A DNA stretch of 43,883 bases from Rhodospirillales bacterium (lineage in GTDB: Bacteria; Pseudomonadota; Alphaproteobacteria; ATCC43930; CGMCC-115725). The notes under the pieces are model-generated. The model had not been told where the DNA came from and ran no database searches. It saw only the letters and a list, made by a program, of their open reading frames with translations. This document shows, in pieces, positions 1 to 43,883 of this stretch (its first letter is position 1; each line of letters opens with the position of its first letter). The DNA lies in contig JAQGIC010000100.1 of assembly GCA_028288725.1 (NCBI GenBank), forward strand, positions 1 to 43,883, read 5' to 3'. The translations under genes and the position numbers were made by a program.

Positions 1-212
1 CCTTCCTGGGCGGCTCCGATCAGACCGGCCGCTTCTGCCATGGCGACGAGCCGACGCTGGCCGACATCTGCCTGGTGCCGCAGGTCGTCAATTCGCAGAA
101 TTTCAAGCTCGACCTCGCGCCCTATCCCACCATCCGCCGGATCCACGAGGCCTGCCTGGGGCTGGAAGCGTTCGAGCGCGCGCTGCCGAAGAACCAGGGC
201 GACGCGGAATAG
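1..212 (+). CDS. maiA: Maleylacetoacetate isomerase (zeta-class GST), C-terminal fragment
   Basis: The reading frame is open from the window edge (first full codon at 3) to a TAG at 210-212, giving the last 69 residues. The segment DEPTLADICLVPQV followed by YPTIRRI and a short helical tail matches the C-terminal all-alpha domain of zeta-class glutathione S-transferases. These isomerise maleylacetoacetate to fumarylacetoacetate in tyrosine and homogentisate breakdown, in the cytoplasm. The N-terminal thioredoxin-fold domain with the catalytic serine lies outside the window. Another GST subfamily cannot be fully excluded, but the LADICLVPQVVNSQNF stretch is typical of MaiA. Confidence 0.8.
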   Translation, partial: FLGGSDQTGRFCHGDEPTLADICLVPQVVNSQNFKLDLAPYPTIRRIHEACLGLEAFERALPKNQGDAE

Positions 213-387
213 GAGGGGCGGACGGGAGCCGCTTTCGACCCGAGTATGCCGCTCCGGCAAAATTTCGCGATGCTCGATAGCGGACATTGAACAGCAGCAA
301 TAAAGTTGTAAGTTTTGCGATCCAGTAGCGCGAAATGTCAGCGCCTCGATATGATCAAGTCATCCGTCGCACTGGTGAGAGCCCGTA

Positions 388-723
388 ATGATGTGGTCGG
401 TTTCGGCCGGCGCCCAGATGATCCTCGACAGCACTCGCAAACGCTGGCCCTGGCTGAAACATCTCTTCGCCGATGGCGCCTATGATCGCACCAAGCTCAT
501 GGACAAGGCCGCCTTCCTCGACTTCATTGTCGAGATTGTCCGTCGCATCGATCACGAACCCGGCTTCAAGGTGCTGCCGCGCCGCTGGGTGGTCGAACGG
601 ACCTTCGGATGGATGACCCGCTGGCGTCGCCTGGTGCGTGACTACGAGGCCCGCCTCGATGTCTCCGAGGCCATGATCCACGTCGCCATGGGCAGCCTCC
701 TGCTCAGGCGCATCGCCCACTGA
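388..723 (+). pseudogene. IS5-family transposase, C-terminal remnant
   Basis: The 111-residue ORF carries the second half of a DDE transposase. It has the motif ADGAYDR (second catalytic Asp) and the block PRRWVVERTFGWM with RWRRLVRDYE (catalytic Glu), ending in a helical SLLLRRI tail. The N-terminal DNA-binding part and the first Asp are missing, and an in-frame TGA at 376-378 lies just upstream, so this is a truncated, inactive copy. Downstream of the stop, TTTTCAAACGGACTCTGAG (about 727-745) resembles the terminal region of related insertion sequences, but I find no matching left end. It marks an old insertion at the edge of the accessory patch. Confidence 0.75.
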
Positions 724-838
724 ACGTTTTCAAACGGACTCTGAGGGTTGCCCAGCGCCTGGCCATCTCTTGTTGGCAAATGCGGTTGGGATGATACTCC
801 TCGGTATCGTTACAATCCCCAAAACCAGAAAGTTCTAC

Positions 839-1948
839 ATGCATCGGATTTTTGCAGCCGCCGTTATGGCACTCGGCCTCACATTCGGCGCAGCGCACGC
901 CGAAGAGCCAGGGCTTCAACGCTACGCGATAGGCGATCTGAAGCTTGAGAGTGGAGAGGTGATTCACGACTTCTCCATCGCCTACATGACGGAGGGTACA
1001 CTCAACGCGAACAAGTCAAATGCCGTGCTGATGGTAACCGCGATCGGCGGCAACCATCATCGGATCGATTTCCTGATCGGACCAGGGCGTGGCCTGGACA
1101 CGAACAAACTCTTCGTGATCAAGACCGACGCAATCGGAAACGGCATCACGACCTCGCCGAGCAACAGCCAGACGCAGCACGGACCGGCCTTCCCGCACTT
1201 TACCATCCGAGACATGGTACAAAGCCAAAATCTGCTGCTCGAACACCTTGGCATCAAGCATCTGGTCGCAGTGGCCGGGGCCTCAATGGGTGGGATGCAG
1301 ACATTGCAATGGGGCGTGAGCCACCCGGACATGATGGACGGCCTGGTCGCGCTGACGCCGATGGCGCGCACGTCTGCATGGTCGATCTCGGTTAACCAGG
1401 CGACACGGCAAGCTATAATGCTCGACCCGGCGTTCAAGAATGGCAACTACACCGAAGAACCCGTCGCCGGGCTGCGCGCGCGCGCAGCCGTGTCGGTGCT
1501 CGACACGCGCACGCCGAATGCCATGCGGCAGCAATTCACCTCTCCGCTGGACGTGCTGTCATGGATTCAGGGACAGGAGGACGCGCTCGTCAAAAGCGGG
1601 GCCGACGCGAATGATTGGATCGCCCAAAGTTGGGCATATGACCGCCACAATGTTGGCGATACGCTGGTGGACGGCAAGCCAATCTATGGCGGCGATCCAA
1701 TTCGCGCCCTGCATGCCATCAAGGCGAAGGCACTTCTGATGTCTGGCGAGTTGGACCTCTACAATCCGGTCGAAGAAGGAATCGAGGCTGCCGCCGCGAT
1801 CCCTGATGGCCGGCACGTCACCATCCCCTCGGTTCAAGGACACGTCGCAGCATCGCCGGGCTTTAAGCCGGCCGATCTGGAGTTCATCAACGCCACGGTG
1901 CGCAGCTTCATGTCCGAGGTCACCGACCAAGGCCGCACGATCCAGTAA
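839..1948 (+). CDS. Exported MetX-like alpha/beta-hydrolase
   Basis: The 369-residue protein belongs to the alpha/beta-hydrolase fold, closest in appearance to homoserine O-acetyltransferase (MetX). The nucleophile elbow is GASMGGMQ, the acid is in SGELDLYNP and the histidine in VQGHVAAS. The start at ATG 839 is chosen because it opens a clean signal peptide (Arg, a hydrophobic stretch, then cleavage after AAHA); a TTG at 770 would put 23 odd residues in front. True MetX is cytoplasmic, so the signal peptide argues for a periplasmic or secreted hydrolase or acyltransferase, not a methionine enzyme. It sits directly downstream of a transposase remnant and in less GC-rich DNA than the core genes, which suggests acquisition. 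The substrate is unknown. Confidence 0.75.
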   Translation: MHRIFAAAVMALGLTFGAAHAEEPGLQRYAIGDLKLESGEVIHDFSIAYMTEGTLNANKSNAVLMVTAIGGNHHRIDFLIGPGRGLDTNKLFVIKTDAIGNGITTSPSNSQTQHGPAFPHFTIRDMVQSQNLLLEHLGIKHLVAVAGASMGGMQTLQWGVSHPDMMDGLVALTPMARTSAWSISVNQATRQAIMLDPAFKNGNYTEEPVAGLRARAAVSVLDTRTPNAMRQQFTSPLDVLSWIQGQEDALVKSGADANDWIAQSWAYDRHNVGDTLVDGKPIYGGDPIRALHAIKAKALLMSGELDLYNPVEEGIEAAAAIPDGRHVTIPSVQGHVAASPGFKPADLEFINATVRSFMSEVTDQGRTIQ

Positions 1949-2582
1949 ATCGGCCGCACTGTATTTGGCGGTCAGGCCTTGTCGGCGGGGCATGTTCGAT
2001 TGACCCTGGCGCGACAAGGCCATCACCGCGCGGCAGCAGCCATACCGGGCCTCGATCGGTCTGCAAAGTCGTTGCCAGAAGCCTGAGTTTGCGACTACCG
2101 TCACCAGGAACCCGGTGGCGCCTCAATACGAGTTTCCCACCCTGCTTCGCTAAGCCGATATACAGGGCCCCTCGTCTCAAACACGGCCTCGGCGCGCAAT
2201 TTGCCATCTGGCGGGATACTCCCCTGCGGAACTGCATCGTGCAGAACCCCAATCCATCCACGCATTTCGCAGGTCCTGTAGGCTTCATCCAACCCTTCCG
2301 TGTGAAGCGGCGCGACGTCGTGCCCCCTCCTACGCTCTTGAGATCAAACACTTGGGACGCCGATCGGCGCCGGGATCCCGCGCCGATTCACACCCAGCCA
2401 TCGCTGTCCCGATCGCAGCGAAGACAGGATGAAGGTGGTCGGGCCAATACTCAGGGTCAGTGTTGCGTTTCATTCTTGGAGATTGGGAGAGCGCGGATGG
2501 TTCGTCAACGGCGGCACTCGACCCAACTACGCCATAGGGATAGACCAAGGCTGTTCCCGAAAACAGACAAGGCACTGGCTAG
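1949..2582. other. Decayed intergenic stretch of the accessory patch
   Basis: I see no intact gene in this 634-base stretch. Several short frames on both strands are interrupted. The only segment with protein-like composition is the minus-strand remnant listed separately at 2101-2343. No tRNA, terminator or insertion-sequence ends were recognised. Together with the transposase fragment upstream it looks like eroded mobile or horizontally acquired DNA. Confidence 0.4.
2101..2343 (-). pseudogene. Remnant of a small conserved hypothetical gene
   Basis: The frame is open from just after a TGA (2344-2346) to a stop at 2101-2103, about 80 codons. Its only usable start is a TTG at 2292, with no visible ribosome-binding site. 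The translated segment RGWIGVLHDAVPQGSIPPDG, followed by GPVYRLSEAGW, has the balance of a real soluble protein and resembles the end of a winged-helix-like small protein. The absence of a normal 5' end suggests a truncated gene. I do not recognise a named family and the call is tentative. Confidence 0.35.
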
Positions 2583-2999
2583 TTAATTTATCACCTTCCG
2601 ATCGCACCCAAAAATCTTGAGCAGGCTAAGCCTTACGCTCACCCCAAACAAAGAGCCTCGATACAGGCGATTTGTAATCTCAAATTCATACAACTGCTCT
2701 GCCAAACTGCCTGTGGACAGCTTATCGGGGACACAAACATTGGCAGGATCGTTGTTTTGTATTTTCTTCGTGTTCAGATCGAGATTAATTACGGCTGCAA
2801 TTGCACCGGCCAGTTCAGCCTTACAACTCGCCGAAAGCGGGGAACATTTTTTTGCCCAATCCTCGTAGGTGTACCTGAACAGCTCAGAGGCGCCGTCAAT
2901 ATCCGCGCGAGAACTGACTGGGGAGATTATCGCCGTCACTATACCCGCGATAAAAATAGCAGGACAAATTGGAAATCGTCGCAAAGTGCTTTCGTTCAT
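2583..2999 (-). CDS. Small secreted Cys-rich protein, possibly Rap1a/Tai-like
   Basis: A 138-residue protein begins with an N-terminal signal peptide (basic start, hydrophobic residues about 10-28, cleavage near SSRA). The start at 2999 is preferred over an upstream ATG (3029) because GAGGA sits five bases before it. The mature part is helical with four cysteines in the contexts KKCSPL, SASCKAEL, VCVPDKL and FGCDR, enough for two disulfides. The VCVP...FGC spacing at the C-terminus resembles Rap1a/Tai-type immunity proteins, which protect against periplasmic amidase effectors; this is a motif impression only, and no effector gene is nearby. Base composition is clearly more AT-rich than the neighbours, consistent with transfer. 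Confidence 0.6.
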   Translation of the reverse strand: MNESTLRRFPICPAIFIAGIVTAIISPVSSRADIDGASELFRYTYEDWAKKCSPLSASCKAELAGAIAAVINLDLNTKKIQNNDPANVCVPDKLSTGSLAEQLYEFEITNRLYRGSLFGVSVRLSLLKIFGCDRKVIN

Positions 3000-3164
3000 T
3001 TTGTCCTCGTGCAAGCGCGCCCCGGCCATAGGTCGTGAGCATAAGGACCCGCTGGGCTCTCAGGAATCAAGGTCGTACGAATGTCTGGGTTTTGCTTTCT
3101 CCGTCGGAAAGCAGACCATCCGCAACTCCATCCCGATCCGGCCTTGCGGCCGGCGCCGCTGTCG

Positions 3165-3665
3165 CTAATCGAAGCTCAGCATGGTCGGCGCCTTTTGCAT
3201 GATCTCGCCCAGGATCTCGCGGGCGGTTTCCAGGTCGCTTTCCAGGTCGGGCGGGATCGAGCCGCGATGGATGTCGGAGCTGACCCGGCGTTCGGCATTC
3301 TTCAGCGAGCGCAGCTCCTGGGTGAAGCATTCCCGGATGCCGAGCGACAGGTTCGGAATGGCGGAAAGCGAGAAGAAGAAATCCAATGCCGCGCGGATCG
3401 AGAGCGCCAGGATCTCGCGCTCGCGGGCCAGCAGCGTTTGCCGGGTGCGCTCGGCCACGACCTCGGACTGTTGGACCAGCGCATTGCGGATGACCAGCAC
3501 GATCGCCTCGTATTCGTCGAGGCTGGCGCGATAGTCGTAGTAGGGCGCCAGCGCCCGCACCCGAATCCCGGCACGCGCCGCCTCGGCCGTGGCGGTGACC
3601 GTCGCCAGGGACCGGTCGAGCGCCTTCAGCAGTTCATTCAGTTTTCGTTCAGCGGCGTTGGACAT
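3165..3665 (-). CDS. Hypothetical helical protein
   Basis: This 166-residue protein has no signal peptide or membrane segment. It is predicted by eye to be almost entirely helical, with long charged heptad-like stretches (residues about 5-35 and 60-90) and a Pro-poor sequence until SIPPDLESDLE near residue 140. I do not recognise the family. It begins 17 bases after the stop of the DsbA-like gene on the same strand, so it is probably the last gene of the M48 protease-DsbA unit and may be co-expressed with envelope functions. Codon use matches the core genome, unlike the genes on its other side. Confidence 0.65.
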   Translation of the reverse strand: MSNAAERKLNELLKALDRSLATVTATAEAARAGIRVRALAPYYDYRASLDEYEAIVLVIRNALVQQSEVVAERTRQTLLAREREILALSIRAALDFFFSLSAIPNLSLGIRECFTQELRSLKNAERRVSSDIHRGSIPPDLESDLETAREILGEIMQKAPTMLSFD

Positions 3666-3682
3666 CGGTTTTGTCGCGGCAA

Positions 3683-4429
3683 TCAGCCTTTGCGGGCCGT
3701 GGCGACGGCGTCCTGGAAATCCTTCAGCTCGACCGCGCCCGGCAGCAGCGTGTCGCCGATCACGAAGGCCGGCGTGCCGCTGAGATTGAGCTGTTTCGCC
3801 AGGTCGTAATTATGCTTCAGGATCACGTCGATGTCGGAACCCTGGGCCTCCTGCTTGATCTGCGCCGGATCGAGCCCGAGCGATTTCACGACCTCGAGCG
3901 TCTGAGCGTCGTCGACCTTGGTCTTGAGCGCGAACATCGCCTGGTGGAACTCGGCATATTTGCCGTGTTTCCCGACGGCGAGCGCCACGCGCGACGCGAA
4001 GACCGATTCCTTGCCCAGGATCGGAAATTCCTTCATGACCAGCCGGACCTTGCGATCCTGCCCGATCAGCGTCTGCAGCGTCGGCGCCGTGACCTTGCAA
4101 TAGGGGCAGCGGTAATCGAAGAACTCGACGATGGTGACGTCGCCCTTCGGATTGCCCAGGACGGGGGAGGTCGGATCCTGCTCGAGTTCTTCTCGATGGG
4201 ACTGCAGCGCCGCCTTGGCCTGGCCCTGCTCGTCTTCCTTGACGCTCGCCTCGGCATGCTCGATCGCCTCGATCAGGGCCTTGGGATTGTTCAGGAAGTA
4301 ATCGTGGATCAGCTTGTTGACCTGGTCGGTCTGGACCTGGGTCAACGCATCGGCGGCATGGCCGCGCAGGGGCGACAGCGTCAGCGCCACGATCGGCATG
4401 AACAACAACAGCAAGCGGCGAAACGACAT
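3683..4429 (-). CDS. DsbA-family thiol:disulfide oxidoreductase
   Basis: This is a periplasmic thioredoxin-fold protein of 248 residues. A signal peptide covers residues 1-25 (MSFRRLLLLF... ending GHA). A helical N-terminal extension of about 65 residues follows, then the catalytic motif CPYC at 108-111 within FFDYRCPYCK and the cis-proline segment SGTPAFVIG near residue 218. The N-terminal extension and CPYC active site resemble the ScsC/BdbD-like DsbA branch, members of which can act as oxidases or oligomeric isomerases. The start at 4429 is chosen over 4477 because it places the signal peptide at the N-terminus. It lies downstream of the M48 protease gene on the same strand, and both products act in the periplasm on exported proteins. 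Confidence 0.88.
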   Translation of the reverse strand: MSFRRLLLLFMPIVALTLSPLRGHAADALTQVQTDQVNKLIHDYFLNNPKALIEAIEHAEASVKEDEQGQAKAALQSHREELEQDPTSPVLGNPKGDVTIVEFFDYRCPYCKVTAPTLQTLIGQDRKVRLVMKEFPILGKESVFASRVALAVGKHGKYAEFHQAMFALKTKVDDAQTLEVVKSLGLDPAQIKQEAQGSDIDVILKHNYDLAKQLNLSGTPAFVIGDTLLPGAVELKDFQDAVATARKG

Positions 4430-4537
4430 GTAACGGGTCTCGATTCTGGCGCCAGGATGAAGCAGCACCTTAGGCACCCCGAAGCGGCAACGGCAACCCC
4501 CGGGAGGGGTCGGGCATGATCGCGGCGACGCTATGGC

Positions 4538-5911
4538 TCAGCCCCGGTCGTTGTCCCGGTCGGCCTTGGACTGGCGGCGGATGTCGTCGGCCCGAAGCCA
4601 CCCGGGCGAGCCGCGCGGCAGCAGTTGGGCCGCCCGGGTCGCCTGCATCGCGGCCGTCTTGCGGTCGCCCATCAATTGCGCCTCTTCGGCTAAGGCCAGG
4701 GCGGCATTGCCGATATTGCCGGTCCGGCCCTCGGCGATCCCCAGCTCGTGCCAGCCGTCGGTATTGGTCGGATCGACGCGGATCGCCTCGCGCAGCAGCG
4801 CCACCGCGTCGGCCGTGAGCGCTTTGTCGCCCTCGATCTCCAGCTCCGAGGTCGCGAGCTCGACCTTCAGCAGCGGCTCCTTGGGCAATAATGCCGCAGC
4901 CTTCTTATAGGGCGCGACCGAATCGCGGATATGGCCGCTCTCGAACAGGATCTGGCCCTTCAGCTCCTGGAAATACGGATCCTCAGGCCGCTCCTTGACC
5001 AGGCTGTCCATCTCGGCCATGGCCTTGTCGTGCATCGGCACCCGGTGATAGGCGATGGCGCGGGCATAGCGGGCGTAGAGGCTGGTGTCGGTCTCGGGGT
5101 AGAGCTGCGTCACCTGGCCCGGCGGCAGCAGGAAGCCGCGCAGCTTGGCCAGCATGCGCTTGTGCATCTCGTCGAATCCCGGCCGATCGGGCGAGTCGGA
5201 GGTTTTGGCATGGGCGACATGGTCGGCCACGAAATCGACGCGGCTGCTGGTCAGCGGATGGGTGCGCAGATACGGGTCCTGATTGGCGGGCAGCAGGAAT
5301 TCTTCTTTTTGAAGGATCTGGAAGAATTCCAGCAGGCCGCGGGCGGATTGGTTGGTCCGATCGAGGAAGCCGACGCCGGCCTGGTCGGCCCGTTCCTCCT
5401 GCCCGATCGAATAGGCGAACAGCGAACGCAGGCCCATCGACTGACCGGCGGCGGACGCGCCGGCCGCGACCGAGCCGTCGCGCGCCACTACCGCGGCGGC
5501 GGCGCCCAGCACGAAGGCGATGATGCTTTCCGCCGTGGCATTGTCGAGCGCTTCCTGGCTGCGCGCCAGATGGCCGCCCGCCATATGGCCGGTTTCGTGC
5601 GCAATCACGCCGACCACTTGGTTCGCCCGTTGGCTCCGGAGCAAGAGCCCTGTATTGATGAACAGACGCTGCCCACCCGCCACGAAAGCATTGATCTGAG
5701 GATCGTTCACCAAATAGATCTGAACGAAGTCGGCATCGAGCCCCGCGACACGGAACAGGGGCGTGGCATAGGCACGGATCGTATTTTCGATCTCGGCATC
5801 ACGGATCAGGCCCGGCGCTTCCTGTGCGGCGGCGGGACGACTGAACGCGATGCTCGCGATCACGCCCAGAACGAGGACCCGGTAGAGAATGGCATTCAGC
5901 AAGAGCGGCAT
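4538..5911 (-). CDS. bepA: M48-family periplasmic metalloprotease with TPR domain (BepA-like)
   Basis: The 457-residue protein has an N-terminal signal or anchor segment (residues 1-29). A zinc metalloprotease domain follows, with HETGH at 105-109 and the third-ligand segment SIGQEERAD near 172. The C-terminal half (about 270-450) is a tetratricopeptide-repeat region. This is the architecture of BepA/YfgC, which in E. coli assists or degrades outer-membrane proteins such as LptD at the BAM complex. ATG 5911 is preferred to a TTG at 5929. It is transcribed divergently from a lipoprotein gene with only a short gap, and heads a minus-strand unit with the DsbA-like gene. The gene symbol is assigned by architecture. 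Confidence 0.85.
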   Translation of the reverse strand: MPLLLNAILYRVLVLGVIASIAFSRPAAAQEAPGLIRDAEIENTIRAYATPLFRVAGLDADFVQIYLVNDPQINAFVAGGQRLFINTGLLLRSQRANQVVGVIAHETGHMAGGHLARSQEALDNATAESIIAFVLGAAAAVVARDGSVAAGASAAGQSMGLRSLFAYSIGQEERADQAGVGFLDRTNQSARGLLEFFQILQKEEFLLPANQDPYLRTHPLTSSRVDFVADHVAHAKTSDSPDRPGFDEMHKRMLAKLRGFLLPPGQVTQLYPETDTSLYARYARAIAYHRVPMHDKAMAEMDSLVKERPEDPYFQELKGQILFESGHIRDSVAPYKKAAALLPKEPLLKVELATSELEIEGDKALTADAVALLREAIRVDPTNTDGWHELGIAEGRTGNIGNAALALAEEAQLMGDRKTAAMQATRAAQLLPRGSPGWLRADDIRRQSKADRDNDRG

Positions 5912-5945
5912 CCTTTCAACATCGGCCAATATCGAGCCGATCGCC

Positions 5946-7307
5946 GTGCGTCGTCAATCCGCCGGGCGCGTCGCCCGCGCGGCGGTCAGCGGTCTCGTGG
6001 CCCTGTCGGTCGGCGGCTGCAGCACGATCGGCGGCTGGTTTTCGGCCAATACCGACAGCGCGGACGTGCAGAAGATCCAGACCCGGTACCTGGGCTCGAT
6101 CGCCGCCGACGAGCCGAGCGCCGTCGGCGCCGGCGACAGCATCCTGCGCCAGAACGGCAATGCCGCCGATGCCGCCGCGGCGATCGCGCTGATGCTGACC
6201 GTCAGCCTGCCGTCCCGCGCCGGCCTGATGGGCGGCGGCGTCTGCCTGGTACGCGAGGCGGACAGCGCCGCGGTGGATGCGATCCAGTTCCTGCCCCAGC
6301 CGGTCCCCGGCAGCAATGTCGAGATCCCCGGCATGGTGCGCGGCCTCGCCGCGTTGCAGGCGCGCTACGGCAAGCTCGATTGGCGCCAGGTCGTGGTCGG
6401 CGTCGAGCGGATGGCGGCCAAGGGCGTGCCGGTCTCGGCCCAGCTCACGGCCGATGCCGCCGCGGCCGGCGTGACGCTGCCGCCGGGTGCCGAACAGGCC
6501 GAACCGGCGGTGGCCGGCGTGTTCAGCCAGTTGCGCCTGAATGGCGCCAGCGATTTCTACACGGGCGACGTGGCGCGCCAACTGATCGCCGGCGGCCTGC
6601 CGGCGCAAGCGCTGGCCTCCTACGCGCCGGCCTGGCGCCCGGCGATGCAGGTCCCGTCGAACCATGACACGATCTATTTCGCGCCGATCGCCGGCGGTCG
6701 CGTGGCGGCCGGCGCCTATAGCACGCTGATGGCCGACGAATCGGCCGCGGCCGATCCTGCCGCGCGCTTCCGGATCGCGCGTGCCGGTGCCGCCGCGGCG
6801 TTCGCCAAGGCGATGGGGGGCACCACGCTGCCGGCCGACCAACCCAGTGCCAGCACCGGCTTCGTCGTGTCCGACGCCAGTGGCCGCGTGGTCAGCTGCG
6901 CGCTGTCCATGGGCGCGCTGTTCGGCACCCATCAGCGGCTGCCCGCCCCGGCGATCTATGCGGCCGCGCCGATTGCCGGCAACCCCGTCGCCCAACTGGG
7001 GCTGGTGCCGGCCATCGCCTATAACGCCAACAGCAGCCAGGTGCTGGGCGCCTTCGCCGGCAGCGGCGGAACCTCGGCACCGGGCGATCTGGCCGCCATC
7101 GCGTTCAGCACGCTGCGGATGAGCCAGGGCGCCGTGGTCTCGGTCACGGCCATGCGCCGGCCCGAGGACACCGGCCCTTCGGCCGTGCCCGATCGTGTGA
7201 CGGTGCTCAATTGTCCCGACGGCCTGGTGCGCAACCCGAAGAGCTGCGCGATCGCCAAGGATCCGCGCGGCTGGGGCTTCTCCCAGACCGTCGATCTCGT
7301 GAAATAG
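5946..7307 (+). CDS. Gamma-glutamyltransferase-like lipoprotein with altered active site
   Basis: A 453-residue protein begins with a lipoprotein signal (Arg-rich start, hydrophobic core, lipobox VGGC, Cys25), so it should be anchored to a membrane on the periplasmic side. The GGT fold is recognisable from the segment GNAADAAAAIALML with SRAGLMGGGVCLV (about residues 75-105) and from ASTGFVVSDASGRVVS near 300-316. In active GGTs the latter reads TTHxSVVDxxGN, with the first Thr as nucleophile. Here that position is Ser and the His is Gly, so normal autoprocessing and transpeptidation are doubtful. The start is a GTG at 5946, chosen to avoid overlap with the divergent gene (an upstream start at 5889 exists). 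The aminotransferase gene follows 20 bases downstream. Confidence 0.75.
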   Translation: MRRQSAGRVARAAVSGLVALSVGGCSTIGGWFSANTDSADVQKIQTRYLGSIAADEPSAVGAGDSILRQNGNAADAAAAIALMLTVSLPSRAGLMGGGVCLVREADSAAVDAIQFLPQPVPGSNVEIPGMVRGLAALQARYGKLDWRQVVVGVERMAAKGVPVSAQLTADAAAAGVTLPPGAEQAEPAVAGVFSQLRLNGASDFYTGDVARQLIAGGLPAQALASYAPAWRPAMQVPSNHDTIYFAPIAGGRVAAGAYSTLMADESAAADPAARFRIARAGAAAAFAKAMGGTTLPADQPSASTGFVVSDASGRVVSCALSMGALFGTHQRLPAPAIYAAAPIAGNPVAQLGLVPAIAYNANSSQVLGAFAGSGGTSAPGDLAAIAFSTLRMSQGAVVSVTAMRRPEDTGPSAVPDRVTVLNCPDGLVRNPKSCAIAKDPRGWGFSQTVDLVK

Positions 7308-7327
7308 CGACTTAGTGACTTAAAGCC

Positions 7328-8476
7328 ATGGCGCTCAAGCTCGGTACGCGGGGACAGATCCCCTCCTTCATCGTCATGGACGTCATGCGCGAGGCCAACC
7401 GCCTCGCCCATGGCGGCGCCGACGTGCTGCATCTGGAGGTCGGCCAGCCCGCGACCGGGGCGCCCGAGGGCGTGGTAGCGGAAGCCACCCGCCTGCTGCG
7501 CGCCTCGCCGCTGGGCTATACCGATGCGCTGGGCCTGCCGAAGCTGCGCGAGCGGATCGCCGGCCATTACCGCGATACCTATGGTGTCGCGGTCGATCCG
7601 GCCCGCATCGCGGTCACGGTCGGCGCGTCGGGAGCCTTCCTCCTGGGCTTTCTGGCCGCGTTCAACGCGGGCGACCGGGTGGCGCTCGCAGCACCGGGCT
7701 ATCCGGCCTATCGCCATATCCTGACCGCGCTCGATATCGAGGCGGTCGAGCTGGAGGCGAGCGAGGCGGACCGGTTCCAGCCGACCCCGGCGCTGCTCGA
7801 CAAGGTCGCGGGCCCGATCGACGGGCTGATCGTGGCGAGCCCGTCGAACCCGACCGGGACCATGCTGGCCCCGGCCGAGTTCGCGGATCTGGCGGCCTAT
7901 TGCACCCGGCGCGGCATCCGCCTGGTCTCGGACGAGATCTATCACGGCATCACCTATGGCCGGACCGCGACCACGGCGGCCGAAATGGCGCCGGATGCGC
8001 TCGTCATCAACAGCTTTTCCAAATATTTCTCGATGACTGGCTGGCGGCTCGGCTGGATGATCGTGCCGCCGGATCTCATCCGCTCGGTCGAATGCCTGGC
8101 CCAGAACATGGTGATCTCGCCGCCGACCCTGTCGCAAGGGGCCGCGATCGCCGCGTTCGACTGCCATGACGAGCTGCAGGCCAATGTCCGTCGCTATGCC
8201 GCCAACCGCGAATTGTTGCTGAACGAGCTGCCCAAGGCCGGCTTCTCGCATTTCGCGCCGCCCGATGGCGCGTTCTATCTTTATGCCGACGTCGCGACCC
8301 TGACGAACGACAGCCTGGAATTCTGCCGGCGCATGCTGCACGAGACCGGCGTCGCGGCGGCGCCGGGCAAGGATTTCGACGGCGGGCGCGGCAATCGCTT
8401 CGTCCGCTTCTCGTTTGCCGGTTCGACCGAGGCGATGGCGGCGGCGGCGCAACGGCTTACCGCCTGGCGGCGATGA
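7328..8476 (+). CDS. PLP-dependent aminotransferase, class I/II
   Basis: This 382-residue cytoplasmic enzyme has fold-type I aminotransferase features. They are LEVGQPATGAPEGV near the N-terminus, the SPSNPTGTML segment (about 171-180) with the substrate-contacting Asn, DEIYHGI near 210, and the PLP lysine Lys232 in NSFSKYFSMTGWRLGW. The terminal RFSFAGS block carries the conserved carboxylate-binding Arg. It is closest in appearance to aspartate or broad-specificity aminotransferases; the exact substrate cannot be read from sequence. It follows the GGT-like gene by 20 bases and overlaps the methyltransferase gene by ATGA (8473-8476), so the three are probably one transcript. Confidence 0.85.
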   Translation: MALKLGTRGQIPSFIVMDVMREANRLAHGGADVLHLEVGQPATGAPEGVVAEATRLLRASPLGYTDALGLPKLRERIAGHYRDTYGVAVDPARIAVTVGASGAFLLGFLAAFNAGDRVALAAPGYPAYRHILTALDIEAVELEASEADRFQPTPALLDKVAGPIDGLIVASPSNPTGTMLAPAEFADLAAYCTRRGIRLVSDEIYHGITYGRTATTAAEMAPDALVINSFSKYFSMTGWRLGWMIVPPDLIRSVECLAQNMVISPPTLSQGAAIAAFDCHDELQANVRRYAANRELLLNELPKAGFSHFAPPDGAFYLYADVATLTNDSLEFCRRMLHETGVAAAPGKDFDGGRGNRFVRFSFAGSTEAMAAAAQRLTAWRR

Positions 8477-9231
8477 GCGCGGTCGACGCCCGCTTCAAGG
8501 CGACGACCATCGGCCATGCCGATCATCGCTTCTGCAGCCCGTTGTCGGCGGAAAAGGCGGCGCGGCTGATCGATCTGCTGGAGCTGCGCCCGGGCGCGCG
8601 CGTGCTGGATATCGGCTGCGGCAAGGCGGCCCTGCTGCTCGATATTCTGGCGCGTTATCCGGACGCGACCGGGGTCGGGGTCGACCTGAACGCGTCCTTT
8701 CTGGACGAGGGCGAGGCCGACGCCCAGGACCGCGGTCTGGCCGACCGGGTGGCGTTGATCGACGAGGACGCGACGCTGCATCTGGCCAATGACGACGGCT
8801 TCGCCGCCGCCCTGTGTCTCGGTGCCAGCCACGCGCTGGGCGATTATGCCGGGCTGCTGGCCACCGCCTTCGCGGTGCTCGATCCGGGCGGGCTGCTGCT
8901 GGTGGGCGAAGGCTACTGGCGCCAGCAGCCGAACCGGGCCTATCTGGCGGTGCTGGGCGCCGATGAAGAGGACATGACCGATCACGCCGGCAACGCGGAG
9001 CGGGCGATCCGCGCCGGCTTCCAGGTGCTCTATACGGCCACGGCCAATGCCGACGAATGGGACGAGTACGAGGGGCTCTATTGCCGGGCCAAGCTGCGCT
9101 GGGCCGCGGCCAACCCGCGCGATCCCGATGCGGCCGCCATCGCCGCCGATGCCCAGCGCTGGCACGATGCGTATCTGCGCTGGGGGCGGCAGACGCTCGG
9201 GTTCGGGTATTATCTGCTCAGGCGACCCTGA
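8473..9231 (+). CDS. Class I SAM-dependent methyltransferase
   Basis: The 252-residue protein has a Rossmann-like SAM domain. Motif I is VLDIGCGKAALLL (about residues 44-56), the acidic residue after strand 2 is in GVGVDLN, and the post-motif region has CLGASHALGDYAGLLA and a strand-rich FAVLDPGGLLLVGEGYW. A C-terminal section (WRQQPNRAYL onward) is typical of small-molecule methyltransferases. Its start overlaps the aminotransferase stop by four bases, indicating translational coupling. The substrate is unknown, and being paired with an aminotransferase suggests an amino-acid-derived one. No membrane segments are present. Confidence 0.82.
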   Translation: MSAVDARFKATTIGHADHRFCSPLSAEKAARLIDLLELRPGARVLDIGCGKAALLLDILARYPDATGVGVDLNASFLDEGEADAQDRGLADRVALIDEDATLHLANDDGFAAALCLGASHALGDYAGLLATAFAVLDPGGLLLVGEGYWRQQPNRAYLAVLGADEEDMTDHAGNAERAIRAGFQVLYTATANADEWDEYEGLYCRAKLRWAAANPRDPDAAAIAADAQRWHDAYLRWGRQTLGFGYYLLRRP

Positions 9232-9391
9232 GGCCGCTGGCCGGCGGGCGCCCGGTCCCGTTCGTTGGTGCTTGCGCCACGGAAAAAATCGGCCTTCACT
9301 TCGTGATCGTATCGCGCGAGCGGCGCTGGCTTCCTTCGCCTCTGAATGGCGAGGACCTGGTCCTCGGCCGAAGCGTTTGGCGGGGTTGGAA

Positions 9392-10150
9392 ATGGAACGG
9401 ATCTTCCGGACAGGCGGTCTCGCCATCGCCGTCTGCATCGCTTGGACCGGCAATGCGACCGCGGGTCGGGCCGAAGACCTGTCTCTATACACGCTCGATG
9501 CGCCGCCCATGACCATGATCGAGGCGCCGGTTGGCGAGCATGCCCATGGCTTCGTCGCCGATATCGTCGTCGAGGCGGCGAGACGGGCCGGCTATCAGAC
9601 GGAATTTCGGTTCCTGCCGTGGAAACGCGGACAGGAGGAGGCCGCCGCCACCGAGAACGCGCTCATCACGCCGCTGGCGCGCACGCCGGAGCGGGAGGCC
9701 GCCTATACCTGGATCGCGCCGATCTATCCGTTGGAACGCGCGTTCGCGACGCTCGATCGTCCGGTCGACAGTTTCGCCGACGCCAAGACCCGGCTCAACA
9801 CCATCCTGGTCGGGCGCGGCAGCGCGCAAGAGGCGACGTTGCACGGCATGGGCTTCGACGACGGCCGCCTGATCCATGCCGAAATCGGCGTCTCGGATGT
9901 GGACATGCTGCGGTTCGGCCGGGTCGATGCCTGGTTCAACAGCATCATCGAGACGGAATGGAAATGGCGCCGCTCGGGGCAGGCGGCACCGCTGGTGTTC
10001 GGCCGCGTGCTCTATACCGACCTGATCTATCTCGCCTGTGCCAAGCGCTGCGCGCCCGATCTGGTGCGCCGCCTGCGCGTAGCACTCAAGACCGTCGACG
10101 ACGACGGTACCGCCCGGGCGATCCAGCGGCGGTATCTGGGTTCGACCTGA
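9392..10150 (+). CDS. Periplasmic solute-binding protein, family 3-like
   Basis: The 252-residue protein has a signal peptide (MERIFRTGGLAIAVCIAW..., cleavage near GRAED). It has the layout of family-3 extracellular solute-binding proteins: the LSLYTLDAPPMTM strand, HAHGFVADIVVEAARRAGY, FRFLPWKRGQEEAA and later DAWFNSIIETEW. I chose ATG 9392, after a G-rich Shine-Dalgarno-like stretch, because it begins the signal peptide. No ABC permease or ATPase genes are adjacent, so it may be an orphan receptor or work with a distant transporter. The gap of 160 bases upstream contains nothing I recognise. Confidence 0.75.
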   Translation: MERIFRTGGLAIAVCIAWTGNATAGRAEDLSLYTLDAPPMTMIEAPVGEHAHGFVADIVVEAARRAGYQTEFRFLPWKRGQEEAAATENALITPLARTPEREAAYTWIAPIYPLERAFATLDRPVDSFADAKTRLNTILVGRGSAQEATLHGMGFDDGRLIHAEIGVSDVDMLRFGRVDAWFNSIIETEWKWRRSGQAAPLVFGRVLYTDLIYLACAKRCAPDLVRRLRVALKTVDDDGTARAIQRRYLGST

Positions 10151-10194
10151 TTTGATGCCGATATCGCTTGATCCTCGATCATGCCCATGCCATG

Positions 10195-10210
10195 TAGAAA
10201 GAACGTTCTA
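10195..10210. promoter_or_regulatory. Candidate TetR operator upstream of 10223
   Basis: The dyad TAGAA-N6-TTCTA, with the perfect inner palindrome AGAACGTTCT (10200-10209), ends 12 bases before the start codon of the TetR gene. Its position over the likely promoter or leader fits autoregulation. A shorter related dyad precedes the next gene. Confidence 0.5.
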
Positions 10211-10222
10211 TATGGAGAAATC

Positions 10223-10780
10223 ATGCGTGCCACGACGGAAGAGGTTCGCGATCGGCTGCTGGCGGCGGCGGAGCGGTTGATCTATCGCGACGGCATCAAC
10301 GGCACGGGGGTCGATACGATTCTGGCCGAGGCCTCGGTCGCGCGCATGAGCCTCTACAACCAGTTCGGCAACAAGGACGGCCTGGTGCTGGCGGCACTGG
10401 AGCGGCGCGACCGGCGTTGGATGGCCTGGTACGAGGCCCGCGTGACCGCGCTGGCGCCAGCCGGACCGGGCCGGGCGCTCGCCCTGTTCGATGCGCTGGA
10501 CGAGTGGTTTCGCCAGCCGGATTTCCACGGCTGCGCCTTCATCAACGCCGCCGGCGAATTGGCCGACCCGGCCCATGCGGTGCGCCAACTGTCGGCCCGG
10601 CATAAGCTGGCGCTCGCCCGGTTCGTCGGCGACGTCGTCGATGAAGCCGGGCAGGGGACGCTCGATCGGGCGCTGTTCCTGCTGATCGAGGGCGCCATCG
10701 TCGCGGCGATGGTCGAGGGCCGGCCCGACGCTGCCCGGGACGCGCACCAAGTCGCCGCCCGGCTGATGGCGCTCGACTGA
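10223..10780 (+). CDS. TetR/AcrR-family transcriptional regulator
   Basis: This 185-residue one-component repressor has an N-terminal helix-turn-helix at about residues 5-50: RDRLLAAAERLIYRDG, TGVDTILAEASVARMSLYNQF, GNKDGLVLAALE. The ligand-binding domain is all-helical and contains DFHGCAFINAAGELADP, a segment typical of the YxaF-like subgroup. The start at 10223 is preferred over 10181 because GGAGA precedes it and the HTH alignment begins there. An inverted repeat lies just upstream. The DUF1348 gene follows after 36 bases and is probably co-regulated, with a second partial dyad between the two. Confidence 0.85.
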   Translation: MRATTEEVRDRLLAAAERLIYRDGINGTGVDTILAEASVARMSLYNQFGNKDGLVLAALERRDRRWMAWYEARVTALAPAGPGRALALFDALDEWFRQPDFHGCAFINAAGELADPAHAVRQLSARHKLALARFVGDVVDEAGQGTLDRALFLLIEGAIVAAMVEGRPDAARDAHQVAARLMALD

Positions 10781-10792
10781 ATTTACCCGGAA

Positions 10793-10804
10793 ATAGATTT
10801 CTAT
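10793..10804. promoter_or_regulatory. Second candidate operator before the DUF1348 gene
   Basis: ATAGA-TT-TCTAT is an inverted repeat with a 2-base centre, sharing the TTCTATA-GGAG context with the leader of the upstream regulator gene. It sits immediately 5' of the AAGGAG ribosome-binding site (10805-10810) for the gene starting at 10817. Confidence 0.35.
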
Positions 10805-10816
10805 AAGGAGATCATC

Positions 10817-11239
10817 ATGGCACCGCCCGTCATCAAGCCGCCGTTCACCGCCGAGACCGCCCGCGCCAAAGTCCAGGCCGCCCAGGATGCCTGGAACAGC
10901 CGCGACCCGGCGCGCGTGTCGCTCGCCTATACCCCGGATTCCGAATGGCGCAACCGCGAGCGCTTCATCCGCGGCCGCGACGAAATCCGCGCCTTCCTGG
11001 CCGACAAATGGGTGCGCGAGCAGGATTATTATCTGGAGAAGGAACTGTTCTGCTTCTCCGACACGCGCATCGCCGTGTGCTTCCAATATGAATGGCACGA
11101 CGCCGCCGGCCAATGGTGGCGGTCCTACGGCAACGAGAATTGGGATTTCGACGCGGAGGGTCTGATGGAGCGGCGCCAGGCGAGCATCAACGACGTGAAG
11201 ATCGCCGAGAGTGAGCGGCGGTTTCGCGGCAAGCGGTAG
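10817..11239 (+). CDS. DUF1348 / NTF2-like (SnoaL-fold) protein
   Basis: The 140-residue protein has the compact alpha+beta cone of the NTF2-like superfamily. The segments [58 protein letters not shown] and [11 protein letters not shown] are diagnostic of DUF1348. Its length matches the family (about 140-155 residues). A strong AAGGAG site precedes the ATG. DUF1348 genes often sit beside TetR regulators, as here, but the biochemical role is not established; related folds bind or turn over small hydrophobic ligands. It ends just before a palindromic repeat and a terminator. Confidence 0.85.
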
Positions 11240-11246
11240 TTTTTTT

Positions 11247-11339
11247 GTCATTCCCGCGAAAGCGGGAATCCAGAGTAGCAGTAAAGGCTGCCCGACGACC
11301 TTTCGCTCGCTCTGGATTCCCGCCTCTCGCGGGAATGAC
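11247..11339. repeat. Dispersed palindromic repeat, copy 1
   Basis: The outer arms GTCATTCCCGCGA and TCGCGGGAATGAC are perfect 13-base complements. Inner arms of 14 bases (GCGGGAATCCAGAG and CTCTGGATTCCCGC) extend the hairpin to nearly 30 base pairs. Copy 2 lies at 42029-42141 and shares an identical 28-base 3' block (11312-11339 versus 42114-42141). It lies between convergent genes and contains no ORF. Confidence 0.85.
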
Positions 11340-11356
11340 GAATGAAAGCGGGAATG

Positions 11357-11392
11357 AAAAAAGCCCCGGATGGCGGACCATCCGGGGCTTTT
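11357..11392. terminator. Bidirectional intrinsic terminator
   Basis: A perfect 11-bp stem GCCCCGGATGG / CCATCCGGGGC with a CGGA loop is flanked by A6 on the left and T4 on the right. It can therefore end transcription both from the DUF1348 side (plus) and from rne (minus). Confidence 0.85.
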
Positions 11393-11404
11393 CGTCTTCG
11401 TCTG

Positions 11405-14374
11405 CTATTCGATCAGGCGTTTCCACCAGCCTCGGCGCGGCGGGCCCGCCGGCTCAGCCGGTTCGGCCGCCGGGGGGACGATCGGGGGCGCTTCGACCGG
11501 CGGGGTCTCGATCAGTAGCGGGGCGACCTCGATGGCGGCCGGGACGACCGGAGTCGGCTCGGGGATCGCCTCGACGACGGGGGCCGCCGGCTCGGCTACG
11601 GCTTCGGCATCAGCCTTCTTGCGCGCCGGGGCCCGGCGACGCTTCGGCTTTTCGGCCGGGGCTTCCTCGGCGACCGTCTCGGCCGGTGCGGCCGCTTCGA
11701 CGACCGCTGCGGGCTCGACCGCCTCGACGACCGGTGCAGCGGCGTCCGCCTTCTTGCGCGGGGCGCGGCGGCGCTTCGGTTTCTCATCGGTCGCGGTCTC
11801 GACCGCTACGGCTTCGCTCACGACCGGTGCTGCGGCAGGCGCGGTCGGGGCGATATCGTCCTCTTCGCCGGGCATGGCGAACAGATGCTCGCGTCCGTCG
11901 CGGGCGAAGTCGAGCGCGGCCGGGCGATAATCGAGCGGATCCTCTTCTTCGATCGGGAAACCGGCGGCGTTGACCACGGCGGGTGCCGCGGGTGCGCCCG
12001 TCTCGTCCTCGCGGCGCCGACGACGACCGCCCCGCTTGCCGCGCCGGCGGCGCTTGCGCTCCGCGTCGGACAGGCCATCGGCGCCAACCACGTCGGACGG
12101 GGCCGCGGCGTCGGGGGCTTCCTCGCCTTCGACTGCCGGCTCGGCGCCTTCAGCCTCGTCGCCGTCTTCCTCGTCACCTTCGACGGCATTCTCTTCGCCA
12201 TCCAGGGCCTGGCCCTGCTCCTCGCCCGGACGCCGACGCTTGCGCCGACGGCGCTTGCGGCGCGGACGGTCTTCTTCGCTGCCGGCTTCTTCGCCAGCGG
12301 GCTTCTCGCCACGGGCGGCCGGCTCGCGGGTCTCGCCCTCGGTCTCGACCGGCTCGTCGAATTCCTCGACGTATTCTTCTTCCTCTTCCTCCGGCGGCGG
12401 CGTGACCGGGACGGGCAATGCTGCCAGTTCCTGCGGCGTCATCGCGCGGACCCGCTCCAGGCGGAAGGCCGGCGGCACCAGCGTATCGTCCTGCAGGACC
12501 ATGACGCGGAAGCCGTAGCGCTGCTCGATCATCGACAGCGTGTCGCGCTTCTGGTTCAGCACATAGAGCGCGATCGGCGTCGGCACATAGATCGCGACTT
12601 CGGCGGTCCGGCGGCGGATGCCCTCTTCCTCCAGCGCGCGCAGCACGACCAGCGCCGTCGATTCCGTCGAGCGGATCGTGCCGGTGCCGTTGCAATGCGG
12701 GCAAATCTGGGTCGAGGCCTCGATCAGGCTGGAGCGCAGACGCTGGCGCGACAGCTCCAACAGGCCGAACGGGCTGATCCGGCCGAGCTGGATACGCGCC
12801 CGGTCGTTCTTCATCGCATCCTTGAGCTTGCGCTCGACGGCGCCCTGGTTGCGCCCGTCCTCCATGTCGATGAAGTCGATGACGACGAGGCCGGCCAGAT
12901 CGCGCAGCCTGAGCTGGCGGGCGATTTCCTCGGCCGCTTCGAGATTGGTCTTGGTCGCCGTCTCTTCGATGTTGCGCTCTTTGGTCGAGCGGCCCGAATT
13001 GACGTCGATCGAGACCAGCGCCTCGGTCGGGTTGATGACGATATAGCCGCCCGAACGGAGCTGGACGACCGGATTGTGGATCTGGTCGATCTGGGCATCG
13101 ACCTGGAAGCGATGGAACAGCGGGATCGCCGGATCGCGGTAGGGACGGACGCGCGCGGCATGGCTCGGCATGAGCATGCGCATGAATTCCTTGGCGGTCC
13201 GGTATCCGTCCTCGCCCTCGACCAGCACTTCCTCGATGTCGCGGGCATAGAGATCGCGGATCGCGCGCTTGATCAGGCTGCCTTCCTCATAGATGAGGGC
13301 CGGCGCCGAGGATTGCAGCGTCATCTCGCGGATCTCGTCCCACAGACGCAGCAGATACTCGTAATCGCGCTTGATCTCGGCCTTGGAGCGTTCGCTGCCG
13401 GCGGTGCGCACGATGACGCCCATGCCCTCCGGCACCTCCAGCTCCTCCATCAGCTCCTTCAGGCGGCGGCGGTCGGTGGCCGACGTGATCTTGCGCGACA
13501 CGCCGCCGCCACGCCCGGCGTTCGGCATCAGCACGCAATAGCGGCCGGCGAGCGACAGATAGGTGGTGAGGGCCGCACCCTTGTTGCCGCGTTCTTCCTT
13601 GGTCACCTGGATCAGCAGGATCTGCCGACGCTTGATGACTTCCTGGATCTTGTAGCTGCGGTAGTGGCGCGTGCGGGGCCGCGACTGCACTTCCTCGAAA
13701 TCGTCGCCGCCCACGGTCTCGAGCGTGATCGGGTCTTCTTCCGACTGCTCGATATGGCTGGAGCCGCCGTCGCTGTCGCCGCCGATGCCGGCTTCCGGCG
13801 CCTCGGTCGGATCGGCCGAGGCGGCCGTTTCGAACGGCGCCGGCTCGACGATCTCGACCGCGTAGGTCGAGCCGACGGTGATGCCTTCCGATGCTGCGAG
13901 CGTCGGGGCCGGATAGTCTACCGGAGCCGGCCCGGATTCGGCCTGAACCGTGTGTTCGGCATGATCATGCCCATGATCGCCATGGTCATGGTCGCCGTGA
14001 TCGTGATCATGGCCTTCGGCGTCATGATCCGGCTGCTCGTGATGTTCGTGCGGCAGCTGGGGATGATCGTCGTCGCCATGCTCGTCGTCATAGCGTTCGG
14101 CCGCGAGCATCGCTTCCCGGTCGCCGACCGGGATCCGGTAATAGTCCGGATGGATTTCGCTGAATGCCAGGAAGCCGTGGCGATTGCCGCCATATTCCAC
14201 GAAGGCGGCCTGCAGAGAGGGTTCCACCCGCGTGACTTTCGCCAGGTAGATATTGCCCTTGATTTGCTTTTTGGTGGAAGTCTCGAAGTCGAATTCTTCG
14301 AGACGGTTGCCGTTGAGAACGACGACCCGGGTTTCTTCGGGATGCGTCGCATCGATCAGCATGCGTCGTGCCAT
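11405..14374 (-). CDS. rne: Ribonuclease E (RNase E/G family)
   Basis: The 989-residue endoribonuclease is the core of the RNA degradosome. It begins MARRMLIDATHPEETRVVV, typical of the family. An S1 RNA-binding domain (residues about 38-275) is split by an insertion (about 92-230) that is acidic and His-rich, with repeated HDHD/HGDH units near 110-141. The catalytic and DNase I-like region follows, with VDVNSGRS and IDFIDM (metal-binding Asp). The Zn-link CPHCNGTG has Cys558 and Cys561. After about residue 670 the tail is low-complexity, alternating acidic and Arg/Lys/Pro/Ala-rich blocks, a likely scaffold for RNA and partner binding. Earlier in-frame starts exist up to 14515, but similarity begins at 14374. 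A terminator lies just downstream; upstream is a long leader. Confidence 0.95.
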   Translation of the reverse strand: MARRMLIDATHPEETRVVVLNGNRLEEFDFETSTKKQIKGNIYLAKVTRVEPSLQAAFVEYGGNRHGFLAFSEIHPDYYRIPVGDREAMLAAERYDDEHGDDDHPQLPHEHHEQPDHDAEGHDHDHGDHDHGDHGHDHAEHTVQAESGPAPVDYPAPTLAASEGITVGSTYAVEIVEPAPFETAASADPTEAPEAGIGGDSDGGSSHIEQSEEDPITLETVGGDDFEEVQSRPRTRHYRSYKIQEVIKRRQILLIQVTKEERGNKGAALTTYLSLAGRYCVLMPNAGRGGGVSRKITSATDRRRLKELMEELEVPEGMGVIVRTAGSERSKAEIKRDYEYLLRLWDEIREMTLQSSAPALIYEEGSLIKRAIRDLYARDIEEVLVEGEDGYRTAKEFMRMLMPSHAARVRPYRDPAIPLFHRFQVDAQIDQIHNPVVQLRSGGYIVINPTEALVSIDVNSGRSTKERNIEETATKTNLEAAEEIARQLRLRDLAGLVVIDFIDMEDGRNQGAVERKLKDAMKNDRARIQLGRISPFGLLELSRQRLRSSLIEASTQICPHCNGTGTIRSTESTALVVLRALEEEGIRRRTAEVAIYVPTPIALYVLNQKRDTLSMIEQRYGFRVMVLQDDTLVPPAFRLERVRAMTPQELAALPVPVTPPPEEEEEEYVEEFDEPVETEGETREPAARGEKPAGEEAGSEEDRPRRKRRRRKRRRPGEEQGQALDGEENAVEGDEEDGDEAEGAEPAVEGEEAPDAAAPSDVVGADGLSDAERKRRRRGKRGGRRRRREDETGAPAAPAVVNAAGFPIEEEDPLDYRPAALDFARDGREHLFAMPGEEDDIAPTAPAAAPVVSEAVAVETATDEKPKRRRAPRKKADAAAPVVEAVEPAAVVEAAAPAETVAEEAPAEKPKRRRAPARKKADAEAVAEPAAPVVEAIPEPTPVVPAAIEVAPLLIETPPVEAPPIVPPAAEPAEPAGPPRRGWWKRLIE

Positions 14375-14786
14375 CAGGCATCTACTCCGGAGCACGGCCG
14401 GTCTCACGCCGTGCGAAAACCGGCGGGACAGCGCGCTCTCGTTTGGCCGGGCCGGCGGAACCCTCGAAAACATCCTGCCGAACGGCGCTCTTGCGGGCGC
14501 CATGGCTGGGTTCATCGGGTCCCCGCGATTCGGATAGGTGTCCGAACCTGGCCACGGGGGTTCATAAAAGGATCCGCTGAGGGTCTACGCCCCCGCCGGG
14601 AACCAGGTCGGAGCGCTATAGGTCGCATCCGACGATCGGGTTCTCCGGGGCGACGTCGCCGCATCGATCAGATCGACGGGGCTTCCCCAGGGATTTTCGC
14701 GTAGCCGACAATAAAGAGCGATGGCCGGAACGACAACCCCTTAAAGCGCAGGGGCGCAGACGGGGCGAAAAATACCAGGCGCGCGT

Positions 14787-14815
14787 TTGCGATTGTTCTT
14801 GATTTGTTCTATGGC
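14787..14815 (+). promoter_or_regulatory. Putative SOS promoter with LexA box
   Basis: GTTC (14795-14798), seven bases, then GTTC (14806-14809) form the direct-repeat LexA operator known from alphaproteobacteria. It falls between a -35-like TTGCGA (14787-14792) and a weaker -10-like TATGGC (14810-14815) with 17-base spacing, so LexA bound here would block a plus-strand promoter. The nearest plus-strand genes are a possible 29-codon ORF at 14842 and then mrcA. Confidence 0.6.
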
Positions 14816-14841
14816 CGCTCGTCGACTGAAAGGACGTGCTG

Positions 14842-14931
14842 ATGAGGGCAGAAGGCCAGATGATGACCATCGACCGGCGCTTCGTTGAGTTCCTCGCGAA
14901 CGACAAGACCCTCAATCGCTGCCGTTTCTGA
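14842..14931 (+). CDS. Possible SOS-controlled 29-residue peptide
   Basis: The ORF begins 27 bases after the putative SOS promoter and has an AAAGGA ribosome-binding site seven bases before its ATG. The peptide starts MRAEGQMMTIDRRFVEF and ends NRCRF. It is mixed-charge and amphipathic and has no membrane segment. Nothing else in the leader has a comparable start context. I do not recognise the peptide. Its length equals that of the Caulobacter SOS peptide SidA, but that is a membrane peptide, so no homology is claimed. It could also be a leader ORF of the mrcA transcript or a chance ORF. Confidence 0.3.
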   Translation: MRAEGQMMTIDRRFVEFLANDKTLNRCRF

Positions 14932-15115
14932 CAGTGCCGTTCTCGGCATGGCCGGCGAATATGGCCCCAATACGGCCAAGCGCCCCCGGAACCTTCGGGG
15001 CTGCCGCGACGTAAATACGCTTGGCAAGGCCGGTGCCCGCGGGTCATACCCAACGGGCCGGCAAAGGGTGTAAAATCCGCCGGTCGCCGTCTGGTTCGGC
15101 GCCCGCTCTTATCAA

Positions 15116-17830
15116 ATGAGCCCGTTGCCGCGCATGCGCTATATCCAATCGCTGCTCTTCACGTTGTTCCTGCTGCTGGTGCTCGGCTCCGGCGCGGCCT
15201 TCGTCGTCTATGAGCATTACGCGTCGGACCTGCCGGACTTCGAGCAGCTGGCCAGCTATCAGCCGCCGATCATGACCCGCGTCCATGCCGGCGACGGGCG
15301 ATTGCTGGCGGAATACGCGACCGAGCGCCGGGTGTTCGTGCCGATCTCGGCCATCCCGCCGCGCGTGGTCCAGGCGATGCTGGCGGCGGAGGATCGCGAG
15401 TTCTTCACCCATGGCGGCGTCAATCCGGCGGCCATGGTGCGCGCCGCGATCCAGAATTTCATGCATGTCGGCCAGGGCCGGCGCCAGATCGGCGCGTCCA
15501 CCATCACCCAGCAGGTCGCGAAGAACATGCTGCTCGGCAACGAGTACAGCTTCGCCCGCAAGATCAAGGAAGCGATCCTCGCCGTCCGAATGGAGCAGGC
15601 GCTGTCGAAGGAGCGTATCCTCGAGCTCTATCTGAACGAGATCAATTTCGGCCGTGGTGCCTATGGCATCGCCACCGGCGCGCTCGTCTATTTCAACAAA
15701 TCGGTCGATGAGCTGACCGTGTCCGAGGCGGCGTTTCTCGCCGGCACGGTCAAGGGCCCGACCAACTACGACCCGGCCCGGCATTACGACGCGGCCAAGG
15801 GCCGGCGCGATTATGTCATCGACGGCATGGTCAAGATCGGCGCCATCGGCGAGGCCGAGGCGCGCGCGGCCGAGGCCGAACCGATCGTGCTGAAGAAGCG
15901 CGACGAGACCCAGGTGTTCTCCGCCCCCTATTTCACCGAAGAGGTCCGGCGCGAGCTGATAGCGCGCTTCGGCGAGGACAAGGTCTACAAGTCCGGCCTG
16001 TCGGTCCGCACCAGCCTCGATCCGATCCTGCAAAGCTATGCCGACAAGGCGCTCAGGGACGGGCTCGTCACCTATGATCGCCGCCATGGCTGGCGCGGCC
16101 CGGTGACCCATCTGGAACTCAACACCGAAGCCAAGGGCTGGCAACAGGCGCTGGCCGCCGTGCCGGTGCCGGGCGGTGCCGCGCCCTGGAAGCTGGCGCT
16201 GGTGCGCGAGGTCAGGCCGGACGCGGCCGAGATCGGCTTCGTCGACGGCTCGACCGGCACCGTGCCCATGAAGGAAATGGAATGGGCGCGGCCGACCACC
16301 GACGACCAGCATGTCGGCGCCACGCCGAAGACGGCCGAACAGGTCGTGAAGCGCGGCGACGTGGTCCTGGTCGAGGCGGTCATGACCGAGACGGCGGCGA
16401 CCAAGCCCACGGCCCAGAAGGGCAAGCCCGTCAAGGTGGCGGAGCCGGCCGCCCCCGCGGCCCCGCCGAGCTTTGCCCATTGGGCGCTCAGGCAGATCCC
16501 GAACGTGTCGGGCGCGATGGTGGCGCTCGATCCCCATACCGGCCGGGTGCTGGCGATGGATGGCGGCTGGTCCTACGACACGAGCCAGTTCAACCGCGCG
16601 ACCCAGGCCTATCGCCAGATCGGCTCGACCTTCAAGCCGTTCGCCTATCTGGCCGCGCTCGACAATGGCATGACGCCCTCGACCCTGATCCTCGACGATC
16701 CGATCGAGCTGGAGCAGGGCCCGGGCCTGCCGCTGTGGCGCCCGCATAATTTCGAAGGCGGCGAGGCGCCGGGACCGCAGCCGCTGCGCGTCGCGATCGA
16801 GAAATCCTTGAACCTGATGACGGTCCGCATGGCGACGACCATCGGCATCGACAAGATCGCGCCCTATGTCGAGCGGCTGGGCCTGATGGACAAGATGCCG
16901 CTGCTCTATGCCCAGGTGCTGGGCGCCGGCCAGACCACGCCGCTGAAGCTCGGCACCGCCTATGCCATGATCGACAATGGCGGCAAGAAGATCACGCCGT
17001 CGCTGATCGATCGGGTCGAGGACCGCGAGGGCAAGATCGTGTTCAAGCACGACAAGCGCGACTGCCCGCGCTGCGGCGACTACGACTGGGGTTCGGACGA
17101 CGAGGTGCCGAGCCTGCCGGACGAGCGCGAGCAGATCCTGGACCCGGCGACGGCCTATCAGATGGTCAACATCATGCAGGGCGTCGTTCAGCGCGGCACG
17201 GCGGCCTACTCGGTCGGCAACGTTCTGAAGATGCCGCTCGCCGGCAAGACCGGCACGACCAACGACATCTTCGATACCTGGTTCGTGGGCTTCACGCCGG
17301 ATCTGGTCGTCGCGGTCTATGTCGGGTTCGACACGCCACGCACGCTCGGCCGTCAGGAACAGGGCGCGCGCACCGCGGCGCCGCTGTTCACCGAATTTAT
17401 GACCGACGCGCTCAAGGACAAGCCGGCGATCGATTTCCGCATTCCGCCGGGCGTGCGTCTGGTCCGGGTCAATCCGGCCAACGGCCAACTGGCCGACGGC
17501 AGCGAGCGCAACACGATCTGGGAAGCGTTCAAGCCCGGCACCGAACCGACCCCCGGCGACCAGGTGGTCGACGGCGGCGGCATCGATGCCGGCGCGATCG
17601 GCGATATGGACCAGACCAATGCGCCGGTTGCGGACGATCAGCCGCTGCTGCATGTCGGCCAGCCGCAGCCGCCGGCGACGGCCTATGGTGCCGCGATCGC
17701 CGGGGCCGCGCCGCAGCCGGGATATCTGGCGATTCCGCCCGCGCCCCAGGCGCCGACCGGGGCGGTACCGCCGCCGCCGGCCCCCCGCCCCGCGACGGCG
17801 CCATCGACGGGGACGGGCGGTCTGTATTAG
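15116..17830 (+). CDS. mrcA: Penicillin-binding protein 1A (bifunctional class A PBP)
   Basis: The 904-residue inner-membrane enzyme polymerises and cross-links peptidoglycan. A single transmembrane helix (about residues 9-32) follows a short cytoplasmic start. The GT51 glycosyltransferase domain has the catalytic Glu in AAEDREFF (Glu92) and the GASTITQQVAKNMLL block. An OB-like insertion (about 320-430) precedes the transpeptidase domain, which has nucleophile Ser504 in GSTFKP and KTGTT at Lys711. A CPRCGDYDW motif near 645 is of a type seen in alphaproteobacterial PBP1A. The C-terminus is a Pro/Ala-rich tail of about 90 residues. It is divergent from rne and is followed by prfB after 55 bases. 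Confidence 0.95.
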   Translation: MSPLPRMRYIQSLLFTLFLLLVLGSGAAFVVYEHYASDLPDFEQLASYQPPIMTRVHAGDGRLLAEYATERRVFVPISAIPPRVVQAMLAAEDREFFTHGGVNPAAMVRAAIQNFMHVGQGRRQIGASTITQQVAKNMLLGNEYSFARKIKEAILAVRMEQALSKERILELYLNEINFGRGAYGIATGALVYFNKSVDELTVSEAAFLAGTVKGPTNYDPARHYDAAKGRRDYVIDGMVKIGAIGEAEARAAEAEPIVLKKRDETQVFSAPYFTEEVRRELIARFGEDKVYKSGLSVRTSLDPILQSYADKALRDGLVTYDRRHGWRGPVTHLELNTEAKGWQQALAAVPVPGGAAPWKLALVREVRPDAAEIGFVDGSTGTVPMKEMEWARPTTDDQHVGATPKTAEQVVKRGDVVLVEAVMTETAATKPTAQKGKPVKVAEPAAPAAPPSFAHWALRQIPNVSGAMVALDPHTGRVLAMDGGWSYDTSQFNRATQAYRQIGSTFKPFAYLAALDNGMTPSTLILDDPIELEQGPGLPLWRPHNFEGGEAPGPQPLRVAIEKSLNLMTVRMATTIGIDKIAPYVERLGLMDKMPLLYAQVLGAGQTTPLKLGTAYAMIDNGGKKITPSLIDRVEDREGKIVFKHDKRDCPRCGDYDWGSDDEVPSLPDEREQILDPATAYQMVNIMQGVVQRGTAAYSVGNVLKMPLAGKTGTTNDIFDTWFVGFTPDLVVAVYVGFDTPRTLGRQEQGARTAAPLFTEFMTDALKDKPAIDFRIPPGVRLVRVNPANGQLADGSERNTIWEAFKPGTEPTPGDQVVDGGGIDAGAIGDMDQTNAPVADDQPLLHVGQPQPPATAYGAAIAGAAPQPGYLAIPPAPQAPTGAVPPPPAPRPATAPSTGTGGLY

Positions 17831-17885
17831 AACCCCGGTTCCGCCCGGTCATCCGGGCCAACCCTTTTGACCTATGGAGAGACGC

Positions 17886-19014
17886 ATGCGTGCGGAAATT
17901 CTAGCGGTGGCCGACGAGATCCGCTCGTCGTTGGCCCTGCTGAGGAGGCATCTTTGACTGGGAGAAATCCCTCCGTCGCTTCGACGAACTGAACGCCAAG
18001 GCCGAAGATCCGAACCTGTGGAACGACGCCGCCGCCGCCCAGGAGGTGATGCGCGAGCGCAACCGGCTCGACAATGCCATCAACGGCTATCGCAAGATCG
18101 AGGCCCAATTGGCCGACGCGCTCGAGATGATCGAGCTGGCGGAGGCCGAGGACGAGCCCGAGTTGGTGGCAGAGGCCGAGGCCAATCTGGCATCCCTGAA
18201 GGCCGAGGTCTCCAAGCGCGAGCTGGAAAGCCTGCTGTCGGGCGATGCCGACGCCAATGATTGCTACATCGAAATCCATGCCGGCGCGGGCGGGACCGAG
18301 GCGCAGGACTGGGCCGAGATGCTGGTGCGCATGTACACGCGCTGGGCCGAGACCAAGGGCTACAAGACCGAGTGGCTGGAAGAGAGTCCGGGCGAAGAGG
18401 CGGGCCTGAAATCGGCCACGATCAAAGTGATCGGCACCAACGCCTATGGTTGGCTCAAGACCGAGAGCGGCGTGCACCGGCTGGTCCGCATCTCGCCGTT
18501 CGACAGCCAGGCGCGGCGCCAGACCAGCTTCGCGTCGGCCTGGGTCTATCCGGTGGTCGACGACAAGATCGAGGTCGATGTTCAGGAAAAGGACTGCCGG
18601 ATCGATACGTTCCGCGCATCCGGCGCCGGCGGCCAGCATGTCAACAAGACCGACAGCGCCATCCGCATCACCCATATCCCGACCGGCATCGTGGTGTCGT
18701 GCCAGCAGGATCGTTCGCAGCACCGCAACCGGGCGGTCGCCTGGGACATGCTGCGCGCCCGGCTGTACGAGGCGGAATTGCAGAAGCGCGAGGCCGCGGC
18801 CGATGCGCTGAACGCGACCAAGACAGATATCGGCTGGGGCCACCAGATCCGGTCCTACGTGCTGCAGCCCTACCAGATGGTCAAGGACCTGCGCACGGGC
18901 GCCGAAACGGGCAATTCGGGCGCGGTGCTGAACGGCGATATCGACTTGTTCCTCGAAGCCTCCCTTGCCTCGCGCCTGAAAGGCGTCGAGGGTGCGGTCA
19001 GCGACCTGGACTGA
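17886..19014 (+). CDS. prfB: Peptide chain release factor 2, with programmed +1 frameshift
   Basis: RF2 terminates translation at UGA and UAA. Frame 0 starts at ATG 17886 and runs 23 codons to an in-frame TGA (17955-17957). Skipping one base after CTT (17952-17954) continues as GAC TGG GAG to the stop at 19014, giving a 375-residue protein of normal length. The anticodon-like SPF motif is in [11 protein letters not shown] and the catalytic GGQ (about residues 248-250) in GAGGQHVNK. The TGA is therefore autoregulatory, not a mutation: low RF2 favours the frameshift. An automatic call may start falsely at 18046. Confidence 0.96.
17943..17958 (+). promoter_or_regulatory. RF2 recoding site
   Basis: AGGAGG (17943-17948), a three-base spacer, CTT and TGAC match the canonical RF2 frameshift signal: an internal Shine-Dalgarno element, a slippery CUU codon and a poor-context UGA C. 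The spacing is the same as in the E. coli prfB site. Confidence 0.95.
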
Positions 19015-19114
19015 GCCCTCCGCCCCGGCTGAACAAGGTCGCGTGGGAACTCATCGGAGGCGTCGCCCATTAATCCTCCGACTCGCGATGCGTAACGCAT
19101 GGATGGAGGAAAGG

Positions 19115-19771
19115 GTGGCGGACGGTCCGAGCGATGCCAACCGGCGGCGGCCGACGGCCGTGGCCGACTTGTCGGAGGCGGGCTCGTTGGAGGCGCTTCG
19201 CGCCGAGGCCTCGGATTGCCGCCGGTGCCCGCTCTGGGCGCCGGCAACCCAGACCGTGTTCGGCGAAGGCCCGGCCGCGGCGCCGGTGATGTTCGTCGGC
19301 GAGCAGCCGGGCGACCAGGAGGATCTGGCCGGTCGGCCCTTCGTCGGTCCGGCCGGGCACGTGTTCGACCGGGCGCTGGACGAGGCCGGCATCGACCGGT
19401 TGCAGGCCTATGTCACCAACGCGGTGAAGCATTTCAAATTCGAACCGCGCGGCAAGCGGCGCATGCACCAGAAGCCGGGCGGCGGGGAAATCCAGGCTTG
19501 CCGCTGGTGGCTCGATCGCGAGATCGGCCTGGTCGAACCTCGCCTGATCGTGGCGATGGGCGCTACCGCGGCGCAGGCGATCTTCGGCAAGCCGATGCCG
19601 ATCGGCAAGAACCGCGGCCGGTTGATCGATTTGGCCGGCGGCACGCAGGCGCTCGTCACCGTCCATCCGTCCTATCTGCTGCGCCTGCCCGACCCGGCGG
19701 CGAAAGCGGCCGAATACGGGAGGTTCGTCGACGATCTGCGTCTGGCGCGGCGGTTCTTCGAGGCAGCGTAG
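19115..19771 (+). CDS. udgX: UdgX-type uracil-DNA glycosylase
   Basis: The 218-residue enzyme belongs to the family 4-like uracil-DNA glycosylases with an Fe-S cluster. Cys residues in SDCRRCPLW and IQACRWW are visible. VTNAVKHF has His where family 4 usually has Cys, plausibly the fourth ligand. Motif A reads GEQPGDQED and motif B VHPSYLLR. The diagnostic loop KRRMH (114-118) corresponds to the KRRIH loop of mycobacterial UdgX, whose His forms a covalent bond with the abasic sugar after uracil removal. GTG 19115 is chosen for the GGAGG just upstream; ATGs at 19103 and 19088 are alternatives. It lies 100 bases after prfB on the same strand. Confidence 0.85.
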   Translation: MADGPSDANRRRPTAVADLSEAGSLEALRAEASDCRRCPLWAPATQTVFGEGPAAAPVMFVGEQPGDQEDLAGRPFVGPAGHVFDRALDEAGIDRLQAYVTNAVKHFKFEPRGKRRMHQKPGGGEIQACRWWLDREIGLVEPRLIVAMGATAAQAIFGKPMPIGKNRGRLIDLAGGTQALVTVHPSYLLRLPDPAAKAAEYGRFVDDLRLARRFFEAA

Positions 19772-19804
19772 TTCCCTCTACCGCCGTTTGCGAAGAGGGA
19801 ACTA
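19769..19804 (+). terminator. Hairpin at the end of udgX
   Basis: A perfect 11-bp inverted repeat TAGTTCCCTCT / AGAGGGAACTA with a 14-base loop begins on the udgX stop codon. No T-tract follows, so it may be a weak or Rho-assisted terminator, or a 3'-end stabiliser. Confidence 0.5.
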
Positions 19805-20125
19805 TCTCCGCGGTGACGTCGCGATGGTGGGCTGCGGACATGGGCGATCTCGCCGTTCGGCAATCCACACCAGAAACGGTGTCGTCGGCTCAAATTGAAG
19901 CTTTGCCAGTCGCCTCTGAAACTGACCAGCGGGCGCCATGATCCTGATCCGATCAAACCGGCTCGGCTTGATCGGTGAACCAGTCTCTAAATATTTGATT
20001 TAGAGGGCGATTCAGACATGAAGTCGGTCCGACCTCATGTCATCGAGCTCTAGGATGAGAGATGTCGGTTCAAGGCGCGAGGGTGAAGATGCCGATCTCG
20101 CCTCATTCGTGAACTGCCTACGAGG
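19805..20125. other. Intergenic stretch between convergent udgX and ygiQ
   Basis: I see no gene here. An 8-bp inverted repeat CCGATCAA / TTGATCGG (19949-19956 and 19968-19975) with an 11-base loop is the only clear structure. The DNA is slightly AT-richer around 19985-20005. Confidence 0.4.
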
Positions 20126-22306
20126 CTATCCGCGCCGCGCCCGATCTCCCGGCCCAACCTTCCGCGCGCCCTTCGCCGGCTGCTGCATGAACGGCGTCGT
20201 TCCTCCCGGCTTGCGGCTGGTCGTCCGTGCCGACGGCGCACCCTTGCCCGTGCCCGGCGGCTGCCAGGCCGGTACCAGCTGGTGGGCGCCCGGGCCGATC
20301 AGATCGGCCCGGCCCATGGCCTTCAGCGCATCGCGCAGGGTCGGCCAATTCTCCGGGTCGTGATACCTCAGGAATGCCTTGTGCAGCCGTCGCTGCTTCA
20401 ACCCGCGGGCCGAGAACACCTGCTCGCCATCCTTGCGGCGGATCGGGCGGAGCGGGTTCTGCTCGGTATGGAACATGGTCGCCGACAGCGACATGGGCGA
20501 GGGCAGGAAGGTCTGGACCTGGTCGGCGCGGAACTTGTTGCGCTTCAGCCAGAGCGCCAGGTTCATCATGTCCTCGTCGGTCGTGCCCGGATGGGCCGCG
20601 ATGAAATACGGGATCAGGTAATACTGCTTGCCGGCTTCCTTGGCGTATTTGTCGAACAGTTCCTTGAACCGGTCGTAGGCGCCCATGCCGGGCTTCATCA
20701 TCTTCGCGAGCGGCCCGGCCTCGGTATGCTCGGGCGCGATCTTCAGGTAGCCACCGACATGGTGGGTCACCAGTTCCTTGATATATTCCGGGCTCTTGAC
20801 CGCGAGATCGTAGCGCAGGCCGGACGCGACATGGATCTTCTTGATCCCCTTCAGCGCACGCGCCTTGCGATAGAGCTCGATCAGCGGCTGATGGTCGGTG
20901 TTGAGGTTCTTGCAGATATCCGGATAGACGCAGGACGGCCGGCGGCAGACCGCCTCGATCTTCTTATCCTTGCAGGCGAGCCGGTACATGTTCGCGGTCG
21001 GCCCGCCGATGTCGGAGATCACGCCGGTGAAGCCGTCGACCTTGTCGCGGATTTCCTCGATCTCGCGCAGGATCGATGTTTCCGACCGGCTCTGGATGAT
21101 GCGGCCCTCGTGCTCGGTGATCGAGCAGAAGGAACAGCCGCCGAAGCAGCCGCGCATGATGTTGACCGAGAAGCGGATCATGTCCCAGGCCGGGATCTTG
21201 GCGTCGCCGTAGGACGGATGCTGGGCGCGGGCATAGGGCAGGTCGTAGACCCCGTCCATCTCCGGCGTCTCCAGCGGGATCGGCGGCGCGGTCAGCCACA
21301 ATTCCTTGTCGCCATGGCGCTGCACCAGGGGCCGCGCGTTCCCGGGATTGCTTTCCTGATGCAGGATGCGCGACGCGTGGGCATAGAGGATCTTGTCGTC
21401 CTTGACCTGCTCGAACGCCGGCAGGCGCACCACGGTCGCCGACGGGTCGGGCCGGGCACGGGCGAGCGCCGCCGCATCCGGCTCGACCGTCTCGCCATTC
21501 TCGTCCAGGTCCAGTTCGGTCGGCGGCGGGGTCCGGCGCAGGCTTTCGGACACGACCCAGGGGCCGCTGTCGGCGGTCAGTTCCGGCACGGCCTCGTCGA
21601 CCAGGTCGGGCGCTGCTACCGTGAAGCCATCGGGCACGCGGTCGAGGATGAAGGCGGTGCCGCGGATGTCGTGGATCTCGCGCACCTTCTCGCCGGCTGC
21701 CGCGCGATGGGCGATCTCGCAGATCGCGCGCTCGGCATTGCCATAGACCAGGATGTCGGCCTTGGCATCGACCAGGACGGAGCGGCGCACCTTCTCCGAC
21801 CAGTGATCGTACTGGGCGATGCGGCGCAGCGACGCCTCGATGCCGCCCAGAACGATCGGCGTCTCCTTGAACGCCTCGCGGCAGCGCTGGCTATAGACCA
21901 GCACGGCGCGGTCCGGCCGCTTGCCCATGGCGCCGTCGGGCGTATAGCTGTCGTTATGGCGCAGGCGCCGGTCGGACGTGTAGTGGTTGACTAGGCTGTC
22001 CATGTTGCCGGCGGTGACGCCGAAAAACAGGTTCGGCTTGCCCAGTTCCCTGAACGCGTCGGCGCTGGTCCAGTCGGGCTGGGCGATGATGCCGACGCGG
22101 AAGCCCTGGGCCTCCAGCAGCCGGCCGATGATCGCCATGCCGAAGCTCGGATGGTCGATATAGGCGTCGCCGGTCACGATGATGACATCGCAGGTGTCCC
22201 AACCGAGTGCCGTCATTTCGGCGCGGCTCATCGGCAGGAACGGCGCCGGTCCGAGGCGCTTCGCCCAGAACTTGGGATAGGTGAACAGGTTCTTGGCGTC
22301 GAGCAT
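20126..22306 (-). CDS. ygiQ: YgiQ-family radical SAM protein
   Basis: The 726-residue protein has the YgiQ/UPF0313 layout. An N-terminal B12-binding-like region ([18 protein letters not shown]) precedes the radical SAM core, with the 4Fe-4S ligands in [10 protein letters not shown] (Cys387, Cys391, Cys394) preceded by FSVNIM. The C-terminal YgiQ domain has KIAPEHTE and [14 protein letters not shown]. Residues after about 660 are a basic, low-complexity tail. ATG 22306 is used because family similarity begins [12 protein letters not shown] and GGAG precedes it; an upstream start at 22372 adds unlikely sequence. The reaction is not established for the family. No functional neighbour is evident. 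Confidence 0.92.
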
Positions 22307-22411
22307 GGCTCCGCTCCGACCGGCGATGCGATGAGAATCCGCCACTAATAACGCTCGCGTGCGTCGGCGCAAGAGGGTGGAGGGCAGGACCGCGCTGGGG
22401 GCGTGGGTCGC

Positions 22412-22738
22412 TCAGGCCGCGCGCGGACGGACGCGTTCGACGATTGCCGAGCCGGTCTTGGCGGCGGCGAGTTTCAGATCATGCTGATCCTGCAGGTTCA
22501 GCCAGAACTTCGCGCTCGTGCCGAAAAAGCGGCCGAGCCGTAGGGCGGTGTCGGCCGTCACGGCCCGCTTGCCGGCTAGGATGGTGCTGATCCGGTTGGC
22601 GGGAACGTCGAGTGCCGCGGCGAAAGCCGCGGCGGACAGGTCGAGCGCGTCCAACTCGTCCTTCAGCACTTCGCCCGGGTGAGTCGGCGGCAGGCCGTCG
22701 ACCACGCCTTCGTCAATGGTAATCGACAATTTCGACAT
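22412..22738 (-). CDS. higA: HigA-family antitoxin
   Basis: The 108-residue DNA-binding antitoxin has an XRE-type helix-turn-helix: HPGEVLKDELDALDLSAAAFAAAL, ISTILAGKRAVTADTALRLGRFFG, then the family signature SAKFWLNLQDQHDL. The start at 22738 (MSKLSI) lies inside the 3' end of the toxin gene. The toxin-first order is the usual HigBA arrangement. HigA should neutralise HigB and repress the operon, probably at the dyad at 23010-23031. Confidence 0.9.
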   Translation of the reverse strand: MSKLSITIDEGVVDGLPPTHPGEVLKDELDALDLSAAAFAAALDVPANRISTILAGKRAVTADTALRLGRFFGTSAKFWLNLQDQHDLKLAAAKTGSAIVERVRPRAA

Positions 22739-22991
22739 CGTTTGGTCCTTCACCATCCCAGCGGAAACAGATCCGCCATTGCATATTGATCCGAACGCTA
22801 TATTGCCCGGCCCGATCGCCGGAGAGCATTTCCAATCTGTTCGACGGGAGGCCCGCCAGATCCTCGATCCGCGTCGCGGCCGTCAGGATCGCCAAGCGCC
22901 GCCGTGCCTGATTCGCAAAGGAGTCGAACTCCTTCACGCGGTCGCCTGCAATGAAACGTTCGGTCCGTTTATCGGCGCAACGCTTGATCAT
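22713..22991 (-). CDS. higB: HigB/RelE-family toxin
   Basis: This 92-residue protein is the expected length for HigB. Characteristic segments are IKRCADKRTERF at the start, RIEDLAGLPSNRLEML in the middle and QYSVRINMQWRICFRW near the end, closing with VEIVDYH. HigB toxins are ribosome-dependent mRNA interferases related to RelE. The frame overlaps higA by 26 bases (22713-22738), consistent with translational coupling. It appears intact, with no frameshift or truncation. Confidence 0.9.
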   Translation of the reverse strand: MIKRCADKRTERFIAGDRVKEFDSFANQARRRLAILTAATRIEDLAGLPSNRLEMLSGDRAGQYSVRINMQWRICFRWDGEGPNDVEIVDYH

Positions 22992-23009
22992 GACGCAACA
23001 TAGCGAGCG

Positions 23010-23031
23010 GTACGCGATACGTCCAGCGTAC
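23010..23031. promoter_or_regulatory. Candidate HigA operator
   Basis: The inverted repeat GTACGC / GCGTAC with a 10-base spacer lies 19 bases upstream of the higB start codon, in the 46-base gap after the TetR gene. Its position fits autorepression by the HigBA complex. Confidence 0.4.
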
Positions 23032-23037
23032 GACCAT

Positions 23038-23610
23038 TTAGGCCGGCCGAAGCATCGTGCGGAGCGTGCGCTCGACCAGGCCGGCGAGGGGGTCCGGATC
23101 GGTCTCGGCCAACAGCCCGTCGATCACCAGCAGGGCCAGGCCATGGATCAGCGACCAGCAGCCGACCGCCAGCTCCGGACTGAACCGGTCCGGCGCCTCG
23201 ACGGCGAGCCGGTGCAGCATGACCTGCCGGACCGTCTCCGACGCGGCGCAGATGGCACCCCCGGCGCGCGGCCGGGCCGGGCCGAACATCAGGCGGAACA
23301 GCACGGGATGGTCGGCGGCATAGCGCACATAGGCGAGACCCAGGGCCAGCAGGCCGCGTCCGGCGGGGGCGGCGGCGTCGGCTGCGCAGACGGCTTGGTG
23401 CAAGGCCTCGATCCCGCGCAACGCCACCGCGGTCAGCAGCGCGTCCTTGTCCGGATAATGGCGATAGGGCGCCATGGGCGACACGCCGGCATGCCGGGCG
23501 ACGGCACGCAACGACGGCTCCTCACCCTGGGCCAGCAGGGCCAGCGTTGCATCAAGCAGGCTCTGGCGCAGATCGCCGTGGTGATAGGTCGATTTTTCTG
23601 TCTGGCTCAC
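23038..23610 (-). CDS. TetR/AcrR-family regulator with WHG-type C-terminal domain
   Basis: The 190-residue protein has an N-terminal HTH: YHHGDLRQSLLDATLALLAQG, SLRAVARHAGVSPMAPYRHYPDKDALLTAVA. The YHHGDL start with a C-terminal domain containing AYVRYAADHPVLFRLMFGP is typical of the WHG/TetR_C_33 subgroup. It is transcribed away from an old-yellow-enzyme gene with a 95-base divergent region that contains two related operator-like elements, so the reductase is its most likely target. Such regulators usually sense reactive or aromatic ligands; the ligand here is unknown. Confidence 0.88.
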   Translation of the reverse strand: MSQTEKSTYHHGDLRQSLLDATLALLAQGEEPSLRAVARHAGVSPMAPYRHYPDKDALLTAVALRGIEALHQAVCAADAAAPAGRGLLALGLAYVRYAADHPVLFRLMFGPARPRAGGAICAASETVRQVMLHRLAVEAPDRFSPELAVGCWSLIHGLALLVIDGLLAETDPDPLAGLVERTLRTMLRPA

Positions 23611-23640
23611 GCCCCTGTCCTTTCACAATAGAATTCGGCG

Positions 23641-23689
23641 GTCAATGTTGACAATGCATACATGGTGCTTATGTTGTCATCGTAAACAT
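23641..23689 (+). promoter_or_regulatory. Promoter with paired 19-bp operator-like elements
   Basis: Two similar 19-base elements, each bounded by ATGT and ACAT, lie at 23645-23663 and 23671-23689, 26 bases apart. The palindrome GTCAA-TG-TTGAC (23641-23652) overlaps the first. A promoter TTGACA (23648-23653), 16 bases, TATGTT (23670-23675) is embedded in them. Repressor binding would occlude the promoter of the downstream oxidoreductase gene. Confidence 0.6.
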
Positions 23690-23705
23690 CGACTGGAGAC
23701 CTCAG

Positions 23706-24953
23706 ATGGCCGCATTGCTGTTCACGCCGCTCGACCTACCGAACGGCGCCCGCCTGCCCAACCGGATCGCCAAGGCGGCGACGGAGGAAAATCTCGCAGG
23801 CTCCGCTCAGGCACCCGACGATCGGCTGGTCACGCTCTATCGTCGCTGGTCGGCCGGCGGGGCGGGCCTGCTGATCACCGGCAACGTCATGGTCGACGGG
23901 CGGGCACTGACCGGCCCGGCCGGCGTGGTGCTGGAAGCCGACACGGACCTGACGCCGTTCCGGCGCTGGGCCGAGGCGGCCAAGTCCGGCGGTGCCCAGG
24001 TCTGGATGCAGATCAGCCATCCTGGCCGTCAGGTCCAGGCGGCCCAGGGTGGCCTGACCTGGTCGCCGTCCGACGTGGCGATGGATCTCGGCAAGCATTC
24101 CAAGCTGTTCGCGCGGCCGACGCCGATGGGCTCGGAGGATATCGCCGAGACCATCGCCCGCTTCGCCGCGACCGCGCGGCAGGCCGAGGCCGCCGGCTTC
24201 GACGGGGTCGAGATCCATGGCGCCCACGGCTATCTGCTGTCGCAATTCCTGTCACCGCTGACCAACCGCCGGACCGACCGATGGGGCGGGGCGATCGAAA
24301 ATCGCGCGCGGCTGCTGATCGAGGCGGTCAAAGCGGTCCGCGCCGTGGTTCGGCCGGGGTTTGCCGTCGCGGTCAAGCTGAACTCGGCCGATTTCCAGCG
24401 CGGCGGGTTCGACCAGGCCGACGCGGTGCAGGTCATCCGGATGCTGAACGACCTGCCGGTCGATCTGCTCGAACTATCCGGCGGCAGCTATGAAAGCCCT
24501 GCGATGCAGGGCCGCACCGCCGATGGGCACACGCTGGCGCGCGAGGCCTATTTCCTGGAATTCGCAGTCGAACTGCAGCGGGCGGCCCGCATGCCGGTCA
24601 TGGTCACCGGCGGCATCCGCAGCCGCGCCACCGCCGAAAAGGTGATCGCCAGCGGCATGGCGGTCGCGGGCATGGCGACCAGCCTGGCGCTGGCGCCGGA
24701 TCTGCCCCGGCAATGGCGCGAGCGTGAACAGCCAGCGCCCGCTTTGCCCCTGCTGAAGTCGAAGAACAAGGTGATGGTCTCCCTAGCGAGTCAGGCATTC
24801 ATTCTGCGGCAATTGCGCCGGCTGGGGCGCGGCGCGGCGCCGAAACTGTCGCTGTCGCCACTGGTTTCGCTGCTGTTCAATCAATACCGGCGTAAACAGG
24901 CCGGCAAGCGCTATCAGGCTTGGCTGGCGAGGCGCTATCCGGAACTTGGCTGA
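23706..24953 (+). CDS. NADH:flavin oxidoreductase, old yellow enzyme family
   Basis: The 415-residue FMN enzyme has a TIM barrel. It begins LFTPLDLPNGARLPNRIAKAATEEN. The active-site region is VEIHGAHGYLLSQFLSPLTNRRTDRWGG (catalytic His and Asn-type contacts, about residues 175-200), with phosphate-binding segments VMVTGGIRSR and SGMAVAGMATSLAL further on. The HGAH motif replaces the HxxN of some family members. Members reduce activated double bonds of enones, nitro compounds or quinones with NAD(P)H. There is no Fe-S domain, so it is the short type. The divergent TetR gene probably controls it. Confidence 0.88.
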   Translation: MAALLFTPLDLPNGARLPNRIAKAATEENLAGSAQAPDDRLVTLYRRWSAGGAGLLITGNVMVDGRALTGPAGVVLEADTDLTPFRRWAEAAKSGGAQVWMQISHPGRQVQAAQGGLTWSPSDVAMDLGKHSKLFARPTPMGSEDIAETIARFAATARQAEAAGFDGVEIHGAHGYLLSQFLSPLTNRRTDRWGGAIENRARLLIEAVKAVRAVVRPGFAVAVKLNSADFQRGGFDQADAVQVIRMLNDLPVDLLELSGGSYESPAMQGRTADGHTLAREAYFLEFAVELQRAARMPVMVTGGIRSRATAEKVIASGMAVAGMATSLALAPDLPRQWREREQPAPALPLLKSKNKVMVSLASQAFILRQLRRLGRGAAPKLSLSPLVSLLFNQYRRKQAGKRYQAWLARRYPELG

Positions 24954-24966
24954 TCGACGGGGCTTG

Positions 24967-25392
24967 CTATTCCGGCATCGTCTCGCCGGTGCCGCCGAAT
25001 CCTTCCGGGAAGTCCTTCAGCTTCGGCAGGCCATCCTTCATGGGCAGCACGGTCTCGGCATAATTGACGTGCAGTACCGGTTCGAACGCCAGCGTCGGGA
25101 TGGTGGCGGCGAACACGTCGATCAGGCCGACGGTCGGATGACGGTTCGACAGATGCCCACCACATTTCGCGCAAAATTGGCGCTGGCTGAAGTCGGTTCT
25201 CTGATAGCTGGCGACATGCTCGGCGCCGGAGGTGACGCGCACGGTCTCAGGCTTCCACAGGCTGAAGGCGTTGACCGGCCCGCCGGACCAGGAGCGGCAG
25301 GAGCGGCAATGGCAATAGCCCATGACCTCCGGGGCGCCGGTGACCTCGATCGTGACGGCACCGCAAAAACAGCTTCCAAGGTGGGTCGTCAT
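24967..25392 (-). CDS. GFA-family (CENP-V/GFA domain) zinc protein
   Basis: The 141-residue protein has the GFA fold with paired zinc-binding cysteine motifs: GSCFCGAV (residues about 7-14), GYCHCRSCRSWSG (26-37) and QFCAKCGGHL near 75. These match glutathione-dependent formaldehyde-activating enzyme-like proteins, most of which have unknown substrates. Length is typical for the family. It is convergent with the oxidoreductase gene (13-base gap) and lies downstream of the broken DUF455 gene on the same strand. Confidence 0.85.
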   Translation of the reverse strand: MTTHLGSCFCGAVTIEVTGAPEVMGYCHCRSCRSWSGGPVNAFSLWKPETVRVTSGAEHVASYQRTDFSQRQFCAKCGGHLSNRHPTVGLIDVFAATIPTLAFEPVLHVNYAETVLPMKDGLPKLKDFPEGFGGTGETMPE

Positions 25393-25446
25393 GGCTTCCC
25401 CCTGTCTGTTCGTCGTCGATGTGGCGGACCGACTTTGCTCCGTCTT

Positions 25447-26125
25447 TCAGCGCTCGTCCATCGGCGCCGCCAAGGGCTCGTAGAAATCGGGCGGCAGTCC
25501 GGCCTGGTCGCGCGCCTCGGTGTTGAACGGCCGCTTCAAGGTCCCTTTGAAATGGCGGCGCACCAGGTCGTGCCAGGTCGGCTCCGGCTCCAGCCCCCGC
25601 GTGGCGCAGACCGCGTCGAAGCACCAGCGGCACGACGGCGAGGCGGGCGAGCAGGTCGTGCGCCGTCGCCTCGGCCGCCTGCCACAACCCGTCATGCGCC
25701 GGCAGGTCGCCATAGGCCGCGCCCAGGTCGGCCAGGCGAACGGCCAGCAGGCCGTGGTGGGTCGCCTCCTCGTCGGCGACCGTGACCCAGTCGTCCCAGA
25801 ATTCGCGTGGCAGGGCCGGATCGGCGAAGCGGGCGACCAGATCCCAGACCAGATCCAGCGCGTTCAGCTCGATATGGGCCAGCGCGTGCAGCAAGGCCAC
25901 GCGGGCGGGCAGGCCGCCGCCGGATCGCCGCTTCGGCATGTCGCGCGGCAGGCGCAGCGCCGGCGCCGCCGGTCGCGCCGGTCGATGGGGCGGCGGCGGA
26001 CCGGCACCCAGCGCGATCCGCCCGGCGCGCCAATCCTGGGCGAGCGCGTGGGTCAGCCGGATCTTCTCGGCCGGGGCGGCGGTCGACAGCACCTCGACCG
26101 CGCCTTCGCTCAGGCTCGCCACCAT
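25447..26125 (-). pseudogene. DUF455 ferritin-like protein gene with an internal deletion
   Basis: From ATG 26125 the frame encodes the N-terminal part of a DUF455 (MiaE-related, ferritin-like) protein: ALAHIELNALDLVWDL and VADEEATHHGLLAVRL are helices with iron ligands. After AHDLLARLAVVPLVL near 25635 the similarity jumps to another frame, which encodes the normal C-terminus (ATRGLEPEPTWHDLVRRHF, PPDFYEPLA) ending at 25447. Between them the family normally has about 45 residues, including the DEVGHV iron-ligand helix. The product would be frameshifted and lack metal ligands. The gene position after bcp and glnE is the usual one for the family. A sequencing gap is a less likely explanation. 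Confidence 0.75.
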
Positions 26126-26130
26126 GGGCC

Positions 26131-26595
26131 TCAGAGCGCCTTGGCGGCGGTCAGCACCGCATCGACATGGCCGTCGACCTTGACCTTGTGCCAGATGCCC
26201 CTGAGCACGCCATCGCCGCCGATCAGGAAGGTCGCTCGGTCGATGCCCATGTATTTCTTGCCATAGAGGCTCTTCTCGACCCAGCACTCATAGGCCTCGG
26301 TCACCGTGCCGTCGACGTCGGCCGCGAGCGTGAAGGGCAGTTCGTACTTCGCCTTGAACTTGTCGTGCTTGCCGACGGTGTCCTTGGACACGCCGATCAC
26401 CACCGCGCCGGCGCCCGAGAAATCCGGCAGCGCGTCGCGAAAGCCGCAGGCCTCCTTGGTGCAGCCCGGCGTGTCGTCCTTCGGATAGAAATACAGGATG
26501 ACCTTCTTGCCCTTGAGGGCCGAGAGGCTGATCGTGCCGTTGCCGTCGGTCGGCATCGTGAAATCCGGGGCCTTGTCGCCGATGCTGAGGCTCAT
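26131..26595 (-). CDS. bcp: Thiol peroxidase, Bcp/PrxQ-type peroxiredoxin
   Basis: The 154-residue cytoplasmic peroxiredoxin reduces hydrogen peroxide and organic hydroperoxides. The start has GDKAPDFTMPT, then the active site FYPKDDTPGCTKEACGFRD with peroxidatic Cys45 and resolving Cys50 (the PrxQ spacing of four residues), and VIGVSKDT. Length is normal. Its ATG overlaps the glnE stop by ATGA (26592-26595), indicating translational coupling; the DUF455 pseudogene begins 5 bases after its end. Confidence 0.95.
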   Translation of the reverse strand: MSLSIGDKAPDFTMPTDGNGTISLSALKGKKVILYFYPKDDTPGCTKEACGFRDALPDFSGAGAVVIGVSKDTVGKHDKFKAKYELPFTLAADVDGTVTEAYECWVEKSLYGKKYMGIDRATFLIGGDGVLRGIWHKVKVDGHVDAVLTAAKAL

Positions 26596-29500
26596 GGTAG
26601 CTTCGTCTCCGTCGGTTGATGATCGGGGTTGGCAAGGCGCAGCGCCGCCGCCGGCCGGGCGACCAGGCGTTCATATAGGGCCGAACCGCGCGCCGCCATC
26701 TCGTCCAGGCGCTGATGGGCCTGTTCCGGGCTCCTGGTGCCCGTGGCGCGCACCAGCGCGCGGGCGAGCAGGCTGGCGCTGCCGCCTTCGCCGCTGCCCT
26801 TGCCCAGCGCCACGCGCAGCACGCCCTGGATCTGATGCCAGAAATGCAGACCATCCAGCAGTTCGGCACCCACTTCCGCATCGAGCCGATGGACCGCGAC
26901 CAGCCTGCGGAAGGCGGACGCCGTCGGCGGCACGAGCACGCTCTCATCCTCCGGCCCGACGCGCAGTTGCAGGTATTGCGCGATGAACTCCAGATCGACC
27001 AGGCCGCCGCGCCGATGCTTGGCATCCCAGGCGAGCGGCTTTGGATGGGCCTTTTCGATGCGGATGCGCATGTCGTCGACATCGAGCAGCAGCCGGTCCG
27101 GGTCGCGCGGCTTGGTCAGGATGCGCTTGATCTGGACTTCGACCTCGCGGCCGAACGCGCCATCGCCGGCGATGGCGCGGGCGCGGGTCAATGCCATGCG
27201 CTCCCAGGTCCAGGCCTGGTCCTCATGGTATCTCAGGAACCCGTCCAGGCGGGAGGCGATCGGCCCGGCATTGCCGGACGGCCGGAGTCGCATGTCGACC
27301 TCGTAGAGATTGCCTTCGCCGGTCGGCGCCTGCAGCGCGTTGATCAGGCGTTGGCCGAGGCGCGCGTAGTAGGTCGTATAGGGCAGCGGCTTCGCGCCAT
27401 CCGAGGCGTCGGCATCCTCGGGCACGGCATAGAGGAAGATCAGATCCAGGTCGGAGAGCTGGTTGAGCTCCGAGCTGCCGAGCTTGCCCAGGCCCAGCAC
27501 CAGGAAGCGCCCGCCCGCGACCCGGCCGTGCTGGCGCGCGAATTCTTCCTCGACCCGGGGCAGCAGCGTCGCGATCACGATATCGGCCACGGCCGAGAAA
27601 TGCCGGCCGGAGCGCGCACCCTCGATCCGGCCCTGCAGCAGCTGGACGCCGATCTGGAATTTGCGGTCGTTGGCCCAGCGCCGGGTCAGGTCGAGCACGT
27701 CCTCGTAGTCCCGCGCGCGGGCGACCGACAGGCTGAGATCCCGGGCGAGCGCCCGGCGCAGGCCCGGCTCGTCGTTCGGCAGCGGAATGAAGAAGGCGCC
27801 GCTGATGACGCCGTCGAGCAGCAGCGGCCGCCGCGCCAGCTGGACCGCCAATTGGGGCGACTCGCCCATGATCTCGGCGACCAGCTGCAGCAGATCGGGA
27901 TGATGCTGGAACAGCGAGAACAGCTGCACGCCCGCCGGCAGATGACCCAGGAACTCATCGAAGCGGGCGAAGGCGAAGTTCGGATCGGCGGTCTTGCCCA
28001 GCACGCGCAGCAGCGCCGGCGTCAGCTCGGTCAACAGCTCGCGCGCCCGGGCGCTGCGCGTCGCGCGGATACGGCCGTGGTGCCAGCCGCGGATCGCGTC
28101 GGCCACCGGCTCCGGCGATGTGAACCCCATGGTCTTGAGCGTCGCCAGCGTATCCGGGTCGATATCCTTGCCGGTGAAGACCAGATTGCCCTCGGCCGAG
28201 AGCGTCGGCGCGCCCCGGAACAGCTCGGCGAAATGCCGGCGCACGGTCGACAGTTCCTGGCCGAGGTCGGCCGCGAACGGCCCCGCACCCGGATAGCCCA
28301 GAAAGACGGCCAACCGATCCAACGCCTTGGGATCGGTCGGCAGGCTGTGGGTCTGGGCGTCCTCGATCATCTGCAGCCGGTGCTCGACCCGGCGCAGCAC
28401 CTGGTAGGCGTGGGACAGATCGTCGGCGATCGGGTCGGCCAGGCGTCCGGCCGCGACCAGCCCTTCGAGCGTCTCGATCGTGCCGGGGCTGCGCAGCGCC
28501 GGCTCGCGGCCGCCCCAGATCAGCTGCTGGGTCTGGGCGAAGAACTCGATCTCGCGGATGCCGCCATGACCCAGCTTGATATTATGGCCGGCGAGGCCGG
28601 CGGCCGGCGCGCCATGGCGCGCGTCGATCTGGCGCTTGATCGAATGGATGTCGCGGATTGCCGCGAAATCCAGATGCTTGCGCCAGAGGAAGGGCCCGAG
28701 CGCCTTCAGGAAGGCATAGCCGGCCGGGATGTCCCCCGCGACCGGTCGCGCCTTGATCATGGCGGCACGCTCCCAGTTCTGGCCCAGGCTGCCGTAATAG
28801 CTTTCCGCCGCCGCGACCGAAACGGCCGGCGGGGTCGAGGCCGGATCGGGGCGCAGGCGCAGGTCGGTGCGAAAGACGTACCCATCGGCCGTGCGCTCCT
28901 CCAGCAGCTTGACCAGGTCGCGGGCAAGCCGCGCCATCAGGCTCTGGATGTCGTTCCGGCCGCGATAGTCCATCCGCTCGGCATCGAACAGGATGATGAG
29001 GTCGATATCGGATGAATAATTCAGCTCGTGCGCGCCCAGCTTGCCCATGCCCAGCACGATCACGCCGCAATCGCGCTCCGGATCGTCCGGATGCGCCAGC
29101 GCCAGTTGGCCGAGCTTGGCGGCGCCGATCAGCAGATGACGCCAGGCTGCCTTCAAGGCGGCATCCGCCAGCGCGCTGAGCGCGCCGGTGATGCGGTCGA
29201 GTGGCCAGATCTCGGCGATGTCGGCGAGCGCGATGACCAGCGCCGCCCGGCGCTTGGCGCCGCGCAGCCGCGCCATGATGTCGCTGGGGGCCTCATGGCC
29301 GGTGATGGCGGCGAGGGCGGCGAGCGCGGCATCGAGCGCCGGGGCCGCCCCCTGGGTCATGACCGCCAGCACCGTCGCCGGCTCGCGCAGTGCCAGCCGG
29401 GTAAGATAGGGCGAATTGCCGAAGACCGAGTCGAGCCAGGCGTGGGCGACCGGGTCGGCGGCGACCGCCAACATGCCGTGCCCGAGGGCCAAGGCGGGAT

Positions 29501-29639
29501 CGCTTGATCCCGCCGAGTCGCCGATTTCCACGGCCGACGTGACCCAACGTTCCCACTCGGTTGCGGTCTGCGCCGTATCGGCCGCCTCGGGCAGACGCGC
29601 GATTTGGATCCGCTCGGCTAGCTTGAAAGGCTCGGACAT
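26592..29639 (-). CDS. glnE: Glutamine synthetase adenylyltransferase/deadenylase
   Basis: The 1015-residue bifunctional enzyme adds or removes AMP on glutamine synthetase in response to PII and glutamine. Two nucleotidyltransferase domains are visible: the deadenylase with GMGKLGAHELNYSSDIDLI near residue 200 and the adenylylase with GLGKLGSSELNQLSDLDLI near 715, each followed by a PII-uridylyl-transferase-like helical domain (for example LKLGHGGIREIEFFAQ and RRGGLVDLEFIAQYL). Start MSEPFKL at 29639 is chosen by similarity; the frame continues upstream without a plausible start. Length is close to alphaproteobacterial homologues. Confidence 0.95.
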   Translation of the reverse strand: MSEPFKLAERIQIARLPEAADTAQTATEWERWVTSAVEIGDSAGSSDPALALGHGMLAVAADPVAHAWLDSVFGNSPYLTRLALREPATVLAVMTQGAAPALDAALAALAAITGHEAPSDIMARLRGAKRRAALVIALADIAEIWPLDRITGALSALADAALKAAWRHLLIGAAKLGQLALAHPDDPERDCGVIVLGMGKLGAHELNYSSDIDLIILFDAERMDYRGRNDIQSLMARLARDLVKLLEERTADGYVFRTDLRLRPDPASTPPAVSVAAAESYYGSLGQNWERAAMIKARPVAGDIPAGYAFLKALGPFLWRKHLDFAAIRDIHSIKRQIDARHGAPAAGLAGHNIKLGHGGIREIEFFAQTQQLIWGGREPALRSPGTIETLEGLVAAGRLADPIADDLSHAYQVLRRVEHRLQMIEDAQTHSLPTDPKALDRLAVFLGYPGAGPFAADLGQELSTVRRHFAELFRGAPTLSAEGNLVFTGKDIDPDTLATLKTMGFTSPEPVADAIRGWHHGRIRATRSARARELLTELTPALLRVLGKTADPNFAFARFDEFLGHLPAGVQLFSLFQHHPDLLQLVAEIMGESPQLAVQLARRPLLLDGVISGAFFIPLPNDEPGLRRALARDLSLSVARARDYEDVLDLTRRWANDRKFQIGVQLLQGRIEGARSGRHFSAVADIVIATLLPRVEEEFARQHGRVAGGRFLVLGLGKLGSSELNQLSDLDLIFLYAVPEDADASDGAKPLPYTTYYARLGQRLINALQAPTGEGNLYEVDMRLRPSGNAGPIASRLDGFLRYHEDQAWTWERMALTRARAIAGDGAFGREVEVQIKRILTKPRDPDRLLLDVDDMRIRIEKAHPKPLAWDAKHRRGGLVDLEFIAQYLQLRVGPEDESVLVPPTASAFRRLVAVHRLDAEVGAELLDGLHFWHQIQGVLRVALGKGSGEGGSASLLARALVRATGTRSPEQAHQRLDEMAARGSALYERLVARPAAALRLANPDHQPTETKLP

Positions 29640-29752
29640 CCCACACCCTTGGTTCCCGGAACCCCTGACGTAGCGCCCGGCGCCCTTCTCCGCAAGCCGG
29701 CCCCGCGAGACGCAACCCTTGCGCCGGCCGCGCCGGCAGGGCACGACTAGGC

Positions 29753-32700
29753 ATGATGAAGGACGAGGCAGAGACGAAATCGGCCGAGGACTCGGCCGAC
29801 TCGGCCGAGGCCGCATCGCCGCGCCCGCGTCGTCCCCGCAAACACCGCCCGTTCTGGGCCCATCCGCTGCTGTGGCTGGTCGAGATCGTCGGCGGCCTGG
29901 TGGCATTGGTCCTGCTCTGCGTCGGCCTTCTGGCGGCCCGGCTGCAGTGGGGGCCGCTCGAGCTTGGGTTTCTGAAGCCGGAGCTGGTCGCCTGGCTGAA
30001 TACCCGGTCGGATCCGCTCGCGATCGAAATCGACCGCGCGTCGCTCAACTGGGGCGCCGGCCGATCGACCGCCGAACTGGTCGCCTCCGGTATCCATGTC
30101 ACCGATCCGGCCGGCATGTCGGTCGCGACCCTGCCGAAACTGTCGGTCACGATCGCGCTGCGCGGCCTGTTGACCGGCAAGCTCGAGCCGACCCGAATCG
30201 CCCTGCTGCGGCCGGATCTGAAGATTCTGCGGACGGCGCAGGGCGCGATCGGCATCGATCTGGGGCCCGGGATTGCGTCCGAAACCATGGCGCCCTCCGC
30301 CGCGCCGCCGCCCGATGCGCTGATCGCCCTGCTGCACGACTTCGCCGGCAAGCCGCAGCCGGGCGATCCCTTGCACCTGTTGAACCAGCTTTCGATCCTG
30401 GAGGCGTCGATCACGGTCGACGATCGCGCGAGCGACGTGGTCTGGCGTCTGACCGACGGCGAATTGGACCTGTCGCGGACCGACGACGGCCTTTCGGGCG
30501 AAACCTCCGCCTCGCTCGGGATCGGCAAAGGCACCAGCCGGGCATCGGGACGGGTTCATTACGATAGCGCAACGGATGCCGCGCGCTTCAGCCTGTCGCT
30601 CGAAGGACTGGATCCGGCGAAATGGGCCTCGGCGCTGCCGCCGGAGCTTTCCGTCGCGTCCGAGGTGCGGCTGACGCTATCGGGCTCGCTCGACGGCAGC
30701 GCCAAACTGCTGCCGCTGCAGCTCGGCAACGTGCATTTCCGGCTGGACGGCGGCAGCGGTCAAATCGTCGATCCGCAGTTGGCCGGCGGCCAGCTCGCGC
30801 TGAAATCGCTGAATGTCGAAGCGAACTACGATCCGGCCGCCCATCGGCTCAGCCTCGGTACGCTGCATCTCGACCTGGACGGTCCGGTGATCGACGCGCA
30901 TGCGACGCTCGACGGGCTGCAGCCGGCGCTGGCCGAGCCGACCGCCGGCGCCTTGCCGCTGACCGGGGGCCTCACCATCACCGGCATGAGTATGGACCGG
31001 CTGGCCCATACCTGGCCCGAGGGTCTGGCCGAGGGCGCGCGGGAATGGATCGTCCAGAATCTGTCGGTCGGGAAGATCGATCGCCTCGACCTGACCGCGA
31101 TCGCCCAGGTCGAGCGGTTCCCGCTGCAATTGACCCATACGAGCTTCAAGGGGCGGATGGGGTTGACCGGTTTCACGGTCGATTATCTGCATGGCTTGCC
31201 CAAGTTGCAGGGGGTGGATGCCCAGATCGACTTCAACCAGGATTCCATGAATTTCGCGATCTCGTCCGGCAATCTGCTGGGCCTGCACGTGCCGCAGGCG
31301 GCGATCGTCATCGACCAGTTCGATGCCGATATGCAGCGCATGGTGGTCGATGTCGGCATCCAGGGACCCGTCCAGGACGTGCTGACCGTGCTCGACTACA
31401 AGCCGCTGGGTTATGCCAAGAAGATCGGGCTCGAGCCGAAGCGGACCGCCGGTACGGCCGACGGCACCCTGCATCTGGGCTTCCCGCTGAACAACGAGCT
31501 GGGCTTCGACGAGATCGACTACGCGGCCAAGGCCGAACTGGCCAATCTCGGCGTGAAGCGGGCCGTGTTCGAGCGTGACGTGACCGACGGGCGCTTCTCG
31601 CTGACGCTCGACAAGTCCGCGCTGACGCTCGAAGGCATCGGCAAGCTCGACGGCGTTCCGACCGAAGCGCGCTGGGTCGAGCGGTTGGGCGGCAAGCTGG
31701 CGGCGCGGAGTCAGGTCCGCGCCAAAGCCGTCGTGGACGATCGGGCGCGTCAGCGCTTCGGTATCGACCCGATACCCGACATTCTGCACGGGCCGGCCGG
31801 GGTCGACGTGACGTATCAGGTGTTCGACGATCACCGCAGCCGGGTCGAGGCGGTGCTCGACCTGTCGCCGTCGAGCCTGAGGCTTGATGCGGTCGATTGG
31901 ACCAAGAAACCTGGCGTCCCGGGCCATGCCATGGTCGGCTTCGATATGGTGGACGGCGCGATCGGGGCCTTGGACGCCCTCAAGGTCCAGGCCGGCGACC
32001 TCGATCTCGACGCGACCATGCGCTTCGACGGCGGCAATATCCGGCGCATGGATCTGACGCGGCTGAAGCTGGGCGGCACCAATGCCGCCGGCTCGGTCGA
32101 GCGGCAGGCCGACGGCGGCTGGACCATCCGAGGCGGCGGTCCGGCGATCGACGTCGGCCCGCTCTTGAAAAAGCTGGGCGAAGCGGGTCCGGACGAGAAG
32201 GCGAAGGACGACGGGCCGAAGCTCGATATCCAGGCCACGACCGATCGGCTGATCCTCGGACCGGACCGCGTCCTGCGGACGGTCGCGTTCGATGGCCTGA
32301 TCGCCCGCAACCGGCTCGAATACGGCAAGCTCGATGGACAGCTGGGCGCCAAGGGCGCGGCCGGCTTCCATCTCGACCGGATCGAGGCGGGCGGCCAATT
32401 CGCGCTCACGACCGATGATTTCGGCGCCCTGCTCAAGGTGTTCGACGTGTCGGACAATGTGGTCGGCGGCAAATTTTCGGCGATCGGCACCGCCGTGCCG
32501 GTCAATGACGCCCGGCGCTATGTCGGCAAGGCCGAGGGGACCAGTTACCGGGTGATCCGGGCGCCGTTCATGGCGCGAATGCTGTCGATCGCCTCGCTCA
32601 CCTCGATCGCCAGCCTGCTCTCGGGCGATGGCCTGCCGTTCGCGATCTTCAAAAGCGACTTCACGCTCGAAAACGGCCGGCTTGCGTTGCGCGACGGTCA

Positions 32701-33031
32701 TGCTTCGGGCGGCGCGCTCGGCATCAATGCCAACGGCTGGGTCGATCTCGATCACAACATGCTGGATCTGAGCGGCACGCTGGTGCCGGCCTACACGCTC
32801 AACAGCATCCTGAACAATATCCCGCTGGTGGGCGATCTGATCACCGGCGGCGAGGGCACCGGCCTGTTTGCCGCGAACTACCGTCTGTCGGGTTCGCTCG
32901 ACGATCCGCAGATCAGCATGAACCCGCTGAGCGCGCTGGCACCGGGATTCCTCAGGCACTTGTTCCTGTTCGACGCGCCGTCGGCGCCGACGCCGGATCC
33001 GCGCGCGCCCTCGGCGGACGCGAAGCCCTAG
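29753..33031 (+). CDS. AsmA/YhdP-like envelope protein (DUF3971)
   Basis: The 1092-residue protein has a charged cytoplasmic N-terminus (residues 1-32), one transmembrane helix (about 39-62) and a very long periplasmic beta-rich region. The C-terminal block LDLSGTLVPAYTLNSILNNI with PLVGDLITGGEGTGLFAANY and LSGSLDDPQISMNPLSALAP is characteristic of AsmA-like/YhdP proteins, which bridge inner and outer membranes and are implicated in phospholipid transport. A Pro/Asp/Ala tail ends the protein. It is divergent from glnE with a 113-base gap, the same arrangement as in related alphaproteobacteria. Confidence 0.88.
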   Translation: MMKDEAETKSAEDSADSAEAASPRPRRPRKHRPFWAHPLLWLVEIVGGLVALVLLCVGLLAARLQWGPLELGFLKPELVAWLNTRSDPLAIEIDRASLNWGAGRSTAELVASGIHVTDPAGMSVATLPKLSVTIALRGLLTGKLEPTRIALLRPDLKILRTAQGAIGIDLGPGIASETMAPSAAPPPDALIALLHDFAGKPQPGDPLHLLNQLSILEASITVDDRASDVVWRLTDGELDLSRTDDGLSGETSASLGIGKGTSRASGRVHYDSATDAARFSLSLEGLDPAKWASALPPELSVASEVRLTLSGSLDGSAKLLPLQLGNVHFRLDGGSGQIVDPQLAGGQLALKSLNVEANYDPAAHRLSLGTLHLDLDGPVIDAHATLDGLQPALAEPTAGALPLTGGLTITGMSMDRLAHTWPEGLAEGAREWIVQNLSVGKIDRLDLTAIAQVERFPLQLTHTSFKGRMGLTGFTVDYLHGLPKLQGVDAQIDFNQDSMNFAISSGNLLGLHVPQAAIVIDQFDADMQRMVVDVGIQGPVQDVLTVLDYKPLGYAKKIGLEPKRTAGTADGTLHLGFPLNNELGFDEIDYAAKAELANLGVKRAVFERDVTDGRFSLTLDKSALTLEGIGKLDGVPTEARWVERLGGKLAARSQVRAKAVVDDRARQRFGIDPIPDILHGPAGVDVTYQVFDDHRSRVEAVLDLSPSSLRLDAVDWTKKPGVPGHAMVGFDMVDGAIGALDALKVQAGDLDLDATMRFDGGNIRRMDLTRLKLGGTNAAGSVERQADGGWTIRGGGPAIDVGPLLKKLGEAGPDEKAKDDGPKLDIQATTDRLILGPDRVLRTVAFDGLIARNRLEYGKLDGQLGAKGAAGFHLDRIEAGGQFALTTDDFGALLKVFDVSDNVVGGKFSAIGTAVPVNDARRYVGKAEGTSYRVIRAPFMARMLSIASLTSIASLLSGDGLPFAIFKSDFTLENGRLALRDGHASGGALGINANGWVDLDHNMLDLSGTLVPAYTLNSILNNIPLVGDLITGGEGTGLFAANYRLSGSLDDPQISMNPLSALAPGFLRHLFLFDAPSAPTPDPRAPSADAKP

Positions 33032-33040
33032 CTCAGCTCC

Positions 33041-34204
33041 TCAGCGCCGGACGCCGGTCAGCGAGGCCTGCGACAGATCGGTGCCCGTGACATCCGCGCC
33101 GATCATGTTGGCACCGTCGAAGCGGGCGCCGACGACCTTGCAGCCGGCCAGGCGCACGCCCAGCATGTTGGCCGGCCATTTGCGGCCCGTCGGCTTGCGC
33201 TCGTGGTTCAGAATATCGGCCTCGGTGAAATCGGCCTCCGACAGGTTGGAGCCGTCGAGGATCGCGTTCTTCAGGCAGGTGCCGCGCATCTGGGCGCGCG
33301 TCATGTCGCAATTGGCCAGATGCGCGTCGGTGAAGTCGCACAGCAGGAAATTGCCGCCGCGCATATTGACCCCGTCCAGATTGGCGCCCTTGAACACGGC
33401 GGCCGACAGGTCGAGGTTGCTCAGCACGAAGCCGCGCAGGTCCTGGTCGGTGAAGTTCGCCTGGCCGCCCTTGGCGCCGAAGGTCTGGGCCCAGGTGCAG
33501 TGACGCGCGATCGCCAGCCGCAGGTCCGGATCGAGCGGTTTGCGCGGCCCGTCCTCGGGATTGAGGCCCATCGTATGTTCGATGTTGGCGTCTTGCAGCT
33601 GGCAATTGGTCATATCGGCGGCGGTCAGCACGGCCGCGCGCAGGTCGGCGCCGCAGAGATTGGCGTCGGTCAGGTCGGCGCCGGTCAGATCGACGCCGCG
33701 CAGATTGGCGCCCGACAGGTCGACGCCGCGCAGGATGGCACCGGCCAAGAGCGCGCCCTTGAAGGCGGCGCCGCCGCCGTTGGCGCCCGTGAGATCGGCG
33801 TTGCTGAGATCGGCGCCGGTCCGGCGGCCGAGTTGGTCGGTCATGGCGCGTTCGCCCGGCCGCGCGTCGAACAGCACGCCGCCGGTCAGGTCCGCGCCGG
33901 TGAAATCGGCCTCGGCCAGCATCGCGTTCTTGAAATTGGCGCCGCGCAGGTCGGCCTTGCGGAAATTGGCGCGAAACAGCGTGGCGCTATCGAAGCTGGA
34001 GGCGAAGAGGTCCGCGCCCTCGAAATCGCCGCTGCTGATATCGGCATAATCGAACCGGGCGCCGGGCAAGCGCGCGCGCGTCAAGGTACAACCGGTGAAA
34101 CGCACGCCGGCAAAATCGGCCCAGGGCTTGTCGAGCCTGGTACCGCCGCGGCCGCGCAACCAAAGGGTATGTCCCTTCAGAGCCTCGAGTAGATCCTGGG
34201 ACAT
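33041..34204 (-). CDS. Pentapeptide-repeat protein
   Basis: The 387-residue protein consists largely of A(D/N)LxG-type pentapeptides, for example ADLRGANFKN, GADLSNADLTGAN and LRGVDLSGANLRGVDL. These should form right-handed quadrilateral beta-helices. Two arrays (about residues 30-215 and 250-385) are separated by a non-repeat segment (about 218-250) containing GLNPEDGPRKP and RHCTWAQTFG. There is no signal peptide or membrane segment, so it is cytoplasmic. Function is unknown; some relatives mimic DNA and inhibit gyrase, but here the long bipartite form makes a scaffold equally possible. It ends 9 bases from the convergent AsmA-like gene. Confidence 0.9.
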   Translation of the reverse strand: MSQDLLEALKGHTLWLRGRGGTRLDKPWADFAGVRFTGCTLTRARLPGARFDYADISSGDFEGADLFASSFDSATLFRANFRKADLRGANFKNAMLAEADFTGADLTGGVLFDARPGERAMTDQLGRRTGADLSNADLTGANGGGAAFKGALLAGAILRGVDLSGANLRGVDLTGADLTDANLCGADLRAAVLTAADMTNCQLQDANIEHTMGLNPEDGPRKPLDPDLRLAIARHCTWAQTFGAKGGQANFTDQDLRGFVLSNLDLSAAVFKGANLDGVNMRGGNFLLCDFTDAHLANCDMTRAQMRGTCLKNAILDGSNLSEADFTEADILNHERKPTGRKWPANMLGVRLAGCKVVGARFDGANMIGADVTGTDLSQASLTGVRR

Positions 34205-34379
34205 GAACCGTCGACGACCCAATCAATATTCTGTTCCGGCCGCGTGTCCGCCGAATCTTGGAACCCCGGGCACGCGTCGAACCCCGCGGTATTTTATGCG
34301 CGGCCGAGTTTGTGACGAACATCCTTCAAAATTTATGAATGAGCGGCACACACCCGGCAAAAGGTTGGCGCCGTCGATA

Positions 34380-35633
34380 TCAGACCGGAACGATCAGCGC
34401 GTGCCGCTTCTTGCCCGCGGTCAGCTTGATCACGCCGTCCGAGTTGACGTCGGCTTCGCCGGCCTGCTGGCGCTCGTCGGTGACGGCCATATCGTTGATC
34501 CGGGCGCCGTTGCCTTTGATCAGGCGGCGGGCCTCGCCGTTCGACGTGGCGAGGCCCGCCCGCACGAACAGGTCGATCAGGCCGACGCCGGCGGCGAGGT
34601 CGGGCCGCGCGATCTCGATGCGGGCCAGCGCCTCGCCGGTGGCACCCTCCTCGAACACGCGGCGCGCGGTCTCCGCCATCTCGTCGGCGATCGCGCGACC
34701 GTGCGCCAGGGCCGTCACCTCCGTCGCCAGCACCTTTTTCGCCTCGTTGATCCCGGCACCTTCGAGCGCCTCCAGGCGCGCGATTTCGCCCTCCGGCAGG
34801 TCGGTGAACAGCCGCAGGAAGCGGCCGACATCGCCGTCCTCGGTGTTGCGCCAATATTGCCAGAACTCGAACGGCGCCAGCTTGTCGGCATTCAGCCAGA
34901 CCGCGCCAGAGGCGGTCTTGCCCATCTTGGCGCCGGACGCCGTCGTCAGCAGCGGCGAGGTGAAGCCGTAGAGCTCCAGCCCGGCCGCGCGTCGGCCCAG
35001 CTCGACGCCGTTGACGATGTTGCCCCATTGGTCCGAGCCGCCCATCTGCAGCGTGCAGCCGAGCCGCCGGCGGAGCTCGAGGAAATCGTAGCCCTGCAGG
35101 ATCATGTAGTTGAATTCGAGGAACGACAGCGGCTGCTCGCGGTCGAGCCTGAGCTTCACGCTGTCGAAGCTCAGCATGCGGTTGACCGAGAAATGCCGGC
35201 CATAGTCGCGCAGGAACGAGATGTACTGCAGCCCGTCGAGCCAGTCGTTGTTGTTGACCATGATCGCGTCGGTCGGGCCGTCGCCGAACGTCAGGTAATG
35301 GTCGAACACCTTGCGGATGCCGGCCATGTTGCTGGCGATCTTTTCGTCGGTCAGCAGCGAGCGCGCCTCGTCCTTGCCGGACGGATCGCCGATCCGCGTC
35401 GTCCCGCCGCCCATCAGCACGATCGGCTTGTGGCCGGACTGCTGCAGGCGCCGAAGCGTCATGATCTGCACCAGACTGCCGACATGCAGGCTGTCCGCCG
35501 TGCAGTCGAAGCCGATATAACCGGTCACGATGCCCTCGCCGGCGGCCTTGTCCAGCGCCTCGAAATCGGTGCACTGATGGAAATGGCCGCGTTCGACCAG
35601 GGTCTTGAGGAGCAGCGACTTGGGTTCGGTCAT
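34380..35633 (-). CDS. tyrS: Tyrosyl-tRNA synthetase
   Basis: The 417-residue class I aminoacyl-tRNA synthetase has [15 protein letters not shown] with the HIGH-like HVGS (about residues 42-53), the GGSDQWGN tyrosine/ATP-binding segment, and a KMSKS-like loop reading KMGKT. A C-terminal S4 RNA-binding domain (about 350-417) includes [21 protein letters not shown] 35633 matches the family start [16 protein letters not shown]. It is divergent from anmK with an 87-base intergenic region, a conserved neighbour pair in alphaproteobacteria. Confidence 0.96.
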
Positions 35634-35720
35634 GATCGTCCGCTGGATATAAGCGCCGGCCTTTCGCCGGGAGAAGCGGTTTAGCACGGGGCCTCTGGCT
35701 TTCGGAAGGGTGGGACTGGC

Positions 35721-36794
35721 ATGCGCGCGATCGGTTTGATGAGCGGAACCTCCCTGGACGGCATCGATGCCGCGCTGATCGAGACCGACGGCCTCGACCA
35801 GGTCCGGACCGGCCCGTCGTTGACCCAGCCCTATCCGGCCGATTTCCGCGACGCGCTGCGCGGCATCCTGGGCTCGACCGCGCCCAACGACGCCCTCCGC
35901 GCGGTCGATCGCCGCCTGACCGAACTGCATGCCCAAGCGGTCACCGAGCTGCGCCGGATCCATGGCCTGACCGAGATCGAGCTGATCGGCTTCCACGGCC
36001 ACACCATCCTGCATCGTCCCGATGAGGGCAGGACCTGGCAGATCGGCGACGGCGCCCTGCTGGCCCGGCTGACCGGCGTGCCCGTCGTCTCGGACTTCCG
36101 CTCGGCGGATGTCGCGGCCGGCGGCGAGGGCGCGCCACTGGTGCCGGTCTATCATCGGGCGCTGGTGGCCGCCCTGCCGAAGCCGCTCGCCATCCTGAAT
36201 ATCGGCGGCGTCGCCAACGTGACCTGGATCGGCGAGCACGAGGACGATCTGGTCGCGTTCGACACCGGGCCCGGCAATGCGCCGATCGACGATTGGATGC
36301 GGGCCACGGTGGGGGTCGGCTATGACGAGGGCGGCAAGACCGCGCTGGGCGGCCGGATCGACCGGGATTTCGTCGCACGCTTCCTCGACCATGCCTTCTT
36401 CGCGCGCCGGCCGCCGAAATCATTGGATCGCGACGATTTCGCCCGGTTTCGGCCGGATCATCTGAATGCGGCCGACGGGGCTGCGACGCTCGCCGCCTGC
36501 ACGGTCGCGGCGGCGCTGGCCGCGCGGCGGCATCTGCCGGCGGCGCCCGCGCGCTGGCTGGTGACCGGCGGCGGCCGGCACAATCGGGCGCTGATGAACG
36601 GGCTGGCGGCCGGCTTCAACGTGCCGGTCGAGCCGGTCGACGTCATGGGCTGGGATGGCGACGCGCTGGAGGCGCAGGCCTTCGGCTATCTGGCGGTGCG
36701 CAGCCTCAAGGGATTGCCGCTGAGCTTTCCTGGTACAACGCGGGCACCGGCGCCCCAAGCGGGCGGCAGGTTGGACCGGCCGCCCGTCTTCTGA
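35721..36794 (+). CDS. anmK: Anhydro-N-acetylmuramic acid kinase
   Basis: The 357-residue cytoplasmic kinase converts 1,6-anhydro-MurNAc from cell-wall turnover to MurNAc-6-phosphate. The ATP-binding start [16 protein letters not shown] is diagnostic, followed by [38 protein letters not shown] and VTGGGRHN. Length is normal. It is divergent from tyrS and convergent with the alpha/beta-hydrolase gene (4-base gap). A short Pro-rich tail ends the protein. Confidence 0.95.
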
Positions 36795-36798
36795 GTTG

Positions 36799-37464
36799 TC
36801 AGCGCTTCGGCTGCTGGATCAGGGTCGCTTCCAGATGGGTGTCGAGATATTCCGACACCGAGGCTTCCAGCTCTTCCATCTGATCGTTGAAGAAATGGCC
36901 GGCGCCCTTGAGCGTGCGGAAATCGATCTTGATGTCGCGCTGGTGCGACAGCTTGTTGACCAGCTTCTGCACGGATTCGACCGGCACCATGTCGTCCTTG
37001 TCGCCATGCAGGATCAGGCCGGAGGACGGGCAGGGCGCCAGGAACGAGAAATCGAACGTGCTGGCCGGCGGCGCGATCGAGATGAAACTGTCGATCTCGG
37101 GACGGCGCATCAGCAGCTGCATGCCGATCCAGGCGCCGAAGGAGAAACCGCCGATCCAGCAGCCGGCCGCGTTCGGATTGTAGGTCTGCAGCCAATCGAG
37201 CGCCGAGGCGGCATCCGACAATTCGCCCTCGCCGCGATCGAAGCTGCCCTGGCTGCGGCCGACGCCGCGGAAATTGAAGCGAAGGGTAGAGAAGCCACGC
37301 TTGGTAAAGGCCCGGAACATCGCATAGACGATCTTGTTGTTCATCGTCCCGCCATGCTGCGGATGCGGATGCAGCAGCAGCGCTATCGGCGCGTTCGGTT
37401 CCTTGGAATGCTGGTAACGGCCCTCGATCCGCCCTTCCGGGCCGTTGATAATAACCTCAGGCAT
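36799..37464 (-). CDS. Alpha/beta-hydrolase, dienelactone hydrolase-like
   Basis: The 221-residue cytoplasmic hydrolase has a visible triad: Ser in GGFSFGAW, Asp in HGDKDDMVP and His in GAGHFF. The oxyanion region HPHPQHGGTMNNK with FNFRGVGRSQG is typical of the small conserved bacterial alpha/beta-hydrolases often found near Fe-S genes in alphaproteobacteria. No signal peptide. The substrate is unknown. Its 5' end faces the promoter region of the cysE-isc genes across about 245 bases. Confidence 0.85.
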   Translation of the reverse strand: MPEVIINGPEGRIEGRYQHSKEPNAPIALLLHPHPQHGGTMNNKIVYAMFRAFTKRGFSTLRFNFRGVGRSQGSFDRGEGELSDAASALDWLQTYNPNAAGCWIGGFSFGAWIGMQLLMRRPEIDSFISIAPPASTFDFSFLAPCPSSGLILHGDKDDMVPVESVQKLVNKLSHQRDIKIDFRTLKGAGHFFNDQMEELEASVSEYLDTHLEATLIQQPKR

Positions 37465-37582
37465 GCTGGCAAAATCCTCCGGCAGTCACGCCCACAATCC
37501 TCGAAAAGCTGCAAATTCCTGCCTTGGCCGGACGCGGGCGCGGAGGGTTTAGCACGGCCTCGCGTCGGAAGGGCTGCCAATC

Positions 37583-37611
37583 TTGATGGGGTCGGTCCGA
37601 TAAACTATATG
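37583..37611 (+). promoter_or_regulatory. Candidate promoter of the cysE-isc run
   Basis: TTGATG (37583-37588), 17 bases, TATATG (37606-37611) form a sigma-70-like promoter about 100 bases before the cysE start. I see no clear IscR-type palindrome next to it, and no iscR gene is adjacent. Confidence 0.4.
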
Positions 37612-37710
37612 GAGTGACAGGGTAGGGACGCTGCCGCAAGCGTGAAGGTGTTCCGGCGGCGAATGGCTGCTGCGATCTTTGCTCTCACGATCCTATCATG
37701 GCGGGATCCC

Positions 37711-38442
37711 ATGTTTCTTGAAAACCTGCGTGACGATATCAAGGCCGTAATGGCCCGCGACCCTGCCGCCCGGTCGTTCTGGGAAGTAGCGCTATGCTAT
37801 CCCGGCATCCAGGCGCTGGCGGCGCATCGGGCTGCCCATTGGCTGTGGCGGCACGAGCTGAAGCTCCTGGCGCGCTGGTTGAGCCAGCTCGCGCGCACGC
37901 TGACCGGCATCGAAATCCATCCGACCGCCAAGATCGGCCGGCGCCTGTTCATCGACCACGGCATGGGCGTGGTGATCGGCGCCACGGCCGAGGTCGGCGA
38001 CGACGTGACGCTCTATCAGGGCGTCACCCTGGGCGGCACGGCACTGCATAAAGGCAAGCGCCACCCGACGCTCGGCAACAACGTCATCGTCGGCTCCGGT
38101 GCCCAGGTGCTGGGCGGCTTCACCGTCGGCGACGGCGCGCGCGTCGGCGCCAACGCGGTCGTAGTGGCGCCGGTCGAGGCGCATACCACCGTGGTCGGCA
38201 TCCCGGCGAAGCCGATCTCCCATATCGCCGGCCGCGACGATCATTGCGACGATCGCTTCGTGCCCTACGGCACGCCGTGCGAGGACCTGCCGGATCCGGT
38301 GGCACGCGCGCTCAAGGGCCTGCTGGACGAGGTGGCGACGCTGCGCGCCCGGGTGGGTGAGCTGGAAGCCCAGACGCCGCGCGTGGCCTATGACGAGCCC
38401 GCCAACGAACTGGTCGAGACGGCACCGCGGCGGCGGATATGA
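37711..38442 (+). CDS. cysE: Serine O-acetyltransferase
   Basis: The 243-residue enzyme makes O-acetylserine, the acceptor for sulfide in cysteine synthesis. It is the short form: a helical N-terminal part (FLENLRDDIKAVMARDPAARS), then the left-handed beta-helix of hexapeptide repeats with IEIHPTAKIGRRLFIDHGMGVVIG, YQGVTLGGT and VGANAVVV, and a C-terminal extension with a coiled-coil-like stretch. ATG 37711 matches the usual start; an upstream GTG at 37642 is possible. It occupies the place where an iscR-type regulator is often found and lies 39 bases before a cysteine desulfurase gene, linking cysteine supply to sulfur mobilisation. Confidence 0.92.
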   Translation: MFLENLRDDIKAVMARDPAARSFWEVALCYPGIQALAAHRAAHWLWRHELKLLARWLSQLARTLTGIEIHPTAKIGRRLFIDHGMGVVIGATAEVGDDVTLYQGVTLGGTALHKGKRHPTLGNNVIVGSGAQVLGGFTVGDGARVGANAVVVAPVEAHTTVVGIPAKPISHIAGRDDHCDDRFVPYGTPCEDLPDPVARALKGLLDEVATLRARVGELEAQTPRVAYDEPANELVETAPRRRI

Positions 38443-38481
38443 CGGCCTTGCCCTCTCCCGCTGCGCGGTAGAGGGACGCAA

Positions 38482-39591
38482 ATGGCTTTCGTCTTTCTCG
38501 ATCATAACGCCACGACGCCGCTTCGGCCCGCCGTCATCGCGGCCATGGTGGCCGTGCTGGGTGAGGCCGGCAATCCGTCGTCGGTCCATGCCCAGGGCCG
38601 GGCCGCGCGGCGCCGGGTCGAGGCCGCGCGCCGCCAGGTCGCGGACGCGGTCGGGCTGCCGAGCGGGGGCGATATCGTCTTCACTTCGGGCGGGACCGAA
38701 GCCAATCAGCTGGCGCTGCGCGGCCTGAAAGCGCCGGGCCGGGTCCTGCGTTCCGCGATCGAGCATGATTGCGTGCGCGCGGCGTTGCCGGAGGCGGAAA
38801 TCATCCCGGTCACGGCCGATGGCGTGGTCGACCTGGCAGCGCTCGAGCGCTTGCTCGCGGACGGCGCCGCCCTTGTCTCGGTCATGGCGGCGAACAACGA
38901 GACCGGCGTGATCCAGCCGATCGCCGACGTGGTGCGTCTCGCCCATGCCGCCGGATCTCTCGTCCATTGCGACGCGATCCAGATCGTCGGCAAGGCCCCG
39001 TTCGACATGGCGGCGCTGGGCGTCGATCTGGCTACGATCTCGGCCCATAAGCTGGGCGGCCCGCAAGGCATGGCGGCGCTGGCGCTGGCGCCCAAGGTGC
39101 CGGTGAGCGCACTCGTGACCGGCGGCGGCCAGGAAAAGGGCTATCGCGCCGGGACCGAGAATGTCGCCGGCATCGTGGGCTTCGGCCTGGCGATCGAGGC
39201 GGCGGTGGCCGAGCTCGACGTCTTTGGCCGGCTGGGCGCCCTGCGCGACCGGCTGGCGGCCCGCCTGGTCGAGATCGATGCGTCGGCCGCCGTGTTCGGC
39301 GCGGCCGCCCCCCGCGTCGCAAATACGCTGAACGTCGCCATGCCGGGCGTGAAGGCCGAGACCCAGGTCATGGCGTTCGATCTGGCCGGCATCGGCCTCA
39401 GCGCCGGCTCGGCCTGTTCGTCGGGCAAGGTCAGGATCAGCCATGTGCTGACGGCGATGGGCGTGGCGCCGGAACTGGCCCAGAGCGCCATCCGCATCAG
39501 CCTCGGCCGCGACACGACCGACGCGGAGATCGATCGGATGATCGAAGCCTGGGGCGATTTGCGCAGCAGAACCACGCGGAGTGCGGCATGA
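38482..39591 (+). CDS. Cysteine desulfurase, NifS/IscS-like (first of two)
   Basis: The 369-residue PLP enzyme takes sulfur from cysteine as a protein persulfide. It starts FLDHNATTPLRP. The PLP-binding lysine is Lys190 in ISAHKLGGPQG and the catalytic cysteine Cys312 in SAGSACSSGKV, on a loop of group I type. It differs from the second copy in its active-site lysine context and in overall sequence, so the two are not a recent duplication. The stop overlaps the next start by ATGA (39588-39591), implying equimolar expression. A role as IscS paralogue with a dedicated acceptor is an inference. Confidence 0.92.
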   Translation: MAFVFLDHNATTPLRPAVIAAMVAVLGEAGNPSSVHAQGRAARRRVEAARRQVADAVGLPSGGDIVFTSGGTEANQLALRGLKAPGRVLRSAIEHDCVRAALPEAEIIPVTADGVVDLAALERLLADGAALVSVMAANNETGVIQPIADVVRLAHAAGSLVHCDAIQIVGKAPFDMAALGVDLATISAHKLGGPQGMAALALAPKVPVSALVTGGGQEKGYRAGTENVAGIVGFGLAIEAAVAELDVFGRLGALRDRLAARLVEIDASAAVFGAAAPRVANTLNVAMPGVKAETQVMAFDLAGIGLSAGSACSSGKVRISHVLTAMGVAPELAQSAIRISLGRDTTDAEIDRMIEAWGDLRSRTTRSAA

Positions 39592-40778
39592 CGAATGGCG
39601 CACGCGTCCCCCCGGACGCGATCTATCTGGATTATCAGGCGACCACGCCGACCGACCCGCGCGTGGTCGACGCCATGATGCCCTATCTGGTCCAGCGCTT
39701 CGGCAATCCCCATTCCGGCTCCCACCCGTTCGGCCAAGAGGCGTCCGACGCGGTCGAGCGGGCGCGCGAGCAGGTGGCGGCGCTGATCGGGGCCGAGGCG
39801 CGCGAGATCGTGTTCACCTCGGGCGCGACGGAATCGAACAATCTGGCGATCAAGGGTGCCGCCCGCTTCCTCAAATCCCGGCGCCATAAGCTGGTCACGG
39901 TCGCGACCGAGCATAAATGCGTGCTGGAAAGCGCGCGTTCGCTGGTGGCGGAAGGGTGTGAGCTCATCATCCTGCCGGTCGGGCGCGACGGGCTCGTCGA
40001 CCTGGACCGGCTCCGGGCCGCTGTCGACGCGCAGACGGCGCTGGTCTCGGTCATGGCGGTCAATAACGAGATCGGCGTGGTGCAGGATCTGGCCGCGATC
40101 GGGGCGATCGCGCGGGCGGGCGGCGCGCTGTTCCATACGGATGCCGCTCAGGCGTTCGGCAAAGTCCCGCTGGATGTCGCGGCCCAACGGATCGATCTGA
40201 TGTCGATCTCCGGCCATAAGATCTATGCGCCCAAGGGTATCGGCGCGCTCTATGTCCGGCGCCGGCCGCGGGTGCGGCTGGAGCCGTTGTTCTCCGGCGG
40301 CGGGCAGGAGCGCGGCCTGCGCTCCGGCACGCTGGCGCCGGCGCTGATCGTGGGCCTGGGCGAGGCGGCCGAGATCGCGGGCCGGGAAATGGCGGCGGAG
40401 GCGGCGCGGCTGTCCGAGCTGGCGGCCGTGTTCCTGGCGCGGCTGGGGCCGGGCGTCGCGGTGTATGGCAATCGCACGGCGCGCATTCCCGGCAATCTCA
40501 ACATCGGCTTCGACGGCATCGCGGCGCAGGATCTGATGGCGGCGGTGCCGGAGCTGGCGCTGTCGGTCGGCTCGGCCTGCACCTCGGCCGAGGTCGAGCC
40601 GTCCTATGTGCTGAGCGCGCTCGGGCTCGACGGCGAGGCCGCCGCCTCGGCCGTCCGCGTCGGCTTCGGCCGCTTCACGACCGAGGCGGAGTTGCTGCGC
40701 GCGGCCGACCGGATCCGAGGCGCAGTGGCAGGTCTGCGCGCCCCGGACTTGCAGCCCAGGCTGGAACGCGCCACATAA
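39588..40778 (+). CDS. iscS: Cysteine desulfurase IscS-like (second of two)
   Basis: The 396-residue group I desulfurase begins IYLDYQATTPTDPRVV. The PLP lysine is Lys211 in ISGHKIYAPKGIGALYVRR, a signature of IscS, and the catalytic cysteine is Cys331 in SVGSACTSAEVEPSYVL. Length and motifs are close to canonical IscS. It overlaps the first desulfurase gene by four bases and precedes iscA by 68 bases. The scaffold gene iscU, normally next to iscS, is absent from this gap. In other bacteria IscS also supplies the persulfide used by MnmA, whose gene is nearby. Confidence 0.92.
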   Translation: MTNGARVPPDAIYLDYQATTPTDPRVVDAMMPYLVQRFGNPHSGSHPFGQEASDAVERAREQVAALIGAEAREIVFTSGATESNNLAIKGAARFLKSRRHKLVTVATEHKCVLESARSLVAEGCELIILPVGRDGLVDLDRLRAAVDAQTALVSVMAVNNEIGVVQDLAAIGAIARAGGALFHTDAAQAFGKVPLDVAAQRIDLMSISGHKIYAPKGIGALYVRRRPRVRLEPLFSGGGQERGLRSGTLAPALIVGLGEAAEIAGREMAAEAARLSELAAVFLARLGPGVAVYGNRTARIPGNLNIGFDGIAAQDLMAAVPELALSVGSACTSAEVEPSYVLSALGLDGEAAASAVRVGFGRFTTEAELLRAADRIRGAVAGLRAPDLQPRLERAT

Positions 40779-40846
40779 CATCCCTGATTTGGTAAAGGCC
40801 GGCGGCGTGATAGCCTCGGTCTCCGGGGTTTCGAAGAGGTTCGGCA

Positions 40847-41185
40847 ATGGCACGGTTCCAGGCGATGAACGTGACGGACGCAGCGGCGGCGCGGGTACGC
40901 GAGCTGCTGGCGCAGCGCGACAAGCCGGCGCTGGGCATCCGCGTCGGCGTGCGCAGCCGCGGCTGCTCGGGCATGAGCTACACCATCGAGTATGCCGAGG
41001 AAAAAGGCCGGTTCGACGAGGTGGTCGAGGACAAGGGCGTCATGGTCCTGATCGACCCCAAGGCGACCATGTTCCTGATCGGCACCGAGATGGATTATGT
41101 CGACGATACGCTCCAGTCCGGCTTCACCTTCAAGAACCCGAACGAAAAGGGCCGCTGCGGCTGCGGCGAGTCGTTCCACGTCTAA
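40847..41185 (+). CDS. iscA: Iron-sulfur cluster assembly protein IscA
   Basis: The 112-residue A-type carrier has the three conserved cysteines: Cys40 in RSRGCSGMSY and Cys104 and Cys106 in RCGCGESFHV. It starts MARFQAMNVTDAAAARV and is the expected length. It carries Fe-S clusters or iron to client proteins in the cytoplasm. It is followed after 28 bases by the Hsp70-like gene, the position that hscB and hscA occupy in canonical isc operons. Confidence 0.95.
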   Translation: MARFQAMNVTDAAAARVRELLAQRDKPALGIRVGVRSRGCSGMSYTIEYAEEKGRFDEVVEDKGVMVLIDPKATMFLIGTEMDYVDDTLQSGFTFKNPNEKGRCGCGESFHV

Positions 41186-41213
41186 CACCGTCGGCCCGAC
41201 CGGCCCTGTCTCC

Positions 41214-42011
41214 ATGACCACCCTCATTCAGATCGAGGAACCCAGCCGCAGTGCCGATCCGCTGGAGGATCAGGGCATCGCGGTCGGTCTGGAACTCGGT
41301 CCTGCGGGCCTGCGCCTCGCCATCGCGGTCGGCGGCAATGTCGAGATCGTGCCGGGCGACACCGGCGGCGATTTCCTGGCCGGCGCGGTCGGCTATGATT
41401 CCGACGGCGATCTGGTCGCGGGAGCGGCCGGGCTCGACGACATCACGCGGGTCGATCCCGTGCTGCTCGCCATTCCCGACCAGTTGGACCCGCGCGGCAA
41501 ATCGGCGACCGAGCGGCTGGCGATCCTGATCGCGACCGCGCGGCGCGCCCTGTCGCTCAAGGCCAAGCGCCCGGTCACGCGCGCCGTGGCGTCCGTGCCC
41601 CTGGGCCATGGCCCGGCCGCGCGCGCCGCCATGCTGCAGGCGGTCGAGGCCGCCGGCCTCGAACTGTTGCGCCTGGTCGAGGCGCCGGTCGCCGCCGCCC
41701 TGGCGCTGGAACTGGAAAACCGCGGCGATGGTGACTACCTGTGGCTGGCGCGCGGCGTCGCCGGCTTCGAGGCCGGCGTGATCGCGGTCGACGGCGGCTC
41801 GGTCCGGCTCGCCGACTATGATCTGGCAGATCGGCTCGAAGGTCTGCGTGATTTCGTCGGGCACCAGGGTCAGGTGGCGGGCCTGCTGCTCGACCGGGTC
41901 ACGGCGGCGGAGGCGGCGACGCTGTCGGCCAAGCCCATCCTGCCGGGTTTCGCGCCCGACCGATCGGTCGTGATCGGCGCGGCTTTAATGGCCGAGGCGC
42001 TCGCGGGCTGA
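41214..42011 (+). CDS. Degenerate HscA/Hsp70-like ATPase-domain protein
   Basis: The 265-residue protein sits where hscA belongs. Similarity to Hsp70 nucleotide-binding domains is patchy but collinear: GLELGPAGLRLAIA (25-38) in place of the phosphate-1 loop GIDLGTTNS; AVEAAGLELLRLVEAPVAAALAL (about 144-166) matching the AxxAGLxVLRLLNEPTAAALAY block; and the final RSVVIGAALMAEALAG matching the VVAIGAALQAxxLAG end of the domain. The phosphate-2 motif DLGGGT, the GGDDFD segment, the linker and the whole substrate-binding domain are missing. It is therefore unlikely to be a normal ATP-driven chaperone. Codon use is like its neighbours and the frame is intact, so it looks maintained. Alternatives are a decaying hscA or a distinct pseudo-ATPase. 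Confidence 0.75.
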   Translation: MTTLIQIEEPSRSADPLEDQGIAVGLELGPAGLRLAIAVGGNVEIVPGDTGGDFLAGAVGYDSDGDLVAGAAGLDDITRVDPVLLAIPDQLDPRGKSATERLAILIATARRALSLKAKRPVTRAVASVPLGHGPAARAAMLQAVEAAGLELLRLVEAPVAAALALELENRGDGDYLWLARGVAGFEAGVIAVDGGSVRLADYDLADRLEGLRDFVGHQGQVAGLLLDRVTAAEAATLSAKPILPGFAPDRSVVIGAALMAEALAG

Positions 42012-42028
42012 GGTTTTGACACTCCGTC

Positions 42029-42141
42029 GTCATTCCCGCGAGAGTCGGAAATCCAGCAAGAGCCGCGTCTGCGGCGACATGAGACTTTGGTTCCGCGCTG
42101 CCGCGGGTAATGGCTGGATTCCCGCCTCTCGCGGGAATGAC
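42029..42141. repeat. Dispersed palindromic repeat, copy 2
   Basis: The outer arms GTCATTCCCGCGAGAG and CTCTCGCGGGAATGAC are perfect 16-base complements. Inner arms (CGGAAATCCAGC / GCTGGATTCCCG) pair with one mismatch. The 3' 28-base block is identical to copy 1 (11312-11339). It lies between the HscA-like gene and the ferredoxin gene and may act as a transcript boundary or stabiliser inside the operon. Confidence 0.85.
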
Positions 42142-42290
42142 AGTCTGGGATTGGGACGATCGGTTGCGCGAAAGCGTGCGAGCCCTGCAGCGAAACCGCT
42201 TTACGCAGCACGGCGACTGAGGGATATCGACAGCCTCAGATGACATTCACGCGACTTCAGGGTTCGCGAATTCAGGCGAAGAGACGTTCC

Positions 42291-42620
42291 ATGCCGAAGA
42301 TGGTTTTTGTGGATACCCAGGGCAACCGCCGCGAAGTGGACGCGCCGACCGGCCTGTCCGTGCTCGAAGTGGCCCATAAACATGGCATCGATCTGGAAGG
42401 CGCCTGCGAAGGCTCGCTCGCCTGCTCGACATGCCATGTGATCATCGATCCGAACTGGTTCGAAGTGCTGAAGGACCCGACCGAGGACGAGGAAGACATG
42501 CTCGACCTGGCGTTCGGTCTGACCAAGACCTCGCGGCTCGGCTGCCAGATCGTCATGAGCGAAGAGCTCGACGGCCTGGTCGTGTCCCTGCCGCCGGGGT
42601 CGCGCAACCTCTTGAAGTAG
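42291..42620 (+). CDS. fdx: [2Fe-2S] ferredoxin, ISC (adrenodoxin) type
   Basis: The 109-residue electron carrier has ligands Cys39, Cys45, Cys48 and Cys85 in [10 protein letters not shown] and SRLGCQIV, the adrenodoxin/ISC-ferredoxin spacing. The acidic segment [15 protein letters not shown] is the docking helix for its partners. ISC ferredoxins supply electrons for cluster assembly with IscS. Start 42291 is chosen by similarity. A repeat element separates it from the HscA-like gene, and mnmA follows after 17 bases. Confidence 0.95.
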
Positions 42621-42637
42621 CGAGGTCCGGCACCGTC

Positions 42638-43765
42638 ATGACCAGCCCCCGCCGTATCGTCGTCGGCATGTCCGGCGGCGTCGACAGTGCTGTGACCGCG
42701 GCGGTGCTGGCCGAGCAGGGCCATGACGTGATCGGCGTCACGCTGCAGCTCTACGACCATGGCATGACGGTCGGCAAGAAGGGCGCCTGCTGCGCCGGCC
42801 AGGACATCTACGATGCAGCGCGCGTGGCCGAACAGCTGGGCATCCCCCATTACGTGCTCGATTACGAGTCGCGCTTCCGCCAATCGGTGATCGACGATTT
42901 CGCCGACACCTATATGGCCGGCGAGACGCCGATCCCCTGCATCCGCTGCAACCAGACGGTCAAGTTCACCGACCTGATGCAGGTCGCGCGCGACCTCGAC
43001 GCCGAGGCACTCGCGACCGGCCATTACGTGCGCCGGGTCGAGGGTCCCAAGGGCGCCGAACTGCATCGCGGCGCCGACCCGTCGCGCGACCAGAGCTATT
43101 TCCTGTTCGCGACCACGCGCGACCAGTTGGATTTCCTGCGTTTCCCGCTGGGGGACCAGACCAAGACCGAGACGCGCGCCATCGCCCTGCGCCTGGGCCT
43201 GGCCGTGGCCGACAAGCCGGACAGCCAGGACATCTGCTTCGTGCCCGAGGGCTCCTACGCCAGCCTGGTGGCGAAGCTGCGTCCCGGCGCGCTGACGCCG
43301 GGCGACGTGGTCGATCTCGACGGCACCGTGCTCGGCCGGCACGAGGGCATCATCAATTTCACCGTCGGCCAGCGCCGCGGCCTGGCCTTGGGCGGCCATG
43401 CCGACCGGTTGTTCGTGATCCGGATCGAGCCGGAGGCCGCCCGCGTCGTGGTCGGCCCGCGCGAGGCCTTGGCGACCAGCCTCGTGCTTCTGGCCGAGAT
43501 GAACTGGCTCGATCGCGCGGCGGAGACCGCCGCCGATCGCCCGGTGCTGGTCAAACTGCGCTCGGCCCAGCCGCCGGTGCCGGCCCGGCTCACCGCGACC
43601 GGGCCCGATAGCGCCGAACTGGTCCTGGAGGCCGCGGCACCCACCGGCGTCGCCCCCGGCCAGGCCGGCGTGATCTATGACGGCGACCGGGTCCTGGGCG
43701 GCGGCTGGATCAAGCGCGCGCGCCCTGCGCCCAACGCACGGCCGGCCGCCGTCGAGCATGCTTGA
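42638..43765 (+). CDS. mnmA: tRNA-specific 2-thiouridylase MnmA
   Basis: The 375-residue enzyme inserts sulfur at C2 of U34 in tRNA-Lys, -Glu and -Gln, using persulfide relayed from a cysteine desulfurase and ATP. The PP-loop is SGGVDS (12-17). Catalytic cysteines are visible in [12 protein letters not shown] and [11 protein letters not shown], and [10 protein letters not shown] belongs to the second domain. Length is typical. Being directly after fdx and two desulfurase genes ties it to the local sulfur pathway. The promoter of the following tRNA overlaps its stop codon. Confidence 0.96.
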
Positions 43766-43790
43766 CAGACGGGCGCCGTTTTCCGATAAC
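43762..43790 (+). promoter_or_regulatory. Promoter of tRNA-Met
   Basis: TTGACA (43762-43767), 17 bases, GATAAC (43785-43790) is a near-consensus sigma-70-like promoter. The -35 element overlaps the mnmA stop codon, and the tRNA begins 16 bases after the -10. Confidence 0.7.
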
Positions 43791-43805
43791 GCGGCCTCTT
43801 CTTGC

Positions 43806-43882
43806 GGCGGGATAGCTCAGCTGGTCAGAGCAGGGGAATCATAATCCCAAGGTCGCTGGTTCAAATCCAGTTCCCGCTACCA
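43806..43882 (+). tRNA. tRNA-Met(CAT)
   Basis: A 77-base cloverleaf is visible: acceptor GGCGGGA pairing with TCCCGCT (with a G-T pair at the end), D-arm GCTC...GAGC, anticodon loop ATCATAA with anticodon CAT, T-arm with GGTTCAAATCC, and encoded CCA. The elongator Met identity is preferred from overall similarity. tRNA-Ile2 also has a CAT anticodon and cannot be strictly excluded. The acceptor G1-T72 start is not that of an initiator tRNA-fMet. Confidence 0.9.
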
Positions 43883-43883
43883 T

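Follow-up and report, generated by a model that had tools for sequence, protein, structure and literature searches.

A candidate LexA-repressed promoter in a lineage-specific segment of the rne-mrcA spacer of a Rhodospirillales bacterium

The spacer between the divergent rne and mrcA genes of a Rhodospirillales bacterium carries a LexA-type box set between -35-like and -10-like elements and followed by a 29-codon open reading frame (ORF) of coding-like composition, all within a segment that is absent from the relatives examined. On balance, the arrangement is best read as a recently gained LexA-repressed promoter whose transcript would pass through a probable gene fragment toward mrcA, perhaps adding damage-induced PBP1A. 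In the proposed mechanism, this SOS promoter was gained in the lineage through an insertion of roughly 170-240 bp into the spacer. LexA bound to the box, between the -35 and -10 elements, would block RNA polymerase, and RecA-stimulated cleavage of LexA following DNA damage would then permit a rightward transcript from about position 14822, the putative transcription start. This transcript would carry the translatable ORF, which is most likely what remains of the 3′ end of a vapC (PIN) toxin gene and not a dedicated SOS peptide, cross the conserved mrcA leader and, as no terminator was found before 15116, run into mrcA. Such read-through would add damage-induced PBP1A synthesis on top of that from mrcA's own promoter. 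The features are listed in Table 1, numbered along the window, which is the whole 43,883-nt stretch of DNA analysed.

Table 1. Features of the rne-mrcA spacer and its flanking genes (window coordinates).
Feature	Position	Strand	Basis or remark
rne (RNase E/G)	11405..14374	-	RNase_E_G domain; likely true start Met48 of longest ORF
rne promoter-like elements TTGTCG, 16 nt, TTATTG	14709..14736	-	by eye; kept in congener; outside box
Segment without counterpart in congener, probable insertion	14749..14985	.	237 bp versus 68 unrelated bp in congener
-35-like element TTGCGA	14787..14792	+	sequence; TTGC at the same offset in 4/12 GTTC-N5-TTGTTC sites of the genome, this one included
LexA-type box GTTCTTGATTTGTTC	14795..14809	+	GTTC-N7-GTTC direct repeat; identical to operator preceding PA0069-family radical-SAM gene in 7/18 loci
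-10-like element TATGGC	14810..14815	+	17-nt spacer containing box; TATAGG and TATTCT at two other sites
Ribosome-binding-site-like AAAGGA	14829..14834	+	sequence; 7 nt upstream of ATG
29-codon ATG ORF MRAEGQMMTIDRRFVEFLANDKTLNRCRF, probable vapC-like gene fragment	14842..14931 (stop included)	+	coding-like composition
mrcA (PBP1A), next gene downstream of predicted SOS promoter	15116..17830	+	Transgly, PCB_OB and Transpeptidase domains

An alphaproteobacterial LexA box and a 29-codon ORF had been predicted in this spacer. Both are found where they had been placed, and the box corresponds to the LexA-type motif of the organism's own genome, which accompanies recA, lexA (as a variant), dinB, an ImuA-like gene and a radical-SAM gene. 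Judged by its sequence, the predicted promoter holds up and gains in strength, the box being better than first reported. The direct repeat that defines membership among alphaproteobacterial LexA/SOS operators occurs twice in the window against 0.81 expected, a count reached by 20 of 100 shuffles. The other match (43859-43873) falls within a tRNA-Met gene (43806-43882) and constitutes a trap for box scans. Across the whole genome, the loose GTTC-N7-GTTC pattern occurs 135 times versus 60 for the reversed pattern, and the tighter GTTC-N5-TTGTTC pattern 12 times versus 2 for its reversed control. From base composition, about 0.0009 copies of the exact 15-mer would be expected per genome; it is present in all seven genomes searched, at nine places in total. 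Single copies in two genomes (G003 and G010), and the other copy in the own genome, do not precede the radical-SAM gene; the latter (contig C48, box at 3039 of locus L192, minus strand) is the only further exact 15-mer in that genome, with no obvious gene after it. A search of viral contigs for the box plus five bases returned one AT-rich contig, judged unrelated.

The genome encodes both RecA and LexA (PF01726, above cut-off). In both genomes of the genus, a LexA-type motif lies upstream of recA (exact) and of lexA (the one-letter variant GTTTAGGTTTTGTTC), and in the own genome it is found 29 nt upstream of a dinB-type gene and adjoins an ImuA-like gene, whose ImuA score is below the model cut-off. 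The PA0069-family radical-SAM protein was matched in 18 of 19 genomes searched, and 17 of these 18 loci (L196-L213) have, just upstream, a box whose two halves hold no more than one mismatch; the remaining locus (L212) is a gene fragment with an unmatched start. This gene thus appears to be a conserved SOS-type target in the order. The copy in the own genome has a variant box, GTTCTTGTTTTGATC. The shared operator suggested that the segment might be a remnant of a radical-SAM gene start, a reading that was rejected: the likeness extends no further than the box and a few adjoining bases, and elsewhere in the own genome the gene is matched over nearly its full length.

Several further LexA-type sites adjoin genes of potential interest. 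One locus of the own genome (L193, contig C114:33000-37500) holds two LexA-type promoters, with boxes at 1226 and 3281, 2 kb apart. One stands before the gene of a 402-aa protein in which Pfam finds a Tox-REase-5 domain, the other before that of a DUF1444-like protein of 289 aa, whose match is below the Pfam cut-off. A 38%-identical homologue of the Tox-REase-5 protein in the congener is likewise downstream of a LexA-type box, and a 26% homologue in G003 lies downstream of the very 15-mer of the window; these homologues form a candidate SOS-controlled nuclease-fold family. A 182-aa protein is found downstream of a box ending in TTTTTGTTCTATGG in both genomes of the genus (L090, own contig C62; L230, congener). 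The likeness of the two copies was judged by eye, and neither Pfam nor NCBIfam matches the one in the own genome. The congener also has a LexA-type box flanked on one side by a 153-aa frame and on the other by a frame resembling a Phd/VapB antitoxin by eye, followed by a PIN toxin gene (L223, contig C1:372400-375000), a possible SOS link of a toxin-antitoxin pair.

As for the placement of the box between -35-like and -10-like elements, also part of the original prediction, the hexamers are present, 17 nt apart, and their frame is common to two other sites, but a generic sigma-70 scan of 14500-15150 was empty, returning 0 promoters. The frame TTGC-N4-GTTC-N7-GTTC-TAT occurs at 3 of the 12 GTTC-N5-TTGTTC sites of the own genome, the other two being the C114 sites. 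About 0.0017 occurrences are expected per genome from base composition. None of 24 sites in the congener has this frame; the scan covered the fetched stretches around sites rather than whole genomes. A working LexA promoter at the site is judged likely.

The box and the ORF had both been expected to be conserved in relatives if the original prediction held, and neither is in those examined. Thirty best-scoring mrcA loci from 61 genomes were oriented, and their upstream DNA was inspected over as much as 1300 bp (1018 and 647 bp at two loci that end early); the exact box is absent from all 29 relatives over this distance and present in the window locus alone. The congener (G001) matches the flanks at 14600-14748 (84%) and 14986-15113 (81%), with no match to the middle. 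Among the 24 loci where rne is the divergent next-door gene, the rne-mrcA gap is longest here, at 741 bp; the congener has 573 bp, and the remaining 22 loci range from 437 to 529 bp. The segment is most simply accounted for by an insertion in this lineage.

The segment has no copy elsewhere in the own genome, the best other match having an E of 0.05. A search of 61 genomes with the whole spacer recovered only the congener flanks and two short matches, of 22 and 30 bp, within the portion that forms the mrcA leader, and an mrcA scan of a named genome collection gave one distant Desulfohalobiaceae contig, which was uninformative. Rfam returned no match for 14300-15300 up to an E of 1. Two blastn matches of the segment were rejected as chance, one of 27 bp to a phage and one of 36 bp (33 identities, 3 gaps) between the ORF and an unrelated Bradyrhizobium protein; the latter indicates that chance matches of such size do occur.

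The ORF resembles a gene in composition. Its coding log-likelihood of 11.2 bits was reached by none of 5000 composition-random controls and by 1 of 5000 Markov controls, and its codon composition is like that of the window's genes, with GC of 0.52, 0.38 and 0.83 at the three codon positions. Against this, the ORF read on the reverse strand is also coding-like (8.5 bits), and in each of the spacer's other five frames the top 29-codon window scores between 4.2 and 9.7 bits. The frame of the ORF is also listed from a GTG two codons upstream of the ATG. The highest-scoring coding stretch anywhere in the spacer (15.2 bits) starts upstream of the ATG, at 14830, which is slightly more in keeping with truncation of a gene than with a newly arisen peptide, although not decisively so.

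Among 43 genomes of the order, the peptide was found in its own alone and in none of the 42 others; 25 of the 43 have a completeness of 90% or more and a contamination of 5% or less. At an E of 0.1 or better, it is matched in 4 of 385 genomes of the class, the own included, and two of the three outside matches were judged to be chance, as one lies opposite another long frame and one inside a 531-aa protein. No match was found in Pfam (up to an E of 1), PHROGs, NCBIfam or solved structures, nor by tblastn against plasmids and phages.

The best outside match is to the C-terminus of a 133-aa frame of genome G357. Its E of 0.0026 in the 385-genome search refers to a single genome, such that about one match of this quality is expected by chance across all those searched. 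The G357 frame has no NCBIfam name; its plasmid relatives, where a feature is listed, are annotated as VapC family toxins. Aligned, MRAEGQMMTIDRRFVEFLANDKTLNR of the window and LRADTHVVTADRRFVRACANDATLKR of G357 are identical at 14 of 26 positions, and the two stops are two residues apart. A profile of 30 VapC-type tails ranks the window frame first, at 11.9 bits (E 0.089) against 7.5 bits for the runner-up, among 9488 stop-to-stop frames, a set in which the window segment recurs in four overlapping loci, and the frame stays first, at 10.2 bits, when the two closest VapCs are left out. With either version, none of 20000 shuffles reaches the window score, a comparison that is not independent because VapC was chosen beforehand by the best match. 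The same preselection applies to the likeness between MTIDRRF in the ORF and the C-terminal T-x-D-x-x-F motif of the aligned VapC tails. In a retained-residue test, with 14 random positions kept, 5.5-5.9% of null peptides score as high (p 0.055-0.059). Upstream of the ORF, no VapC-like sequence clearly above chance was found. The box itself was considered as a decayed vapC codon run (D-L-F-Y) and rejected as not clearly above chance, the fraction of random segments scoring as high being 0.28 over 13 columns and 0.055 over a 6-column core. Overall, the evidence weakly suggests a VapC link and does not prove it, and the ORF is probably a gene fragment and not a new division-blocking peptide.

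The chief alternative concerning the ORF is a newborn, lineage-specific SOS micropeptide, whose 29-aa product would act in the DNA damage response, possibly by blocking division. The SOS-type promoter, the AAAGGA element 7 nt before the ATG and the coding-like composition all agree with such a role, as does the box-to-ATG distance of 32 nt, similar to the 33 and 39 nt at the two C114 sites with the same frame; the Caulobacter inhibitor SidA (PMC4211646) is likewise 29 aa long. However, the peptide is missing from the 42 other genomes of the order and from the congener's spacer, and resembles a VapC-type C-terminus. It is also hydrophilic (GRAVY -0.56), with a best 15-residue hydropathy of 0.21 and no membrane-helix-like stretch, so that a membrane helix like those of SidA and DidA is not expected; the single transmembrane segment by which SidA-type inhibitors are recognized is absent by hydropathy. 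These features make the micropeptide unlikely, and they speak against the conserved division-blocking peptide of the original prediction. A bolder version would see an SOS gene at birth, where a consensus LexA promoter has been joined to a toxin-gene coding fragment, yielding a damage-induced micropeptide and placing PBP1A under SOS control; it is a long shot. In general, a perfect operator followed by a tidy short ORF does not suffice to call a new SOS peptide. At the other extreme, box and ORF may be functionless chance sequence. GTTC-N7-GTTC alone is expected almost once in the window, the locus is not conserved and the generic promoter scan is empty, but neither an exact copy of a conserved operator nor a frame common to two other sites is readily expected from base composition, and this explanation is improbable.

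What the promoter would drive is a separate matter. It may exist for mrcA, as an extra SOS-inducible PBP1A promoter with the ORF as a neutral leader. The gene that follows on that strand is mrcA, 306 nt past the end of the box, and no terminator-like site was found in 14500-15150. The fold of the RNA from 14822 to 15118 shows no notable gain in stability over shuffles (z -1.05), and together with the empty terminator scan this leaves SOS read-through into mrcA possible, the missing terminator being its sole ground. Against a dedicated mrcA promoter, the transcript may stop before mrcA by other means, and the lack of the exact box within 1300 bp upstream of mrcA in the 29 relatives examined indicates that SOS control of mrcA is not conserved there. 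A promoter kept for mrcA is a tentative option, behind the preferred reading in which mrcA would be reached by read-through from a recently gained promoter. None of seven papers on SOS, LexA, penicillin-binding protein and mrcA announces SOS control of mrcA in its title, an observation from which absence in print is not claimed. LexA control of rne from this box, also raised in the original prediction, is highly improbable. rne is divergent and shares the spacer, and the orientation of a box relative to its gene can be either, as at the ImuA-like gene (L195). Yet the box lies 58 bp from the rne -35 element, and the rne promoter-like elements, outside the segment, are kept together with the leader in the congener, which has no box. 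The longest rne frame begins at 14515, and Met48, at 14374, is a likely start; among 23 matched relatives, the homology sets in only at residues 41-48 in 8 and at residues 1-32 in the other 15.

If the promoter works as proposed, the PBP1A gene would be damage-controlled in one species and outside such control in the nearest relative compared, and the alphaproteobacterial SOS regulon could gain members through small insertions.

Compared with the VapC (PIN-domain) type II toxins, the ORF resembles a C-terminal tail, as in its alignment with the G357 protein. It corresponds to only about the last fifth (29 residues versus 133); the rest of the domain is missing, including a PIN domain with acidic catalytic residues, and no vapB was recognised. 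With SidA, the SOS-induced division inhibitor of Caulobacter, the window peptide shares its length of 29 residues and its position downstream of a LexA-type promoter. SidA resides in the inner membrane and acts on FtsW (PMC4211646), whereas the window peptide is hydrophilic; the two are set apart here by description and not by sequence. The candidate promoter itself resembles the LexA regulon promoters of alphaproteobacteria. In Caulobacter, the LexA operator is GTTCN7GTTC and approximately 97% of promoters have a single box, according to PMC12700426. The candidate promoter has the same operator motif, likewise as a single box, and within its genome the motif recurs at recA, dinB and further LexA-type sites. 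It differs in lying within a segment not found in relatives, and the only conserved gene that follows it is mrcA, 306 nt on.
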